Shown here: piece after piece, positions 1-64,000 of the stretch
Layout: each line of letters starts with the position of its first letter
Numbering within the stretch: the stretch's first letter is position 1
From: Massilia antarctica
Lineage (GTDB): Bacteria > Pseudomonadota > Gammaproteobacteria > Burkholderiales > Burkholderiaceae_D
Length of the DNA stretch: 64,000 nucleotides
Direction of reading: 5' to 3'
Assembly (NCBI RefSeq): GCF_015689335.1
Contig: NZ_CP065053.1
Location: 5,704,001-5,768,000 of the forward strand
Translations under genes and position numbers: made by a program
The notes under the pieces: model-generated
Told to the model about the DNA's origin: nothing
What the model saw: only the letters and a program-made list of their open reading frames with translations
The model's database searches: none

Positions 1-258
1 GATCTGGGTGCACAGCGCCTCAACATAGCGGCTGCGCAATTCTCCCGTGTCGAGCAGGTCGGCCTTGCTATAGCCGACCACCCAGTCGCAGAAATGACAT
101 TTCGAGCTACAAAAGGGAATATGGATGTAGATCAGCAGCTTATTGTCGGCGCGCCCCTGGGCGCCCGATGTGATCAGCGCCCGGATCGATTCCGGGGTCA
201 ACTCAGGCGCACGCTGGGCCGCAGGCCGTATTGCGCTGACAGATATACTCGAGCTCAT
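1..258 (-). CDS. HemN-like radical SAM protein, 3' end outside window
   Basis: The first 86 codons of a leftward gene are present and the rest lies beyond base 1. The ATG complement is at 256-258. The protein contains YIHIPFCSSKCHFCDW, the CxxxCxxC cluster motif that binds the radical-SAM [4Fe-4S] cluster, in the context typical of coproporphyrinogen dehydrogenase (HemN)-like enzymes. It starts 58 bp after the ABC permease in the same direction, so it is probably the last visible gene of the TOMM-type operon and may modify the same peptide. True HemN cannot be excluded from this fragment, but the operon context argues for a specialised relative. Substrate unknown. Confidence 0.8.
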   Translation of the reverse strand, partial: MSSSISVSAIRPAAQRAPELTPESIRALITSGAQGRADNKLLIYIHIPFCSSKCHFCDWVVGYSKADLLDTGELRSRYVEALCTQI

Positions 259-316
259 GCAACCACCTTTATCGTGAACAGACGCCAAGCAAGGGAGATG
301 ACCGGAACAACAGCGC

Positions 317-1114
317 TTATCGTGTCGCTTCCTGCCGGCGGAACAGCCACGCCGCGATGCTTGAAAAGACCAGCGCGTACAGGGCCAGGATCAGCCAGGA
401 CTTCGGCTCCGATTCATTGAAGTAGCCCAAGGTGTGCAAGGTCAGGCGCGAGTAGTGATAGGACGGCAGCAACGGCGCCGCTTGCTGCAACCAGACCGGC
501 AGCATTTCCAAAGGCATCCACAGGCCGCCGCACAGCGATAAAGGCAGATAGACGAAATTGATCATGCCACCGGCATTGGCCGGCATGAGCAATCCCATCA
601 AGACGCCAAGACTGGCGAAGGTGATCGCGCCACCCGCGACGGCCAGCAGGAAATGCAAGCCATCGAGAACCGACATCTGCAAATTGATGGACAGGCTGGC
701 GATGCCGAGCAAGATCAGGGCGAGCGTGATGGCAAACAACACGCTGGCGCACAGTTTCGAAAACAGGTAGGCGTGAATCGGCATGGGCGAGGCGCGCTTG
801 AGTTCGAGCCAGCCGTTGCCGCGCTCGGCCGCGAGGCCGCCGCCGATGGCAAACAAGGCTGCACCCATGGCGCCGAAACACGAGTAGCTTGCGATCAGGT
901 ACCTGGTGACCGGATAGCCATGAAATAATTGGCCGTCATTGGCGAGGCCAAACACGACAAAAAAAGCGATCGGAAAACCGAAGATGGAAAAGATGTACGA
1001 GCGTTCACGCAACAGCTTGGTCAGCTCGTATTTCAGTTCCTTCATATAGATCTGCATCGTTTGCTGCGCGCTCATCGTTGCCGGCGCGCGCATGGTGTCC
1101 TGGACCACTTCCAT
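317..1114 (-). CDS. ABC-2 type transporter permease
   Basis: A 265-residue integral membrane protein with about six hydrophobic segments and the ABC-2 layout: N-terminal cytoplasmic stretch, first membrane segment near residues 42-60, and a late LSLCGGLWMPLEMLP segment typical of the family. AGGAGAAATCAAG precedes the ATG at 1114. It follows the ATPase gene by 43 bp, so the two form an exporter. Because the operon also encodes a peptide-maturing enzyme, the cargo is inferred to be the modified peptide. No export peptidase domain is seen. Confidence 0.88.
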   Translation of the reverse strand: MEVVQDTMRAPATMSAQQTMQIYMKELKYELTKLLRERSYIFSIFGFPIAFFVVFGLANDGQLFHGYPVTRYLIASYSCFGAMGAALFAIGGGLAAERGNGWLELKRASPMPIHAYLFSKLCASVLFAITLALILLGIASLSINLQMSVLDGLHFLLAVAGGAITFASLGVLMGLLMPANAGGMINFVYLPLSLCGGLWMPLEMLPVWLQQAAPLLPSYHYSRLTLHTLGYFNESEPKSWLILALYALVFSSIAAWLFRRQEATR

Positions 1115-1157
1115 CTTGATTTCTCCTGATCTGACTACGAGTTATGCGCAACGATGC

Positions 1158-2123
1158 TTACGATTTGCCGGCACTGGCGGTGAGCGCAAGGAAGGCCGTT
1201 TCCAGGGCGACGTTATTGATTTCGAGATCGCTCAGCGCGGCGTCGTGCAGCATCAGCGCGCGCGCCACGCTTTCCGATTCGCTCACCGCAATATGGGTCA
1301 CCGGTCCCTCGCGCCGTACCGTAATGACTGAAGGCAGCGCGGCGATGAAAGCGAGTTCCAGGACGGTGCGGCAACGGATATTCTTGTGGCCCTGGGTGGC
1401 CTTGATTTGCGCCGGTGTTCCCTCGGCAATCAATTTCCCCTTTTGCACCACGACCACGCGCGTGGCCAGCGCGTCGGCTTCCTCCAGGTAGTGGGTCGTC
1501 AGCAGCACAGTTTTGCCGCGCGCGGCGAATTGGCGGATCTGGCTCCACAGCGCCTGCCTGGTTTCGATATCCATGCCGACCGTCGGTTCGTCGAGGAAAA
1601 GCAGATCGGGATTGCCGCACAGCGCCACGCCGAACAGCACGCGCTGCTTCTCGCCGCCGGACAATTTTCCGAAACGCCGGTTCTCGAGTCCGGTCAGGCC
1701 GGCGATCGCCATCACTTCCGCAGCCGGCAAGGGGTTGGGGTAATAGCTGCTGAATAAATCGATGTGTTCGCGCACATACAGATGCTCGGGAACGGCGCCC
1801 ACCTGCAGCATGGCGCCGATGCGCATGCGCGCGGCACGCTCGCGCGGATCGCGGCCGAAAATCCGAACTTCCCCCGAGGTCGGCTCGGTCAGCCCAAGCA
1901 TCATGCGTACGGCGGTGGTCTTTCCCGCTCCATTTTGTCCCAGCAGCGCGACGACTTCGCCCTGGTAGAGATTGAGCGAAAGCTCGTCAACGGCGGTATG
2001 CTGGCCGAATTGCTTGGTCACCGATGCCAGACTGGCGATCACGTTTTCCGGCCGCGCCTGGCTCTGCGGCATGGCGTGTTGTTCATGCGATTCGTTCTCG
2101 TGTAACACTTTTAACGGCATCAT
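1158..2123 (-). CDS. ABC transporter ATP-binding protein
   Basis: The 321-residue ATPase carries Walker A GQNGAGKTT, signature LSGGEKQR, Walker B DLLFLDEPTVGMD and the H-loop LTTHYLEEADAL. This matches the DrrA/CcmA-like drug and peptide exporter group. Two consecutive ATGs (2123 and 2120) follow a GGAG; a TTG just upstream is also possible, so the start is uncertain by one or two codons. It pairs with the downstream ABC-2 permease and follows the TOMM protein gene by 39 bp, consistent with one operon. Confidence 0.9.
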   Translation of the reverse strand: MMPLKVLHENESHEQHAMPQSQARPENVIASLASVTKQFGQHTAVDELSLNLYQGEVVALLGQNGAGKTTAVRMMLGLTEPTSGEVRIFGRDPRERAARMRIGAMLQVGAVPEHLYVREHIDLFSSYYPNPLPAAEVMAIAGLTGLENRRFGKLSGGEKQRVLFGVALCGNPDLLFLDEPTVGMDIETRQALWSQIRQFAARGKTVLLTTHYLEEADALATRVVVVQKGKLIAEGTPAQIKATQGHKNIRCRTVLELAFIAALPSVITVRREGPVTHIAVSESESVARALMLHDAALSDLEINNVALETAFLALTASAGKS

Positions 2124-2162
2124 CAAACACTCTCCATTGAGTTGGGCAACTACTTCATCGAC

Positions 2163-4328
2163 TCACATTATCTGACGCGGCTCTCCGGGCTCACCCGCCG
2201 CAAGCACTACCTTCACGACCGTCAAAGTGTGCGTCAGCGCGATGTCCGGGCTGGTGACATCGCGCCAGAGCAAGTGCTTGTTTTCCTGGGCAAGACCGGC
2301 CAGAAGCTGGGGCATCCCGGCGTCCGCATCCGGTGCCGGCAAGCCGGTGTCGCCGTCAATGACGAGCGAAATTTCCGCGTTCGAATGAATGCCTGCGCGC
2401 CGGCTCTGCCTGACGGCGCGTCCGCAACGGGCCGACTGCTCTTGCGCCAACCGTTCCGCGAGCAAGCCATTGACTGCTTCCTGCACGGAAAACCCGGTGG
2501 CGATCAGCAGTTCATCGACCCGGCAGTGCGGATCGGCGCCGGGCAAGGCGACTGCCGCGAACATGCCGTGCCCGGGCGATCCTATCCCGATATGGGGACC
2601 TTTCATGCTCAGTTTTTCGCTGGCGGCAAGCAAATAATCGGTGGTCTTGTCCGGCACGCTGCGGCTGCCATTCCATCGCTTGAGCGCGAGCGTGCCGTGC
2701 GCCAGCGAAGCGAGAACGACGTGTTCGTACAGCGAGAGCACGGCCTGTTCAATGGCGCCTTGTCGATCCAGCCCGCTGCCGAGCGCGCCCGAATGGGTAT
2801 TGAAGCAGCCATCGGTGTCGAGCTGCGGATGCACCGCGCCGGCGGCCACCAGGACGGGCGCGCCGCTCTCCAGATCGGTCGCCGCCAGATAGCCCTGCGC
2901 GAGATCCTCGTCCGACGCAGTTCCCAGCCAGCCGACTATCTGGCGCGCCGCATATGCCGGCACAGGATCCGGATGACGGTCCGGCCGCGCAATCAGCGCG
3001 CGTTGCAGGTGGAAGGGAAAGGCAACGGCGGCTTGCACGCAGACGGCTTTGCGAATCGCATGCAGGCGTGCGCCATCGTTGTTTTCGAAACTCCACCCCA
3101 GCACGCCACCGCCGCTTTTTTCGGCCGTACCGATGCAAAAGTCCAGCATGTTGATACGCAGAGGCAGTTGTTCCAGGCACTCGTCATCGAAGCCGCGGAA
3201 CACCCCGAAGCGCTCATCCAATAAAGTATTCCACTTGAGCAGACAGTCACTACCAGTAAGGGGCGCGGCCGGTTCGGCGGCCTGGGCGGCGGGCTCTGGC
3301 CAGCAGACCGGGCAATCGGCATGGGGCAAGATTGGTTTGACCGTGCTCTCGAGCGTGGACAATTCCTGGTACAGCAATTGCAGATGGGTTTCCGGCGCCG
3401 GCTGACCGATAAAGAACTTGAAGGCTTCCATGGCCATGGAATTGCCGAGAATCTGGGCACATACTTCGGGAATATGCGCCGCCGAAGCAGGCTCCACGCG
3501 GCGCAGCGCCAGTTGTTTCCAGAAGGCCGATGACGTGTCGGCGGTCGCATTGTCCGACCAGCGCAACATCGCGCATTGCCAGCATCCGGGACGGTGCGGC
3601 GCGACGATCGGACCGATGATGCTGGCGCCGGCATGGATCATGGCGGGCAAAAAATGGTAGCCCAAGGTGTGCGCTTCGCGATTGAGCTCTTGAACCCGGT
3701 GCAAGTCCGGGTTTTCTGCGCAATACAGCATCAAGCCAATGCCGTCATCGCCGTACGGTGCGCCATCCGCATGCACGACCAGCTCGCAGCTGACGCCGCG
3801 CTCGCTCGAACGCTCGCATTCCTTGTTCAAAAGGGAGAGGTCCTGATCGGGCGCCGTGCGCACGTGCAGGACGCTCAGACCATTGCGCAATAAGGCGACG
3901 CCGGCGCTGATGAATGCCAGCCCCGCGCCTTCCAACAAAATATTGCTATTACGAAATTCAAGAAACCGTTGATGGGACTGCTCGCCATAGTGGGCGATGA
4001 ACTCGATCTGTGGCGCAAAAGCTTGGGAAATGACGGGGTCGACCAGCAGCGCGTCGGCCGAATCGAGTTGTTGCACCACACCATTCTTGATGAGTACGCG
4101 AAGCAGGTCCGACAAACCGCGGCGGCTCTCTTCGCGCACGGAGCCCAGGAGAACGGCGCCGGTGGATTTTCCTGTGAGATGGGGGAGTAATTGCTGAAAG
4201 GTTGCGTAGATGCTGAGACTGTTCAGCGAAAAAGTACCGCGCCCGGTACGAAAAATGATGCCAGTCTCGGTCTTCATGTAGATTGCGTCGCGCCGCAGTT
4301 TGAGCGTTGAGCTAGCAATATCCAGCAT
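2163..4328 (-). CDS. TOMM-type E1-like/YcaO-like fusion maturation protein
   Basis: A 721-residue protein resembling maturases of thiazole/oxazole-modified microcins. Residues about 10-90 look like the winged-helix leader-peptide-binding module. Residues about 125-345 form an E1/ThiF-like region with two CxxC pairs (CWQC 249-252 and CPVC 339-342), the expected zinc tetracysteine. The C-terminal half (about 365-721) resembles a divergent YcaO/SagD domain: NTHSGALGSGLDRQGAIEQA followed by LYEHVVL aligns by eye with the conserved Thr-Ser...Gly and Glu-rich helix of that fold. The canonical ATP-binding glutamates are not clearly seen, so catalysis is uncertain. It is the first gene of the operon with the ABC exporter and radical SAM gene. 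No precursor peptide was identified with confidence. Confidence 0.75.
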   Translation of the reverse strand: MLDIASSTLKLRRDAIYMKTETGIIFRTGRGTFSLNSLSIYATFQQLLPHLTGKSTGAVLLGSVREESRRGLSDLLRVLIKNGVVQQLDSADALLVDPVISQAFAPQIEFIAHYGEQSHQRFLEFRNSNILLEGAGLAFISAGVALLRNGLSVLHVRTAPDQDLSLLNKECERSSERGVSCELVVHADGAPYGDDGIGLMLYCAENPDLHRVQELNREAHTLGYHFLPAMIHAGASIIGPIVAPHRPGCWQCAMLRWSDNATADTSSAFWKQLALRRVEPASAAHIPEVCAQILGNSMAMEAFKFFIGQPAPETHLQLLYQELSTLESTVKPILPHADCPVCWPEPAAQAAEPAAPLTGSDCLLKWNTLLDERFGVFRGFDDECLEQLPLRINMLDFCIGTAEKSGGGVLGWSFENNDGARLHAIRKAVCVQAAVAFPFHLQRALIARPDRHPDPVPAYAARQIVGWLGTASDEDLAQGYLAATDLESGAPVLVAAGAVHPQLDTDGCFNTHSGALGSGLDRQGAIEQAVLSLYEHVVLASLAHGTLALKRWNGSRSVPDKTTDYLLAASEKLSMKGPHIGIGSPGHGMFAAVALPGADPHCRVDELLIATGFSVQEAVNGLLAERLAQEQSARCGRAVRQSRRAGIHSNAEISLVIDGDTGLPAPDADAGMPQLLAGLAQENKHLLWRDVTSPDIALTHTLTVVKVVLAAGEPGEPRQIM

Positions 4329-4803
4329 ACGTACTCCAGTCTGTTTTCGTTGTTGGCGTTCCTCACATGGCGTTGCTGCAATGCGAGTTCATTGACGACA
4401 TTGACATCATTGCCGCGAAAACAAAGTGAATGTTTTGCCAGCACTTGATCAATACTAAACCAAAATTTATTGCAAATTTACATATTTTTATTTTTCAATT
4501 TTTTCCGAAAAGCATGGCAATTTCATGGCAATATCGCTAGTAAATACGCGTGCCGGTAGCGCGAAATGGCGCTGAGGAGGTTGCGGGGTGCGAATAGCCA
4601 GGGCGGAAAATGATACGCGGCGGCCTCCCGTTTCGTATTTTTAGGCTAGATATGGCGGACGATCGACACAAATAGCCGCAGTTATTTTTTCTCTGCGGAT
4701 GACGGCTGCCTTCGGCCGCGACCGCAATAGCGCCGATGGCGGTTAAGTGAGGGCACAACGCCGATTTCACGTTGTGCAATTCCAACACTATTACCTCAAA
4801 AAT
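4329..4803. other. AT-rich divergent promoter region between TOMM operon and amidase
   Basis: This 475-bp gap is visibly richer in A and T than its surroundings, especially 4440-4545. It must hold the promoters of both divergent transcription units. No convincing gene was found. A 15-codon minus-strand frame (4363-4410) is Ser/Met/Asn-rich with one Cys and is discussed as a weak peptide candidate. The region around 4550-4700 contains no clear motif. Confidence 0.55.
4513..4532 (+). promoter_or_regulatory. Tandem direct repeat, possible operator
   Basis: CATGGCAAT occurs twice, at 4513-4521 and 4524-4532, with start-to-start spacing of 11 bp. That places both copies on the same DNA face, in the shared control region of the TOMM-type operon and the amidase. 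No regulator gene is adjacent, so the binding protein is unknown. Confidence 0.3.
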
Positions 4804-6255
4804 ATGATTATTCCTTTTGCAAGCGCAACCGACACCGCTTCCCTCCTCGCATCCGGCGAGGTGTGCGCGATTGAACTGGTCGATTTCATGGTCGCGCGCA
4901 TCGTCGAACTCGATCCCCAGATCAACGCGGTCGTGGTGCGCGACTTCGAGCAGGCGCGTCGTGCAGCCGCGTCTGCCGATGCCGCCTTGAAGCGAGGCAT
5001 CCGCCGGCCACTCCTGGGGGTGCCGGTCACGGTCAAGGAATCGTTTCATGTCGCCGGTCTGGCGACCAGTTGGGGGATCGGTGCGTTTCGCGACTGGCCG
5101 TGCCGCACCGAAAGCGTCGCGATCCAGCGTCTCAAGCATGCCGGCGCCATTATTGTTGGGAAGACCAATATCGCGACCGCCCTGGCCGATTGGCAATGCG
5201 ACAACGAGCTGTTCGGGAAGACCAGCAATCCGTGGGATCCTTCCCGCACCCCAGGCGGCTCGTCCGGCGGCAGCGCCGCGGCCTTGGCGGCGGGCCTGTC
5301 TTTCCTCGAACTCGGCTCGGACCTGGCAGGCTCGATTCGCATCCCGGCGCATTTTTGCGGCGTGTACGGTCACCGCCCGACGCAAGGATTGATTTCCTCG
5401 CAGGGTTACAGCTTCCCGGGGACAACGGCAACGTCCGATCTGGGCACCATCGGCCCCATGGCGCGCAGCGCCGACGATCTGCGTTGCGCGGTCGATCTGC
5501 TGGCCGGGCCAGGGTCGCCAGAATCGATCGGCTGGCGCTTCAAGATGCCGGCAGCGCGGCATGATCAAGTGCAAGGTTTCCGCGTCCTCCTGTTGGACAG
5601 CCACCCGCTGGTGCCCAGCTCCGACGCCGATCGACAACAGCTCGACACACTCGCTACGGAGCTGCGCAAGCTGGGCGCCACCGTCGCGACCGAGAGCCCG
5701 CTGCTGCCCAGTTTGGCGGAGGCGGCGCATGTCTTCATGCGGATCTTAATCCCGCAGAATGTGGCGCGTCTTTCGGAAGAAAATTACGCGGCTGCGCTTG
5801 AGAGTATCCATGCCATTGCCGAGGATGATACGAGCCTGATGGCGGTGGGACTGCGGGCGTGCATCGGCAACCCGCGCGACGGGTTTCGCGCCAACGAGGC
5901 GCGCGCGCGCCTGAAGTTGCAGTGGCAACGCCTGTTTCGCGACTGGGACGTGGTGGTCTGTCCGGTTTCGCCCACGGCCGCCTTTGCTCACGACGACCGG
6001 CCGATGGAAGATCGGCGCTTGAGCGTCGACGGCTTGCCGATTTCGTATTTCGATCAAATGGCATGGATCAGCTTTGCCAGCTTGTGCGGTTTGCCGGCAA
6101 CCTCGGTTCCGTGCGGACTGAACCGGGAAGACATGCCAAACGGCTTGCAGATTATTGGCCCGCACTACGAAGACCACACCACGCTCGCATTCGCCAGCCA
6201 TCTCGAACGCCATTTTGGCGGTTTTGTCCCTCCGCCCCGCTTTGCCGGCCATTGA
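4804..6255 (+). CDS. Amidase-signature family protein (GatA-like)
   Basis: A 483-residue amidase-signature enzyme. The Ser-cisSer-Lys triad is visible as VKESF (Lys), GGSSGGSAAALAAG (cis-Ser) and SDLAGSIRIPA (nucleophilic Ser). An upstream GTG at 4747 would add 19 residues, but homology-like sequence starts at MIIPFASATD, so the ATG at 4804 is chosen. It likely hydrolyses a small amide. GatA function is unlikely because no gatB or gatC is adjacent. It is divergent from the TOMM-type operon and may act with it or merely share the intergenic region. Confidence 0.85.
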   Translation: MIIPFASATDTASLLASGEVCAIELVDFMVARIVELDPQINAVVVRDFEQARRAAASADAALKRGIRRPLLGVPVTVKESFHVAGLATSWGIGAFRDWPCRTESVAIQRLKHAGAIIVGKTNIATALADWQCDNELFGKTSNPWDPSRTPGGSSGGSAAALAAGLSFLELGSDLAGSIRIPAHFCGVYGHRPTQGLISSQGYSFPGTTATSDLGTIGPMARSADDLRCAVDLLAGPGSPESIGWRFKMPAARHDQVQGFRVLLLDSHPLVPSSDADRQQLDTLATELRKLGATVATESPLLPSLAEAAHVFMRILIPQNVARLSEENYAAALESIHAIAEDDTSLMAVGLRACIGNPRDGFRANEARARLKLQWQRLFRDWDVVVCPVSPTAAFAHDDRPMEDRRLSVDGLPISYFDQMAWISFASLCGLPATSVPCGLNREDMPNGLQIIGPHYEDHTTLAFASHLERHFGGFVPPPRFAGH

Positions 6256-6292
6256 AGCGATGCCCCGCAACGGCTCGCCTTAAACCGCTACA

Positions 6293-6594
6293 ATGCCCGC
6301 AGAATGTGCCGCACTGCTGCACGCCGGGAACGAGCGGCACCCCGCCGTATCTTTCCGCCCTGCCAAGGACCCGATACCCTCTTTCCGATACCTATTGCCG
6401 CCGTTCGCGGCATGCGTGCTGCTCAGCGGCGGAGTGATGAATACTACAACCGCGAGAACCGCATGGAGTTGCGGCGCGACCTCAAGGCGTTTGAACAGGC
6501 GCGCAAACATGCCCTGCCGAACCTCAAGGGCGAGGTTACGCTCGCCGAGACCCGAACTGTTGCGCGGCCAATACTGTTTTTATGCGCTCCGTGA
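6293..6594 (+). pseudogene. Possible frameshifted lipoprotein-like remnant
   Basis: Two overlapping plus-strand frames look like pieces of one gene. The 5' piece (from 6293) ends in a signal-peptide-like FRYLLPPFAACVLLSGG. The 3' piece (about 6430-6594, next frame) encodes EYYNRENRMELRRDLKAFEQ with strong G/C third-position bias typical of real genes here. A single indel near 6430 would join them. The rest of 6256-6859 shows no other credible gene. Function unknown; a chance frame is still possible. Confidence 0.3.
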
Positions 6595-6859
6595 CACCAC
6601 ATAACAAATAGTACCTTCTTGATAATGCCCCTGCACCATTGATGATGCTTCGGCGCAGCGCTGCGGCGGCCCGTTCGCCCACCGTTGCGCAAGGCGGGAA
6701 ACCGGCGCATCCTATTGTCATTGCCAACCAGTCCCATCGCGCGATCCCAGCCCGATTGTTGCGCTGACGCTACCTTTTTTATAACTTTTCCGGCAACAGT
6801 TATGTCAGCGCGGGCATGTTCGATTAAGATGGTCGGGTTTTTACTATCTGGAAACTTAA

Positions 6860-8581
6860 ATGATCGTCGGCAAACGAAGCTTCCGCCTGAGCGCAATCGC
6901 GATGGCATTGGTAGTATGGCTTCCCCACGGCGGCGCCAACGCGGCGGCGCCGCTTCCCGGCACGCCGACGGCGGCGGTCGCGGCCCCGGCGCTGGCCGGC
7001 ATCGCGGCCGAGCTGCGCAACCTGGCGATCAGTGCGGCCGCAGTCACCACGCGCACCCCGCGCCCCTATGACGAACGCGACTGGCTGGCCCGCTTCTACG
7101 TGCCGCGCGCTTATGCTCCCGCCTGGCAAGACCGCGGCTACAAGCAGGCCAGCGCCGCCATCGCCCTGCTGCAAAATGCCTCGGTACACGGCCTGTCGCC
7201 GGCCGAATACAATGCCGACGGACTGGCGCGCCAGCTGGCCGACCCCGTCTTGCGCACCAGCGCCCGCTTCGACGCAGGCATGACCCAAGCCATGCTGCAC
7301 TACCTGGCCGACCTGCGCGTGGGCAGGGTGCGCTCCGAGTACCACACCACCCTGCCCGACCCGCGCCTGACCAAGACCGACCCGGTCGAGCAGCTGCGCG
7401 CAGCCTTGCTGAGCCAGCACCTGGACCAGGCCGTGGCCGCCTCGGAGCCGCGCATTCCCCTGTACCGGCGCGTGATGGCAACCCTGGCCACCTATCGCAA
7501 GCTGGCCGAGCAGCCGTTCACGCCGCTGCCGCCGCTGCCCCAGGGCATCAAGAAGCTCGAACCGGGCGCGCCGTACGCGGGCGTTGCCACCCTGCGCGCG
7601 CGCCTGATCCAGCTGGGCGACCTGAGCGCCACCGCGCCGGCCGAACCGCCCGCCAGCGCCGGCGTCTACACGACGGCCCTGGCCGAAGGCGTCAAGCATT
7701 TCCAGTCGCGCCACGCGCTCAATGACGATGGCGTGATCGGCGCCGGCACCCTGGCGGCCCTGAACGTGCCGCTGTCGCAGCGCGTGCGCCAGCTCGAACT
7801 GGGCCTGGAGCGCCTGCGCTGGCTGCCCGACTTCCCGGACGGCCGCCTGATCGCCGTCAACCTGCCCTCCTTCCGCCTGTGGGCGCTGGAACTCGGCCCG
7901 GGCGCCAAGAACCCCCTGATCGAAATGCGCGTGATCGTCGGCGCGGCCGTCAAGACGCCGACGCCACTGTTCGTCGGCTCCATGCGTTACGTGGAATTCA
8001 ATCCCTACTGGAATGTGCCGCGCAGTATAGAAAAAGGCGAGATCATTCCCAAGCTGGCACGCGATCCGGGCTACCTGGGCAAGAACGAGATGGAACTGGT
8101 GCCGGTCGGCGGTGGCGCCGCCGTCTCGGTGGTCGATGCGGCAACCCTGGACGGCCTGCGCGCCGGCCAGTTCCGCGTGCGCCAGCGTCCCGGTCCGCGC
8201 AATGCGCTCGGCGCGGTAAAGTTTGCCATGCCGAACACGGACAATATCTACCTGCACTCGACCTCGGCGCAGAGCTTGTTCAAGCGCGGCCGGCGCGACC
8301 TGAGCCACGGTTGCATCCGGGTCGAAAATCCGCTCGGCCTGGCCAAGTTCGTGTTCGCGGACCAGCCGCAAATGACCCCGGCCGTCATCGACACCTTGAT
8401 GAAGCCGGCGCCGATGAAGACGGTCAGCCTGAAGACACCGATTCCGGTGGTGCTGTTCTATTCGACGGCCGTGACCGACCGCGAAGGACTGGCCTTGTTC
8501 GCGGAAGACGTCTACAAACGCGATCCGGCGCTGGAAAAGGCTTTAAAAGTACGCAGCGATGCTATTGCGCAGGTGCGCTGA
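6860..8581 (+). CDS. L,D-transpeptidase, YcbB-like
   Basis: A 573-residue exported protein with an N-terminal signal-like hydrophobic stretch (about residues 8-27). It has a peptidoglycan-binding-like module around GVKHFQSRHALNDDGVIGAGTLAALNVP and a C-terminal YkuD catalytic domain. His466 in YLHSTS and Cys485 in SHGCIRV are the expected catalytic residues. Length and order match the YcbB/LdtD class, which makes 3-3 crosslinks in periplasmic peptidoglycan. GGAAAC lies upstream of the ATG. Its 3' end overlaps the convergent small gene at 8562-8807 by 20 bp. It stands alone and shows no link to denitrification. Confidence 0.93.
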   Translation: MIVGKRSFRLSAIAMALVVWLPHGGANAAAPLPGTPTAAVAAPALAGIAAELRNLAISAAAVTTRTPRPYDERDWLARFYVPRAYAPAWQDRGYKQASAAIALLQNASVHGLSPAEYNADGLARQLADPVLRTSARFDAGMTQAMLHYLADLRVGRVRSEYHTTLPDPRLTKTDPVEQLRAALLSQHLDQAVAASEPRIPLYRRVMATLATYRKLAEQPFTPLPPLPQGIKKLEPGAPYAGVATLRARLIQLGDLSATAPAEPPASAGVYTTALAEGVKHFQSRHALNDDGVIGAGTLAALNVPLSQRVRQLELGLERLRWLPDFPDGRLIAVNLPSFRLWALELGPGAKNPLIEMRVIVGAAVKTPTPLFVGSMRYVEFNPYWNVPRSIEKGEIIPKLARDPGYLGKNEMELVPVGGGAAVSVVDAATLDGLRAGQFRVRQRPGPRNALGAVKFAMPNTDNIYLHSTSAQSLFKRGRRDLSHGCIRVENPLGLAKFVFADQPQMTPAVIDTLMKPAPMKTVSLKTPIPVVLFYSTAVTDREGLALFAEDVYKRDPALEKALKVRSDAIAQVR

Positions 8582-8807
8582 GCACGCGCTTGAGGCGCTG
8601 CCCGTGGATGCCCCACTGGCAGTCGTCGCCATCGACCCTGCCGGTTAACACCCAGCCGGTGCCGATTTTCTGCACGCCGACCTCACCGCCAAGCTCGGCG
8701 GCGAGTTTTTCAGCCCACATGCTGGCCGAACCTTTTCCCTTGAACAGTTCATTTCCTTCAAAAATTACCGTGGCATCGAACACGGGCATGGCAAATACGG
8801 TCGTCAT
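8562..8807 (-). CDS. Hypothetical protein, 81 aa
   Basis: A small cytoplasmic-looking protein with no signal or membrane segment, supported by AGGAAAAA immediately before the ATG at 8807. Sequence such as FDATVIFEGNELFKGKGSASMW and a Gly/Trp-rich C-terminal half suggests a small beta-rich domain. I do not recognise the family. It overlaps the end of the L,D-transpeptidase gene convergently and lies 79 bp downstream of nnrS on the same strand, so it may be co-transcribed with nnrS. Confidence 0.6.
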   Translation of the reverse strand: MTTVFAMPVFDATVIFEGNELFKGKGSASMWAEKLAAELGGEVGVQKIGTGWVLTGRVDGDDCQWGIHGQRLKRVLSAPAQ

Positions 8808-8886
8808 TTTTTCCTGATCACTTCAATTAATGGGGGGATAGCCGCCGCAAGCGGCGTGGTGCGGACCCGTATCGTACCATTTCGCC

Positions 8887-10086
8887 TCACCCCTCGCGGC
8901 CATCGATGCGGGCACGCCACAGATATGGCGTGTAGACCAGCAAAAACAGCGCGAACGACAAGCTCCAGCATGCGCCCGAGGCAACCAGCGCGGCGGCGCG
9001 CCAGTCGGCGGGAACGAACTGCGCCAGCATGCGCAGCACGGCGCCGCCCTGGACCAGGAAATACATGACCGGCTCCCAGCGCCCCGCCTTGAGCACCCGG
9101 CCCGTGTGTCCGAGCGTGGTGCGCGTCATCATGCCGATGATCAGCCCGGCCATCGACCCGACCGCCAGCGCATGAAAACCGGTGCTGGCGGCGCCGATGC
9201 CCAGCGCGGCCAGCGACAGCATCGCAAATCCGAACGCGATCCAGGCGTAACCGAGGTGCAGGATCCACAGCAGCGGCACGTGCAGGGTACGCTGCGGCTG
9301 CCAGCCGGCCAGGCGCAGCATCATGGCGCAGGCGGCGGACATCATCAGCGCAGCCGTCAGCGCACCGGGCAGCGCGAGCACCCAGGCAATGCTGGCGGCG
9401 GCCGTCAGGCACAGCGCGACTTTGTCATAGCGGGGCCGCACCACCGGCTTGGTGCCGGGCGCCCCATTGCTCGTGAACATGGGAATGACCCTCCCGCCGA
9501 TTACCGCTTCGATGATGACGATCACCAGAATCGCACCGTGCACGGGTGTCAACGGCGACACGGCGATCCAGCCCAGGGTGGCCGCGTGGAACAGCGCGTT
9601 GGCCATGGTCAGCAAGCCGAGCAGGGCCACCAGGAACAGGTTGCGCTTGTTGCCCGACTGCTTCAGCACGCGGTACAGCGGCCATGCGGCCAGCGGCACG
9701 AACAGCAAGTCGACCACGGCGGCGGCGAGCGGCGGCGCGCACAGCATGGCGGCGCGGCCGGCCAGCCAGACACAAGCGAGGGCCGCCAGATGGGCGCCGT
9801 GCGGGGTCGGCAGATTGGTCCAGTTGCGCCCGGCCGTGAACAGGAAGCCGATGATCACGGCGATGGCCATGCCGTACACCATTTCGTGCGCATGCCAGCC
9901 CAAGCCGCCATGCGGCAAGGTGATCCAGCCGAGGTATTGCGCCAGCCACAAGGGCACCGCCAACGCCGCAAACGCGGCCGTCAGGATGTAAAAGGGCCGA
10001 AAGCCGAGCGCCCACACAGGGTGTTGCGCGCTCCACGGCGCGTGGTGGACCGGCGCGGCCGGTTCGTCGATTGTCAGCAGACTCAT
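8887..10086 (-). CDS. nnrS: NnrS family membrane protein
   Basis: A 399-residue polytopic protein with about twelve hydrophobic segments and family features: HPVWALGFRPFYILTA near the N-terminus, WHAHEMVYG, and a conserved EAVIGGRVIPMFTSNG segment. NnrS proteins are haem- and copper-containing membrane proteins that lessen nitrosative stress in denitrifiers and are commonly NsrR-controlled. A candidate NsrR box ends about 16 bp before the start codon. The exact biochemical role of the family is not settled. Confidence 0.93.
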   Translation of the reverse strand: MSLLTIDEPAAPVHHAPWSAQHPVWALGFRPFYILTAAFAALAVPLWLAQYLGWITLPHGGLGWHAHEMVYGMAIAVIIGFLFTAGRNWTNLPTPHGAHLAALACVWLAGRAAMLCAPPLAAAVVDLLFVPLAAWPLYRVLKQSGNKRNLFLVALLGLLTMANALFHAATLGWIAVSPLTPVHGAILVIVIIEAVIGGRVIPMFTSNGAPGTKPVVRPRYDKVALCLTAAASIAWVLALPGALTAALMMSAACAMMLRLAGWQPQRTLHVPLLWILHLGYAWIAFGFAMLSLAALGIGAASTGFHALAVGSMAGLIIGMMTRTTLGHTGRVLKAGRWEPVMYFLVQGGAVLRMLAQFVPADWRAAALVASGACWSLSFALFLLVYTPYLWRARIDGREG

Positions 10087-10101
10087 GTCATCACCCGTTT
10101 A

Positions 10102-10124
10102 AAGATATATTCAATATACTACTT
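10102..10124. promoter_or_regulatory. Candidate NsrR-binding site upstream of nnrS
   Basis: Left half AAGATATATTC and right half ATATACTACTT around one central base match the NsrR consensus halves AAGATGYATTT and AAATGCATCTT at 9/11 and 7/11 positions. It sits in the nnrS promoter and about 180 bp before the HMA-like gene. nsrR itself is in this window at 50643-51092. Confidence 0.5.
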
Positions 10125-10307
10125 TACAGCGCCCGTGCGGGCAACGACTATCGCGCGCGTTTCGAGGGCGTTGCAGCCGCGGCGCCGCGCAAATGCGCCA
10201 TTCTTGATGCAGATTATGCTTTTCGAACAAATCGCACGGGCTTCTGGACGTGCGCCGGTGCGGCGCTTTACGCTGTTCGCATCGACCACACACTCATCGG
10301 AGAACGT

Positions 10308-10556
10308 ATGCAAACCGCTTTACTCACCATTCCCGCCATGCAGGACCAGAACGCCGCACTGGCCGTCGCCAAGGCGCTGGAAGCCGTCGCCGGCGTTGAA
10401 ACCGTTCACCTGACCCTGGCCACCGGCCGCGCGCGGGTCGGCTTCGACGAGGCGCGCGCCTCGGCCGATCAACTGCGCCTGGCCGTGGCCGCCGCCGGCT
10501 TCACGGTGGCGCCGCAAGCGAGCGGCGGCTGCTGCGGCGGTTGCGGCGGCGGCTGA
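10308..10556 (+). CDS. HMA-like small protein lacking CxxC
   Basis: An 82-residue protein with the length and beta-alpha-beta pattern of a heavy-metal-associated domain (LLTIPAMQD...VAKALEAVAGVETVHL...). The usual GMTCxxC loop is replaced by AMQDQNA, so canonical metal binding is missing. The C-terminus is GGCCGGCGGG, which offers three alternative cysteines. GGAGAACGT precedes the ATG at 10308. It is divergent from nnrS. A role in copper or haem handling for denitrification enzymes is only a guess. Confidence 0.7.
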   Translation: MQTALLTIPAMQDQNAALAVAKALEAVAGVETVHLTLATGRARVGFDEARASADQLRLAVAAAGFTVAPQASGGCCGGCGGG

Positions 10557-10587
10557 GCCAGGCACGACTGCATGCCGCCGGTGCCGG

Positions 10588-10946
10588 TCAGCTTGCCGGC
10601 ACGCGGCGCAAGAGCGGCTTGCCGCGCCTTGACCGCGCCGCCTCGCGCCGTCCAGAGGGCGGCACACCTTCCATGGGTCGAACTGGCCGGCCGCGAGCTT
10701 GCCTTGCGGCTGGCAGCCCGACGCAAGCATGCCGATCACTTCATCGCGCACGAGCCCCGGGCGGCCGATAAATGTGCGCAGCGGGATGTTCTCCACGCTT
10801 GTGTGGAACGGAAAATCCTTGGCGGCGGTAAAGACGTTCTTGCGCACATCCCACACTTGCTTGCCGCTCCGCACCGACAACAGAAAGTGGTCGTCGCCGA
10901 GGGTGACGAAACGCGGCTTGTCCGGGTCGGGCCAGTCGATGACCGC
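10588..10946 (-). pseudogene. Remnant of an unidentified gene
   Basis: On the minus strand an open frame begins just after a TAG (10947-10949) with no start codon. It encodes protein-like sequence such as VIDWPDPDKPRFVTLGDDHF and FHTSVENIPLRTFIGRPG, with codon usage like the neighbours. It later turns Arg-rich, and a frame change near FDPWKV would lead to a stop at 10588-10590. I read it as a 5'-truncated, probably frameshifted remnant between the HMA-like gene and narL. Family not recognised. Confidence 0.45.
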
Positions 10947-11009
10947 CTACGGTGCGGGCGTCGCGGCGTCCGCGTTCGCGCTCGATAATGCAGGATGGTC
11001 AGCGGCGCG

Positions 11010-11669
11010 CTATTTGAGGCGGTGCTCCACGGCGAACACGGCGGCCTGCACGCGGCTGGCCAGTTTCAGCTTCTTGAGCACGTTCTGGACGTGGATCTTG
11101 ACCGTGCTTTCAGCCAGGTCCAGGTTGCGGGCGATGCACTTGTTGCTTTCGCCGCGCGCCAGGCAGTCGAGGATTTCCTTTTCGCGCGGCGTCAGCTTGT
11201 CGAGCTCCGACGCCGGGGCCTCGCCCGCTCCGCCAGCCTGCAACTGCGCCACCAGCTTGCCGGTCATGGCTTCGGCCACCACGGTTTCGCCGGCGGCCGC
11301 GCGGCGGATCGCGCGCAGCAGGTAATCGGTGTCGATGTTCTTGATCAGGTAACCGCTGGCGCCCGCGCGCAGCGCCGTGGCCAGGTCGTGCGACTCTTCC
11401 GACACGGTCAGCATGACGATCGCCGCGTCCGGGCAATCCTGCCGCATCAGTTGCAGCGTTTCCACGCCGGACATGCCGGGCATGTTCAGATCCAGCAGCA
11501 CCACGTCGGGCTGCAGCTGGCGGGCGCGCTTGATGCCTTCGACCCCGTCGGCCGCCTCGCCGACGACGGCAAACTCGGCGTGGCGCTGCAGGAGCGAGCG
11601 TATGCCGCTGCGAAACAGGCTGTGATCGTCCACCAGCAGGACGCGGATCGGTTCTTTCGTGGTGTCCAT
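11010..11669 (-). CDS. narL: Nitrate/nitrite response regulator NarL
   Basis: 219 residues: an N-terminal receiver (VLLVDDHSLFRSGIRSLL, phosphoacceptor Asp in VLLDLNMPGMSG, Lys in LIKNIDTD) followed by a LuxR/NarL helix-turn-helix (LTPREKEILDCLARGESNKC, then NLAESTVKIHVQNVLKKL). The gene is 18 bp downstream of narX on the same strand, so it is the cognate regulator. NarL proteins bind heptamer pairs in nitrate-respiration promoters; candidate sites lie upstream of moaA, narG and narK1 in this window. Confidence 0.95.
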   Translation of the reverse strand: MDTTKEPIRVLLVDDHSLFRSGIRSLLQRHAEFAVVGEAADGVEGIKRARQLQPDVVLLDLNMPGMSGVETLQLMRQDCPDAAIVMLTVSEESHDLATALRAGASGYLIKNIDTDYLLRAIRRAAAGETVVAEAMTGKLVAQLQAGGAGEAPASELDKLTPREKEILDCLARGESNKCIARNLDLAESTVKIHVQNVLKKLKLASRVQAAVFAVEHRLK

Positions 11670-11687
11670 GGTTCCTCTATGTTGATA

Positions 11688-13634
11688 TCAGGCGGCGCGC
11701 CGCCGTTCCTGCGGCAAGGCCAAGGCGATCGTGGTGCCCGCGCCGGGGCACGATGTGACGCTCAGGGCCGCGTCGATGCGCTGGGCGCGCTCGCGCATGA
11801 TATGGATGCCGACGTGGCTGTCGCCCCGGCCTTCCAGCAGCGCCGGATCGAAGCCGGCGCCGTTGTCCTCGATGCTGAGCAAAAAGTCGTGGCTATCTTC
11901 GAGGCGCACCATCACCCGGGTGGCGCCGGCGTGCTTGCGCACGTTCGACAGCGCTTCCTGTACGATGAACAGCAGTTGCAGTTGCTGCTCGCGCGGGAAC
12001 GGAGCGCCGTCGACATCGGCCACCAGCTCGGCCTCGATGCCGGTCTGGCGGCGGAACTTGTCGACCGTCGCTTCCAGCGCGCCGATCAGGTTACCCTCGA
12101 CCAGGCGGCTGCGGAAATTGTGCAGCAGCTCGCGCACGTCTTCGTAGCTTTCCTGCACACCCGCGCGCAAGGCCGGCACGATCTCGGCCACGTCGGCGAG
12201 CTTGCCGTCGCCCACGGACTGCTCCAGCATCTGCACCTGCAGATTGAGGAAGTTCAGCCCTTGGGCAATGCTATCGTGCAAGCCCTGGGCGACCAGGTTG
12301 CGCTCTTCGGACACGGCCATTTCGCGTTCGCGCGCGCCCAGGCGCAGGTTTTGGATGGCGGTGCCGAGCAACTGGCCCAAGGTTTCGAGCAAACCCTGTT
12401 CGCGCGCGTCGAGCACGCGCGGGGTACGGAAATGCAGGTTGAAAAATCCCAGGTGCTGCTGGTGGGCGTAAATATGGAACACCGACACCGTGGCAAAGCC
12501 TTCACGGTGGCATTCGAGCTCGTAGCCCTTGTCGAGCTTGCGCAAGTCGTGGATCACCGTGACTTTTTTCTGGACCGCTTCGCCGCACAGGCAGTCGCCC
12601 ACCTTCATGCAGTGTTCGCGTTCGACCAGGCGCGGCGACAAGCCGTGGTGCACCACCATGTGCAGGTTGTCGCGGCCGGTATCGAGCACCCGCACCGAGC
12701 CGCCGTCGGCATGGAAATAGTCGCTGATGCGCTGCAAAAAGCCCTGGCAGAGCGGCTCGACCGGCTGCGGACGCTGCAGGAAGGCGGCACTGTCGTACAG
12801 CAGGGCCAGTTCGCGGTTCTGGTGCTCCAGCGCGGCCGTCTTGGTTTGCACCAGATCGGCCAGGTTGCCGTACAGCGCCTGCAGGCGGTCGGCCATGTCG
12901 TTGAATCCCTGCGCCAGCTGGCCGAATTCGTCGGCGCTGTCGACCTCCAGGCGCACTTCGAAATCCTTCTCCTTCATGCGGTGCAAGCTTTCGTGCAGGC
13001 GCGTCACGGGTTCGATGATGAGGCTGAACATGAGGTAGATCAGGCTGACGGTACCGATCAGGGCCATGGCCAGCAGGGCCAGCTGGGAAGCGCGCAGCCA
13101 GAAAGTGCGCGTTTCACTGTCGCGCTCGATCAGCTGGACCAGCGCGTTGACCCTGCCGGCAAAGCGGTCGGTGCGCGCCAGGTAGCGCTGCAGTGCCTCC
13201 GGGTCCGCTGCCTGGCGCGTCGCCAGCGCCTGGGCCGCCGGACGCAGTTCGCGCCGCCAGTCACTGTCGATCCGTTCGAATTCGCCGCGGATGGCGCCGG
13301 TCGGCGGCAGGAACAGGGGACGCTGCGGGTCACCTTGGTGCAGCTGGACCAGGGTGGCGTCAATCTGCCCCATCTGCTGGGCGGCGCTGGCCAGGCGCGG
13401 CGCGGCGCCGGCCGTGTCGCCCTGGCCGGTCTGCGAGAGCAGGATCGCCAGCCGGTAGCTGCTCATGCGCAGGCTGCCGGTATCGTTGATGGCGGCCGCG
13501 CTGCCTTCGAGCTGCCAGGACAGGTACAGGGTCACGCCGATGGCGCACAGGGCCAGCGCGAGAAAGCCCAGCAGCGCGCCGACGATCTTGGTCGAGAGCT
13601 TGTGACGGGATGGAATCAGGGTGTTGAGGGTCAT
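11688..13634 (-). CDS. narX: Nitrate/nitrite sensor histidine kinase NarX
   Basis: 648 residues. A first membrane segment at about 16-38 is followed by the nitrate-sensing P-box (NDTGSLRMSSYRLAI, residues 50-64), then a second membrane segment, a HAMP linker, a GAF-like region with several cysteines, a HisKA_3 dimer/phosphoacceptor motif (GLHDSIAQGLNFLNLQVQ) and a C-terminal HATPase. AAGGAGCACCC precedes the ATG at 13634; a longer open frame upstream is the shadow of moaA. Forms an operon with narL. It senses periplasmic nitrate and nitrite and phosphorylates NarL. Confidence 0.95.
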   Translation of the reverse strand: MTLNTLIPSRHKLSTKIVGALLGFLALALCAIGVTLYLSWQLEGSAAAINDTGSLRMSSYRLAILLSQTGQGDTAGAAPRLASAAQQMGQIDATLVQLHQGDPQRPLFLPPTGAIRGEFERIDSDWRRELRPAAQALATRQAADPEALQRYLARTDRFAGRVNALVQLIERDSETRTFWLRASQLALLAMALIGTVSLIYLMFSLIIEPVTRLHESLHRMKEKDFEVRLEVDSADEFGQLAQGFNDMADRLQALYGNLADLVQTKTAALEHQNRELALLYDSAAFLQRPQPVEPLCQGFLQRISDYFHADGGSVRVLDTGRDNLHMVVHHGLSPRLVEREHCMKVGDCLCGEAVQKKVTVIHDLRKLDKGYELECHREGFATVSVFHIYAHQQHLGFFNLHFRTPRVLDAREQGLLETLGQLLGTAIQNLRLGAREREMAVSEERNLVAQGLHDSIAQGLNFLNLQVQMLEQSVGDGKLADVAEIVPALRAGVQESYEDVRELLHNFRSRLVEGNLIGALEATVDKFRRQTGIEAELVADVDGAPFPREQQLQLLFIVQEALSNVRKHAGATRVMVRLEDSHDFLLSIEDNGAGFDPALLEGRGDSHVGIHIMRERAQRIDAALSVTSCPGAGTTIALALPQERRRAA

Positions 13635-13698
13635 GGGTGCTCCTTGCTGACGCCATGATACGCTGCCGCGCCGCAAAACGTTCCCGCCGGGATGGCGC

Positions 13699-14673
13699 TC
13701 ATCCACCGGTCTGCGACATGAAACGGATGATTTTGCCGGGTTGCTCGCGAAATTCGTGTTTTTCGGGCTTGAGTTCGATGGCGGCGCGGATCGCCTGCTC
13801 CAGTTCGGCACCGCTGGCGCCGCCGCGCAGCAAGGGCCGCATGTCGACCTTGTCTTCCTGGCCGAGGCACAGATAGAGCGTGCCGTCGACCGACAGGCGC
13901 ACGCGGTTGCAGTCGGCGCAAAAATGCTGGGACATGGGAGTGATGAAACCGACGCTGGTGCGCCCGTCCGGCGTGGCCAGGTAGCGCGCCGGACCACCGC
14001 CGAGCTTGGCGGGCTGGTGGATCAGGCCGAAATGGCGGCGCAGGTGGCGTTCGACCGGGCCCAGGTCGAGCCAGCTTGTGTCACGCCCGCTGGCGCCCAT
14101 GGGCATCGCTTCGATCAGGCGCAGCACGAACTGGTGCTCGATGCAAAAGGCGACCATGGCATCGATCTGGTGCTCGTTGACGCCGCGCAAGGCCACCATA
14201 TTGATCTTGATCGGATCGAAACCGGCGGCCTTGCCGGCCATGATGCCGTCGAGGATCATGCCAAGGCTGTCGCGCCCGGTGATCTGATGCATGCAGGCGC
14301 GGTCGAGCGAATCGAGGCTGACGTTGATGCGCGAGACCCCCGCCGCGCGCAGTTCGCCGGCGTGGTGAGCAAGGCGGGTGGCGTTGGTCGAGAGCGACAG
14401 GTCGTCGATGCCGGGCAAGCTGGAGAGGCGCCCGGCCAGTTCAGCCAGGTTGCGGCGCAGCAGCGGCTCGCCGCCGGTCAGGCGCAAACGGCGCGTGCCG
14501 AGGCGGGCAAAGGCGGCCACGACGCGCTCGATTTCATCGAAGGTGAGCCAGTGCTGCGGTTCCTCGAATCCCTTGAAGCCCTTGGGGATGCAATAGCTGC
14601 AACGCAGGTCGCAGCGGTCCGTCACCGACAGGCGCAGGTATTCGATTGATCGCCCGTACCGGTCGCGCAACAT
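13699..14673 (-). CDS. moaA: GTP 3',8-cyclase MoaA
   Basis: A 324-residue radical SAM enzyme that starts molybdopterin synthesis from GTP. Cluster 1 cysteines are in CDLRCSYC (21, 25, 28); the second cluster motif HFCADCNRVRLSVDG...CLG lies in the C-terminal part, and the protein ends in the required GG. GAGGAG precedes ATG 14673; a longer frame to 14742 lacks support. Its position next to narXL and a NarL-like box upstream suggest induction together with the molybdenum enzyme NarG. Confidence 0.96.
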   Translation of the reverse strand: MLRDRYGRSIEYLRLSVTDRCDLRCSYCIPKGFKGFEEPQHWLTFDEIERVVAAFARLGTRRLRLTGGEPLLRRNLAELAGRLSSLPGIDDLSLSTNATRLAHHAGELRAAGVSRINVSLDSLDRACMHQITGRDSLGMILDGIMAGKAAGFDPIKINMVALRGVNEHQIDAMVAFCIEHQFVLRLIEAMPMGASGRDTSWLDLGPVERHLRRHFGLIHQPAKLGGGPARYLATPDGRTSVGFITPMSQHFCADCNRVRLSVDGTLYLCLGQEDKVDMRPLLRGGASGAELEQAIRAAIELKPEKHEFREQPGKIIRFMSQTGG

Positions 14674-14757
14674 GGCCCTGCTCCTCTGAAGATTGATGAC
14701 AGGCCGATTGTAGCGGGACGGGACGGATTTGAATGTGCCCATGACGGGCTAGCGCGG

Positions 14758-14775
14758 CTAGTTATAAAGGACTAG
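14758..14775. promoter_or_regulatory. NarL-like 7-2-7 inverted heptamer upstream of moaA
   Basis: CTAGTTATAAAGGACTAG is an inverted repeat of heptamers TAGTTAT and AGGACTA separated by two bases, 85-102 bp upstream of the moaA ATG. It fits TACYYMT-N2-AKRRGTA except that the third base is G instead of C in both halves. The same arrangement recurs at 49025-49042 (narK1) and 38378-38393 (narG). Confidence 0.5.
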
Positions 14776-14851
14776 ACGGCGCGGTTTTTCGCGCAGTGCG
14801 GAAGGCTTTTGTGTGACAATTTGTCATCCCGATCTTGACTGTCCGTTAACC

Positions 14852-16021
14852 ATGCTCACTACACTTGCCATTGCCAATTACCGCTCGCTGCGCGACCTGA
14901 TCCTGCCCCTGCAACAGTTGAATGTCATTACGGGAGCCAACGGCAGCGGCAAGTCGAGCGTGTACCGCGCGCTGCGCCTGCTGGCCGAAACGGCGCAAGG
15001 CGGGCTGATTCCGGCCTTGGCGCGCGAGGGTGGCTTGCAGTCGACCCTGTGGGCGGGGCCGGAGAATATCTCGCGGGCGATGCTCGAAGGACGGCACGAG
15101 GTACAGGGAACGCGGCGCACGGAAACGGTCAATCTGCGCCTGGGTTTTGCCAGCGATGCCAGCAGTTACCTGATCGACCTCGGCTTGCCGCTCAAGTCGG
15201 ATATGCCCAGCGCATTCATGCTCGACCCGCATATCAAGCGCGAGTGCATCTGGAGCGGCCCCTTCCTGCGGCGCGGGGGCCTGTTCGCCGAGCGCGCCGG
15301 CGCGGTCGTCAAATTCAAGGACAGCGCCGGCGAATGGCGCGTGCTGAGCGCGCCGCTGGCCACGTTCGACAGCATGCTGACCCAGCTCGGCGACATGCGC
15401 GACGGCGTGGAGATGCTGCAGTTGCGCGAGCAAGTACGCGCATGGCGCTTTTACGACCACTTCCGCACCGATGCCGACGCGCCAGCCCGCCGCGCGCAGA
15501 TCGGCACGCACGCGCCGGTGCTTAGCAATGATGGCCACGACCTGGCGGCGGCGATCCAGACCATCATCGAGATCGGCGATGCCGACGCCCTGCACGAAGC
15601 GGTGGACGACGCCTTTCCCGGCGCCGTGCTGGAGGTAGGCGTCAACGACGGACGCTTCGAGCTGTTCATGCAGCAGCACGGCTTGCTGCGCCGGATGCGC
15701 ACCAGCGAGCTGTCGGACGGGACCTTGCGCTACCTGCTATGGATCGCCGCCCTGCTCACCCCGCGTCCGCCCGAACTGCTGGTGCTGAACGAACCGGAAA
15801 CGAGCTTGCACCCCGACCTGCTGGCGCCGCTCGGACGCCTGATGGGCAAGGCGGCACGGCATTCGCAGATCATTGCGGTGTCGCACGCCGGCGGGCTGAT
15901 CGCATCGCTGGAAAACCAGCGCGGCTATCAGTCGATTTGCCTGGAAAAGGAGTTTGGCGCGACCCGGGTCGTGGGCATGCGCGAGCTGGAGAAACCGGCG
16001 TGGCACTGGACCACGCGCTGA
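14852..16021 (+). CDS. AAA family ATPase (RecF/OLD-like)
   Basis: 389 residues with Walker A GANGSGKSSVYRAL near the N-terminus, an ABC-type signature ELSDGTLRYLLW, Walker B LLVLNEPETSLHPD and the switch motif VSHAGGLIASL. This is the layout of single-domain SMC/RecF/OLD-like ATPases (AAA_21/AAA_15 type). The ATG at 14852 starts the typical LTTLAIANYRSLRDL opening; an upstream GTG frame is less likely. No nuclease or toxin partner is adjacent, so a defence role is not supported. Target unknown. Confidence 0.85.
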   Translation: MLTTLAIANYRSLRDLILPLQQLNVITGANGSGKSSVYRALRLLAETAQGGLIPALAREGGLQSTLWAGPENISRAMLEGRHEVQGTRRTETVNLRLGFASDASSYLIDLGLPLKSDMPSAFMLDPHIKRECIWSGPFLRRGGLFAERAGAVVKFKDSAGEWRVLSAPLATFDSMLTQLGDMRDGVEMLQLREQVRAWRFYDHFRTDADAPARRAQIGTHAPVLSNDGHDLAAAIQTIIEIGDADALHEAVDDAFPGAVLEVGVNDGRFELFMQQHGLLRRMRTSELSDGTLRYLLWIAALLTPRPPELLVLNEPETSLHPDLLAPLGRLMGKAARHSQIIAVSHAGGLIASLENQRGYQSICLEKEFGATRVVGMRELEKPAWHWTTR

Positions 16022-16066
16022 GATGCCAGGCGCGCCTGTAGCGGACGCGCCGCTTCCTGCCTGCGA

Positions 16067-16369
16067 TCAGAAGCCAGGTATTGGCCCCTCGGTTTCATAG
16101 CTCACGGCGTCGGCTTCGCCTTCGATCAGCGCAGGCAACTGCGCAGCGAGGGTCTTGAAATGCGGCGTCTGGTAGTGTGCATCCAGATCGGCCCGGCTCT
16201 TCCACAGCTCGAAAAAAACGAACTTGTTCGGGGTATGCGGCGATTGAAGGAAGTCGTAGCGAATGCAGCCGGGCTCGGCGCGCGAGAGCGGCGCCAGCAT
16301 GGCGGCGAGTTCGATCAGGGCCTGGGCTGCGTCCGGTTTGGCGGTGAGTGTTACGGAAAAAACCAGCAT
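16067..16369 (-). CDS. ABM-domain monooxygenase (YgiN-like)
   Basis: A 100-residue antibiotic-biosynthesis-monooxygenase-fold protein. The pattern AALIELAAMLAPLSRAEPGC followed by YDFLQSPHTPNKFVFFELW and DLDAHYQTPHFK is characteristic of putative quinol monooxygenases. These act as small dimers on quinones or similar aromatics without a cofactor. GGAG lies five bases before the ATG. No operon partner. Substrate cannot be told from sequence. Confidence 0.9.
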   Translation of the reverse strand: MLVFSVTLTAKPDAAQALIELAAMLAPLSRAEPGCIRYDFLQSPHTPNKFVFFELWKSRADLDAHYQTPHFKTLAAQLPALIEGEADAVSYETEGPIPGF

Positions 16370-16644
16370 GTGTGCTCCATGGCGTACGTTGAAAAGAAAA
16401 GTTTGTGGCGGGTTAATCGACGCACTTGCGCGATTAAAACTTCGACAATCTTTCCTGAATTATATCCGTCCTTCTCCAACGCCGTTGGCGCAGCCCGATT
16501 TTGCCGGCCGGCACCGAACAGCAGGCGCGAAAGCCTGCTGGGTTAGGTGCGCCACATACCGCACCGCTCCTCATGCGTACCATGAGATCTGCTTGCTCCG
16601 CTGCCGGAGCATCGAACGTATTGACGATGAAAGCGGAAACGGAC

Positions 16645-17316
16645 ATGGACTCGATTAACAAGAACCAGCCGGAAGACAACTACAAGGATTTGGGCGGCAG
16701 CGACGCGCTCAAGAAACTGAAAGCGCTGGTCGACAGCGCGGAAACCTGCTTCTTCTGCACCCGGCATGGAGGCAGTGCCAGGCCCATGAGCGTGCGCCAG
16801 CTGGATGAACAGGGCAACCTGTGGTTCCTGAGCGCCGACGACAGCCACAAAAATGCGGAAATCGCCGCTGATCCGGCCGTCAAACTCTATTTTCAGGGTT
16901 CGACCCATTCCGAGTTCCTCGTGCTCGACGGCGCGGCCAGCATCACGCGCGACAAGGCCAGGATCAAGGAACTGTGGAACTTCATCCTGAAAACCTGGTT
17001 TTCCGAGGGCGAAGACGATGCGCGCATTCCCGCCATCAAGGTCACGCCGGGCCAGGGCTACTACTGGGATAACAAGCACGGCAAGGCGGTCGCGGGCGTG
17101 AAGATGCTGGTGGGCACGGTGATCGGCAAATGCTCGACGATTCGATCGAAGGCAACATCGCGCTGTAGCGGCGGGTATTGCGGCCGCTATCGGACTGCCC
17201 ACACCCGCAAGGCCGGAATGATCGATAGCGCGGCGCCCGCAAAAGCATCCAAATCGACCATCAGTTCGCGCATCCGACATGGGCCTGGACGTCAACCGTT
17301 TATAAGCGGATGCTGA
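16645..17316 (+). CDS. PPOX-fold general stress protein, frameshifted at the C-terminus
   Basis: A pyridoxamine-5'-phosphate-oxidase-like flavin-binding domain (ETCFFCTRHGGSARPMSVRQ, LWFLSADDSHKNAEIAADP, VKLYFQGSTHSEFL) of the general stress protein 26 type. The start is set at ATG 16645 after GGAAAC; 16627 is an alternative. After VGTVIGK the frame turns into low-quality sequence running to 17316. One base added near 17130 restores LDDSIEGNIAL and a stop at 17166-17168, the usual family ending. So the intact gene was probably 16645-17168; here it has a 1-bp deletion or sequencing error beside an A-run. The core domain is intact. Confidence 0.8.
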   Translation: MDSINKNQPEDNYKDLGGSDALKKLKALVDSAETCFFCTRHGGSARPMSVRQLDEQGNLWFLSADDSHKNAEIAADPAVKLYFQGSTHSEFLVLDGAASITRDKARIKELWNFILKTWFSEGEDDARIPAIKVTPGQGYYWDNKHGKAVAGVKMLVGTVIGKCSTIRSKATSRCSGGYCGRYRTAHTRKAGMIDSAAPAKASKSTISSRIRHGPGRQPFISGC

Positions 17317-17322
17317 AACGAA

Positions 17323-17703
17323 CTACAGTAGTCGCGGTCCCTCGCGTTCCTCTTCCAATCGATAAATGTCGCGTAAAAAAGCCACGCCGTTCTCGCTGCG
17401 CTCAACGTCATCGAACCATTGCTCGATCTGATCTGGGGGGTTAATGGTGAGAATATTTGAGACATTGCAATTTGGCAATTTCACATCGATTTCAATCAGG
17501 TAGCAGGGCTGGGGACGATGCTTGCTGACATACGCCTCCATCTTCACCGTAGCGCGGATCGGACCATATTTCTCATGGATATAGCTTGCGTCCGCCGTGC
17601 AAGGGAGCGCCTCGTCAAACGACGGCGCCTCCTCGACCTGTTTTCTGATGTGCGCCACTGCACGGCGCACCTCGTTTTCACCCAAATAACTATTTTTCGA
17701 CAT
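17323..17703 (-). CDS. Hypothetical protein, possible immunity partner
   Basis: A 126-residue soluble protein (MSKNSYLGENEVRRAVAHIR...) with no recognised family, no membrane segment and no obvious Shine-Dalgarno sequence. It lies 94 bp downstream of the orphan RelA/SpoT-like toxin remnant on the same strand. That is the position immunity genes occupy in this island, so it may have been the cognate immunity protein. Base composition is lower in GC than the flanking core genes. Confidence 0.55.
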   Translation of the reverse strand: MSKNSYLGENEVRRAVAHIRKQVEEAPSFDEALPCTADASYIHEKYGPIRATVKMEAYVSKHRPQPCYLIEIDVKLPNCNVSNILTINPPDQIEQWFDDVERSENGVAFLRDIYRLEEEREGPRLL

Positions 17704-17797
17704 ATGTATTCAATATTCAAACAAATTGAAACGGATCAGCGCCTGCTTTCGCTGAGACTTTGCTCGTCAGCAGCGGATCTATTGACAAAAATCGCTG

Positions 17798-19175
17798 CTA
17801 TTTCAACAGCTTGAGCTCCTTATTCGCTTTAACCAGATTCTCGACCGTCAAATTCTCAGGAATTCCACGCGGCAATGTCACCGGAGGCGCTACCTCTCCA
17901 CTCTCAATCCTTCGGGCATTCGTATAGTGGTCTTTAAGGTAATCGCGATAGACTTGCTGGTCGGCTTTCGACAAATTCTGCGCAGAATTTCGCAAGGGAT
18001 CGAGAATCGCTGAAGCTTGCGGCAACGTTTCGGGAGGAAAAGCGCCGGCGTAAGGCTTGTTCAGGAAAGCATCATATGGAATATGTTCGGCGTCCGCGAC
18101 CGCGAGCACCTTGGGCCCCATCAGCTGCATTTCTCCACGCACCCCCGAAGGATACTTTACATACACCATTCCAGCAGTGTAGCCTGAATCGTATTCGACC
18201 ATCTGCGCATCCATTGTCTTCCCCACACTTGCTGCAGCATCCTTCAACTGCGCAAGGTAACCTTTGGTCAGATAGGGGGTACCATCTTTACCAACCAAAC
18301 TGTTTACGCGCGTAACTTCTAAATCGCCATTACGAATTGCAGCATCCAGATTATCAACGAGCGTGTTCATGTTCTTCGGCGTCGGGTTTTCGAGCACGGC
18401 GCGGGTACCGACTGCGTCCTACAGGTTATCGATCGCACTGTCTGTCGTCGATATTTCTGACGTCCATTTATTGTCGAGCGCTCTCTGGAGCCGGTTGGCT
18501 GCCGAGCCAGGTTCCTTCGCCCTCGCGCTGACGATCGCATCCGGGCCAGCAATCTCCTGGGTTAATCTCGTCGCTAGCGGAATCTCTTTCGCATAAATGG
18601 CATGCGCTTCCTTCGTCACTTTCAGCAGCGCGGCGGCACTGGCATCTGCCGCGCCAGCCGCGTTGGCCGTTTTCATACCCGGCAGTCCACCTTTGACAAA
18701 TCCCATGCCCGGCGTAACCGGGCGTGGGAACACGCCGTTGGCCAGACCCGAGCCGAGTTTTCCTCCTAGCAAGCCGCCGATGACACTGCCGCCCAAGGCC
18801 GACCATTTCTGGCCATCGGTTCCCTCGCCGAAGACCTTACCTCCGACAAAGCCACCGAGCATGCCGCCGCCAATGCCGAGTCCCAGCCCGGCGACGGCAA
18901 CCACCGGACCGGCCAGGATCACGGCAGACGCCACGCCTACCACCGTCATCGCCGTATGAACGGCCGGCGGCACCAACTCTTCCGGACTGATCACATCGGT
19001 CTTGACGGTGCCGCCGCCGATAAACACGTTCCCGGACCATCGGTGATGACGGCGCTGCACGCGATTGTATCGTCCACTCTGGCTGCCGGCAAACCGTTGA
19101 TATAGACCGACGCGCTGCCGGTGGCAATCGGCAAGGGCACTTGCGGGTGTTTGGCGCAGAAGGTCATGTCGACAT
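17798..19175 (-). pseudogene. Orphan PAAR-effector tip with RelA/SpoT-like toxin domain, decayed
   Basis: Bases 18680-19175 are a near copy of 23035-23534 in the intact effector (PAAR core VPLPIATGSASVYINGLPAARVDD, then the Gly-rich linker), but the N-terminal third is absent. A 1-base deletion at about 19035 (CCCGGACC versus CCCGGAACC) breaks the frame. The C-terminal part (SARAKEPGSAANRLQRAL...; DAVGTRAVLE; GVRGEMQLMGP; AEHIPYDAF) resembles a RelA/SpoT-like nucleotide pyrophosphokinase domain. An in-frame TAG at 18419-18421 falls just before the DxxGxR motif. After the stop the same frame continues intact to 17798. So this was a T6SS effector tip and is now non-functional unless read through. 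Confidence 0.7.
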
Positions 19176-19193
19176 TTCCAGTCTAAAAAATGT

Positions 19194-19844
19194 CTAATGA
19201 CTTAGTGTATCCAAAATTCCGCCACTCAACGTCCTCAATATTCTCATTGGCAAGTATAGATATATTAATTTTCCATCGCTGAAATAATATTCCGAGATAA
19301 TTGAATTTTCAGATTCGCCCGCGTATCGCGTCAATTCGCTCAATTTTTCCTTATCAGACTTCAACCTGAAATCATTAACATCATCGATATCCAGATCTCG
19401 CTCAACCAAGACACCGGAAAAAAATTTGTCAAAAGAATCAGAATCTCCAAGCAGGCAACTCATAAGAAATCCATTGATACTTTCATGGACTATCCCATAT
19501 AACTCACCTTCCTCGTACGAATAAATTTTTCCAGATTCATAATGTATGCAAAACGAAAGATCCATAAAGCTCGTTCCAAAATATGCGTACCCATCTGGCA
19601 CTTCCATCTCAGGATAGTCTTCGATATAGACTCGTTTAAAACTAGCAAAATCAAAATCGCCGCCATAATTCTTGAAAATCTTCAACCTCGCCCCAGAATT
19701 ACTACCATAACGCATCAAAAAATGGAGGTGATCTTCCCGCAACGGAATCTTATGTTCGCGCCCGAAATTTTGAATTTCAAATTCAGCAACCGGGTCCGCA
19801 TCGTCAACATGGCGGGCCATCAAATCGACCAATTTATTTATCAT
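19194..19844 (-). CDS. SUKH/SMI1-like immunity protein
   Basis: 216 residues, clearly AT-richer than the core genes. It is a paralogue of the protein at 21809-22471: both share LREDHxxFLMR(Y/F)G, IFxxYGGDFDF and INGFLxxCL-type segments. The SMI1/KNR4-like pattern (PLREDHLHFLMRYGSNSGARL...) points to a SUKH immunity protein that binds and blocks a toxin in the cytoplasm. GGGAG precedes the ATG at 19844. Its first 11 bases overlap the end of an effector frame now split by an IS element, its probable former partner. Confidence 0.7.
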   Translation of the reverse strand: MINKLVDLMARHVDDADPVAEFEIQNFGREHKIPLREDHLHFLMRYGSNSGARLKIFKNYGGDFDFASFKRVYIEDYPEMEVPDGYAYFGTSFMDLSFCIHYESGKIYSYEEGELYGIVHESINGFLMSCLLGDSDSFDKFFSGVLVERDLDIDDVNDFRLKSDKEKLSELTRYAGESENSIISEYYFSDGKLIYLYLPMRILRTLSGGILDTLSH

Positions 19845-19947
19845 GTTCGCTCCCAGTCACACAATCTAATTTGTCAGAATCAAATTCTTTCCGGCAACTG
19901 CTGTGTTGTGATATTTCATAGTTCGCCGGATCGGTACAGGTTAGACC

Positions 19948-21436
19948 ATTCTCGTTATACACAACTCAGCCGTGCCCCTCGCGCATCGACTGTAATGCAG
20001 TGGCCACATCCATCACGCGCTGCAATCCTTGCCAGATCGTCTTGACGCCGGGTTCGCCGTCGCTCTTGCGGCCAAGGAAGCCGCCGAGCTGAGCGATCAA
20101 TCGTAGCACCTCGTTGAGGCGCGGCGGTTCGGTCGGCTGAGGCTTCTTCGAGAGCAGATACGCGCCCCGAATTTCATCGGGGTCGAAGAATAGAGCGGCA
20201 TCGAGATCCGGGCAGGTCCGGCCGAGGCGCATCAGGTAGGCCACCCGCCAGGCAACAATCATGAACAGCGCCAGTGCCCGTTCGATACGATCAATCGCCG
20301 AAAGTTGGAGCGCCTCGACCTTGCAGCCATTCTTGAGGACATTGAAATAGATCTCGATTTCCCAGCGTGCGCGATACCAGTCAATCAATTCGATGGCATC
20401 GTCCAGCGTCAGAGCCGGCCGGTTCGTCAGCAGGCGCCATTCGACTGGCTTGACGCCCTTCGGCGCGTCGATTTCGCGTGCCACGATACAGGTGGCCGAT
20501 ACCGTCCCGGCCTTGCCGTTCGCAATGCTCACCTCGCGTGCCCAGAGTTGCTGGCGCACCTTGCGCGCTTTCTGATCGTCTCTGCCCGGCATGGTGAAGG
20601 TGACCTCTCCAAGCGCGGCGCCAGCGCTCGTGTACGCCCACAGTTTCTCGCCATCACCATCGGGCAGGCAGCGATTGTGCCTGGCCCGTACCAGCCAGTC
20701 GGCCGGCGTCCCCAGCACCTGCGCGCGCGCCATCATGGCCAGCAGATCGGCTTCGCGGTCGGCCACGTACACCAGCCGCGTCGTCGGCATCTCGGCCGCC
20801 ATTTCGGCGACACGTTCATACCCTTCGATCCAGCGCGTGCTTTCCTTCTGACCGTGCCGCACGCCATCCTTGTCGCGCTCTTCGCGCGCCCACATCCACG
20901 CGTCGAGCACTCCCAACGGCTCGCGATCTGGTGTGACCGCGTAGGTCGGGTGCACGTACATCCCGCGCCGCGCTTCGTAGTTCAATGGACCAAGGCCGGT
21001 GGCCTCTTGGCCATTGAAATCGAGTTCGGTCGTGTCCTGCAAACACAGCACAACGGGGTACGCGTTCATCCGCTTCTGAGTCTGCTCCCAGTGTGGCGCC
21101 ATGATGTCCTGCTACGCAACATCCGGGTTGGCCAGGAAACGGTAGGCCGCGCACGTTTCACTCCAGCTTTCGCACGCCATCGGGATGCTGGCCGTCGGGT
21201 TTGCCGAAAGTCGTTCCATCAGTATCTTCGCTCTCTTGTCGAGGCGACCGTCTCTCAAGTCGAGACCCGCGAATTCTTGCTCTGTCCAGCGGCTCAATCC
21301 TGTTGCCAACGCATCACCTAAAAGGCGAGAGTAAACCTCAAACCAGCCCAGTTTACAAGTGCCCTCGCAAGTGCTTGAATGTAAACAGATTTTTCACGCA
21401 CTGGCTGAGCTGTTCAGAGTTGTGTATAACGATATG
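19948..21436 (-). mobile_element. IS4-family (IS50-like) insertion sequence, about 1.49 kb
   Basis: The ends carry matching inverted sequence TCGTTATACACAACTC (19952-19967, and complement at 21417-21432), resembling Tn5/IS50 ends (TTATACACA). The element is flanked by the direct repeat GGTTAGACC (19939-19947 and 21438-21446, 10 bp identical including the preceding A), as expected for a 9-bp target duplication. It encodes one transposase interrupted by a stop. Exact outer ends are uncertain by a few bases. Confidence 0.8.
19966..21309 (-). pseudogene. IS4-family transposase with amber stop
   Basis: The N-terminal part (WTEQEFAGLDLRDGRLDKRA, then ACESWSETCAAYRFLANPDVA) is the Tn5-type DNA-binding region. 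After an in-frame TAG at 21112-21114 the same frame continues as QDIMAPHW...CLQDTTELDFNG...VYVADREAD...WRLLTNRPALTLDDAIELID...YRARWEIEIYFNVLKNGCK, containing the DDE residues and the YREK-like signature region. A TGG to TAG change (Trp to stop) is the likeliest lesion. The rest is full length, so loss of activity is recent; read-through or an internal start is possible. Confidence 0.85.
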
Positions 21437-21808
21437 AGGTTAGACCGAATCCCATCCGAACAGTGGGCGCAGCACCTGAATCTGACGCGTTACCCGGATA
21501 GGGATTGTCGCCTTTGCTGCACCAGCGCGTCGTGCCGCCTGTAATAGGGGATAACTGCGCGTGATTCGCGAGTCCCGGCGTACCGCTCACAAACAATGTG
21601 GCCGAACGCGGCAGTATGTATGCCCAATACCGGGCTGCTGCGAAGGCCGCGTCAATCTCTGCGTCATTCACTCCTACCTGGATATTCTGCGCAAGCAGGG
21701 TTGCGGTATGCTGGAAGTGCTATAACGCGCTTCCGCCGGCAATTCTAATCAGGCCGCTGCAAAAGTGCTGAACAGTCGCCTCAAAAGGAGCATTCCACTA
21801 TGTGGTGG

Positions 21809-22471
21809 CTACGAATCTATGTTACTCAAAATACCGCCACTTAATTTAAGCAAACTTCCTGATCCCGGATAATCCGCGATTAAGCAACCATCAAAAAAAT
21901 AGTATTCAGCGCGAATTTTTTGATTCTCAACATCATCGTATTCAAATTCAAAACATGTTGCTTCAGTTATTTTTTTATCCGCGTTTTTCAGCCGAAATTG
22001 ATTTATGTGATCGGGACTCAAATCTCGCTCAATCACTACATTAGAAAAGGCATCCTTATAGTAAGTCGAGACTAAGCACCTTAGGAGAAATCCATCAATG
22101 CTCCCATGCACCATATTGTATTTTATCTTTGAATTATATAAAAAAACTTTCCCCAAAGAGAATTCAATGCATAAATTATCACTTGCAAAAGTTGATCCAA
22201 AAAACGTGGCACTCGGCGGCGGCTCCATTTCAACCTCCTTATCCGCATACACCCACTTCAGAGTCTCGAAATCAAAGTCGCCGCCGTACTGACTGAAGAT
22301 CGCTAGTCGCTCGCCTGGACGGCAGCCAAATCTCATTAAAAATTCGAAATGATCCTCCCGCAGAAGGATATTGTTCTCCGCTACGAATTTCCGAATATCG
22401 GATTCAGATACCGATACGGCATCTTTTGCATAGACAGATAACGATTTCACCAATTTTTCCAATATACTCAT
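21809..22471 (-). CDS. SUKH-like immunity protein for the deaminase effector
   Basis: 220 residues, AT-rich. It overlaps the stop of the upstream PAAR-deaminase gene by four bases (ATGA), the classic arrangement of a cognate immunity gene. SMI1/KNR4-like features: NILLREDHFEFLMRFGCRPG, IFSQYGGDFDFETLKWVY, and MVHGSIDGFLLRCL. It is paralogous to the protein at 19194-19844. It is predicted to bind the deaminase domain in the cytoplasm and protect the producer. Confidence 0.8.
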   Translation of the reverse strand: MSILEKLVKSLSVYAKDAVSVSESDIRKFVAENNILLREDHFEFLMRFGCRPGERLAIFSQYGGDFDFETLKWVYADKEVEMEPPPSATFFGSTFASDNLCIEFSLGKVFLYNSKIKYNMVHGSIDGFLLRCLVSTYYKDAFSNVVIERDLSPDHINQFRLKNADKKITEATCFEFEYDDVENQKIRAEYYFFDGCLIADYPGSGSLLKLSGGILSNIDS

Positions 22472-23820
22472 TTCGAGCCTTCCACGTTCGCAGCGCTGAT
22501 TGCGGTGCTATGATAAATTTGCCGATTAGCCTGGACCGAACACGTCGGACAAGGATCCATTTGCCTATCCGTCACTATCTTACCCGTCTTGTTTGTATAA
22601 GGATGAGGATTCGGGCCTTTTCCGCGCCAAATGGTTGCGCTACCGGTGATCGGACTCGGATTATCTGCCGCCACCGCCGCCGCTTTTGGCTCCGCACACA
22701 TTCCTGGTGAATTGCTGATCAGATCACCAGCTTCGTTGCGTGCTTGTGTGACATTATGATTCTCGTCTAGGGTTGTTTTTCCGACTTTATATATTCCCTC
22801 ACCGTACTTGTCATCCAGCGTTTTTTGCAAACGAGTAATTTTTCCTGTGAGATCACCAGCTTTAAGGTTGCCCGAGACACCGACGCTTACTGTTCCATCT
22901 TCATGCGTCAAGACCTGCAACGCCTTTGAACTTCCTTTGCCGAATTGAACCTCATCCATCACATTTGCCACCTCAATCGCTATCGCCTCTGCCTCTGGCG
23001 TTCGCATGTCAAAGACGGACTGCGCTGCCCGCATCCCTGGCAGCCCACCTTTGATAAAGCCCATCCCCGGCGTGATCGGACTCGGAATCGCCTTATTGAC
23101 GATCCCAGTACCGATTTTTCCTCCGAGCATGCCACCGATGACGCTGCCGCCCAAGGCCGACCATTTCTGGCCATCAGTCCCCTCGCCGAAGACCTTACCT
23201 CCGACAAAGCCACCGAGCATGCCGCCGCCCATGCCGAGCCCAAGCCCGACGACGGCAACCACCGGACCGGCCAGAATCACGGCCGACGCCACCCCCACCA
23301 CCAGCATCGCCGTATGGACGGCCGGCGGCACCAGTTCTTCCGGACTGATCACATCCGTCTTGACGGTGGCGCCGCCGATAAACACGTTCCCGGAACCATC
23401 GGTGATGACGGCACTGCACGCGATTGTATCGTCCACCCTGGCTGCCGGCAAACCGTTGATAAACACCGACGCGCTGCCGGTGGCAATCGGCAGAGGCACC
23501 TGCGGGTGTTTGGCGCAAAAGGTCATGTCGACATGCGCGCGTGCCGCCGGACGGCCATTCGTGAATACGTTCGACGAACACACGCCCACGATCGTGCCGC
23601 ACACTTCCTTCGGCGCGAAGCTCATCGTACTGAGCGCCTCGCCAATGCCGGCGCCGCCCGCCAGCGCGCCGCCCATGATGGCGACTGCGGCCAGCCCGCC
23701 GGTACCGACGATGGCAATGGCGGTGCCGGCGATCGCCCCGGCGACCAGCGCCCCCGTTACCAACCAGCTCATGGTGGGACTATGGCCGATCGGGTCTCCC
23801 AGCCGTGCAGCTTGCGGCAT
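22468..23820 (-). CDS. T6SS prePAAR-PAAR effector with deaminase-fold toxin
   Basis: 450 residues. The N-terminus has the exact prePAAR motif AARLGDPIGH (AARxxDxxxH, residues 4-13). A long hydrophobic region (about 17-65) follows, then a PAAR tip (ahead of and including the VPLPIATGSASVFINGLPAA region), a Gly-rich linker and a C-terminal toxin. The toxin has CAEPKAAA (Cys375, Glu377) and PCPTC (Cys424, Cys427), the zinc-binding and catalytic residues of the cytidine-deaminase fold. Many such toxins edit DNA, RNA or free nucleotides. It sits between an Eag chaperone gene (2 bp away) and a SUKH immunity gene (4-bp overlap). Start chosen at ATG 23820, where the motif begins; a longer frame has no support. 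Which deaminase subfamily is unresolved. Confidence 0.82.
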   Translation of the reverse strand: MPQAARLGDPIGHSPTMSWLVTGALVAGAIAGTAIAIVGTGGLAAVAIMGGALAGGAGIGEALSTMSFAPKEVCGTIVGVCSSNVFTNGRPAARAHVDMTFCAKHPQVPLPIATGSASVFINGLPAARVDDTIACSAVITDGSGNVFIGGATVKTDVISPEELVPPAVHTAMLVVGVASAVILAGPVVAVVGLGLGMGGGMLGGFVGGKVFGEGTDGQKWSALGGSVIGGMLGGKIGTGIVNKAIPSPITPGMGFIKGGLPGMRAAQSVFDMRTPEAEAIAIEVANVMDEVQFGKGSSKALQVLTHEDGTVSVGVSGNLKAGDLTGKITRLQKTLDDKYGEGIYKVGKTTLDENHNVTQARNEAGDLISNSPGMCAEPKAAAVAADNPSPITGSATIWRGKGPNPHPYTNKTGKIVTDRQMDPCPTCSVQANRQIYHSTAISAANVEGSK

Positions 23821-23822
23821 GG

Positions 23823-24641
23823 CTAGACCTCCGCAACGTGGCCAAGCATGGCCTGGACTTCGGCAATGCTCGACAGCCGCACCGTGGGCGAGCCCGCCAC
23901 GAAGATGGTGGCCAGGTGCAAGCGCTCGCGCAAGCCGGGCGCGCCGCGTTCCGGCCGCGCTTCGAGCGTGTAGCTGCCCGCCTTGCGCCACAAGGTGCCG
24001 GTGTTGGGCACCACGAAGTTGGCGTGCAAGGGCGTGCCGGCGGCGTCGTAGAAGGTCCACGCATCCTGCTCAACTTCGCGCGCGTCGACCTTGCGGCAGG
24101 CTTCTTCCGCGCTGGCAAAGGCTTGCAAGGTGCGGCGGCGGTCAGACAATGCAAACACCGTCGGCGCCGCCATGGTGGCGCTATCGCTCCCCACTGGCGC
24201 GTTATGCCGCAGCTTGACGCTACCCAGCATGCCCTCGAAAGCGGCCCTCCACTCCGTGCTGAACGCCTGGAAACAGGTGGCGGCGATCATCATCGCTTGC
24301 CGGCCGCCTTCCCCGGCGCCGGGCAGCAGGACGATGACCTGGCGCTGGTGCATGAAGTTGCTATCGTTACGCCAGCGGTAGGCCAGCTCGATGGCAGGCG
24401 TGCCGTCGATGGCGCGCTCGCCCGAATCGTCCAGCTGAAAATCGGGCAGGGCCTTGCCCAGTTCGGCCAGCAGGCGCTCGGCGAAGTTGGCCAAGGTGTC
24501 CTCGGCTTGCGCATCCGCGTGCGAGATGACAACGCAAAATTCGCTCGGCCCGTTGTCGCTGAGCGTGAACATGTGCATCGTCTTGTCCTTGAGCTGCGCC
24601 GGCATTTCGAACGTTGCATGATTGGTGCGGTAGTGCGTCAA
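23823..24641 (-). CDS. Eag (DcrB/DUF1795)-type T6SS effector chaperone
   Basis: 272 residues containing a DcrB/DUF1795-like domain (YRTNHATFEMPAQLKDKTMHM, SEFCVVISHADAQAEDTLANFAERLL). Eag chaperones shield the hydrophobic segments of prePAAR effectors and load them on VgrG; the next gene is exactly such an effector. The TTG at 24641 is chosen because AAGGA lies six bases before it and the domain begins right there; ATG at 24674 is the alternative. The C-terminal half (about 150-272) is an added region of unknown function. Confidence 0.8.
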   Translation of the reverse strand: MTHYRTNHATFEMPAQLKDKTMHMFTLSDNGPSEFCVVISHADAQAEDTLANFAERLLAELGKALPDFQLDDSGERAIDGTPAIELAYRWRNDSNFMHQRQVIVLLPGAGEGGRQAMMIAATCFQAFSTEWRAAFEGMLGSVKLRHNAPVGSDSATMAAPTVFALSDRRRTLQAFASAEEACRKVDAREVEQDAWTFYDAAGTPLHANFVVPNTGTLWRKAGSYTLEARPERGAPGLRERLHLATIFVAGSPTVRLSSIAEVQAMLGHVAEV

Positions 24642-24779
24642 AGTATTTCCTTGCTTGAGGTATTCAGGTTCCATCCTGAAGTCGCATCTGGTACGGACAG
24701 GCGCACCCGCGCCATGCAGGCGGCGCGGCAAGCAGGTTGGCGATTCGGGATGGGAGGTCGGCGCCGTGCGGCGCGCCAT

Positions 24780-24802
24780 CCCGTACGATTCAAGCGTACG
24801 GG
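24780..24802. other. Perfect hairpin between vgrG and the chaperone gene
   Basis: CCCGTACG and CGTACGGG form an eight-base stem around a seven-base loop, 22 bp after the vgrG stop. No T-run follows in the direction of transcription. It may be a processing or partial attenuation site rather than a strong terminator. Confidence 0.35.
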
Positions 24803-24824
24803 AGGCGGCGCGCGCCGGGATTTC

Positions 24825-27284
24825 TTAGCTGTTCAGATCGATCTTGTTGCTGCCGATGACGTTGACGTGAACACCCTGGATGGTGATGGTGCCGTCGGCC
24901 TTGAGCACGATCTTGCTGCTGCCTACTTCCAGGGTGATATCGGTGTTGGCCTTGAGGTGAATGTGCTCGGTTTCCGCGGTCAGCTCGACATTGGTCTTGC
25001 CCTTCACATGCACATGCTCGGTCTGCGCCGTGACCTCGATATTGGTCTTGGCCGTATCGTGGATGTGCGCAGTTTCCGCCGTGGTCTCGATATGCTGCTT
25101 GACCTTGGTGACGTGGAAGCCCTTGCTCACCGTATTGGTCTGGTGCGGCCCATGAACAATGTTGTCCTGGTTGTTCTGGACCGTGGTGACCATATCCTTT
25201 TGCGAATGGATATTGATCAGCTCCTTGCCCTTCTGGTCGTGGATCACCATCTCGCAGAAACCGCCGCCGCCTGGCGTGGAACGGCTCTTGAAACCCATCA
25301 TGTGGGCGCCGGCCGGCAAGTCGTACGGCACCGGCTGGTCGTCGTTGTAGACGCGCCCGGTGCAGATCGGACGGTCCGGATCACCTTCGAGGTAATCGAT
25401 GATCACTTCCTGGCCGATGCGCGGCACCGAGATCGTGCCCCAATTCTTGCCGGCCCACGGTTGCGAAACGCGGATCCAGCACGAGCTGAGCTCGTCGCGG
25501 CGGCCGTAGCGGTCCCAGTGGAACTGCACCTTGATGCGGCCGAACTTGTCGGTGTGGATCTCGGTCCCTTTCGGGCCGACCACGGTGGCCGTCTGCGGCC
25601 CCGGCATGTTCGGGCGATGGTGCGCCTGGCGCGGACGATACGGAATCTTGCGGCGGATCGCGCTGAAGCTGTTGCGGTACACATCGCTGGCGCCGCGCTC
25701 GAAATAATTGTTGCGCGCGCTGTACTGCACCGACAGCACCATGAAGTCGTTGTCGTCGCCGCCCTCTTCAAACCAGTGGTGATCCATCAGCTTGAAGGTG
25801 TGGCCGGCGGCAAAGCCGCGGCAGTCCGAGGTGCCGGTGAAAATCTTGGCCTGCCATTCCAGCACTTCCAGGCGCTGCTTGGCTTCCTGCTTGCCGTCGC
25901 CCTTGTTCTTGTAGAAGAACGCCGGGTTGCCGTCATACACTTCCATCTTCGGTACGTCGCCCTGCTCGGCCACGGTGGGCTGTTCGACCAGCTGCATCGT
26001 GTTCGGTTCCTTGAAGTTGAAGGTGTTCAAGGCCATCTTGGTCGACTGCACCATGCGCTCGGCCGTAAACGCCGTCACGGCATCCTCGGCGTGCACCCGG
26101 TTGCCGGCATTGAACTTGACGACCGCGTGCCCTTTCTGCGGTGGGCAAAAGCCCGAGTTGCAGGAATCGTCACTGATGACCATGACGTGGCCGCCCGCGC
26201 TGTGCTCGAAATAATAGAACAGGCCGTACTTTTCCATCAGGCGGCAAGTGAAATGCTCGTCCGTTTCATCGTACTGGACGATGTAGTTTTCCGGAGGATA
26301 GCTCTTGCTGGTGCGGAATTCGTAGGTGGCCAGGCCGCCGTGGTCGCCCTTGTAGATCTTGTCGAGCACGCCCAGCACGTTCAAATCCTGGAAAATGCGC
26401 GAGTTGACGCGGCGCTTCAGGAAGGTCAGCCAGGGCACGATTTCGGCATGATAAAAGGCAAAGCCGCCGTCCGAATGGCTGAAGCCGAAGGAATTGACGT
26501 AACCGTTGATGTAGCTCTCGCTGCCATCGCCCATTTGCACGCCGACGCTGACGTTCTTGCCCATCAGGCTCTTGAGCTCGATGGAACCATCCTTCGATAT
26601 CAGGCTCAGGTGAAAGACGTACTGTTCGGACACGGTCGTGGTGCCGCTCATCGACTCGATCAGCAAGCCTTTGATCGGCGAGTAAAAGCGCAGCAGGCGG
26701 GTGCCGTCGACGAAGTCGGCGCTGCCGCCGCCCCCGCCGCCGCCAGAAGCAGTTGCCGGGTCGGCCAGCGCAGCCGGATCGATCGCGGCCGGCGTGAAGC
26801 TCGGCTCGGCGACGGCGAAATCGTTGATGGCCTGCCCGGCCAGCGGATGCTCGGCGATCGACAGTTTCATTTGCTGCGCCAGCTCGTCGCCAGGTCCAGC
26901 CGCGTCGGACACGAAGGGCATGTGCGGAATCTTGCCCGCCAACGCGCCGGGCGCACCGCCAGGCGCGTTCATCAGCGCCTGCGCCTGGCCGGCAAACTGC
27001 ATGGCTTTGGCGACGTCGGGGTTGGCCTGGGCAGCGAGACTTGCTCCCGCGTTGACCAGGGCACCGGCGCCGGCCCCCGCTTGCAGGGCCGAGGCGGCCT
27101 GCATCGCGACGCCAGCGACGGCGAGTTTCTTGCCATCGACCCCGGCCAGGCCGGCGGCGCTGAGCGCCAGGCCGGCGGCCGAGGGCGCCGCCGCCGGAGG
27201 CGTGGTCGGGACGGTGGTCGTTGGTTTGAGGCCATCAAGCCCGTCAGGTTTGCCGGTCTTGCTATCGAAAGGTTGAAACGACAT
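24825..27284 (-). CDS. vgrG: Type VI secretion spike protein VgrG
   Basis: 819 residues. An Ala-rich N-terminal extension of about 190 residues precedes the gp27-like part (TRLLRFYSPIKGLLIESMSG...). Next come the gp5 OB-fold (GQEVIIDYLEGDPDRPICTGRVYNDD region) and a C-terminal beta-helix of degenerate repeats (NIEVTAQTEHVHVKGKTNVEL...). VgrG trimers form the T6SS spike that carries PAAR effectors. The start is ATG 27284 after GGGAG; a longer frame upstream lacks support. Followed by the Eag chaperone and effector on the same strand. No structural T6SS genes are in the window, so this is a satellite vgrG island. The long Ala-rich extension is unusual. Confidence 0.93.
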   Translation of the reverse strand: MSFQPFDSKTGKPDGLDGLKPTTTVPTTPPAAAPSAAGLALSAAGLAGVDGKKLAVAGVAMQAASALQAGAGAGALVNAGASLAAQANPDVAKAMQFAGQAQALMNAPGGAPGALAGKIPHMPFVSDAAGPGDELAQQMKLSIAEHPLAGQAINDFAVAEPSFTPAAIDPAALADPATASGGGGGGGSADFVDGTRLLRFYSPIKGLLIESMSGTTTVSEQYVFHLSLISKDGSIELKSLMGKNVSVGVQMGDGSESYINGYVNSFGFSHSDGGFAFYHAEIVPWLTFLKRRVNSRIFQDLNVLGVLDKIYKGDHGGLATYEFRTSKSYPPENYIVQYDETDEHFTCRLMEKYGLFYYFEHSAGGHVMVISDDSCNSGFCPPQKGHAVVKFNAGNRVHAEDAVTAFTAERMVQSTKMALNTFNFKEPNTMQLVEQPTVAEQGDVPKMEVYDGNPAFFYKNKGDGKQEAKQRLEVLEWQAKIFTGTSDCRGFAAGHTFKLMDHHWFEEGGDDNDFMVLSVQYSARNNYFERGASDVYRNSFSAIRRKIPYRPRQAHHRPNMPGPQTATVVGPKGTEIHTDKFGRIKVQFHWDRYGRRDELSSCWIRVSQPWAGKNWGTISVPRIGQEVIIDYLEGDPDRPICTGRVYNDDQPVPYDLPAGAHMMGFKSRSTPGGGGFCEMVIHDQKGKELINIHSQKDMVTTVQNNQDNIVHGPHQTNTVSKGFHVTKVKQHIETTAETAHIHDTAKTNIEVTAQTEHVHVKGKTNVELTAETEHIHLKANTDITLEVGSSKIVLKADGTITIQGVHVNVIGSNKIDLNS

Positions 27285-27525
27285 CGCTGGTACTCCCGCA
27301 ATTACAAAAAGTGAATCGATCCCCTGGCGCGGCCAGGCAGGGGCGCTGCGGCGCCTGCCTGGCCGCCCTCTCGCCTGCCTTTTTGGCGGACCTGCCGCGC
27401 CAGCAAGCACAAGAAAATGAGGGTTGTCGTATAAGAATATGTGTATACTATCACAGAAAAATTGACGTTTAGATATTAGACATTCTGATTGTCCATCGAC
27501 CACCACGCGCCAAATCTCTTCCTGG

Positions 27526-30042
27526 ATGACAACCATTCCTGATCTAAACAGTTGGACAAATTTCAATCATGCCCAGCGCGGGAAGCGGCACAGCGCCGCA
27601 CTGGCGGGTGGCAAGGGCAGCTGTCCGCTGGACCTGGTGAGAGGCAACCCGGTCAACCCGATTTCGGGCTGCAAGATTCTCGCTGGCGACAGCGAACTCG
27701 ACTTTGCCCTGCCGGCCGCCCTGCCCCTTGCCTGGCAGCGCATCTACAGCTCGGGGCAGCGCCTGGCCGGCCTGCTCGGCCAGGGCTGGAGCACGCCGCT
27801 CTCGAGCGCGCTGCACATCAGCGATGGCCAGCTCATCATCCTCGACCCGTTCCAGCGCGACATCACCTTCGCACTGCCGCGCGTGGGCGACGCCCTGTAT
27901 TCGCTGTCGGAAAAAATCACCCTGGAGCGCACCGGCGAGCGCAACTTCGAGCTGATCGACGAGGATGGGCTGCGCAGGCAGTTCGCGATGTTGCCGCGCG
28001 CTTACGACACCGCCGTGTTGGTGGGCATGGTCGACGCCAACGACAACCAGATCAGGATCGCATGGAACGCGCGCCGGCTGCCGGAATCGGTGCAGGACAG
28101 CGCCGGCCGCGTGTTCGTCCTCGACTACATTGACCATCGCGGACAGGTCCGCCTCGGCAGCGTCAAGGTGCAGCGCGACGCCGTCGATTACGAAGAACCG
28201 ACCAGCGACTTGCTGGTACGGTATGCCTACGATGACGCGGGCAACCTGTTCCAGGTGATCGACCGCGCGGGCCAGGTCGTGCGCCAGTTCGCCTACACCA
28301 ACCACATCATGGTCGAGCATGCGCAGCCTGGCGCTCTGGTGTCGCGCTACGAATACGACGACTATGAATGGACCGGCAAGGTCACGCGTAACTGGGCCAA
28401 CAATGGCATGTCGTGGAACTTCCGTTACCTGAACGGCGAAACCCTGGTCTACGACAACCTGGGCCGCCAGGAACTATTTCGTTTCGACAAAAAACGCCGC
28501 TTCACCGGCATGGTCGACCCGCTCGGCCGCGAAACCATGTATCAGCTCGACAATCATGGCAATGTGCTCGCCGTCGTCACGCCGGACGGACGCAGCACCA
28601 GCTATCGCTACGACCGCCGCAGCCGCTTGATGCGGATGGAACGCGGCGGCAAGGGCACCGGCATCGTCTACGATACCAAGGTCGACAAGCCGGCGCTGTT
28701 CACCGACGCGCTCGGCGCCACCACGGCGCTGCGCTACGATGAGCGCGGCAACCTGCTCAGCGTGACCGATGCGCTCGGCCAGCGCACTGTCTATGAGTAC
28801 GACGCGCGTGGCTTGCCTGTCAAGGTGACGGACCCAGCCGGCGGAATCAAGACCCTGGCCTACAACCGCGCCGCCCAGCCGGTCAGCTATACCGATTGTG
28901 CGGGAAATACCAGCAGCTTCAGCTACGACGTCGACGGCCGGCTGCTCAGCGCGACCGACTCCCACGGCCACGCGACCGCCTACACCTACGATCCTGCCGG
29001 CCGCCTGAGCACCATGGTGCATCCGGACAGCAGCACCGAGCAGGTCGAATACGACCCGCTGGGGCGCCTGCTGGCGCGGGTCGATGCAGCCGGCCGGCGC
29101 ACCAGTTACCAGCTCGACGTGGACGGCAAACCCATCAAGCGCACCGATTCGCGCGGCGCCGTGCTCGAGTACCGTTACGATCCGCTACGGCGCCTGGCCG
29201 AGCTGATCAGGGAAAATGGCGAGGCGCACCGTTTCGCCTACGATCCGCTCGACCGCCTGAGCGAGGAAACCGGCTTCGACGGGCGCCTGACCCGCTATCG
29301 CTACGACAACAGCGGGCTGCTTGTTGCGAAGGAAGAACACGGCGGCGCCCAAGGCAAGGAAGCCATCCGCGTCGACACCAGCTATACGCGCGACAGCGCC
29401 GGCCGCGTGGTCGACAAGATCGTGTCGCGCATGAACGGTGAAGCCGGCACCGAACAGCTGCGCCTGCGCTTTGCGTACGACGACCTGGGCCGCATGACGC
29501 AAGCGAGCGACGACACCGCCATCGTATCGCTGGAATACGACGCGCTGGGCCGGCTGGTGACCGAGCGCACCGAACGCGGCGCGGAAACGACGCTCGTGCG
29601 GCATGTGTACGATCCGCTGGGCGAGCCGATCCGGACGGTGCTGGCGAATGGCAGCGTGCCCGGCGCGCCCTCCGCCGCCTGGGCCCAGCTGCACCAGAGC
29701 AACGCCGGCCCGGCAATCGCCACCGCCATCGCGCCCGGCAAGGTGCGGCGCCACACCCGCTCAGGGCCGATGCCCTTGCGCGCGGTCGCGCAGGCTGGCG
29801 CGGGCGAAGGCGCCGCGCCGCTGATCGCGCAAGCGTGCGACGAGGCCGGCAGCGGCACGCCGCTGGCGCCCGCCGACCCGCGCCACGGGCGCACGGCCTG
29901 GCGCGACGAGGTGATCGGGCCCATCCTGGCGGCATTGCAGCCGTGGCCGGACGCAGGCCTGGCGTTCGATCCCGCGCATGATGGCATCGATGATGGCGTG
30001 GATGGGGAGCAAGGCTGGGATGGTCGGGGACCAGGGTTCTGA
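27526..30042 (+). CDS. RHS-repeat protein, apparently truncated
   Basis: 838 residues. The N-terminus has the DUF6531-like motif GNPVNPISGCKILAGDSELDF and LPLAWQRIYSS, followed by about twenty YD/RHS repeats (YDxxGRLxxxxD pattern) to roughly residue 705. It then changes to a low-complexity Ala/Pro/Arg-rich tail ending in DGIDDGVDGEQGWDGRGPGF. The usual RHS core ending and a C-terminal toxin are absent, and length is well below the approximately 1400 residues of complete effectors. Divergent from vgrG across 241 bp and 122 bp upstream of a SUFU-domain immunity-like gene. It is probably a delivery cage that has lost its toxin tip by recombination. Confidence 0.85.
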   Translation: MTTIPDLNSWTNFNHAQRGKRHSAALAGGKGSCPLDLVRGNPVNPISGCKILAGDSELDFALPAALPLAWQRIYSSGQRLAGLLGQGWSTPLSSALHISDGQLIILDPFQRDITFALPRVGDALYSLSEKITLERTGERNFELIDEDGLRRQFAMLPRAYDTAVLVGMVDANDNQIRIAWNARRLPESVQDSAGRVFVLDYIDHRGQVRLGSVKVQRDAVDYEEPTSDLLVRYAYDDAGNLFQVIDRAGQVVRQFAYTNHIMVEHAQPGALVSRYEYDDYEWTGKVTRNWANNGMSWNFRYLNGETLVYDNLGRQELFRFDKKRRFTGMVDPLGRETMYQLDNHGNVLAVVTPDGRSTSYRYDRRSRLMRMERGGKGTGIVYDTKVDKPALFTDALGATTALRYDERGNLLSVTDALGQRTVYEYDARGLPVKVTDPAGGIKTLAYNRAAQPVSYTDCAGNTSSFSYDVDGRLLSATDSHGHATAYTYDPAGRLSTMVHPDSSTEQVEYDPLGRLLARVDAAGRRTSYQLDVDGKPIKRTDSRGAVLEYRYDPLRRLAELIRENGEAHRFAYDPLDRLSEETGFDGRLTRYRYDNSGLLVAKEEHGGAQGKEAIRVDTSYTRDSAGRVVDKIVSRMNGEAGTEQLRLRFAYDDLGRMTQASDDTAIVSLEYDALGRLVTERTERGAETTLVRHVYDPLGEPIRTVLANGSVPGAPSAAWAQLHQSNAGPAIATAIAPGKVRRHTRSGPMPLRAVAQAGAGEGAAPLIAQACDEAGSGTPLAPADPRHGRTAWRDEVIGPILAALQPWPDAGLAFDPAHDGIDDGVDGEQGWDGRGPGF

Positions 30043-30164
30043 ATTGAACCGGCACGGCGAGCTGGACGGGCAAAGGCTGGGCCCGCGCGGTTCCCCGGGA
30101 CGGCATCGACGATTTGCCGTGCCCGTTGTATAGTTCAACCATCGATACTTTAACAAAGCGCGCC

Positions 30165-30824
30165 ATGGCCGAGAAATCTGACATCCTGTTCGGCCTTGCC
30201 GAAGCCAATGACGACACCCTGGCCGCCACGCGTCTGCGCGCCATGGCGGACCAACTCGGCGAGCCGGATCACATCGATCTGGACGAGGACCGCGCATTCC
30301 GCGTTCATATTTATGCTTTCGGCCGCAATTTTGTCGAGGAATGCGATGTCGATGCCGAGGATCAGGAGGGCTACGTGCTGGTCACCTCGGGCATGAGCGA
30401 CCGGCTCATGACAGGACCGGACAGTGAAGAGGTGGAGGAGTCCCTGGCAACCGAGTTGGTCTGGTACGTGCCGAATCTCGATCCGGCCTATTTTTCCACC
30501 TTGCGCTGGCTGGCCAAACTGCCCGAGACGGACCGCACCTGGTTCGGCCAGGGCCACACGGTGCCGCTGCCGTCCCCGCCGCTGGAGGCCTGCCCGTTTC
30601 AAACCTTCCTGTTCCTGCCGCCCATCATCCGCACCGACCGCGAACTGTTCGGGCATATCGAACACCGCGGCCATGCGGTGGGCACCTTGTGCGTGCACCT
30701 GATCGCGGACAGCGAGTATGCGCTGGCCAAAAACAGCGAGGACGGCCTCGGCGAGTTTCTCGATCTGCTCGACGACAACGATCACCCGCACGTCTTCAAC
30801 CCGGCGCGCCGCCCCTACGTGTAA
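30165..30824 (+). CDS. SUFU-domain immunity-like protein
   Basis: 219 residues with the suppressor-of-fused fold signature: VHIYAFGRNFVEECDVD, then YVLVTSGMSDRLMTG, LATELVWYVPNLDP and late GHTVPL...FQTFLFLPPI segments. Bacterial SUFU proteins often serve as immunity proteins for polymorphic toxins, and this one follows the Rhs gene on the same strand. ATG 30165 is used; a more upstream GTG has no support. The toxin it would neutralise is not evident in the present Rhs C-terminus. Confidence 0.85.
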   Translation: MAEKSDILFGLAEANDDTLAATRLRAMADQLGEPDHIDLDEDRAFRVHIYAFGRNFVEECDVDAEDQEGYVLVTSGMSDRLMTGPDSEEVEESLATELVWYVPNLDPAYFSTLRWLAKLPETDRTWFGQGHTVPLPSPPLEACPFQTFLFLPPIIRTDRELFGHIEHRGHAVGTLCVHLIADSEYALAKNSEDGLGEFLDLLDDNDHPHVFNPARRPYV

Positions 30825-30866
30825 GCGGCCTGCCAGCACCCGCTAGCCGGGCGCCGCAGTGACGCC

Positions 30867-31613
30867 TTACTGCACCAGCGGACTGTCGGCCCCTTCCATG
30901 CTCAAGCCCTCGATGCGCGCCTGGCCCACCAGAATATGCAGGTACTGGTGCGTCGCGCGCTGGCTCGACTGGCGGTCGAGATAGGCCGCGATTTCGCTCT
31001 TCACGGCCTCGAACGGCAACAGCCGCCCTTCCACCCGGCGCAACACTTGCACGATATGCAAGCCGAAGCGGGTTTCCAGCAAGCGCCCGGCCAGCTCGCC
31101 TTCGCGCAGCCGGAATACCAGTTCCTCGAACTCCGGCACGCACTGTCCGCGCGACAATTGCCCCAGGCTGCCGCCCACCTTGCCGGAACTGCAGTTCGAG
31201 TACTCCCCTGCCAGCTCGTCGAAGCGCTCCGGATGCGCCTGCAACTCTTCCAGCACGGCTTCCCCGGTCGCGCGCAGCAATTCCAGCGGCGCGCCCGGCG
31301 TTACCTGGAACAGGATATGGCGCGCTTCCACCATATCGCCGCTGGTGTAGCGCTGGGCATTGTTGCGATACCAGGTGGTGCACGCGGCCTCATCGGCCTT
31401 GGGCACCTTCACTTGCAGCGCCAGCAGCGCTTCGATGCGGGCATCGTCGTCGCCCCCGGTGATGCCCAGGGCATCGGCCTGCTGCAGCAGCAAGGTCCTC
31501 AGCACCAGTTCGTGCACCGCTTCCTTGAGCGGGTTGTCCGCCCCCTGATGATGGGGAAGTTCTTGCTCGACCGCTACATCGTCGATGTCCACGCCATTGA
31601 CTGAAATACCCAT
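30867..31613 (-). CDS. PpiC-type peptidyl-prolyl isomerase of the nar operon
   Basis: 248 residues with a central parvulin domain (EARHILFQVTPGA, FDELAGEYSNCSSGKVGGSLGQLSRGQCVPEFEE, TRFGLHIVQV). The N-terminal helical region resembles NifM/SurA-like chaperones. GGGAG precedes the ATG. It follows narI by 14 bp and is the last gene of narGHJI-ppiC. Its position suggests help with folding of the reductase. No signal peptide is visible, so it is probably cytoplasmic. Confidence 0.92.
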   Translation of the reverse strand: MGISVNGVDIDDVAVEQELPHHQGADNPLKEAVHELVLRTLLLQQADALGITGGDDDARIEALLALQVKVPKADEAACTTWYRNNAQRYTSGDMVEARHILFQVTPGAPLELLRATGEAVLEELQAHPERFDELAGEYSNCSSGKVGGSLGQLSRGQCVPEFEELVFRLREGELAGRLLETRFGLHIVQVLRRVEGRLLPFEAVKSEIAAYLDRQSSQRATHQYLHILVGQARIEGLSMEGADSPLVQ

Positions 31614-31627
31614 GATGTTTCTCCCGA

Positions 31628-32311
31628 TTAACGGCTACGTACCAGCTGGTAAGCGCGGCCAAGATAGGTCAGCGCGCCGAATCCGCTCCACACGTGCACC
31701 AGGCGGGTGAACGGAAAGATGACGAACAGCGACATGCCCATGAACAGATGCAGCTTGAACAGCAGCGGTGCGTCGGCGATGAAGGTGGCGGCATCGGCGC
31801 GGAAGGTCACGATATGCTGCGCCCAGCTCATCAGAAGCACCATCGTGTGGCCGTCCATGTGGCCGGCCGACACATAGATCGACGACAGTCCCAGCAGCAG
31901 GGTCGCCAGGATCCACAGCAGCACGATCTTGTCCTTGAAGGTGGTGGCATGGCGCAGGCGCTCGTTGCTGAAGCGGCGCACCAGCAGAAGGACGATCCCG
32001 ATCAGGCACAGCGCGCCCATCACGCCGCCGGCGACCATTGCCACCAGTTGCTTGAAGCCGTGGCTCACGCCCAGGGTATCCCACACCCACACGGGCGTGA
32101 GCAGCCCGGCCATGTGGCCGAAGAACAGGCCGATGATGCCGATGTGAAACAGGACGCTGCCATACCGAAGGCTGCCCTGGTGCAGCACCTGGGTCGATTC
32201 CGACTTCCATGTGTACTGCTCGCGGTCGAAACGGATCAAGCTGCCGAGCAGGAAAATCGCCAGCGCGATGTAGGGATAAATCCCGAACAGAAATTGATGC
32301 AGATAGTCCAT
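31628..32311 (-). CDS. narI: Respiratory nitrate reductase gamma subunit
   Basis: A 227-residue, five-helix membrane cytochrome b that takes electrons from quinol and passes them to NarH. The sequence has the family opening (LHQFLFGIYPYIALAIFLLGSLIRFDREQYTWKSESTQ is represented by FLFGIYPYIALAIFLLG), haem-ligand histidines in FHIGIIGLFFGHMAG and LHLFMGMSLFVIFPFTRLVH. AAAGGAAG lies before the ATG. It is 10 bp after narJ. Confidence 0.96.
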   Translation of the reverse strand: MDYLHQFLFGIYPYIALAIFLLGSLIRFDREQYTWKSESTQVLHQGSLRYGSVLFHIGIIGLFFGHMAGLLTPVWVWDTLGVSHGFKQLVAMVAGGVMGALCLIGIVLLLVRRFSNERLRHATTFKDKIVLLWILATLLLGLSSIYVSAGHMDGHTMVLLMSWAQHIVTFRADAATFIADAPLLFKLHLFMGMSLFVIFPFTRLVHVWSGFGALTYLGRAYQLVRSR

Positions 32312-32321
32312 GATGCTTCCT

Positions 32322-32987
32322 TTACACCTTGGCAGCGGCGCGCGCCGTGCGGGGGTAGAAATTGATCGGATGCGTGCCGGGCGCGCCCGGCTTGAGCAGC
32401 GGTTCGACGCCGTCCATGCCCGGCCCGAAGGTTTCCAGCGCCTCGTCCATGTCGCGCACCGGCGGCTCGCTCAGTTCCTCGGCCGCCACCGGGCTCAGAT
32501 GCTCGAGTACGGTGAACACGCCGGCGTAGGGACTGCCGTTGGCGGCCAGCTTGCGCCCGATATGGGCCAGCACGTGCACCGCGTCCGACAGCAGGCGCGC
32601 GGCCTCCTCCGTGGTTTGCTGCGACAGGAATTCGAGGAACAGCGGCACGAAGTCGGGCAAATCGTCGCCCGTCATGTGCAGGCCATGCTTCTTGTACTCT
32701 TCCATCAGGTCGACCATGGCCTGGCCGCGGTCGCGCGACTCCCCATGGATATGCTCGAACAGGTGCAAGGAATGCGAAGGATTGCGGTCGAACGTCATCA
32801 CATAGTTTTGCTGCAGGTCGATCAGGGCGCCGTCGCTCAGGTAAGCGAACAGCGGCAGCAGCGGCGCGTGCAGGGCCGGCGAATGGGCGATCGCATTGGC
32901 CAGGGCCGGCAATTCCGCGATCAGCTCCGGTTCCGGGTACAGCAGCAGGTTTGACAGCACCTGGTAGTGTTGACTGGTTTTCATCAT
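32322..32987 (-). CDS. narJ: Nitrate reductase molybdenum cofactor assembly chaperone
   Basis: 221 residues of the TorD/NarJ chaperone family: LSNLLLYPEPELIAELPAL near the N-terminus and the conserved SLHLFEHIHGESRDRGQAM segment. It binds apo-NarG to assist cofactor insertion and membrane docking. Its ATG overlaps the narH stop by four bases, which indicates translational coupling. Confidence 0.95.
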   Translation of the reverse strand: MMKTSQHYQVLSNLLLYPEPELIAELPALANAIAHSPALHAPLLPLFAYLSDGALIDLQQNYVMTFDRNPSHSLHLFEHIHGESRDRGQAMVDLMEEYKKHGLHMTGDDLPDFVPLFLEFLSQQTTEEAARLLSDAVHVLAHIGRKLAANGSPYAGVFTVLEHLSPVAAEELSEPPVRDMDEALETFGPGMDGVEPLLKPGAPGTHPINFYPRTARAAAKV

Positions 32988-34540
32988 GCCTCCTGAGCGT
33001 CTTTTTTCTTGCGTGACTTGGGCATCGCCATGAAGATGGCCGAACCCTGCTTTTTCTTGCCGAACAGGCTAGTGTCCGTCACGCCGTCCGAACAGCCGTT
33101 GCCGAAGCTGAAGCCGCACGACCCTTTTTCATTGAAGCTGTCTTCCGCCATTTCCTTGTGGCTGCTCGGAATCACGAAACGGTCTTCGTAATTGGCGATC
33201 GCCATGATGTGGTACATGTCTTCGACCATGGCCTTGGTCAAGCCGACCTGTTCCAGCACGGCCAGGTTCTCGACCTTGTCCACGGTCTTGCTGCGCATGT
33301 AGGCGCGCATGGCCAGCATGCGGTCGAGCGCGCGGATCACTGGCGGCTGGTCGCCGGCGGTCAAGAGGTTGGCCAGATACTGCACCGGAATGCGCAGGCT
33401 GTTGGTATCCGGCAAGATGCCATTCATGCCCATCTTTCCGGACTCGGCCGCAGCCTGAATCGGCGACAGCGGCGGGATGTACCACACCATCGGAAGAGTG
33501 CGGTATTCCGGATGCAGCGGGAAGGCGACCTTCCAGTCGACCGCCATCTTGTAGACGGGCGACTTCCTGGCCGACTCCAGCCACGAGTCGGGAATGCCCT
33601 GGCGCCGCGCTTCTTCGATGATGGCCGGATCGTGCGGATCCAGGAACAGGCCCAGCTGCGCCTGGTACAGGTCGCGCTCGTCGGGCACCGAGGCCGCCGC
33701 TTCGATCTTGTCCGCGTCGTACAGCAGCACGCCAAGGTAGCGGATGCGGCCGACGCAGGTTTCCGAACACACGGTCGGCTGGCCCGCTTCGATGCGCGGA
33801 TAGCAGAAGGTGCACTTTTCGGCCTTGCCGGACGACCAGTTGTAGTAAATCTTCTTGTACGGGCAGCCGGAAATGCACATGCGCCAGCCGCGGCATTTAT
33901 CCTGGTCGATCAGGACGATGCCGTCATCTTCACGCTTGTACACCGAGCCGGAGGGGCAGGATGCCACGCAGGTCGGGTTCAGGCAGTGCTCGCACAGGCG
34001 CGGCAGGTACATCATGAAGGTGTTTTCGAAGGTGCCGTACATTTCCTTCTGCATATTGTCGAACAGCTTGTCCTTGCTGCGGGCGGCGAATTCCCCGCCC
34101 AGGTCGTCTTCCCAGTTCGGACCCCATTCGATCTTGTCCATCTTCTTGCCGGTCAACACCGAGATCGGCCGCGCCGTGGGCGGCGTTTCCGACAGCGGCG
34201 CATTCTGCAGGCGCTCGTAGTCGTAGGTGAACGGCTCGTAATACTCGTCGATGGCCGGCAGGTTCGGGTTGGCGAAGATGTTGGCGAGGATTTTCAGCCG
34301 CCCCCCTTGGCGCGGCTCGATCTTGCCGGCAGCATTGCGTTTCCAGCCGCCATTCCATTTATCCTGGTTTTCCCATTCTTTCGGGTAGCCAATGCCAGGT
34401 TTGGTTTCGACGTTGTTGAACCACGCGTATTCGACGCCGTCGCGGCTGGTCCAGACGTTCTTGCAGGTGACCGAACAAGTGTGGCAGCCGATGCACTTGT
34501 CCAGGTTCAACACCATGCCGATTTGGGCTCTGATCTTCAT
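32984..34540 (-). CDS. narH: Respiratory nitrate reductase beta subunit
   Basis: 518 residues carrying four Cys clusters for Fe-S centres: CIGCHTCSVTCKNVW at the N-terminus, CEHCLNPTCVASCPSG, CRGWRMCISGCPYKK (with the Trp typical of the [3Fe-4S] site) and KCTFCYPRIEAGQPTVCSETC. It transfers electrons from NarI haem to NarG. The ATG at 34540 overlaps the narG stop by four bases; a longer frame has no support. Confidence 0.97.
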   Translation of the reverse strand: MKIRAQIGMVLNLDKCIGCHTCSVTCKNVWTSRDGVEYAWFNNVETKPGIGYPKEWENQDKWNGGWKRNAAGKIEPRQGGRLKILANIFANPNLPAIDEYYEPFTYDYERLQNAPLSETPPTARPISVLTGKKMDKIEWGPNWEDDLGGEFAARSKDKLFDNMQKEMYGTFENTFMMYLPRLCEHCLNPTCVASCPSGSVYKREDDGIVLIDQDKCRGWRMCISGCPYKKIYYNWSSGKAEKCTFCYPRIEAGQPTVCSETCVGRIRYLGVLLYDADKIEAAASVPDERDLYQAQLGLFLDPHDPAIIEEARRQGIPDSWLESARKSPVYKMAVDWKVAFPLHPEYRTLPMVWYIPPLSPIQAAAESGKMGMNGILPDTNSLRIPVQYLANLLTAGDQPPVIRALDRMLAMRAYMRSKTVDKVENLAVLEQVGLTKAMVEDMYHIMAIANYEDRFVIPSSHKEMAEDSFNEKGSCGFSFGNGCSDGVTDTSLFGKKKQGSAIFMAMPKSRKKKDAQEA

Positions 34541-37500
34541 ACGTGTGCTCCGTTCTTTTCTTCTACCAGGGGGCCTTCCAGCCACTCCACCTTGTTCATC
34601 TTGCGCAACAGCACGAATTCATCGCGGTTCGAGCCGACGGTGCCGTAGTAATTGAAGCCCCACGCCAGTTGGGCGTAGCCGCCGATCATGTGGGTCGGCT
34701 TGGTCACGGTACGCGTGACCGAGTTGTGGATCCCGCCCCGCTTGCCCGACATTTCCGCGCCCGGCGTGTTGATGATTTTTTCCTGGGCGTGGTACATCAA
34801 GGTCATGCCGACCGGAATGCGCTGGCTGACCACCGCCCGCGCCGTCAGGGTGCCGTTGACGTTGAATACCTCGATCCAGTCGTTGTCGACGATGCCGGCA
34901 TCTTTGGCGTCCTCTTCCGAAATCCACACGTGCGGGCCGCCGCGCGACAGGGTCAGCATGCGCAGGTTGTCCGAATACGTGGAGTGGATGCCCCATTTCT
35001 GGTGCGGCGTCAGGAAGTTCAGCGCGATCTCCTTGTTGCCGTTCGGCGCCGCGCCCAGCATCGCCGCCGTGGTCTTGGTGTCGATGGCCGGCTTGTACAC
35101 GCACAGTCCCTCGCCAAAATCGCGCATCCAGCGGTGATCCTGGTAGAACTGCTGGCGCCCGGTCAGGGTGCGCCAAGGGATCAGTTCGTGCACATTGGTA
35201 TAGCCGGCCGTGTAGCTCACTTCTTCCGATTCCAGACCGGACCAGGTCGGCGACGAGATGATCTTGCGCGGCTGGGCCTGCACGTCGCGGAAGCGGATCG
35301 TGTCGTGTTCGCGCGGCAGCGCCAGGTGGGTGTGGTCGCGCCCGGTCATGGTCGACAGTGCGGCCCAGGCCTTGACGGCGACATGGCCATTCGTTTCCGG
35401 CGCCAGGGACAGGATCATTTCGGCGGCGTCGATGGCGGTATCGAGGCGCGGCTGGCCCTTGGACACGCCCTCTTCCGTCACCGTGCGGTTGATGCCGCGC
35501 AATACCTCGACTTCGTGCCCGGTTTTCCAGCCGATGCCCTTGCCGCCATTGCCCAAGGATTCAAGCAGTGGCCCGATCGAGGTGAATTTCTTGAACACGT
35601 CCTTGTAATCGCGGGTGACCACGGTCAGGTTCGGCATGGTCTTGCCCGGAATCGGCTCGCACTCGCCGGCGCGCCAATCCTTCGGATCGAAAGGCTGGCC
35701 CAGTTCGCCCGGGGTATCGTGCATCAGCGGCGTGAGCACCAGGTCTTGCTGGGTGCCCAAGTATTCGCCGCCGATTTCCGAGAACTTTTCGGCGATGCCC
35801 TTGTAGATTTCCCAGTCCGACTTCGATTGCCACAGCGGTTGCACGGCTTCCGACAGCGGGTGGATGAAGGGATGCATGTCCGAGGTGTTGAGGTCATCCT
35901 TTTCATACCAGGTGGCGGTCGGCAGCACGATGTCGCCGTACAGGCAGGTGGTCGACATGCGGAAGTCCAGCACCACGACCAGGTCCAGCTTGCCTTCGGC
36001 GGCGGGACGGATCTTCACGTCGCGCGGCTTGACGCAATGGGTTTCGTCGCTCATCAGGGCGTTCTGGGTACCCAGCAAATACTTGAGGAAATACTCGTGG
36101 CCCTTGCCCGAGCTGCCCAGGATATTCGAGCGCCAGACGAACATATTGCGCGGGAAATTGGCCGGATTGTCCGGGTCGTCGCAGGAGAAATTGAGCTTGC
36201 CGGCCTTGATCTGCTCGACCGCATAGGCGGCCGGGTCCATGCCGGCGGCCTTGGCGGCGCGCGTCACTTCCAGCGGATTGGTTTCCAGCTGCGGTGCCGA
36301 TGGCAGCCAGCCCATGCGTTCCGCCTTGGCGTTGTAATCGATCAAGGACATCGGTGCGACGTCGTCCCCGGCGGATGGCGAGGAAATTTCGCTCGTGTGC
36401 AGCTTTTCGTGGCGCCACTGGCTGGTGTGGGCGTAGAAGAACGAGGTGCCGTTCATCTGGCGCATCGGACGGTTCCAGTCCTGGGCGAAGGCGAGCGGGG
36501 TCCAGCCGGTTTGCGGACGCAGTTTTTCCTGGCCCACGTAGTGCGCCCAGCCGCCGCCCGACTTGCCGATACATCCGCACATCATCAACAGGTTGATGAT
36601 GCCGCGATAGGTCATGTCCATGTGGTACCAGTGGTTCAGCGCGGCGCCGACGATGACCATGCTCTTGCCCTGGGTCTTGTCGGCGTTCTCGGCGAACTGG
36701 CGCGCCACGGTGATCACGTCGGCCGCCTTCACGCCGGTATGCTTGACCTGCCATGCCGGCGTGTAGGGAACGTCGTCCTCGTAGCTGGTGGCGACATTGC
36801 CGCCGCCCAGGCCACGGTCGATGCCGTAGTTGGCCAGGGTCAGGTCGTACACGGTGGTCACCAGCGCGGTCGTGCCGTCGGCCAGCACCAGCTTCTTGAC
36901 CGGCACCCGGCGCATCAGCATGTCGCTGGCATCCTTGCCGCCGAAGTAGGCGAAGCCGACTTCTTCAACGGCATCGCTGCACTTGATCAGCGACAGGAGC
37001 GGATCGATAGCGCGCCCGCTGGTGCCCTCTTTCTGTTCCAGGTTCCAGTGGCCCGACTCGCCCCAGCGGAAACCGATCGAACCGGCCGGCGCGCAGATGG
37101 CGCCGGTGGCTTCATCGATGACCAGGGTTTTCCAGTCGGGATTGTTGGTTTCGTCCAGATTGTTGGCCAGATGCGAGGCGCGCAGGAAGTAATCGGGTAC
37201 CAGGGCACCGTTGGTTTCCTTGAGCATGACCAGCATCGGGAAGTCGGTGTACTGCTTGGCGTAGCCACGGAAGTATGCCGAACCGCCCTCGGCGTGGAAT
37301 TCCTTGAGCACCACGTGGCCCATGGCCAGCGCCAGCGCCGCGTCGGTGCCCTGCTTTGGTGCCAGCCAGATATCGCCGAACTTGGCCATTTCGCCGAAGT
37401 CCGACGATACGGCCACCGTTTTCGTGCCCTTGTAGCGCACTTCCGTGTAGAAATGGGCGTCCGGCGTGCGCGTCATCGGCACGTTCGAGCCCCACACCAT

Positions 37501-38247
37501 CAGGAAAGTCGAGTTGTACCAGTCGGCCGATTCCGGCACGTCGGTCTGTTCGCCCCATACCTGCGGGCTCGCTGGCGGCAAGTCGCAATACCAGTCATAG
37601 AAACTGAGGGCCACGCCGCCGATCAAGGACAGGTAGCGGGTGCCGGCGGCATAGCTGACCATGGACATGGCGGGAATCGGTGAAAAGCCGACGATCCGGT
37701 CCGGGCCGTATTTCTTGATGGTGAAAGCGTTGGCGGCGGCGATGATCTCGTTGGCATCATCCCAGTTGGCGCGGACAAAACCGCCCAGGCCGCGAATCGA
37801 TTTATACGATGTCGCGCGTTCCGGGTCCTGGCTGATGTAGGCCCAGGCGGCGATCGGGTCCATGGTCAGGCGGGCTTCGCGCCACATCTGCATCAGGCGG
37901 CCGCGCACCATCGGGTATTTGACCCGCTGGGCCGAATACACATACCAGGAATAGCTGGCGCCGCGCGGGCAGCCGCGCGGCTCGTGGTTGGGCAGGTCGG
38001 GACGGGTGCGTGGATAATCGGTCTGCTGGGTTTCCCAGGTGATCAGGCCATTCTTGACATACACCTTCCAGCTGCACGAGCCGGTGCAGTTCACGCCGTG
38101 GGTCGAGCGTACGATCTTGTCGTGCTGCCAGCGTTGGCGATAGGCGTTTTCCCAGGTACGGTCCTCGTGGACCACGGCGCCATGGCCGTCGGAAAACGTC
38201 TCCTTGGGGCGATTGAAGAACTTCAGACGATCCAGAAAATGACTCAT
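34537..38247 (-). CDS. narG: Respiratory nitrate reductase alpha subunit
   Basis: 1236 residues, full length for the membrane-bound cytoplasm-facing enzyme. The N-terminal HGVNCTGSCSWKVYVKNG supplies the His/Cys ligands of the FS0 [4Fe-4S] cluster. Molybdopterin-binding motifs follow, including the YSWYVYSAQRVKYP region, with the Asp expected to ligand Mo in the QTDVPESADWYNSTFLMVWG region. ATG 38247 follows GGAGGCAGC. First gene of narGHJI-ppiC. A NarL-like box lies about 130-146 bp upstream. No TTGAT-N4-ATCAA box was found in this promoter. Confidence 0.97.
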   Translation of the reverse strand: MSHFLDRLKFFNRPKETFSDGHGAVVHEDRTWENAYRQRWQHDKIVRSTHGVNCTGSCSWKVYVKNGLITWETQQTDYPRTRPDLPNHEPRGCPRGASYSWYVYSAQRVKYPMVRGRLMQMWREARLTMDPIAAWAYISQDPERATSYKSIRGLGGFVRANWDDANEIIAAANAFTIKKYGPDRIVGFSPIPAMSMVSYAAGTRYLSLIGGVALSFYDWYCDLPPASPQVWGEQTDVPESADWYNSTFLMVWGSNVPMTRTPDAHFYTEVRYKGTKTVAVSSDFGEMAKFGDIWLAPKQGTDAALALAMGHVVLKEFHAEGGSAYFRGYAKQYTDFPMLVMLKETNGALVPDYFLRASHLANNLDETNNPDWKTLVIDEATGAICAPAGSIGFRWGESGHWNLEQKEGTSGRAIDPLLSLIKCSDAVEEVGFAYFGGKDASDMLMRRVPVKKLVLADGTTALVTTVYDLTLANYGIDRGLGGGNVATSYEDDVPYTPAWQVKHTGVKAADVITVARQFAENADKTQGKSMVIVGAALNHWYHMDMTYRGIINLLMMCGCIGKSGGGWAHYVGQEKLRPQTGWTPLAFAQDWNRPMRQMNGTSFFYAHTSQWRHEKLHTSEISSPSAGDDVAPMSLIDYNAKAERMGWLPSAPQLETNPLEVTRAAKAAGMDPAAYAVEQIKAGKLNFSCDDPDNPANFPRNMFVWRSNILGSSGKGHEYFLKYLLGTQNALMSDETHCVKPRDVKIRPAAEGKLDLVVVLDFRMSTTCLYGDIVLPTATWYEKDDLNTSDMHPFIHPLSEAVQPLWQSKSDWEIYKGIAEKFSEIGGEYLGTQQDLVLTPLMHDTPGELGQPFDPKDWRAGECEPIPGKTMPNLTVVTRDYKDVFKKFTSIGPLLESLGNGGKGIGWKTGHEVEVLRGINRTVTEEGVSKGQPRLDTAIDAAEMILSLAPETNGHVAVKAWAALSTMTGRDHTHLALPREHDTIRFRDVQAQPRKIISSPTWSGLESEEVSYTAGYTNVHELIPWRTLTGRQQFYQDHRWMRDFGEGLCVYKPAIDTKTTAAMLGAAPNGNKEIALNFLTPHQKWGIHSTYSDNLRMLTLSRGGPHVWISEEDAKDAGIVDNDWIEVFNVNGTLTARAVVSQRIPVGMTLMYHAQEKIINTPGAEMSGKRGGIHNSVTRTVTKPTHMIGGYAQLAWGFNYYGTVGSNRDEFVLLRKMNKVEWLEGPLVEEKNGAHV

Positions 38248-38363
38248 GCTGCCTCCGCTTGAATGAGAGCGGCGCCTTCGACAACGGCGCAACCCGATGA
38301 AAGCAGTCTACGCAGCGGCAGTCATGATGCATATTGGCAAGAAGGTGGTCTGGCGCGGCGACA

Positions 38364-38393
38364 AGGACTAGGCGGGCTAGTCCTTTGTGGCTA
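38364..38393. promoter_or_regulatory. NarL-like heptamers in the narG divergent promoter
   Basis: AGGACTA (38364-38370) is followed by a 7-2-7 pair TAGTCCT-TT-GTGGCTA (38378-38393). The first two heptamers also form a perfect nine-base inverted repeat (AAGGACTAG and CTAGTCCTT). Heptamers match the TAGYYMT form seen upstream of moaA and narK1. It can serve both narG and the divergent gene at 38458. Confidence 0.5.
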
Positions 38394-38457
38394 TGGAGGG
38401 TGCCGGTTGGATACGGTATACATGCGCTATCGAAACATGAACCTGAAGGAACCAGCA

Positions 38458-38868
38458 ATGAACATCACCAGTTATGACGACCTGATCCAAGCCGCACGGG
38501 CCCAACTGCAACCGCAGCGCCTGCTGTTCGCCTTTGCCAAGGCGGAGTTGCCAGAGGAGGCGGGCGCGGCCGAGCGCGCCGGCTTCGCCGAGCAGCGCGG
38601 CGGCGCCCTGGCCCCGGTCATGTGCGTGGACAAGACTGCGGATGAACTGGGCAGCTTTGCCGATCTGGTGGCCGAGTCGAAGTACACCGGCAAGGAGTGG
38701 GACATCGTGTTCGTGACCACGATGTCGGGGCGCAACGGCAAGCCGCCGGCGTCCACCGAAGCGGAAGCGCCGCTCAATATGATGGTGACCTATATTCACA
38801 CTGGCCAGATCGGGCAGTTCCTGGCCTTTGGGCGGGATGGCGAGTTGCGCCAGTTTGCGCCGGCATAA
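38458..38868 (+). CDS. Hypothetical protein divergent from narG
   Basis: 136 residues, soluble. ATG 38458 is preceded by GAAGGAACCAGCA; upstream in-frame codons back to 38263 lack support. Features include a helix-rich start (YDDLIQAARAQLQPQRLLF), one cysteine, and a C-terminal region MMVTYIHTGQIGQFLAFGRDG. I do not recognise the family. It shares the narG promoter region including the NarL-like heptamers, which begin about 65 bp before its start, so co-regulation with nitrate reductase is likely. Confidence 0.7.
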   Translation: MNITSYDDLIQAARAQLQPQRLLFAFAKAELPEEAGAAERAGFAEQRGGALAPVMCVDKTADELGSFADLVAESKYTGKEWDIVFVTTMSGRNGKPPASTEAEAPLNMMVTYIHTGQIGQFLAFGRDGELRQFAPA

Positions 38869-38961
38869 GCCCTGCCGCGCTCGCGCCACGATGGCCCCGG
38901 TGGCGCGCAGCAAGCGCGACGGCCAGCCCCATGCGGCGTGCCGGGGCCTGCTGGCACTCCA

Positions 38962-39783
38962 TCAAGCGCTGGCAAGGCGCACGCGCAAGGGTTCGCAGCG
39001 CTCACGTGCAAGCGCTTCGATGTGGTCCGCTTTGGCGCGCGCGATGGCCACCGGGAACGTGCCGCAGTCCGCCTGCCCCTGCTGGTGGATCTGCATCATG
39101 CTTGCCTGCGCCTGGTCCGGAGACATCGCCAGGATCGATTCGAGCACCTCGACCACAAAGGCCATCGACGTGTAGTCGTCATTGAGCATTACCAGGCGCG
39201 CTTGAGCGCTGCCTGGCGCGAGTGCACCGTCCTGCTCCGCGCCTGCACCGTGCGCAACGCGACAGGCCAGGCGGTAGCGATCAAGGCCATGCTCCTCCAG
39301 CGCACTGGCTGCAAGGCCTATGCGATGGCGCACGATGGCAAACAGCAGGACGCCCGTATCGACCGGCCTTGCCATGCTGATACCGCGGACCGTCGCCTTC
39401 AAGAGGGCGTGCTCCAGTTGCTCGCTGGGTAAGATGGTTCGTCCAAGATAGTGATCCAGCTTCGCGATCCCGATCGGCAGGCACTGCGCGAGCAGCGCGA
39501 CCAGGTGCGCGCGCCATCCGCTTGGCCAGCGATGCGCGTTTGCCGCTTCCGCAAGCTGCTCGGCCACCATGGTGCGCAGGTTCGCGTGCAGCGCGGCCAC
39601 CTTCCCCGCCGCCATGCAGTCATTCAATATCGCGCGGGCCCCATCGTCCTCGATCACATGGACCAGCACCCGTTCCAGGGTGAGGCGTCTGTCGTGGTGG
39701 CGGTGGCATGCCGCAAACGATTCCTGCAGCACGCGTTCGAGGTCAGGGGCAGGAGCGCCAGGGGCGATACTCACATGGTTCAT
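38962..39783 (-). CDS. Clp-N / ClpS fusion protein
   Basis: 273 residues. Residues about 14-178 resemble the ClpA/ClpB N-terminal repeat (LERVLQESFAACHRHHDRRL...ARAILNDC; LEHALLKATVRGISMAR...GVLLFAIVRH). Residues about 195-273 are a full ClpS domain (RLVMLNDDYTSMAFVVEVLE, HQQGQADCGTFPVAIARAKA, CEPLRVRLA). The DDY and adjacent residues of the ClpS N-degron pocket are kept. No AAA domain is present. ClpS normally docks on the ClpA N-domain, so the fusion could be a self-capped or titrating adaptor. AGGTGA lies about eight bases before the ATG. Confidence 0.85.
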   Translation of the reverse strand: MNHVSIAPGAPAPDLERVLQESFAACHRHHDRRLTLERVLVHVIEDDGARAILNDCMAAGKVAALHANLRTMVAEQLAEAANAHRWPSGWRAHLVALLAQCLPIGIAKLDHYLGRTILPSEQLEHALLKATVRGISMARPVDTGVLLFAIVRHRIGLAASALEEHGLDRYRLACRVAHGAGAEQDGALAPGSAQARLVMLNDDYTSMAFVVEVLESILAMSPDQAQASMMQIHQQGQADCGTFPVAIARAKADHIEALARERCEPLRVRLASA

Positions 39784-40170
39784 GACGCGATCACCTGTTA
39801 TTCCAGCGGGAAAATTGTAAACATTTCAAGAAGAACGGGATGTTATCCAGTCTTTGTACACCGGTCAATCCGGATCGTTGATGCATGGCGAGCGACGGCA
39901 GCTGTTGTGCCCAGGCCTCATGACAATAGATTAAACAATGACTTGCGCGCCCCGCTCCGGCACCCGGCGGGCACTGCAAGACGCGCGGGCCGCAACCATT
40001 TTTCAGCCGCTCCCCTCCCACCGGTCCGTAAAGAAATTATTTTGCATTTTATTGACATGGATCAATGAGTTCGGGAGACTGCATTCATCACTGCAGTCGA
40101 TGGCGATGTCGCGGCAGCGGCATCCTGTCGGGATTCTCACTGAACAACGTTGAACTCCTCGGAGGCTCCC
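39784..40170. other. Intergenic control region before the chemoreceptor
   Basis: 387 bp between the Clp-N/ClpS gene and the divergent chemoreceptor gene. No gene was identified. It contains the FNR/DNR-type box at 40052-40065 and an AT-richer tract near 40030-40070. Confidence 0.5.
40052..40065. promoter_or_regulatory. FNR/DNR-type box upstream of the chemoreceptor
   Basis: TTGACATGGATCAA matches TTGAT-N4-ATCAA with one mismatch, about 106-119 bp before the chemoreceptor ATG. The Dnr-type regulator encoded at 45569-46249 has the matching ExxSR recognition residues. Confidence 0.5.
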
Positions 40171-41940
40171 ATGCTGAAGAATTATTCGATCCGGGTCATT
40201 TTCGCCGCGTTTTTCCTTGTCAGCGTGGTGCTGTCGGTATGCTCCCTGCTGGCCTTATCCAGCGTCTCGCGGGAGCAGGAAAAGACCATGCAGGCCAGCG
40301 AGAACCGCTACCAATCCTTCCTGCTCGCCGACGAGCTGCGCCAGAGTTCCGACGACCTGACCCGCCTTGCGCGCACCTTCGTGGTGTCGGGCGATCCTGC
40401 CTACGAACGCCAGTACATGGACATTCTCGCCATCCGCAACGGCGCCAAGCCCCGTCCCCAGCACTACGAGCGCATCTATTGGGATTTCGTCGCCGCCGGG
40501 ACCGACAAGCCAACGCCGGACGGGCAAACGATTGCGCTGGCCGACCTGATGCGCAAGGCAGGGTTTACCGATGCCGAATTTGCCAAGCTCAAGCAGGCCC
40601 AGGACAATTCGGATGCCCTGGTCAAGACTGAAGTGATTGCCATGAACGCGGTGAAAGGCTTGTTCGATGACGGCACCGGCAAGTTCACCCAAAAGCGCGA
40701 ACCCGACATGGACATGGCGCGCAAAATCATGCACGACGCCAATTACCACAAGAACAAGGCAACGATCATGGCGCCGGTCAATGAGTTCCTGGCGATGCTC
40801 GATCAGCGCACCGGCGACGAGGTGCGCATCGCCGCCGCCCGCGCCAACACTGCCTTCTGGGTGGCGGTGGTCGTTCTGGGCGTGTCCCTGGGCCTGTCGC
40901 TGGTCACCGTGCTGATGATCTACCGGCACATCAAGGTTGGCTTCACGCATGCGATCGATACCGCCAGCAAGATCGCCTCGGGCGACCTGAACGGTGAGAC
41001 CAGCGAGGAACGCAAGGATGAAGTCGGACAGCTACTGCAAAGCATGAACACCATCAGCATTAACCTGAAGCAGACGGTCAGCAAGATCCGCGAAAGTTCC
41101 GACGAAATCTCCGCCGCCACCCACGACATCGCGCTCGGCAACGCCGATCTGTCGGCCCGCACCGAATCGCAGGCCAGTTCGCTGGAAGAAACCGCGTCCT
41201 CCATGGAAGAGCTCACCAGCACCGTCAAGCAAAACGCCGACAACGCGCGGCAAGCGAACCTGCTCGCCTCGTCCGCCTCCGAGGTGGCGATCAAGGGTGG
41301 CGCGGTGGTCTCGCAGGTGGTCGATACGATGGGATCGATCAATGAGTCGGCCAGGAAGATTGTCGACATCATCAGCGTGATCGACGGCATTGCGTTCCAG
41401 ACGAATATCCTTGCGCTCAACGCGGCCGTGGAAGCGGCGCGCGCCGGCGAACAAGGGCGCGGCTTTGCGGTCGTGGCCTCGGAAGTGCGCAATCTGGCCC
41501 AACGCTCCGCCAGTGCGGCGAAGGAAATCAAAGCCTTGATCAACGACTCGGTCGACAAGGTCGACCTGGGCAGCAAACTGGTCGATCACGCCGGCACGAC
41601 CATGAATGAAGTGGTGGCCAGCATCAAGCGCGTCTCGGCCATTGTCGGCGAAATCGCCACGGCCAGCCAGGAACAGTCGTCGGGCATCGAGCAGATCAAC
41701 GAGGCCATCGTCCAGATGGACGCGCTTGTGCAAAGCAATTCCTCGCTGGTGGAACAAGCCGCGGCGGCCGCCGAATCGCTGGAAGAGCAAGCCGGCAATC
41801 TGGTTGAGACGGTCAAGATCTTCAAGGTCGACCCGCAGGACGAGCAATATCGCGCGCCTGGCAGGACTCGTTCGGCCAGGCAGGACGGCCCGGTCGCGGC
41901 GCGCAAGAAGTCGCCGCCTGCGCTGATCGGTTCGGACTAG
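40171..41940 (+). CDS. Methyl-accepting chemotaxis protein
   Basis: 589 residues: membrane segment at about 10-32, a periplasmic helical sensor region ([20 protein letters not shown]...[17 protein letters not shown]), a second membrane segment near 230-255, HAMP, and a cytoplasmic signalling domain with the conserved hairpin tip [50 protein letters not shown], shown here by [25 protein letters not shown] precedes the ATG at 40171. The ligand is unknown; the FNR-type box suggests expression under oxygen limitation, perhaps for energy taxis. Confidence 0.95.
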
Positions 41941-42061
41941 CTCAGGTGCGCCCGCACGCGTTGCGGCGTCATAAGCGGATCGTGGTCGCGGCAGGTGGCG
42001 TTAAGGGCTTGTTGCAGTACGTAATCGGGCTGGGCGCACAGCTTGCTGTTAGTGGCGCTCA

Positions 42062-43018
42062 TCAGCCGCTTTCCACTGTGCGGCACGCCAGAAGCGCATC
42101 GACCAATGGCCCGTACAAGTTGCCACCTCTGAGCTGTTCACGCCAGCGCGCGGGAATGCCGTGTATGCCGACGCGCAGGCCAGCAATGCCGCCGGCGATA
42201 CAGGCAGTCGTATCGGTATCGTTGCCCAGGCTGACCGCCGCGCGCACCACGTCTTCGTAGGTCCCCGCAACTTGCACCATCCGCGCCGAACGCAGGGAAT
42301 CGACGACATATCCGGAACCGCTGCCACCGGATGGGTCGTCAGGGCGCACCGCCCATTCCAGTTCTTCCAGCGCTTCAGGCATGGACGCGTAGATGGTGCG
42401 CAGCGCCGCCACCGCGCCGCGCCACGGATCGCTGGACGCCGACAGCTCGCGCCGCGCCCACAGGCAGTACAGCGCGCAGCACACTTGAGAGCGCAGATGA
42501 CCATGGGTGGGCAGGGATTGCCGGTGGGCGTCGCGCACCAGGCTGGCGTCAGACCCGCGGTGCCACAGCGCCAGCGGCAAGGCGCGCATCAGCGATCCAT
42601 TGCCATTGTCGTACTGGCCGCACGGGCCAGCCTGATCCGCCGGCGTGCCGCGACGCAGGGCGCGAATGGCGCTTCCGGTGCTCACGCCGACATCGAACAC
42701 CACGCCATCGACCGCCATATAGCCCTCCTCATACCACGCAAGCAGCCGGGCGCCGAAGTCATGCAGGTCGAGGCTGCCACGGCCGAGCAGCGAGGCCAGC
42801 AGGCACAATGCCTGGGCGCCATCGTCGGACCATGTTCCTGGGGGCACCGCCAGGTGCGAGCGCGGGAAGTGCAGCGGGGGCGCGAAGTCGATCAGGGAGG
42901 CCGGCGGAATATCGGCTGCCCTGTGAAACTCATAGGGAACACCCAGCGCATCGCCCACCAGCAGGCCGACGATGCCGCCAGCGAGCCGTTCATGGTAGCT
43001 TGGCTGGCGCTGCGTCAC
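42062..43018 (-). CDS. ADP-ribosylglycohydrolase family protein
   Basis: 318 residues with the DraG-type Mg-binding motifs: GLLVGDALGVPYEF at the N-terminus, GTWSDDGAQALCL (first metal site) and GNDTDTTACIAGGIAG (second metal site). Such enzymes remove ADP-ribose from proteins or small molecules. The start is GTG 43018. No dinitrogenase genes or ART partner are adjacent, so the substrate is unknown. Confidence 0.92.
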   Translation of the reverse strand: MTQRQPSYHERLAGGIVGLLVGDALGVPYEFHRAADIPPASLIDFAPPLHFPRSHLAVPPGTWSDDGAQALCLLASLLGRGSLDLHDFGARLLAWYEEGYMAVDGVVFDVGVSTGSAIRALRRGTPADQAGPCGQYDNGNGSLMRALPLALWHRGSDASLVRDAHRQSLPTHGHLRSQVCCALYCLWARRELSASSDPWRGAVAALRTIYASMPEALEELEWAVRPDDPSGGSGSGYVVDSLRSARMVQVAGTYEDVVRAAVSLGNDTDTTACIAGGIAGLRVGIHGIPARWREQLRGGNLYGPLVDALLACRTVESG

Positions 43019-43185
43019 GGGTGCGTGCCTGCGGGCGGCAAGGACATCGGTACAGGTTTCTCTCGTCGAATGAAGCCTGTATTGTCTTGAATATGCCGGC
43101 AGGCGGCAAGAGGAAATTGAAATTCAACAAGATGAGGGCCGGGGCCGGGTGTCGTCCGGTCCGGCCTGCTCACCCTACCGTGCAC

Positions 43186-43824
43186 TCAGGCCTTGCCCGA
43201 GGGATCGTTGGCTGCCTTGACGGGTTCAGCGGACATGCCATCCTTTTCCCAGCGGTCGAAGGTGGCCATGATGGCGTCCTGGGTTTTCTGGCTGAGCTCA
43301 GGCAAGCTGCCGCCGAGGGCCTTGGCGGCTTCGTCGAAACCATCCTGCACGGCGGCGCGGATCGCGGCCAGCTTGGACGGATCGTCGCCGATCGCGCCCT
43401 TGGCCATGTTGAGGATCCGTTCGGACACCTTGGCAACGCCGAACTCGCCGTCTTCGGCCGTGGCCGCCTTGGCTTCTTCGATGGTTGCCGGGTCGGCACT
43501 GAGCTTTTGCTCGCCGCTGACGACCTTCGACAGGTTCAGCCCCTGCTGCTCGACGGCGGGCAGGATCAGGTTGATGACTTCCTGCGCCTGGCGGTCGGAC
43601 TCGGCCAGCAAGGCGTCGAGGTCGGGCGGCGCCTGGGCTGCCGCGGCGGCCGCGCGCGGCACGCCATAGGTCAGCGGGGCTTGTTCCGGCCCGCTCAGGG
43701 TCACCTTGTCGGTCTTGACCGTACCCTCGGACTGGGCGTTATCGGTCGGGCGGCGCCCCGTTTCGCGTGGCGCAATCGGTGTGGCGCCGCCTGAGGGTGT
43801 TGTGTTGGAAATGGTAATACTCAT
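43186..43824 (-). CDS. Hypothetical protein, DUF5610-like
   Basis: 212 residues, soluble, with a Pro/Thr-rich disordered N-terminus (MSITISNTTPSGGATPIAP...), an Ala/Pro linker and a helical C-terminal half (RILNMAKGAIGDDPSKLAAI, AVQDGFDEAAKALGG). The composition resembles DUF5610-type proteins of unknown role, but this is only a visual impression. GGAGAGGTC precedes the ATG at 43824. Monocistronic. Confidence 0.65.
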   Translation of the reverse strand: MSITISNTTPSGGATPIAPRETGRRPTDNAQSEGTVKTDKVTLSGPEQAPLTYGVPRAAAAAAQAPPDLDALLAESDRQAQEVINLILPAVEQQGLNLSKVVSGEQKLSADPATIEEAKAATAEDGEFGVAKVSERILNMAKGAIGDDPSKLAAIRAAVQDGFDEAAKALGGSLPELSQKTQDAIMATFDRWEKDGMSAEPVKAANDPSGKA

Positions 43825-44051
43825 GACCTCTCCTTCTTGGCGCGTTGCACGCCGTAACGTTAGATCTTCATAGGCGAAAGACGGCAGTGTGCCGTGCTCG
43901 TTAATGATTAACGGCAGGATTGGTCGAAAGTTGAATATTCAGCGAGCGATTTTAAATACCGGAAAATGCAGATGGCCGGGACAAGAAAAATTCCAGCCAT
44001 TCCGGATGAATACGCCATCCCGATACGCGCCCCATGATCACGGCGGCCACT

Positions 44052-44564
44052 TTACGTCAGGTTCAGCGTCCACGTGGTCACACCTTCATCGTCATCGGTG
44101 GATAACGCCACGTCCTGAGTCCAGCTGGCAATATACGTCCAGGCGGTATCTTCCAGCCATGCAAGGGTATCGAAACTGGTGGCGCGCAGGCGAATGAATT
44201 TTACGTACAGATCGATATTGTCCTTGATCCACATATCGTCGCCGTTGATGCGCAATTGAATCTGCAGGTGTCCGCTCAAGCCCTCTGAAAACTCGAATCC
44301 GTAGCCAGGATACGGCATCGGAATCATTCCTATGCCAGGCGGCAATTCCGGAGTCAGGTCGTTCCTGCGGGGCAGTTTGGCCGGCCCGCTGTAATTGTAG
44401 CTGCGGCTGTCGCCGCGTTCGTGGTCATCCACATCCGCATAATCGAGGTTGAGCACGCGGATTTCTTTACCGTTCCTAAGTATGCTCGCCTGCACCAGGT
44501 TATCGGTTTCGGCATTGGGCACATCTTTGGTCGCCGCGACCAGTCCGATCGATCCGATCCACAT
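44052..44564 (-). CDS. Hypothetical protein, 170 aa
   Basis: GAGGAG lies a good distance before ATG 44564 (an upstream frame to 44684 is unsupported). The protein starts MWIGSIGLVAATKDVPNAET and is rich in Trp, Asp and aromatic beta-strand-like segments (GYGFEFSEGLSGHLQIQLRI, TAWTYIASWTQDVALSTDDD). No signal peptide. Family not recognised. Isolated gene. Confidence 0.65.
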   Translation of the reverse strand: MWIGSIGLVAATKDVPNAETDNLVQASILRNGKEIRVLNLDYADVDDHERGDSRSYNYSGPAKLPRRNDLTPELPPGIGMIPMPYPGYGFEFSEGLSGHLQIQLRINGDDMWIKDNIDLYVKFIRLRATSFDTLAWLEDTAWTYIASWTQDVALSTDDDEGVTTWTLNLT

Positions 44565-44869
44565 AATATACTCCTCAGAATGAATAATGGTGAGCATGGT
44601 TTTTTTATAATAAATGCCACGCTGCATGGAAAGCGTTCCTGCATTCCCTGACGCATCGGGAAGCGACACACCTCTCCAAAACATTATTCCGCCGAGCTCG
44701 CTCAGTCTGTTTGCGATAAGCTAACCGCGCATGAAGACTGGCAGGAAAACCATCGCCAGTCGATTCCTTTCAAAATTGAAAACGCAGCGGGATCGCCGTC
44801 CGCAAGCTGGGCCTGGAACCGGCCGTCACTGAAACAGGCCGGTTTTGACAGCGTTCCCGGCTCAACGGT
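44565..44869. other. Intergenic region without a gene
   Basis: 305 bp between the unknown gene at 44052-44564 and the 3' end of the carbonic anhydrase gene. Apart from the hairpin at 44817-44846 nothing gene-like was seen. Confidence 0.5.
44817..44846. terminator. Hairpin downstream of carbonic anhydrase
   Basis: AACCGGCC and GGCCGGTT form an eight-base stem around twelve bases, 24 bp beyond the carbonic anhydrase stop. The following TTTT tract lies on the plus strand, so strength in the carbonic anhydrase direction is uncertain. Confidence 0.4.
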
Positions 44870-45556
44870 TCACGGCGTGCCGGCCGGCAGCACCCGCCCC
44901 TTGACCGCATCGATCGGGCACACCATCGGCAAAAACTGTTGCTGGCGCGCCGAATAGCCCATCAGCGCGCCGCTATCGATATCGAAATACCAGCCGTGCA
45001 GCACCAGCTTGCCCTCCTCCACCCGGCGCTTGACCCACGGATAGGTCAGCAGGTTGTCGAGCGACTGCAGGATGCTGGCCTGTTCGCAAGCCTTATGCCG
45101 CTCTTCCGAGCTCTTGTGCGCCAAGTCGCGCATGACGCGCACCCGCACCGGCTCGGCGATGCGCATCCAGCGCTCGACAAACCCGGTTTCGCGCTGCTCC
45201 GGTTCCAGCGGTTGCGGCGCCAGCAAGGCACGGATGCCGCCGCAGCGCGCATGCCCGAGCACGATCACCCGCAGCACTTCCAGGTTGCAGATGGCGAACT
45301 CGATGGCCGAACTGACACCCGGCGGCGCATCCGGCGTACAGGGCGGCACCAGATTGGCGATATTGCGCACCACGAACATGTCGCCCGGACCGCTCCCCGT
45401 CAACAGCATCGGATCGACCCGCGAATCGCAGCAGCCGATCAGCAAGGTGCTGGGCCGCTGTCCGTCGCGCAAGGTGTCGTAGACGCCATGGTCTTCGCTG
45501 AAATACTGCTGCTGGAAGCGGCTGAAGCCGCGTACGAACTTCTCGATGTCTTGCAT
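44870..45556 (-). CDS. Beta-class carbonic anhydrase
   Basis: 228 residues with zinc ligands in CCDSRVDP (Cys42 or 43, Asp44, Arg46) and GHARCGG (His102, Cys105). It interconverts CO2 and bicarbonate in the cytoplasm. It is 12 bp after the Dnr-type regulator gene and on the same strand as narK1-narK2-dnr. Co-expression with nitrate uptake may reflect a CO2/bicarbonate need during anaerobic growth, or be incidental. Confidence 0.95.
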   Translation of the reverse strand: MQDIEKFVRGFSRFQQQYFSEDHGVYDTLRDGQRPSTLLIGCCDSRVDPMLLTGSGPGDMFVVRNIANLVPPCTPDAPPGVSSAIEFAICNLEVLRVIVLGHARCGGIRALLAPQPLEPEQRETGFVERWMRIAEPVRVRVMRDLAHKSSEERHKACEQASILQSLDNLLTYPWVKRRVEEGKLVLHGWYFDIDSGALMGYSARQQQFLPMVCPIDAVKGRVLPAGTP

Positions 45557-45568
45557 GTCCTGCTCCGT

Positions 45569-46249
45569 TCAACCGGCGTGCTTGCGCAAGCCGTCGATAT
45601 TCATGATCGTTACATTGCGCCCCTGCACGCCGATCAGGCCATGCATGGTCAGGTCGCCCAGAATGCGCGAAAAATGTTCCGGCGTCAGGTTCAGGCGCGA
45701 CGCCACCACCGCCTTGCTGACCGGCAGGGTCAGCTGTGCACCCTGCCCGGTCGCCTCGTCCTGCAGCAGGTAGCCGATCACCCTCTGGGTGCCGGACTGC
45801 AAGGCGACCGATTCCAGGTCGCAGATCAGCCCATGCATGCGCCGGCTCAGCCCGGCCAGCATCTTGCGCGCGAAACCGGGGTCGTGCGCGATGCCGTCGA
45901 ACACCGCTTCCTTGGTCACATGCAGCAGCAGGGAATCGGCCAGCGCCGTGGCCGAGACAATGTAGGGCTTTTCCATGAACATCAGCGCTTCGCCGAAGCT
46001 GTGGCCGGGTCCGATCAGCTCGATGATCTTTTCGGCGCCGTTGGCCACCCCGGCGGCCAGCTTGACTTGGCCGAAAATGACCAGGTGAAAACCCTTGCAG
46101 GTATCGCCGCGCTGGAAAATGATGTCGCCGCGCGCCGCGTGGCGCTCGCTGGTGCCGGCCGCGATGGCGTCGAGTTCGCTCGGCGACATCGCATCGAACA
46201 GCGGCAGCCGCGCCAGGAAGGTTTGCGGCGAGAATCGGTTCTTTTCCAT
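45569..46249 (-). CDS. Crp/Fnr-family regulator, Dnr-like
   Basis: 226 residues: cyclic-nucleotide-binding-type sensor domain (about 15-120), dimer helix, and a C-terminal winged helix with LNLTPEHFSRIL. E191-x-x-S194-R195 is the FNR-type recognition triad for TTGAT half-sites. The N-terminal cysteine cluster of FNR is absent, so it is not an Fe-S oxygen sensor. That fits Dnr/Nnr haem-dependent NO sensors of denitrifiers. ATG 46249. Located between narK2 and the carbonic anhydrase gene. Likely targets in the window are the boxes at 49067 and 40052. Confidence 0.85.
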   Translation of the reverse strand: MEKNRFSPQTFLARLPLFDAMSPSELDAIAAGTSERHAARGDIIFQRGDTCKGFHLVIFGQVKLAAGVANGAEKIIELIGPGHSFGEALMFMEKPYIVSATALADSLLLHVTKEAVFDGIAHDPGFARKMLAGLSRRMHGLICDLESVALQSGTQRVIGYLLQDEATGQGAQLTLPVSKAVVASRLNLTPEHFSRILGDLTMHGLIGVQGRNVTIMNIDGLRKHAG

Positions 46250-46263
46250 GGCAGCTCCCGCTA

Positions 46264-47649
46264 TCAGCAAGGCATGTCCGCATTGCGGCGCGCGTAGCAC
46301 CACCACGTGACCACGATGCAGGACACGTAAAAAGCGACGAAGCCCCACAGCGCCGCATCCGGACCGCCGGTCAGGGCGATCGAGGTGCCGTAGCACTTGG
46401 GAATGAAGAACGCGCCGTAGGCCGCCACCGCCGAGGTGAAACCGAGTACCGCCGCGCCTTCCTTGTTGGCGTCGACAATCGCCTGTTCCCTGGCGGCGTG
46501 GCCCTTGCCCTCGGCGGCACGCTGGCGCTCGGTGAGAAAAATCACCGGAATCATGCGGAAGGTCGAGGCATTGCCCACGCCCGTGCCGGCGAACAGCAGC
46601 ATGAACATCCAGAAGAAGCCTGTGAAGTTGCCCGCCACGCCGCCATGCGGCAGGAAGTGAATGACGCCGACCACGGCCGCGATCATCAGCACAAAGGTCC
46701 ACAGGGTCACTTTCGCGCCGCCCAGCTTGTCGGCCACGATGCCGCCCGCCACCCGCGCCAGCGCCCCGACCAGGGGGCCAAGGAAGGCGTAATCGAGCGG
46801 ATTGATATCCGGGAACTGGGTCTTGATCAGCAGCGGAAAGCCGGCCGAGTAACCGATGAAGGAACCGAAGGTGCCCGTGTACAGCCAGCACATCAGCCAG
46901 TTATGCTTGCGCTTGAAAATGATGGCCTGTTCCGAGAACGAAGCCTTGGCCGAGGCCAGGTCGTTCATCCCGAACCACGACGCGACCGCGGTCAGCGCGA
47001 TGAAGGGTACCCAGATGAAGCCGGCGTTCTGCAGCCACATGGCCTTGTGCGCATCGCCCTTGACCCATTGCTGCGCCTCGCCGCCGAGCGCGCCGAACAC
47101 GCCGGCGGTAATCACCAGCGGCACCACGAACTGCACCGCCGAGACGCCCAGGTTGCCCAGGCCGGCATTCATGCCGAGCGCGTAGCCCTTCTGCGCCTTG
47201 GGATAGAAGAAGCTGATATTCGCCATCGACGAGGCAAAATTGCCGCCGCCGAAGCCGCACAGCAAGGCCAGGATCAGCATGATGGGGTAGCTGGTATTGA
47301 CGTCCTGCACGGCGAAACCGATGCCGATGGCGGGAATGAGCAAGGACGCGGTCGAGATCGTGGTCCATTTGCGCCCGCCGAAAATCGGCACCATGAAGGA
47401 ATAGAAGATGCGCAGGGTCGCGCCGGACAAGCCCGGCAGCGCGGTCAGCCAGAACAGCTGGTTGGTGCTGTACTTGAAGCCGATATTGGGCAGGTTGACC
47501 ACGACCACGCTCCACACCATCCACACGGCGAAGGCGAACATCAGCGCCGGGATCGAGATCCACAGGTTGCGGTTGGCGGTCGACTTGCCGCTCTTTTGCC
47601 AGAAGGCCGGCAGTTCCGGCTCCCAGTCGGCGATCACATATTTACTCAT
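46264..47649 (-). CDS. narK: Nitrate/nitrite MFS transporter, NarK2-like
   Basis: 461 residues with twelve predicted membrane helices and the nitrate-signature-like GFGGGNFASSMANISFFYP and AGFPLLIK...GALARVAGG segments. This is the second of two NarK paralogues in one operon, a pairing common in denitrifiers where one type imports nitrate with protons and the other exchanges nitrate for nitrite. AAGGAGAAATCAA precedes ATG 47649. It starts 17 bp after narK1. Charge-pairing details cannot be resolved by eye. Confidence 0.93.
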   Translation of the reverse strand: MSKYVIADWEPELPAFWQKSGKSTANRNLWISIPALMFAFAVWMVWSVVVVNLPNIGFKYSTNQLFWLTALPGLSGATLRIFYSFMVPIFGGRKWTTISTASLLIPAIGIGFAVQDVNTSYPIMLILALLCGFGGGNFASSMANISFFYPKAQKGYALGMNAGLGNLGVSAVQFVVPLVITAGVFGALGGEAQQWVKGDAHKAMWLQNAGFIWVPFIALTAVASWFGMNDLASAKASFSEQAIIFKRKHNWLMCWLYTGTFGSFIGYSAGFPLLIKTQFPDINPLDYAFLGPLVGALARVAGGIVADKLGGAKVTLWTFVLMIAAVVGVIHFLPHGGVAGNFTGFFWMFMLLFAGTGVGNASTFRMIPVIFLTERQRAAEGKGHAAREQAIVDANKEGAAVLGFTSAVAAYGAFFIPKCYGTSIALTGGPDAALWGFVAFYVSCIVVTWWCYARRNADMPC

Positions 47650-47666
47650 TTGATTTCTCCTTGAAA

Positions 47667-48920
47667 TTAGGCGACGACGGCCAACCGGGCCGGCGCGGCG
47701 GGCCGCGCACTGTCTTTGAAGCTGAAATGCATCCACACGAGGGATACGCACACGGTGCCGTAGAGCAGCATGAAAGCGGACGAGCGCACCCCGGTGAGGT
47801 CGACCAGCGCGCCGAACAGGATCGGCAGCACGAAGCCGCCCAGGCCGCCGGCCAGGCCCACCACGCCAGAGACGGCGCCGATGTTGTCGCTGAAATCGTC
47901 ACCGATGAACTTGAACACCGATGCCTTGCCGACCGCCATGGCCACCCCGACCACGAACAGCAGCACGGTAAACATCACTGGCGTGAGGCCGATCTGCAAG
48001 GTGGTGCTGCCGGTCACGGTCTTGATGATCATGTTGGTTTGCGGGTAAGACAGCAGGAAGAAGCAGACCCAGCACACCCACATGACCCACCAGGTGACCT
48101 TGTGGGCGCCGTATTTGTCCGAAATCCAGCCGCCCAGGGCGCGCAGCACGCCGCCCGGCAAAGAGAAGCAGGCGGCCAGCAAGGCGGCCAGGCGCATATC
48201 GAAGCCGTACTCGCTGACGTAATACTTGGTCATCCACAAGGCCAGGCCCACATAGCCGCCGAACACGACCGAGTAGTACTGGCAGTAGCGCCACACGCGC
48301 GGGTCCTTGAGCACCTTCATCTGTTCGACAAAGGACACGCCGGCCGGCATCTTGTGGGCAGGGTCGCTGTAGGTGCCGAGCCAGAACAGGGCGGCCGTGA
48401 TCAGCATGGCCACCGCGTACACCTTGGGCAGCATCTGCCAGCCGAAGGCGGCGATGATAGCCGGGGCCACGAACTTGGTCAGTGCCGAGCCGGAATTGCC
48501 GGCGCCAAAGATGCCCATCGCCAGTCCGCGGCGCTCCTTGCCGAACCAGCGCGCCACGTAGGGCGTGCCGACGGAAAACGAGCCGCCGGCCAGGCCGACG
48601 AACAGGCCCAGCACCAGGAAGTGCCAATAGGCGGTGGCGTGCGAGATCATCCAGATCGGCAGCGCGGTGCTCAGCATGAGGATGAAGAACACGATGCGTC
48701 CGCCGTAGCGGTCGGTCCAGATGCCGAGCGGCACCCGCACCAGCGAGCCGCTCAATACCGGCGTGGCCGCCAGCAGGCCGAACTGGGTTTCGTTCAAGCC
48801 CAGCTGCGCCTTGATGGGAATGCCGAGCACCGCGAACATCATCCAGATCGCGAAGCAGATGGTGAAGGCGAAAGTGCTACTCGCCAGCACCGCTATTTGT
48901 TGTTGGTTCTTGCTAGACAC
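47667..48920 (-). CDS. narK: Nitrate MFS transporter, NarK1-like
   Basis: 417 residues, twelve helices, with nitrate signature GLAGGSFSVGTPYVARWFGKERRG and GIFGAGNSGSALT. First gene of narK1-narK2-dnr-carbonic anhydrase. The start codon is GTG at 48920 after GGGAG. Its promoter region carries a NarL-like 7-2-7 site (about 105-122 bp upstream) and a perfect FNR/DNR box (about 147-160 bp upstream), both shared with the divergent ATP-grasp gene. Confidence 0.95.
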   Translation of the reverse strand: MSSKNQQQIAVLASSTFAFTICFAIWMMFAVLGIPIKAQLGLNETQFGLLAATPVLSGSLVRVPLGIWTDRYGGRIVFFILMLSTALPIWMISHATAYWHFLVLGLFVGLAGGSFSVGTPYVARWFGKERRGLAMGIFGAGNSGSALTKFVAPAIIAAFGWQMLPKVYAVAMLITAALFWLGTYSDPAHKMPAGVSFVEQMKVLKDPRVWRYCQYYSVVFGGYVGLALWMTKYYVSEYGFDMRLAALLAACFSLPGGVLRALGGWISDKYGAHKVTWWVMWVCWVCFFLLSYPQTNMIIKTVTGSTTLQIGLTPVMFTVLLFVVGVAMAVGKASVFKFIGDDFSDNIGAVSGVVGLAGGLGGFVLPILFGALVDLTGVRSSAFMLLYGTVCVSLVWMHFSFKDSARPAAPARLAVVA

Positions 48921-49024
48921 GTTGTTCTCCCGGACCGATGACCTGATACAGGAAGCTTACGTGCTGCTTAAAAGCACGACTATTAGCCTGAGGGCGATTT
49001 TCCCACGGCAATCTGGCTAGACTC

Positions 49025-49042
49025 CTAGTCCAAAAGAACTAG
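49025..49042. promoter_or_regulatory. NarL-like 7-2-7 inverted heptamer upstream of narK1
   Basis: CTAGTCCAAAAGAACTAG has heptamers TAGTCCA and AGAACTA two bases apart, with the same CTAGT-N8-ACTAG geometry as the site upstream of moaA. It lies between the divergent narK1 and ATP-grasp genes. Confidence 0.5.
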
Positions 49043-49066
49043 GGCAGCCAGGATGGGCAAACTGTG

Positions 49067-49080
49067 TTGATCCACATCAA
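49067..49080. promoter_or_regulatory. Perfect FNR/DNR box
   Basis: TTGATCCACATCAA matches TTGAT-N4-ATCAA exactly. It is 60-73 bp before the ATP-grasp start, a suitable activating distance once the untranslated leader is considered, and about 147-160 bp before narK1. Confidence 0.75.
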
Positions 49081-49139
49081 CGATGCATTTTCGCGTTTTG
49101 AGGTATAACAACAGACCAAGAACAACAGAGGCCGCCTCC

Positions 49140-50459
49140 ATGCAAGAATTTGCGACACCCGATTCCGCCTGCGAACCCGGCTGCGAACCCGGCTGCGGCA
49201 CGCTTGATGCCGCCCAGCTCAACGCCAGTTGCTTTTGCGCCGGCCCCTCGGCAGGCGCGCTGGCCGAGGCACTGCAAAGCGGCAGCGACGGGCCGCAGGT
49301 TGCGGCCTTGATCCGCGAACGCTGTCCCCACCTGTTCGCGGCGCTGCCGGTATTCATCTCGCCGGAGCAGTCGGCGCGCATGGCGCAGCTGATCGGCGCG
49401 GTGGAAGAAGTGATAGCGCTGCCGGCCTGGCAGGACGCCGTGCTGGCCGACGCACCGGCCATCGCGCGCCACGACCCGGGCGCGCGCGGGGTTTTTTACG
49501 GCTACGACTTCCACGTGGGCGAAGACGCCGTCGGTCTCATCGAAATCAACACCAACGCCGGCGGCGCCCTGCTCAACGCGGCCCTGGCGCGCGCCGGCCA
49601 CGGATGCAGCGCGATCGAGGAGGCCGGCGACGGCGCCGCGCGCGCACTGGCGCTGGAAGAGGCCATCGTCGACATGTTCCGCGCCGAGTGGCGCCTGGGC
49701 GGACGCAGCGCGCCGCTGCGCACCGTCGTGATCGTCGACGACGACCCGGAAAACCAGTACCTGTATCCCGAATTCCTGCTGTTTCGCCAGCTGTTCGCGC
49801 GCCACGACATCGAAGCGCTGATCGTCGACCCGTCCATGCTGCGCTGGGAAGCAGGCAGCCTGTGGCGCGGCGACCTGATTGTCGATCTGGTGTACAACCG
49901 CCTGACCGATTTCATGCTCGATTTACCAGCCCACGCGGCGCTGCGCGACGCCTACCTGGCCAACGCGGTGGTGCTCACGCCGCATCCGCGCGCGCACGCG
50001 TTGTACGCCGACAAGCGCAATCTGGCGCTGCTGACCGACGATGCCGCTCTGGCGGCGCTGGGCGTGGCCGCGGCCACGCGCGCGATCCTGCTCGACGGCA
50101 TTCCACACACGGAGCTGGTGCGGTCCAACGAAACCGAACGCCTGTGGCGCACCCGGCGCGACTGGTTCTTCAAGCCGGTGGCGGGCTACGGCGGGCGTGC
50201 GGCCTACCGCGGCGACAAGCTGAGCAAGCGCGCCTGGCAGGATATTCTCGACGGCGATTACGTGGCGCAGGCCATCATGGCGCCGCCCGCGCGCACCGGC
50301 GGCAGCGCCCAGGCGCCCGATCGACTCAAGTTCGACATCCGCAGCTACACCTACGACGGCAAGGTGCAATGGACGGCGGCGCGCGTGTACCAGGGCCAGA
50401 CCACCAACTTCCGCACCCCTGGCGGCGGTTTCGCGATGGTGTACACCGCGCAGGGGTAG
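49140..50459 (+). CDS. ATP-grasp protein of unknown function with Cys-rich N-terminus
   Basis: 439 residues. The N-terminus has CEPGCEPGCGTL and CFC (Cys-x3-Cys-x3-Cys then Cys-x-Cys), suggestive of metal or Fe-S binding. The body looks like an ATP-grasp ligase: VFYGYDFHVGEDAVGLIEIN, WFFKPVAGYGGRAAYRGDKL (nucleotide-lysine/Gly loop), and FDIRSYTYDGKVQWTAARVY with NFRTPGGGFA near the end. It is related by eye to circularly arranged glutathionylspermidine-synthase-like or peptide-ligase proteins, but the substrate is unknown. ATG 49140 follows GAGG. A perfect FNR/DNR box 60 bp upstream ties it to anaerobic metabolism. Confidence 0.7.
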   Translation: MQEFATPDSACEPGCEPGCGTLDAAQLNASCFCAGPSAGALAEALQSGSDGPQVAALIRERCPHLFAALPVFISPEQSARMAQLIGAVEEVIALPAWQDAVLADAPAIARHDPGARGVFYGYDFHVGEDAVGLIEINTNAGGALLNAALARAGHGCSAIEEAGDGAARALALEEAIVDMFRAEWRLGGRSAPLRTVVIVDDDPENQYLYPEFLLFRQLFARHDIEALIVDPSMLRWEAGSLWRGDLIVDLVYNRLTDFMLDLPAHAALRDAYLANAVVLTPHPRAHALYADKRNLALLTDDAALAALGVAAATRAILLDGIPHTELVRSNETERLWRTRRDWFFKPVAGYGGRAAYRGDKLSKRAWQDILDGDYVAQAIMAPPARTGGSAQAPDRLKFDIRSYTYDGKVQWTAARVYQGQTTNFRTPGGGFAMVYTAQG

Positions 50460-50480
50460 GAAGCGGAAGCAGCTCTACCA

Positions 50481-50567
50481 CGTCATTCCCGCGCAGCCCC
50501 CAGTTTCAAGGAAACTCTTCAAATCTCTTGGAACAGTGCAAAGTCAGAGGGCCGCTTCCAAATGGCG
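50481..50567 (+). repeat. Interspersed repeat copy A
   Basis: Starts CGTCATTCCCGCGCAG and contains GTTTCAAGGAAACTC, ATCTCTTGGA and TGCAAAG. About 85 bp are shared, in opposite orientation, with 63147-63231, and the ends resemble 60331-60367. A further outer arm (CTTAAGCTCCGTCTTTCCCG, about 50571-50590) matches the third copy. Non-coding; sits after the ATP-grasp gene. Confidence 0.7.
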
Positions 50568-50642
50568 CTGGCTTAAGCTCCGTCTTTCCCGCGCAGGGCT
50601 AGGCGCCCCCACGGCGATCCAAGTTCGTCGAGCCGCCCCGCC

Positions 50643-51092
50643 CTACTTCCAAACAATGATCGCCTTGTCCGCCCGTTCACCCGGGCGCGCGCTGTGCGCG
50701 ATCAGGTCTTCCAATGTCACGCCATCGAGCACCCGCAGATACGCCGCCGTCGCCGCCCCCAGCACCCCCTTGAGCGCGCACGCCGGCGCCAGGGTGCACG
50801 CGTTACTCTCCGGATCGAAGCACTCGGCCATGTAAAAGTCCGTCTCGCTGTTGCGCACCACGGCGCCGATATTGATCTGCGCCGGCTCGAGCTTGAGCCG
50901 CAGCCCGCCGTTACGCCCCCTCACCGTCTCCACTATGCCGGACAAGCCTAGCTGGTACACCACCTTCATCAAGTGGTTTTTCGAGATCCCGTGCACGTCG
51001 GCGATGTCCTGGATGGTGGCCAGGCGATCGCGGTGCATGCCCAGGTAGATCAGGGTGCGCAGGGTGTAATCGGTGTAGGCGGTCAGTCGCAT
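50643..51092 (-). CDS. nsrR: Nitric oxide-sensing repressor NsrR
   Basis: 149 residues of the Rrf2 family. N-terminal winged helix MRLTAYTDYTLRTLIYLG...ISKNHLMKVV and the three cluster cysteines C91, C99 and C105 (CFDPESNACTLAPAC) characteristic of NsrR. NO destroys the [4Fe-4S]/[2Fe-2S] cluster and releases DNA. ATG 51092 is chosen because homology starts there; an upstream ATG at 51131 adds unrelated residues. Divergent from norB, with a candidate operator between them. Confidence 0.94.
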   Translation of the reverse strand: MRLTAYTDYTLRTLIYLGMHRDRLATIQDIADVHGISKNHLMKVVYQLGLSGIVETVRGRNGGLRLKLEPAQINIGAVVRNSETDFYMAECFDPESNACTLAPACALKGVLGAATAAYLRVLDGVTLEDLIAHSARPGERADKAIIVWK

Positions 51093-51199
51093 CGGCGTGA
51101 AGGGTCGTGGATGGAAGGTGAAATGAGGCATTCAGTATACATGTATTGATCCAGATGGCGCGGCCTTGATCAAAAGAAGTATTAACTTGCTTGTTTAAA

Positions 51200-51222
51200 T
51201 AGATGTATTTAGAATCCTTCTT
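51200..51222. promoter_or_regulatory. Candidate NsrR operator of norB
   Basis: Left half TAGATGTATTT (10/11 to AAGATGYATTT), one base, then right half GAATCCTTCTT (8/11 to AAATGCATCTT), about 50-72 bp before the norB ATG and in the nsrR-norB intergenic region. Confidence 0.6.
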
Positions 51223-51271
51223 TAACGGAGCGGACTGTACCGCTTCGTTCTAATAACAAGGAAACCACGCC

Positions 51272-53548
51272 ATGCACGCCTCACGCAAACTATGGACCTG
51301 GCTCGCGGTCATCTGCGTCCTGTCCTTCGCCGTTCTCGGTTGGGTCGGGACCGAGATCTACCTGAGCGCTCCCCCGATTCCCCATCAAGTCGCCAGCCGC
51401 GACGGCGAGGTACTGTTCGCCGACGGCGAAGTCCAGCGCGGCCAGCAAGCCTGGCTCTCTGCCGGCGGCCAGCAGCTCGGCTCCGTCTGGGGCCACGGCA
51501 GCTATCTGGCGCCAGACTGGTCGGCCGACTGGCTGCACCGCGAAGCGCTGGCCCTGCGCGACATCTACGCCAGCAAGCAGTTCGCCAAACCGTTCGCCGA
51601 TCTCGATGTCGAACAGCAGGCGGCCCTGAACGAACGGCTCAAGCGCGAGATGCGCGCCAACACCTGGGACGCCCGCACCGGCATCGTCAATCTGTCGCCG
51701 GAACGCGCACAAGCCGTGCGTGAAGTCGCCGCCCACTACAGCGCCCTGTTCGGCAGCGACCCCAAACTCGACGCCCTGCGCGAGCAGTACGCCATGAGCG
51801 CCGGCAGCCTGGTCACGCCGGAAGACTTGCGCGCCCTGCCCGCCTTCATCTTCTGGTCATCCTGGTCGGCCGCCACCGACCGTCCCGGCGAAACCGCGAT
51901 CAGCTACACCAGCAACTGGCCGCACGAACCGCTGGTCGGCAACGGCCCCACCGCCGGCGCCGGCATCTGGTCGATCGCCAGCGTGATCCTGATGATCGGC
52001 GCCATCGCCGCCATGATCTTCTACCACGGCCGCGCCCACGAAGGCGAGGACCCGGTCCCGCCCAAGGCCGACCCGCTGTTCGACCTGAAGCCGACGGCAT
52101 CGATGCGCGCCACCCGCAAATACTTCTATGTCGTCATCGCGCTGGTGCTGGCGCAGGTCGGCATGGGCGTCATCACCGCCCATTACGCGGTCGAAGGCCA
52201 GAGCTTCTTCGGCATCCCGCTCGGCCAGATCCTGCCGTTCACGGTCAGCCGCACCATCCACACCCAGTTCGCCGTGCTGTGGATCGCCACCGCCTGGCTG
52301 GCCACCGGCCTGTATATCGCCCCCGCGATCTCCGGACGCGAACCGAAGTACCAGGCGCTCGGCGTCAACGTCCTGTTCTACGCGCTGCTGTTCATCGTGG
52401 CCGGCTCCACCATCTCCGGCTGGCTCGGCACCCTGCAGCACCTGGGCAACGACTTCAGCTTCTGGATCGGCAACCAGGGCCTGGAATTCACCTCCATGGG
52501 CCGCGTGTGGCAAATCCTGCTGTTCATCGGCCTGCTGTTCTGGGTCCTGCTGCTCGGCCGCGGGCTGATGCCGGCCCTGCGCACGCCATCGGAAAGCCGC
52601 GGCCTGATCGCCATGGTGTTCCTGGCCGCACTGTGCATCGGCGGCTTCTATGCCACCTCGCTGACCTGGGGTCCGCATACCCACTACTCCATGGTCGAAT
52701 ACTGGCGCTGGTGGCTGGTCCACCTGTGGGTCGAAGGCTTCTTCGAAGTGTTCGCCACCGCCGTCATCGCGCTGCTGTTCACCCGCCTTGGCCTGATCGC
52801 CGCGTCCACCGCCAACAGCGCCATCGTCCTGGAAACCATCGTGTTCCTGTTCGGCGGCATCCTGGGCACCCTGCACCACCTGTACTTCACGGGCACGCCT
52901 ACGTTTGTCATCGCCATCGGCGCCATGTTCTCCGCGCTGGAAGTGGTACCGCTGGCGATGATCGGCGTCGAAGCATGGCGCAACTACCAGCGCTCGAAGG
53001 CGGCGGCCTGGGTGCAGGCCTACAAATGGCCGATCCTGTGCTTCATCGCGGTCGGTTTCTGGAACGTGGTCGGTGCCGGCCTGCTCGGGTTCTCCATCAA
53101 CACCCCGATCGCGCTGTACTACATGCAGGGCATGAACATGACGGCGGCCCACGGCCACGCGGCGCTGTTCGGCGTCTACGGCATGCTCGGCATCGGCCTG
53201 ATGCTGTTCTGCCTGCGCGGCCTGAGCGACCGCGCCGCCTGGTCCGACAAGCTGCTTGCGCCGATGTTCTGGTGCCTGAACATCGGCCTGGCGATGATGG
53301 TCTTCATCTCGCTGGTGCCGGCCGGGATCTACCAGGCCTGGGCCAGCGTCACGCGCGGCACCTGGTTTGCGCGTTCGCCGGAAGTGGTCCACTCGCACCT
53401 GATGGAAACCCTGGTGTGGCTGCGTGTGCCGGGTGACGTGGTGTTCGCGGTCGGCTGCGTGTTCCTCGCGCTGTTCGCCGTCAAACTCGCCACCGGGGCG
53501 CGCGGCAGCAACTACGTCGTCGGCTCGGTCGCACCGGCCAAATCGTAA
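51272..53548 (+). CDS. norB: Quinol-dependent nitric oxide reductase (qNor)
   Basis: 758 residues in one chain, the length of qNor: an N-terminal NorC-like periplasmic extension (VLFADGEVQRGQQAWLSAGG...HGSYLAPDWSADWLHREAL) without a haem-c motif, followed by the twelve-to-fourteen-helix haem-copper-oxidase-like body (TIHTQFAVLWIATAWLATGL, WWLVHLWVEGFFEVFATAV, GGILGTLHHLYFTGTP, AAHGHAALFGVYGMLG) that holds haem and FeB histidines. Reduces 2 NO to N2O with quinol electrons. AAGGAAACC lies upstream of ATG 51272. Divergent from nsrR; a hairpin follows the stop. Confidence 0.96.
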   Translation: MHASRKLWTWLAVICVLSFAVLGWVGTEIYLSAPPIPHQVASRDGEVLFADGEVQRGQQAWLSAGGQQLGSVWGHGSYLAPDWSADWLHREALALRDIYASKQFAKPFADLDVEQQAALNERLKREMRANTWDARTGIVNLSPERAQAVREVAAHYSALFGSDPKLDALREQYAMSAGSLVTPEDLRALPAFIFWSSWSAATDRPGETAISYTSNWPHEPLVGNGPTAGAGIWSIASVILMIGAIAAMIFYHGRAHEGEDPVPPKADPLFDLKPTASMRATRKYFYVVIALVLAQVGMGVITAHYAVEGQSFFGIPLGQILPFTVSRTIHTQFAVLWIATAWLATGLYIAPAISGREPKYQALGVNVLFYALLFIVAGSTISGWLGTLQHLGNDFSFWIGNQGLEFTSMGRVWQILLFIGLLFWVLLLGRGLMPALRTPSESRGLIAMVFLAALCIGGFYATSLTWGPHTHYSMVEYWRWWLVHLWVEGFFEVFATAVIALLFTRLGLIAASTANSAIVLETIVFLFGGILGTLHHLYFTGTPTFVIAIGAMFSALEVVPLAMIGVEAWRNYQRSKAAAWVQAYKWPILCFIAVGFWNVVGAGLLGFSINTPIALYYMQGMNMTAAHGHAALFGVYGMLGIGLMLFCLRGLSDRAAWSDKLLAPMFWCLNIGLAMMVFISLVPAGIYQAWASVTRGTWFARSPEVVHSHLMETLVWLRVPGDVVFAVGCVFLALFAVKLATGARGSNYVVGSVAPAKS

Positions 53549-53556
53549 TGCCTTTT

Positions 53557-53581
53557 CCCCGGCGGGATCTTCCTGCCGGGG
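53557..53581 (+). terminator. Hairpin after norB
   Basis: CCCCGGCGGG and CCTGCCGGGG form a ten-base stem with one mismatch, starting nine bases after the norB stop. Only a short T-rich stretch follows, so it may be a weak terminator. Confidence 0.5.
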
Positions 53582-53615
53582 TTCGTATCGTTTACACTAC
53601 GCAAGGAGTATCACC

Positions 53616-53873
53616 ATGAGCAACGCTGTTTTCTCGACCGCTTCCATTGGCCTGTACCCGTTCGACGCGCGCGGCGTCGCCAAGCGCTTTCGCCATGCCG
53701 CCATTTTCGGCGCGCTGAGCGCACTGGAGCCCGGCGAGACCATGCGCTTTTATAACGACCACGATCCGCTGCCGCTGCTGGCGCAGATCGAGGCCCATTT
53801 CGGTCCGCGCGTGACAATCACCTACGTGGCGCGCGCGCCGGGCGAAATCATCATCGACTTCGGGATCGCCTGA
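53616..53873 (+). CDS. DUF2249 domain protein
   Basis: 85 residues with the DUF2249 pattern: LDARG-like YPFDARGVAKRFRHAAIFGALSAL, then PGETMRFYNDHDPLPLLAQIEAHFG. Such small TusA-like proteins recur in denitrification and NO-detoxification clusters; biochemical role unknown. AAGGAG precedes ATG 53616. Followed 15 bp later by the SirB-like gene. Confidence 0.9.
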   Translation: MSNAVFSTASIGLYPFDARGVAKRFRHAAIFGALSALEPGETMRFYNDHDPLPLLAQIEAHFGPRVTITYVARAPGEIIIDFGIA

Positions 53874-53888
53874 AGAAAAGGGATACGC

Positions 53889-54269
53889 ATGGAGTACCTG
53901 ACCGTCAAACACCTGCACATGAGCTGCGCGGCGCTCAGCATCGGCCTGTTCGCCCTGCGCGGCGTCTGGATGCTGCGCGGCTCGGCGCAACTGGCGCAGC
54001 GCTGGGTCAAGGTCGCGCCGCACCTGGTCGACACGGTGCTGCTGGCCAGCGCCCTGACCATGGTGGTGTGGAGCGGCCAGTACCCCTTCGTGCAGCCCTG
54101 GCTGGGCGCCAAGGTGGTGGCGCTGGTGGTGTACATCGTGCTTGGCGCGGTGGCGCTCAAGCCCGGGCGCCCCAAACGGGTGCGCGCCATCGCCTTCGGC
54201 GCGGCCCTGCTCACCGTTGCCTACATCGTCGCGGTCGCGCTCACGCGCAGGGTACTGATTGTTGTTTGA
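53889..54269 (+). CDS. SirB2-family membrane protein
   Basis: 126 residues with four hydrophobic helices and SirB family opening (EYLTVKHLHMSCAALSIGLFALRGVWML). The HLHM and RWVKVAPHLVDTVLLASALTM segments are typical. Function is not established; homologues occur near NO reductase and nitrite reductase genes. Next to DUF2249 on the same strand. Confidence 0.88.
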   Translation: MEYLTVKHLHMSCAALSIGLFALRGVWMLRGSAQLAQRWVKVAPHLVDTVLLASALTMVVWSGQYPFVQPWLGAKVVALVVYIVLGAVALKPGRPKRVRAIAFGAALLTVAYIVAVALTRRVLIVV

Positions 54270-54388
54270 GTGCCACAAGAGAATGCCCCAAACTGTAACC
54301 TACATCAAGGAATTTCTCGAACGCAAACCTTAGCATCTTGTTGACGTCCGCCTCCGCGGCGCCTAACAGAACAAGAAAAGGTTATATC

Positions 54389-55807
54389 ATGCGTCCACGT
54401 CCTCTCCGCCTCGCCGGCACCTGCCTGGCCACGGCTTCCGCCCTTCTCTCCCTGTGCTCCGCCCCCGTCTTTGCCGCGGAACCGGCATTGCCCGTCATCG
54501 TGCAGGAACTGCTCGCCCCACCCGCGCTGCCGCCACAAATCACGCGCAAGACCCCGGCGCGCGTGGTCGTCAACCTGACGGTCGAGGAAATCGAACGCGA
54601 AATCGCGCCGGGCACGCGCTACACCTTCTGGACCTTCGGCGGCACCGTTCCGGGCAAGATGATCCGGGTGCGCGAAGGCGACACCGTCGAACTGCACCTG
54701 CAAAACCTGGCCGGTAACAAGCTGCCCCACAATATCGACCTGCACGCGGTCACCGGCCCCGGTGGCGGCGCCGGGCAAACCCTGATCGCCCCGGGCAATG
54801 AAGCCAGCTTCACCTTCAAGGCGCTGGCCTCCGGCCTGTACGTCTACCACTGCGCCACCGCCCCGGTCGGGATGCACGTCGCCAACGGCATGTACGGCAT
54901 GATCCTGGTCGAACCCAAGGAAGGCATGGCCAAGGTCGACAAGGAATACTACGTGATGCAGGGCGACTTCTACACCACCGGCGCCTACCGCGCCCCCGGC
55001 CTGCAAGGCTTCGACCTGCAAAAAGCGATCGACGAGCGGCCGACCTATGTGCTGTTCAACGGCGCCGACGGCGCCCTCACCGGCCAGGGCGCGCTCACCG
55101 CCGCCGCCGGCGAGAAGGTGCGCATGTTCTTCGGCGTGGGCGGACCGAATACCGTGTCGAGCTTTCACATCATCGGCGCCATTTTCGACAAGGTGTACAC
55201 CGAAGGCGGCACCCATTTCCAGGAAAACGTCCAGACCACCCTGGTGCCGGCCGGCGGCTCGACCATCGTCGAATTCGTCCCGAAAGTACCGGGCAACCTG
55301 ACCCTGGTCGACCATTCGCTCACGCGCGCCTTCAACAAGGGCGCGGTCGGCCTGATGGCGGTGAGCGGCCCCGATCGGCCTGAGATCTACGGCAAAGGCA
55401 TCAAGACCGCCATGAACGCCAAGGCCGCCCCACCCGCAGCGCCCAAGACCGCAGCGGTACCCGCCGCCACCAATGCGCAGCGCCTGCGCGGCAAGGCTGT
55501 CTACGACGGCACCTGCGCCGCCTGCCACCTGCCCGACGGCAAAGGCGTTCCCGGCGTCTTCCCGCCACTGTTCAATTCCGACTTCTTCCAGCAGCGTCCT
55601 TACGAAATGGCGCACATCGTCCTGCACGGCCGCAGCGGGGAACTGGTCGTCAACGGCGAGCATTTCAACTCCGTCATGCCGGCGCAAGACCTCGACGACG
55701 ACGATGTCGCCGCCGTCATCAACTATGTGAGCACCGACATGAACGCCGGTAAACCCGTCATCACGCCGGCCCAGGTCAAGCAGATGCGCCAGGTCAAAGC
55801 CAATTGA
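54389..55807 (+). CDS. nirK: Copper nitrite reductase fused to a C-terminal cytochrome c
   Basis: 472 residues: signal peptide (1-30), two cupredoxin domains and a C-terminal class I cytochrome c. Type 1 copper ligands His114, Cys155, His163, Met168; type 2 ligands His119, His154, His309; catalytic Asp117 and His260. Haem motif CAACH at 376-380 with Met430 as the likely axial ligand. Reduces nitrite to NO in the periplasm; the tethered haem acts as a built-in electron entry. AAAAGG precedes ATG 54389. A half FNR site (ACATCAA) lies about 85 bp upstream. Followed by nirV and a SCO-type gene. Confidence 0.97.
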   Translation: MRPRPLRLAGTCLATASALLSLCSAPVFAAEPALPVIVQELLAPPALPPQITRKTPARVVVNLTVEEIEREIAPGTRYTFWTFGGTVPGKMIRVREGDTVELHLQNLAGNKLPHNIDLHAVTGPGGGAGQTLIAPGNEASFTFKALASGLYVYHCATAPVGMHVANGMYGMILVEPKEGMAKVDKEYYVMQGDFYTTGAYRAPGLQGFDLQKAIDERPTYVLFNGADGALTGQGALTAAAGEKVRMFFGVGGPNTVSSFHIIGAIFDKVYTEGGTHFQENVQTTLVPAGGSTIVEFVPKVPGNLTLVDHSLTRAFNKGAVGLMAVSGPDRPEIYGKGIKTAMNAKAAPPAAPKTAAVPAATNAQRLRGKAVYDGTCAACHLPDGKGVPGVFPPLFNSDFFQQRPYEMAHIVLHGRSGELVVNGEHFNSVMPAQDLDDDDVAAVINYVSTDMNAGKPVITPAQVKQMRQVKAN

Positions 55808-55814
55808 ACGCGCC

Positions 55815-56612
55815 ATGAAACGCCAATTGACCGCCCTGGCCTGCGCGGCGATGCTGTGCACGGCGGCCGCCGCCGGCGATTACGTCGCGCTGCCGGGCGC
55901 CATGTTGCGCTCGGTCATGCCGGCCGACGGCAAGGAAGCGCCGGCCAACGTGGCGCCGTTTTCGATGCGCACCGCCCCGGTCACCAACGCCGAGTTCCGT
56001 GCCTTCGTCCTCGCGCATCCGCAATGGCAGCGCGGCCAGGCGCCTGGCGTGCTTGTGTCGTCCACCTACCTGTCGGGCTGGCGCGGCGCGGCCGATCACG
56101 GCACCCTGGCGCCGGATTCGCCGGTGACCAACGTCAGCTGGCATGCGGCGACCGCCTTTTGCGCCAGCGAGGGTGCGCGCTTGCCGCGCTGGCACGAGTG
56201 GGAGTACGCCGCCGCGGCCGACGCCACCCACGCCGACGCGCGCGACGACCCGCAATGGCTGGAACACATCCTCAACTGGTACGCCCATCCGGCCAGCACG
56301 CCGCCCTCGCGCGTGCGCGGCGAAACGCCGAACTTCCACGGCCTGTACGACATGCACGGCCTGATATGGGAATGGGTCGAGGATTACAGTGCGCTGTTCG
56401 TCAGCGCCGACAGCCGCACCATGGACCCGCGCAAGGTGCTCGACTACTGCGGCGGCGCGGCCCTGTCGCTGGGCGACCGGCGCAACTACGCGGTGCTGAT
56501 GCGCATCGCGCTGCTGGCCGCGATGGAAGGCGCGCAGGACGGCGGCTATCTGGGCTTTCGCTGCGCGCGCGGCGCCGACAACGATCCACCTACACCGAAG
56601 GAATCACCATGA
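55815..56612 (+). CDS. nirV: NirV, formylglycine-generating-enzyme-like protein
   Basis: 265 residues with a signal peptide and the FGE-sulfatase/SUMF1 fold: PFSMRTAPVTNAEFRAFVLA, SPVTNVSWHAATAFCASEGARLPRWHEWEYAAAAD (shown in part by NVSWHAATAFCASEGARLP) and GLIWEWVEDY. It is the usual neighbour of nirK in denitrifiers; catalytic role unproven and the FGE cysteine pair is not clearly conserved. It starts 8 bp after nirK and overlaps the SCO gene by four bases. Confidence 0.93.
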   Translation: MKRQLTALACAAMLCTAAAAGDYVALPGAMLRSVMPADGKEAPANVAPFSMRTAPVTNAEFRAFVLAHPQWQRGQAPGVLVSSTYLSGWRGAADHGTLAPDSPVTNVSWHAATAFCASEGARLPRWHEWEYAAAADATHADARDDPQWLEHILNWYAHPASTPPSRVRGETPNFHGLYDMHGLIWEWVEDYSALFVSADSRTMDPRKVLDYCGGAALSLGDRRNYAVLMRIALLAAMEGAQDGGYLGFRCARGADNDPPTPKESP

Positions 56613-57199
56613 ACAGCTTCAGCCCCCTGCGCCGCGCACTGCTGCGCGCGGGCACCCTGGCCGCCATCGTCCTGGCGGCCCCCCTGGCGGGCGCCGACCC
56701 GCTGCCGGCCGACTCGCTCTACCGCCTGCCGGTGCCGCTCAAGGACAGCCAAGGCCGCCAGTTCGACTGGCGCGCCCTGGCCGGCCGTCCCCTGCTGGTG
56801 ACGATGTTTTACGGCGACTGCAACGCGGCCTGCCCGATCATCATCGAAAACCTGCGCCGCACGGTCGAGCTGATCAAGCCCGCGCCCGGCCGCCTGACGG
56901 TGCTCATGGTCAGCCTCGACCCGCTGTACGACACACAAGACTCCCTGGCCCGGCTGGCCAGTTCGCACAAGCTCGATCCCGCCATCTTCCGCCTGGCGGT
57001 GGCCGCCGGCGAAACCCAGACGCGCGCCATGGCCGGCGCGCTGCAGATCAAGTACCGCGCCGTGAGCAACGGCGAAATCAACCACACCACGCGCGTGTGC
57101 CTGCTCGACGCCAGCGGCAAACTGCTCGCGGCAAGCACACAACTGAGTCCCGTGCCCGATCCGGCCTTTGTCGCGCAGATCCGGCTGGCGCTTAAATAG
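56609..57199 (+). CDS. SCO1/SenC-type copper chaperone
   Basis: 196 residues with an N-terminal signal or anchor (about 8-28) and a thioredoxin-like SCO domain. Copper ligands are CNAAC (CxxxC motif in MFYGDCNAACPI) and His in NGEINHTTRV. It probably delivers copper to NirK; in other bacteria SCO proteins serve cytochrome oxidase CuA. Its start overlaps the nirV stop (ATGA), marking a nirK-nirV-sco operon. Confidence 0.93.
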   Translation: MNSFSPLRRALLRAGTLAAIVLAAPLAGADPLPADSLYRLPVPLKDSQGRQFDWRALAGRPLLVTMFYGDCNAACPIIIENLRRTVELIKPAPGRLTVLMVSLDPLYDTQDSLARLASSHKLDPAIFRLAVAAGETQTRAMAGALQIKYRAVSNGEINHTTRVCLLDASGKLLAASTQLSPVPDPAFVAQIRLALK

Positions 57200-57265
57200 G
57201 CAGCGCGGGCGGCGAAAACCAATCTGTATCAAGGATTTCGCGATCGCCGCAAAACGCCGTTGACC

Positions 57266-57312
57266 CCACTACATATAGTCAATAACCTCTCTGCATGCAC
57301 CACATCTTGTGT
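57266..57312. promoter_or_regulatory. Tandem NrdR-like boxes before nrdD
   Basis: CCACTACATATAGTCA (57266-57281, 12/16 to ACACTATATATAGTGT) and GCACCACATCTTGTGT (57297-57312, 11/16) start 31 bp apart, the usual three-turn spacing of NrdR box pairs. They end 14 bp before the nrdD ATG. An imperfect FNR-like half (CCAATCTGTATCAA) lies at 57219-57232. Confidence 0.55.
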
Positions 57313-57326
57313 TTCACGGAGAGTAA

Positions 57327-59342
57327 ATGACCATCCCACCGCTTCACTTCCCCACCCACATCCGCAAGCGTGACGGCGCCGTCAAGCCGTTTGACGCCAC
57401 CCGCATCGAATCGGCCATGCAGCGCGCCGCGCTGGCCAGCGGCGAGTTCGATACCGGCACCGCCCATCTGCTGACCTGGAACACGGTCCTGCCCGCGCTG
57501 GCCGCACTGGGCGCCGACACCCCCGGCGTCGAGCAAGTGCAGGACGCCGTGGAGGCAGCCCTGTTCGAGGCCGGCCACCGTGCGACCCTGCGCGCCTATG
57601 TGGTCTACCGCGAACAGCACCACAGCCTGCGGCGCGACCGCAAAAGCCTGATCGACGTCGAAGTGTCGATGAATGAATACCTGGAGCAGCGCGACTGGCG
57701 GGTCAACGCCAACGCCAACCAGGGCTACTCGCTGGGCGGGCTGATACTGAACGTGTCCGGCAAGGTGATCGCCAACTACTGGCTCGACCATGTCTATCCG
57801 CCCGCCGTGGGCGAGGCCCACCGCAACGCCGACCTGCACATCCACGACCTCGACATGCTGGCCGGGTACTGCGCCGGCTGGTCGCTGCGCACCCTGCTCA
57901 ATGAAGGCTTGAACGGCGTGCCGGGCAAGATCGAATCGTCGCCGCCCAAGCACATGTCGAGCGCGATCGGCCAGATCGTCAACTTCCTCGGCACCCTGCA
58001 AAACGAGTGGGCCGGGGCCCAGGCCTTCAGCTCCTTCGACACCTACATGGCGCCCTACGTGCGCGCCGACGCCTTGAGCTACGAGAGCGTCAAGCAGTAC
58101 ATCCAGGAGCTGATCTACAACCTGAACGTGCCCTCGCGCTGGGGCACCCAGACACCATTCACCAACCTGACGTTCGACTGGGTGTGTCCGGAAGACCTGC
58201 GCGAGCAGGTGCCGTTCATCGCCGGCGTCGAAATGCCGTTCACCTACGGCGATCTGCAGGTGGAAATGGACATGATCAACCGCGCCTACATCGAGATCAT
58301 GATGACCGGCGACGCCAAGGGGCGCGTGTTCACCTTCCCCATCCCGACCTACAACATCACCGAGGACTTCGCGTGGCACAGCCCCAACGCGGAGCTGCTG
58401 TTCGAGATGACGGCGCGCTACGGCCTGCCCTACTTCCAGAACTTCCTCAATTCGGAGCTGAAACCGAACATGATCCGTTCGATGTGCTGCCGCCTGCAGC
58501 TCGACCTGCGCGAACTGCTCAAGCGCGGCAACGGCCTGTTCGGATCGGCCGAGCAGACCGGGTCGCTGGGCGTGGTGACGATCAATTGCGCGCGCCTGGG
58601 CTACCTGCATGCGGATGACGAGGAAGGCCTGTTCGCGGCGCTCGACCGCCTGCTCGACCTGGGCCGCGACAGCCTGGAAATCAAGCGCAAGGTGATCCAG
58701 CGCCACATGGACAATGGCTTGTTCCCGTACACGAAGCGTTACCTGGGCACCCTGCGCAACCACTTCTCGACCCTGGGGGTGAACGGCGTCAATGAGATGA
58801 TCCGCAACTTCACCTGGGGCGAGCAGGATATCGCCAGCGAATGGGGCCACGCCTTCGCCCTGCGCCTGCTGGACCATGTGCGCGCGCGCATGCTGGAGTT
58901 CCAGGACCAGACCGGCCATATGTACAACCTGGAGGCGACGCCGGCCGAAGGCACTACCTACCGCTTCGCGCGCGAAGACCGCAAGCGCCATCCGGACATC
59001 CTGCAGGCCGGGACCGATGCCATGCCTTACTACACCAACTCCTCGCAACTGCCGGTCGGGTTTACGGACGACCCGTTCGAGGCGCTGGAACGGCAGGACC
59101 CGCTGCAGCGAAAATACACGGGCGGCACCGTGCTGCACCTGTACATGAGCGAGCCGCTGTCCACGGCCGACGCCTGCCGCCAGCTGGTAAGGCGCGCGCT
59201 GGGCCGCTTCGGCCTGCCGTACATCACCGTCACGCCCACGTTTTCGATCTGCCCCAAACACGGCTACCTCGGGGGCAGCCATCCATTTTGTCCCAAATGC
59301 GATCTCGATCTGATCGCGCGCAAGCAACGCGAAGTTGCGTAA
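57327..59342 (+). CDS. nrdD: Anaerobic ribonucleoside-triphosphate reductase, large chain without glycyl radical site
   Basis: 671 residues: N-terminal ATP-cone (IRKRDGAVKPFDATRIESAM) and the class III reductase barrel (NVSGKVIANYWLDHVYP, HIHDLDMLAGYCAGWSLR, RYGLPYFQNFLNS, MCCRLQLDL, SLGVVTINCARLGY). The C-terminal zinc region keeps Cys642, Cys655 and Cys658 (CPKHGYL and CPKC) and the chain stops 13 residues later. The glycyl radical segment expected next is missing from this chain and is encoded by the following small gene. SD GAG precedes ATG. Makes dNTPs from NTPs without oxygen. Confidence 0.93.
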   Translation: MTIPPLHFPTHIRKRDGAVKPFDATRIESAMQRAALASGEFDTGTAHLLTWNTVLPALAALGADTPGVEQVQDAVEAALFEAGHRATLRAYVVYREQHHSLRRDRKSLIDVEVSMNEYLEQRDWRVNANANQGYSLGGLILNVSGKVIANYWLDHVYPPAVGEAHRNADLHIHDLDMLAGYCAGWSLRTLLNEGLNGVPGKIESSPPKHMSSAIGQIVNFLGTLQNEWAGAQAFSSFDTYMAPYVRADALSYESVKQYIQELIYNLNVPSRWGTQTPFTNLTFDWVCPEDLREQVPFIAGVEMPFTYGDLQVEMDMINRAYIEIMMTGDAKGRVFTFPIPTYNITEDFAWHSPNAELLFEMTARYGLPYFQNFLNSELKPNMIRSMCCRLQLDLRELLKRGNGLFGSAEQTGSLGVVTINCARLGYLHADDEEGLFAALDRLLDLGRDSLEIKRKVIQRHMDNGLFPYTKRYLGTLRNHFSTLGVNGVNEMIRNFTWGEQDIASEWGHAFALRLLDHVRARMLEFQDQTGHMYNLEATPAEGTTYRFAREDRKRHPDILQAGTDAMPYYTNSSQLPVGFTDDPFEALERQDPLQRKYTGGTVLHLYMSEPLSTADACRQLVRRALGRFGLPYITVTPTFSICPKHGYLGGSHPFCPKCDLDLIARKQREVA

Positions 59343-59360
59343 CCACCCAAGGAGTCATTC

Positions 59361-59555
59361 ATGTCAGACCTCAGCCAAGCCGTATTTTTCGCACCCCACA
59401 CTGTTACCCTGACCGATGCCGAGCGCCAGCCGTGCGAAGTCTGGACCCGCGTGATGGGCTATCACCGCCCCGTGTCGTCCTTCAATACCGGCAAGAAGGG
59501 CGAGTTCCACGAGCGTACCTGGTTCACCGAGCGGGCCGTCGCGGCGCGCAGCTAA
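59361..59555 (+). CDS. Glycyl-radical fragment of NrdD encoded separately
   Basis: 64 residues. Contains CEVWTRVMGYHRPVSSFN and GKKGEFHERTWF, the C-terminal class III reductase glycyl-radical site (predicted Gly33 in RVMGY). It has its own AAGGAG seven bases before the ATG. It is in the same frame as nrdD, separated only by TAA and six codons, so a gene split or stop gain is plausible. To work, it must dock on the NrdD chain, much as the spare-part protein YfiD does for pyruvate formate-lyase. nrdG begins one base after its stop. Confidence 0.85.
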   Translation: MSDLSQAVFFAPHTVTLTDAERQPCEVWTRVMGYHRPVSSFNTGKKGEFHERTWFTERAVAARS

Positions 59556-59556
59556 A

Positions 59557-60255
59557 GTGGGCGCCGGCGCGCTGCGGGTGGGCGGCATCACCGCCTTTAC
59601 CGCAACCGATTTTCCCGGCAAGTTGGCGGCCGCGGTGTTCGTCCAGGGATGCCCGTGGCGCTGCGGCTACTGCCACAATCCGCACCTGCAGTCGCGCCAG
59701 CGCGGGCCGCTGTCGTGGGACTCGGTGATGGCGCTGCTGGAGCGCCGCGCCGGCCTGCTCGATGGCGTGGTGTTCAGCGGCGGCGAGCCGACCATGGACC
59801 CGGCGCTGCCGGACGCCATGGCGGCCGTGCGGCAGATGGGGCTCGCGGTCGGCCTGCATACGGCGTGCATCTACCCGCGCCAGTTGAAGGCGGTGTTGCC
59901 GTTGGTCGATTGGGTGGGGTTCGATATCAAGGCCCCGTTCCAGGATTACCAGCGCGTGACGGGGGTTTTCGACAGCGGCGAGCCGGCCCGCGCCTGCCTG
60001 GAGATGATCGTCGCCAGCGGCGTGGCGCACGAATGCCGCACCACCTTGCATCCGGCCTTGCTGTCCGAGGCCGACGTGGAAGCGCTGGCCGTGACCCTGG
60101 CCGATGCCGGCGTGCGCAATTACGCGCTCCAGACCTTCCGCGCGCAGGGCTGCGCGGATGTGGCCTTGAACGCGGCGGCCGCCGCGGTCATGGGCGCCGC
60201 GGCGCTCGAGCGCATTGCGGCGCGCTTCGAGAAATTTGTGCTGCGGCCAGCATAG
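59557..60255 (+). CDS. nrdG: Anaerobic ribonucleotide reductase activase
   Basis: 232 residues, radical SAM enzyme with cluster motif in QGCPWRCGYCHNPHLQ (CxxxCxxC) and SAM-binding GVVFSGGEPTMDP. It generates the glycyl radical on the NrdD system. Start is GTG 59557, one base after the fragment gene's stop, so the three genes are one operon and the activase would act on the separate 64-residue chain. Confidence 0.93.
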   Translation: MGAGALRVGGITAFTATDFPGKLAAAVFVQGCPWRCGYCHNPHLQSRQRGPLSWDSVMALLERRAGLLDGVVFSGGEPTMDPALPDAMAAVRQMGLAVGLHTACIYPRQLKAVLPLVDWVGFDIKAPFQDYQRVTGVFDSGEPARACLEMIVASGVAHECRTTLHPALLSEADVEALAVTLADAGVRNYALQTFRAQGCADVALNAAAAAVMGAAALERIAARFEKFVLRPA

Positions 60256-60330
60256 AACTGCGGTTGCCGGCTCTCCAGAAACGAGCTTTTGCCGCCAAGT
60301 TAAGCAGCTTTGCGACAACAGACCTCGACA

Positions 60331-60367
60331 CCGTCATTCCCGCCGGCGCGGAAAAGACGGAGCTTAA
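60331..60367 (+). repeat. Interspersed repeat copy C, ends only
   Basis: CGTCATTCCCGC is followed at once by GCGCGGAAAAGACGGAGC and TTAAG. These match the two outer arms of copy A (50481-50590; the second as complement) without the internal 60 bp. It is a short form of the same element, downstream of nrdG. Confidence 0.55.
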
Positions 60368-60524
60368 GAGCGCGTAACAGAACCGTTCGACATAGAGCCA
60401 ACAGATGAGCGAGCAGGCAAGCGAAAGGAACGCCTGATGGATGTCTGCTCGTCGCTCATGCAGCGGCCTCGCATCACTACTGGGCAGATGCTTGAGCCAA
60501 GCCGCGTTTTTCCCTGCGCATCGA

Positions 60525-61541
60525 TTACTGCTCGATCAGCTCGACACGGCGGTTCTTTTCGCGTCCGGCATCGCTTGCGTTCGAGGCGACCGGCGCCAGA
60601 CTGGCAACCCCTTTTGCCGACAAGCGAGCGGGATCGATCTTGTGGTGTTTGACCAACGCCGCGACGATGGCTTCGGCACGTTTTTGCGACAGGGTGAGAT
60701 TGGCAGCGAGCACGCCCTGACTGTCGGTGTGCCCGACGATATACACTTTCACCGCTTTTTGCTGCGTCAGGAACTTGGCCATTTCATCGAGTTGCGGCGT
60801 CGATTGCGGCTTGATCTCGGCTTTGCCTGTATCAAAGAAAATGCCGTACAGCGCAATCTTGCCTTCCGCCGCCAGACCGGTTTTCAAGGTCTCGGCATTG
60901 ACCGAGACATTGCCGGTCTGCATAGGTATCGACTCGATCACCTGCAGGAAATACACCGCCCCTGCACCCTTGGGTACTTCGCTACTGCTTGGCGCTTTGA
61001 CCGTCAATACGGCAGTGACGTCCCCTTCCGGGCGGCTAAGGCGCCCCACCAGATACAGCGGGGGATAATTGCCACTATTGTCCATCGCACTGGTGGCGTT
61101 ATAGCCGCCGGCGAAGGCGCCGGTTTTCCCGGTCCACAAGGATGCATATTCCTCGAAGCCCTGCTTCTGGCAAACCGGCGCGTCCTCGCACGCAACAATG
61201 ATCTTGAAGCGGCTCTTTTCCAGCGCCAGCTTGTAGTTGCGAAACACTTCCAGCGGGCTGCGCTCTTTTGGCGCGTAATAGCTGTAATTGAAAACCTTCC
61301 CTTCGACGGGCTCTTTTTTAGTCGATGAAACCGGTACTTCGGCGTGTTCAAAATTCATGACGCCATAATTTTGAATCATCGAGCCCTGAAAGCGGCTCAC
61401 TAGCGGATGGTCCTTGCCCCCCGCCTTGTCGGCCCACACAAAAGGCGATGCTTCGGCCAGGGAACACAGACCGAGCAAAAGGGAAAAGCTGGCCAAGCTG
61501 GCCAAGCGTAGGGGGCGTGGTAAAGCAGTGTAATTTTTCAT
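60525..61541 (-). CDS. OmpA-family outer membrane protein
   Basis: 338 residues with signal peptide (about 10-31, cleaved near SLAEASPF), an N-terminal DUF4892-like domain (GSMIQNYGVMNFEHAEVP...EVFRNYKLALEKSRFKI) and a C-terminal OmpA peptidoglycan-binding domain (IFFDTGKAEIKPQSTPQLDE, VYIVGHTDSQG, LSQKRAEAIVAAL, GREKNRRVEL). ATG 61541; a longer frame lacks support. Monocistronic, convergent with the nrd operon. Likely anchors the envelope to the cell wall. Confidence 0.93.
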   Translation of the reverse strand: MKNYTALPRPLRLASLASFSLLLGLCSLAEASPFVWADKAGGKDHPLVSRFQGSMIQNYGVMNFEHAEVPVSSTKKEPVEGKVFNYSYYAPKERSPLEVFRNYKLALEKSRFKIIVACEDAPVCQKQGFEEYASLWTGKTGAFAGGYNATSAMDNSGNYPPLYLVGRLSRPEGDVTAVLTVKAPSSSEVPKGAGAVYFLQVIESIPMQTGNVSVNAETLKTGLAAEGKIALYGIFFDTGKAEIKPQSTPQLDEMAKFLTQQKAVKVYIVGHTDSQGVLAANLTLSQKRAEAIVAALVKHHKIDPARLSAKGVASLAPVASNASDAGREKNRRVELIEQ

Positions 61542-61702
61542 GTTTTGGAAAAAATAAATGAAGGTGTGAAAATTGCGCGGAACGCGGCTGCAAGATGCCC
61601 CCCGTTCCACGACCGCCCATCATGGCCCCGATCAGGTTGCTCGCGCTGTTGCCATTGCCGCGTCCAAGATTGTAATGTTTTCTTGCGACCTATTCGTTCC
61701 GA

Positions 61703-61852
61703 TGGCCGCCACGCAATGGCGTTACGGCGCCCTACCCTGCTCAGATGCACTAGCGACGCCGGACGCTGTTCGACACGCTGCAAAGCGTCTTGGAAATAAT
61801 CGAACGGATTGATGTCGTGCAGCCGACAGGTCAGCTTCTGGCCGATCAGTGC
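61703..61852 (-). pseudogene. IS66-type transposase C-terminal remnant
   Basis: Minus-strand sequence reads SALIGQKLTCRLHDINPFDY then FQDALQRVEQRPASLVHLSR. That is the C-terminal signature of IS66 TnpC proteins (cRLHgInPydYl.DvLqRv..HPa). No start, no upstream domain and no clear ends remain, so it is a scar of an old insertion. The rest of 61542-62120 shows nothing coding. Confidence 0.6.
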
Positions 61853-62120
61853 TGATTGTACTCGACGGCACGCCGGCGCCGGCCGACATGGTGCTGCCGA
61901 GTCCGACGTCAGAACTCGCCGAGAGCTAACACCTGTTGCCACAACGCGAACGGCGCTACGCCCGCGTCCCCTGACTCTTGCGCGTCATTACACTCAATAA
62001 CGATCTAATCTCTTGACGCGGACTTGGCAATATCGATGGCCAGAAACGGAACATGCACTTGTTTTGCAACGCGGGGGACAACAGCCAGTCCGGCCTCGAT
62101 ATCGGTACGACCATAAGGCG

Positions 62121-62391
62121 CTACCAGTGTTCTAGTTCGCTGGCCAGCGCATGCCGCTCCGGTGTGTTCACCAGACGCAACCCGCGCCCCAGATAGTCGT
62201 CGCAGGTTTCCTGATAGTCGGGGATTGGCCCCACCCGCAGAATGCAAGACTCCTCGCCATCGATGCGGTAAGGATGGTCGCACGCCAAATAGAATTCGAA
62301 GTCGTAGGCCGCGCCGCCGAACGTTTCGCTGAAAACGATGAAACGGCCTTGAACGCGTGCAATGTTTATTGTTAATCCGAGACAAAAACCA
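62121..62391 (-). pseudogene. Protein-like fragment without a start codon
   Basis: Between a TAG at 62121-62123 and an upstream in-frame stop, one minus-strand frame encodes convincing sequence (INIARVQGRFIVFSETFGGA, AYDFEFYLACDHPYRIDGEE, VGPIPDYQETCDDYLGRGL). It has no ATG, GTG or TTG before it at a sensible place. It was missed by a start-requiring search. Probably a truncated gene in the degraded stretch. Family not recognised. Confidence 0.45.
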
Positions 62392-62612
62392 GCGCTGCAT
62401 GCAAGTAGTTTTTTACAGCACGCTCAACGTATTAAATTTACGGCTGCAAAAATGTAAGTGGAAAACGGCACCGTGTTTCACGCTATGTGTCGCCGAATTT
62501 GCTAACCATTCAATGTCGGCTCTTGGCCGATTGTACGCGGTCACGGCACCGGCACGCGCCTGCAAAGCTGCCCGTCTATGTAATTTGGAAATCAAGTATC
62601 AACCGTGGCGAT

Positions 62613-62990
62613 TCAATGGGAGCTGCCTTTTATGTCGATATGCTCAACATCGAGCCTTGCTTCGGCGCGCACGACAAATTCCCCGTTTTTTAATATTACG
62701 CATTCGTTCGTAATGCCCCTGATGTCGAGTCCAAATAATTGTTTTTTGCGTGCTATCAATGCATCGACGATTGCTGCCGACATTGGATGCGCACGTGTAA
62801 GCTGGTGCCTTACTGCAGTGACACTCTCGGTAGTCTTGTGCCATTGATCCACCACGCAGGCATTCCACACGCACGCAGCCAGCCTCAACACCACCTCCAA
62901 GTCATTCTTGGAATACCCTTCTTCAAGCTCTTGAATGAGCGGGTCAGCATACTCGATGAGGGTAAGCGAAATTTTCTTTGTCGGGATCAT
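62613..62990 (-). CDS. Hypothetical protein, 125 aa
   Basis: Soluble helical protein (KKISLTLIEYADPLIQELEE...VLRLAACVWNACVVDQWHKT) with a C-terminal beta-like part (NGEFVVRAEARLDVEHIDI). AT-richer than the core genes. No clear Shine-Dalgarno. Just upstream another frame (about 62955-63095, minus) also looks coding (RSLTPRIWKQMFAYPKIPEK), so the present ATG may be the downstream half of a frameshifted longer gene. Function unknown. Confidence 0.5.
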   Translation of the reverse strand: MIPTKKISLTLIEYADPLIQELEEGYSKNDLEVVLRLAACVWNACVVDQWHKTTESVTAVRHQLTRAHPMSAAIVDALIARKKQLFGLDIRGITNECVILKNGEFVVRAEARLDVEHIDIKGSSH

Positions 62991-63146
62991 TCAGTTTTTC
63001 AGGTATTTTTGGGTAGGCGAACATCTGCTTCCAGATGCGCGGCGTGAGCGACCGCTCATGGCCGAAGCGAATATCCAGAACGGCTCAGTGTACGCGGTTG
63101 TTGCTTTCACGGCAACTGCAGGGTTTTGTCAGGCGCTCTCAGTTAA

Positions 63147-63231
63147 CGCCATTGGAAACCGGCCCCTGCCTTTGCACAGGTCCAAGAGATTCGAGGAGTT
63201 TCCTTGAAACTGGGCGCTACGCGGGAACGAC
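63147..63231 (-). repeat. Interspersed repeat copy B
   Basis: Complement reads GTTCCCGCGTAGCGCCCAGT then TTCAAGGAAACTCCTCGAAT and CTCTTGGACCTGTGCAAAGG, about 85 percent like copy A by eye. It overlaps the last few codons of the downstream DGC-type gene (63217-63609), so the element may have supplied that gene's stop. Confidence 0.7.
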
Positions 63232-63609
63232 CGAGGTTTTTCTTAGTGCCTCAACATCGCTGCGCAACTGCGCCGCCAGTTCATCGGCCTGCGCCTTGTC
63301 GAAATCCGCATGCATCCGCTTGCGCACCCCGAATTCATTGAGCATCACATGCTTGTCCGGCACCACGCCATGCTGCGCCAGGCACTGGCGCGCGCACGCG
63401 AGCGGACAGCCATCGATGGCCAGCACCGGCCGGCCCGAGCGCGCCAGCTTGACCAGCGGCGCCACGCCGCCGCCCACGCCGGCGATGCACGACATTTCAG
63501 CCGCTCCACTGCGGTCGAGCGCAAGCGCCAGATGGTTCGCCATCTGCGCCGCGCTCGAACACCCGGAACACGAATACACCAGCGGCAGCGCCGCCCTGTC
63601 CGCATCCAT
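63217..63609 (-). CDS. DGC-domain putative zinc-binding protein
   Basis: About 130 residues. CSGCSSAAQMANHLA at the N-terminus and DGCPLACARQCL in the middle are the cysteine motifs of DGC-type putative metal-binding proteins, which recur in anaerobic and denitrification clusters. Three successive ATGs follow AAGGAG (63615, 63612, 63609); the third has the best spacing. The C-terminal codons lie inside repeat copy B. It is 12 bp downstream of ubiT, so probably one operon. Confidence 0.87.
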   Translation of the reverse strand: MDADRAALPLVYSCSGCSSAAQMANHLALALDRSGAAEMSCIAGVGGGVAPLVKLARSGRPVLAIDGCPLACARQCLAQHGVVPDKHVMLNEFGVRKRMHADFDKAQADELAAQLRSDVEALRKTSVVPA

Positions 63610-63621
63610 CATCATTCTCCT

Positions 63622-64000
63622 TTATGTGGCGCTGGCACGGCGCCAGCGCGCCGGCAGCAGGCGCTCCGGGTCGAACAGCGCGACATCGATCGCATCGAGC
63701 GTGTTCTTCACCAGCAGCCCCAGTTCCGTATCGCCTTCCATGGTCAGGCGACGCGCAAAAAACAAGGTATCCGGATCCTCGCGCCGCTGCGCCAGCAGCA
63801 GGAAGTCGCGCGCGCTGGCGCCGATCGACAGGTCCGGTTTGTCCGCCCCCGACAGGGCGACGAAGCGCGATCCGCGCCAGCCCACGTCGAAACGCAGGCC
63901 GGCGTCGGTGACGCCGATACGGATCGTGCGGCCTTCCAGCGCCGCCCGCACGTCGCCCGGTAACTGCGGCCCGAGCACGCGGGTCAGGCCGGCGGCGAAC
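63622..64000 (-). CDS. ubiT: Ubiquinone biosynthesis accessory factor UbiT, 5' end outside window
   Basis: The last 125 residues of an SCP2-fold protein (DVRAALEGRTIRIGVTDAGLRFD...LSIGASARDFLLLAQRREDPDTLFFARRLTMEGDTELGLLVKNTLDA, seen in TLFFARRLTMEGDTELGLLV). This signature is that of UbiT/YhbT, which with UbiU and UbiV makes ubiquinone without oxygen. Denitrifiers using ubiquinol for Nar and qNor need this pathway. The frame is open through base 64000, so the start, and probably ubiU/ubiV, lie to the right. Confidence 0.88.
   Translation of the reverse strand, partial: FAAGLTRVLGPQLPGDVRAALEGRTIRIGVTDAGLRFDVGWRGSRFVALSGADKPDLSIGASARDFLLLAQRREDPDTLFFARRLTMEGDTELGLLVKNTLDAIDVALFDPERLLPARWRRASAT

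Follow-up and report, generated by a model that had tools for sequence, protein, structure and literature searches.

Does the class III ribonucleotide reductase of Massilia antarctica consist of two polypeptides, or is a single gene broken in this strain? In the window, i.e. the whole 64,000-nt stretch of DNA analysed, three genes are adjacent on the forward strand. The first is the nrdD core gene (57327..59342; ATG at 57327, TAA at 59340-59342), encoding a chain of 671 aa with an ATP-cone and a class III catalytic barrel, without a glycyl radical segment. We read from the sequence its finger-loop motif MCCR (residues 386-389, 58482..58493), of the double-cysteine type with methionine, and its zinc motif CPKHG...CPKC (59250..59300), which is retained on the core chain and is followed by 13 residues before the C-terminus. 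In the same frame, after the stop codon and six codons, is a small ORF of 64 aa (59361..59555; ATG at 59361, stop codon at 59553-59555), which contains CEVWTRVMGYHRPV and is preceded by a ribosome site, AAGGAG (59349..59354), 6 nt 5' of its ATG. The predicted radical residue is Gly33 (codon at 59457..59459), within the motif TRVMGYHRP, invariant across the 14 rows of our alignment A1. One base after the TAA of the small gene, a GTG at 59557 starts nrdG (59557..60255), coding for the radical SAM activase of 232 aa, which matched TIGR02495 (NrdG2) with 193.3 bits (cut-off 131.15). An earlier note on this DNA had described this arrangement of three genes, and the sequence details that it gave held when checked. 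The same-strand genes 5' of nrdD (54338-57199) encode a copper oxidase domain protein ending in a cytochrome c domain, an FGE-sulfatase domain protein and a SCO1 protein; we take the first to be NirK-like and the second NirV-like, and these neighbours fit a denitrifier.

The core and the small ORF are complementary pieces of one family, since they match successive ranges of the same profiles. Precisely, on the 684 positions of the NCBIfam profile NF006126 the core covered 3-657 (1110.7 bits) and the small ORF 649-682; on the 562 positions of the Pfam profile PF13597 they covered 2-528 and 530-560, respectively. The small ORF thus corresponds to the radical site missing from the core, as the earlier note had proposed. 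In core residues, PF03477 was at 11-99 and PF13597 at 129-659. The small ORF alone scored far under the cut-offs of the NCBIfam models, as expected for a short piece, and above that of PF13597 (32.5 bits, cut-off 26.2), which was the sole Pfam family found for it up to E 1; no glycyl radical domain of the pyruvate formate-lyase type was found in that search. Of the comparison with YfiD made beforehand, the part on mechanism was therefore kept and the part on family was dropped. In a sequence search against solved structures, the core covered T. maritima NrdD from 104 to 615 (E 1.8e-31) and the small-chain profile covered, weakly, 616-645 (E 0.8).

As regards membership of class III, both the catalytic core and the ATP-cone were present by profiles and by fold match, and so was the finger-loop cysteine motif, whose double-cysteine type is one of the two dominant ones in class III according to the part of PMC9669993 available to us (section 9). 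The radical motif was not on the barrel polypeptide and was found on the separate 64-aa ORF; for this reason, and given that fused relatives exist, we considered the locus as a two-chain variant of class III. An AF2 model of both chains joined into a single polypeptide, a glycine standing in for the stop, had a moderate mean pLDDT of 74.4, with values <50 over 673-690 and 717-742, and was compared by an alignment of ranges that includes no glycine-cysteine distance. With this moderate confidence and with the chains folded as one, the model suggests docking of the small chain onto the core.

We then looked at relatives for fused and split forms. The core was found with at least 574 bits in 33 of the 100 genomes searched, own included. 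Among the best 30 loci (that of the window and those of 29 relatives), 29 carried the radical motif on an ORF of its own 3' of the core; in the remaining one (G066) no such ORF followed the core and the radical ORF was 9.1 kb off, directly before nrdG. In the same genus the core was present in 11 of 16 genomes and the form was split in all 10 with an uninterrupted core, the eleventh carrier (G006) having a broken one. Split forms were also found in other families of the order, in Alpha- and Gammaproteobacteria and on one plasmid of Campylobacterota, which marks the split as old and conserved; carriers include Herminiimonas, Janthinobacterium, Duganella, Rugamonas, Undibacterium, Sutterella, Acidovorax, Thauera, Rhodopseudomonas, Devosia and Pararhodospirillum, and, on plasmids, Cupriavidus necator H16, Bradyrhizobium and the campylobacterote Sulfuricurvum.

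For a wider search we used the small-chain profile A1, which is made mostly of split tails and gives low scores to classical fused tails. It matched 115/399 genomes of the order, 34/369 of the class and 17/398 of the phylum, the own genome being counted each time. With such a profile, and with the best 80 of 574 genome-contig relatives and the best 80 of 188 viral-contig relatives retained, the counts are not a census. In all, 274 loci gave 271 matches, 243 of them distinct by DNA, which we classified as split (212), fused (14) or without a core directly upstream (17). The last group comprised 10 extra copies in 9 genomes, two unlinked small genes (G066 and G847), one plasmid (L037) and four loci that were not used, i.e. 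G940, with the small gene 273 bp from the contig start, G937, in whose genome no core was found anywhere, G246 (L068, at a contig end) and L059, which is really split, as its core and small gene overlap. One small chain (L158), without a readable motif, was excluded from motif and frame counts.

Within the order, 9 of the 115 genomes had weak matches alone (E 1e-5 to 8e-4), and the frames matched were 596 to 701 aa long; judging by this length they are probably classical fused enzymes (G926 being the one fetched). In the other 106 genomes the small gene was an own ORF downstream of the core in 96, including one (G855) with another gene between the two; six were fused, all of one genus (g79), and four had no adjoining core, namely the unlinked G066 and G847 together with G940 and G937. 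Some single arrangements were also recorded. The genome G867 has these genes on three contigs (C182, C3, C63): one holds the linked core and small gene, another nrdG, and the remaining one a second small gene. In L228 (506-2374) a protein of ~620 aa starting MKLLLINPRYPESFWSF, which resembles B12-binding radical SAM enzymes and is presumably one of them, lies just before the small gene, the core-to-small-gene gap being 2.3 kb; a similar protein follows an extra small gene in L282 (3076-4974), beside an NrdG fragment.

A CxxC was found near the C-terminus of the core in 210/211 split loci and was followed by a median of 15 further residues. The cut is thus placed within the predicted glycyl radical domain, with the zinc site remaining on the core and the glycine loop on the small chain; in P. 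copri NrdD one domain holds the zinc site and then Gly711, according to the accessible part of PMC11226230. The tails also differed in sequence: the cysteine four residues before TRVMGY was present in 211/211 split small chains versus 9/13 fused tails, and the signature D/N-x-E/D-R before that cysteine in 170/211 versus 1/13. Fused tails were of two kinds. In the classical kind a T or an A replaces the cysteine, as in CPTCGEKTEVWTRVMGY (L067; also L036, L157, L159 and L160), and in the other the split-type residues are retained, as in CPKCDSANLEERQPCEIWTRVMGY (L256), which looks like the re-fusion of a split ancestor. In a tree of 149 cores, fused and split forms were interleaved, with 6 changes by parsimony, at least 2 of which are forced by well-supported branches; its deep branches are weak and there are long branches, hence we used it for this interleaving alone. 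Since fused relatives exist, the chemistry does not depend on the split.

Small genes apart from a core were considered separately. At least two small genes and one core each were found in nine genomes (G366, G867, G893, G955, G1023, G1033, G1105, G1129 and G1165, the core of the last being read in two frames). The extra copy of G1023 (L276, 2412-2621) is between endolysin and Rz-like spanin genes, as identified by profile scans of the neighbours, and that of G1105 (L279, 4954-5178) is in a similar-looking lysis-type arrangement, by resemblance of the neighbours; both are stand-alone radical ORFs in what appear to be prophage lysis cassettes. In L275 (4892-6709), the extra copy of G867 is directly beside a DUF3363 protein. 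This domain occurs in mobilisation proteins, suggesting a mobile element. The neighbours of the other extra copies were ordinary or unknown genes. On two Allochromatium plasmids, the radical piece of PF13597 alone matched across the whole record, and the NrdG profile search gave weak radical SAM matches and no NrdG above the cut-off.

As for viruses, 188 IMG/VR contigs encode the small chain. In the loci fetched for the best 80 of these, neither an NrdD core nor an NrdG, the latter sought with one sequence, was found (80/80). When whole viral records, which may be fragments, were searched with PF13597, the radical piece alone was present in 37/37 and NrdG in 0/37; the NrdG profile search over the 37 viral and 2 plasmid records gave 0/39 above the cut-off. 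Among the distinct viral tails, 52/59 had the split signature and 57/59 the cysteine. In one viral contig (L351, 5974-6706) the small radical ORF overlaps the start of a gene for thymidylate synthase, another DNA-precursor enzyme. All 7 small chains scanned matched PHROG 4132, of unknown function (E 1.3e-5 to 5.9e-11), covering at most positions 115-157 of 179; the family may consist of longer glycyl radical proteins of phages.

Several other explanations have to be weighed against these data. One NrdD gene could have been broken in this strain by a recent stop gain or a sequencing error, the tail being read from a chance ATG. The single TAA and six codons separating core and tail in one frame are what this explanation expects, and the junction is likewise in frame in Massilia sp. 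H-1 (L075, genome G1166), the one close relative to show the fused form that, according to the earlier note, would speak against a genuine split. However, the NrdD match coordinates of H-1 are those of G006, listed at 48% completeness, with a core interrupted by stops and frame breaks; on this ground, i.e. a broken core in a low-quality region, we discounted H-1 as a truly fused relative, while still counting it within the 14 fused loci. The same split in relatives, in all 10 same-genus genomes with an uninterrupted core and in 212/243 distinct loci, in all three frames and with a conserved ribosome site, led us to reject both a stop gain and an assembly error, to which we assign practically no probability; the preference for a genuine split expressed beforehand was thus upheld. 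Programmed stop read-through or frameshifting could instead make one fused protein from the two ORFs, which are in frame in the window and in 60 of the 211 distinct split loci; in the others, though, the small ORF is in frame +1 (69) or +2 (82) relative to the core. Over all of these loci, the gap between the two (median 31 nt) ranges from a 38-nt overlap to >2 kb. Such differing frames and varied gaps and overlaps exclude recoding as a general mechanism. Moreover, core and small gene are unlinked in two genomes (G066 and G847). The ribosome site of the small gene is also conserved between the parts, the point on which the earlier note had wanted relatives compared: a site of at least 5 nt was found at the chosen start in 191/211 split loci, versus 526/4220 shuffled (12%) and 15/211 displaced controls, with the same choice among candidate starts. 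We therefore rejected recoding as well, its probability being very slight.

It could further be argued that the small chain is a mere spare part without an obligate role, the core being active by another route. Stand-alone extra copies in genomes, plasmids and viral contigs would be compatible with this; against it, split cores end so soon after their last CxxC, and nrdG is close behind in the loci read with annotation. Since the core ends there, the neighbouring small gene is the natural glycine source in 96/106 order genomes, and we consider a mere spare part improbable. As for the viral stand-alone copies, they might be misbinned bacterial fragments or decaying remnants and not phage genes. 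IMG/VR contigs are computational calls, the 37 records searched have no completeness estimate, and deposited phages gave weak matches only, in 1 and 2 of 50,697 records. On the other side, the radical motif was present in 80/80 viral loci (best 80 of 188), and phage-type genes (terminase, tape measure, tail fibre, endolysin, DNA polymerase, virion proteins) were near the small gene in 9 of the 21 contigs whose neighbours were probed, one weakly (L295, 4.5e-5); the remaining 12 showed no clear phage function nearby, L326 having a replication initiation protein. The bacterial copy between endolysin and spanin genes, with a second one in a similar-looking place, also speaks for phage genes, and we regard misbinning or decay as unlikely.

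The small gene behaves as an independent gene under purifying selection: in seven same-genus comparisons dS was 0.31-0.58 and dN 0.01-0.11. Where the motif could be read in split or no-core copies (228), it was exactly TRVMGYHRP in 220 and one residue off in the other 8. Like YfiD-type proteins, the product of the small gene is small, separate and equipped with an intact glycyl radical motif. From gene order, sequence and conservation, we consider it highly probable that the class III ribonucleotide reductase encoded here is a conserved enzyme of two chains, the small one being a regular subunit that carries the radical and can be replaced.

In the mechanism that we propose, both proteins would be produced from the same gene cluster, the 671-residue chain contributing the zinc site, the ATP-cone for allosteric control and the catalytic barrel, including the finger-loop cysteines, and the separate 64-residue chain the radical-bearing glycine. 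The small chain would dock on the zinc ribbon, with the TRVMGY loop entering the barrel beside the finger-loop cysteine; NrdG would install the glycyl radical on it in trans, and the core would then reduce ribonucleotides. In glycyl radical enzymes oxygen cuts the chain at the glycine. Here, such a cut would cost the 64-residue subunit only, and a fresh one could take its place; further replacement chains might be supplied by the copies on chromosomes, plasmids and phages, a spare-part use which we infer from position and sequence alone. We lean slightly towards a broader reading, in which Proteobacteria split NrdD so that oxygen would destroy only the 64-residue chain, and plasmid and phage copies, as a mobile family of replaceable radical subunits, would keep or restore the anaerobic DNA-precursor supply of the host. 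The loose copies of phages and plasmids, whose presence is observed, are the most surprising part of this picture and the least proven.

A working enzyme of the split kind very probably exists already. In the portions of the literature on C. necator H16 available to us, its class III enzyme, with genes on pHG1, is reported as essential for (complete) denitrification, and cobalamin is said to compensate for the defect of a mutant lacking pHG1. On that plasmid we read three separate genes, one for the core (676 aa), one for the small chain (66 aa) and nrdG. It is the combination of a reported need and split genes that makes a working split enzyme very probable. Nothing was found in the literature on the H16 enzyme about a role of the small gene. 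In the available part of the source on C. metallidurans, two nrdDG tags are given with one number skipped between them and the small gene is unmentioned. NCBI names several small genes in other records 'nrdD: anaerobic ribonucleoside-triphosphate reductase' and others 'hypothetical protein'. No description of a split NrdD or of an NrdD spare part was found in our literature search, which mostly covered journals outside subscription; the small gene is thus annotated already, yet, as far as we found, apparently undescribed.

These results would correct the annotation of a small gene that is omitted, called 'hypothetical' or given the name of the whole enzyme. In an enzyme reportedly needed by H16 for complete denitrification, the fragile piece would form a subunit by itself; the same piece, alone, is found in viral contigs. 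With its separable chains, the enzyme may also serve to study how the radical is installed and transferred. In the accessible part of PMC8683613, spare parts are demonstrated for pyruvate formate-lyase only, and whether other enzymes have them is asked; if our reading is true, the small chains may form the first such family to serve a different glycyl radical enzyme.

With respect to known systems, the class III reductases of T. maritima, P. copri and T4 (NrdD) are one-chain enzymes. The ribonucleotide reductase with genes in pieces resembles our case, being a reductase in pieces with function reportedly retained in the portion of its description available to us. It is said to be a phage class I enzyme broken by the insertion of a homing endonuclease; here, unlike there, no insertion lies between the parts, and conservation is broad. 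NrdJa/NrdJb, a split class II reductase, is similar in having a C-terminal functional domain of a reductase on its own gene, and differs in being B12-dependent and in that the split-off part is a cysteine-rich domain and not the radical site (available part of PMC5704485). The closest likeness in action is with YfiD/GrcA and T4 Y06I, in which, according to the part of PMC8683613 cited above, a small separate glycyl radical protein completes a barrel lacking one, and a phage version exists. Unlike YfiD, the small chain described here belongs to the NrdD family, adjoins nrdG and is, for most cores, the neighbouring glycine source. YfiD, as far as that part of the source goes, repairs an enzyme born complete, whereas here the core lacks the radical domain from the start, as it also does in 212/243 distinct loci. 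A cut pyruvate formate-lyase with YfiD would share its working principle with the enzyme proposed here, in which the radical chain is a regular subunit.
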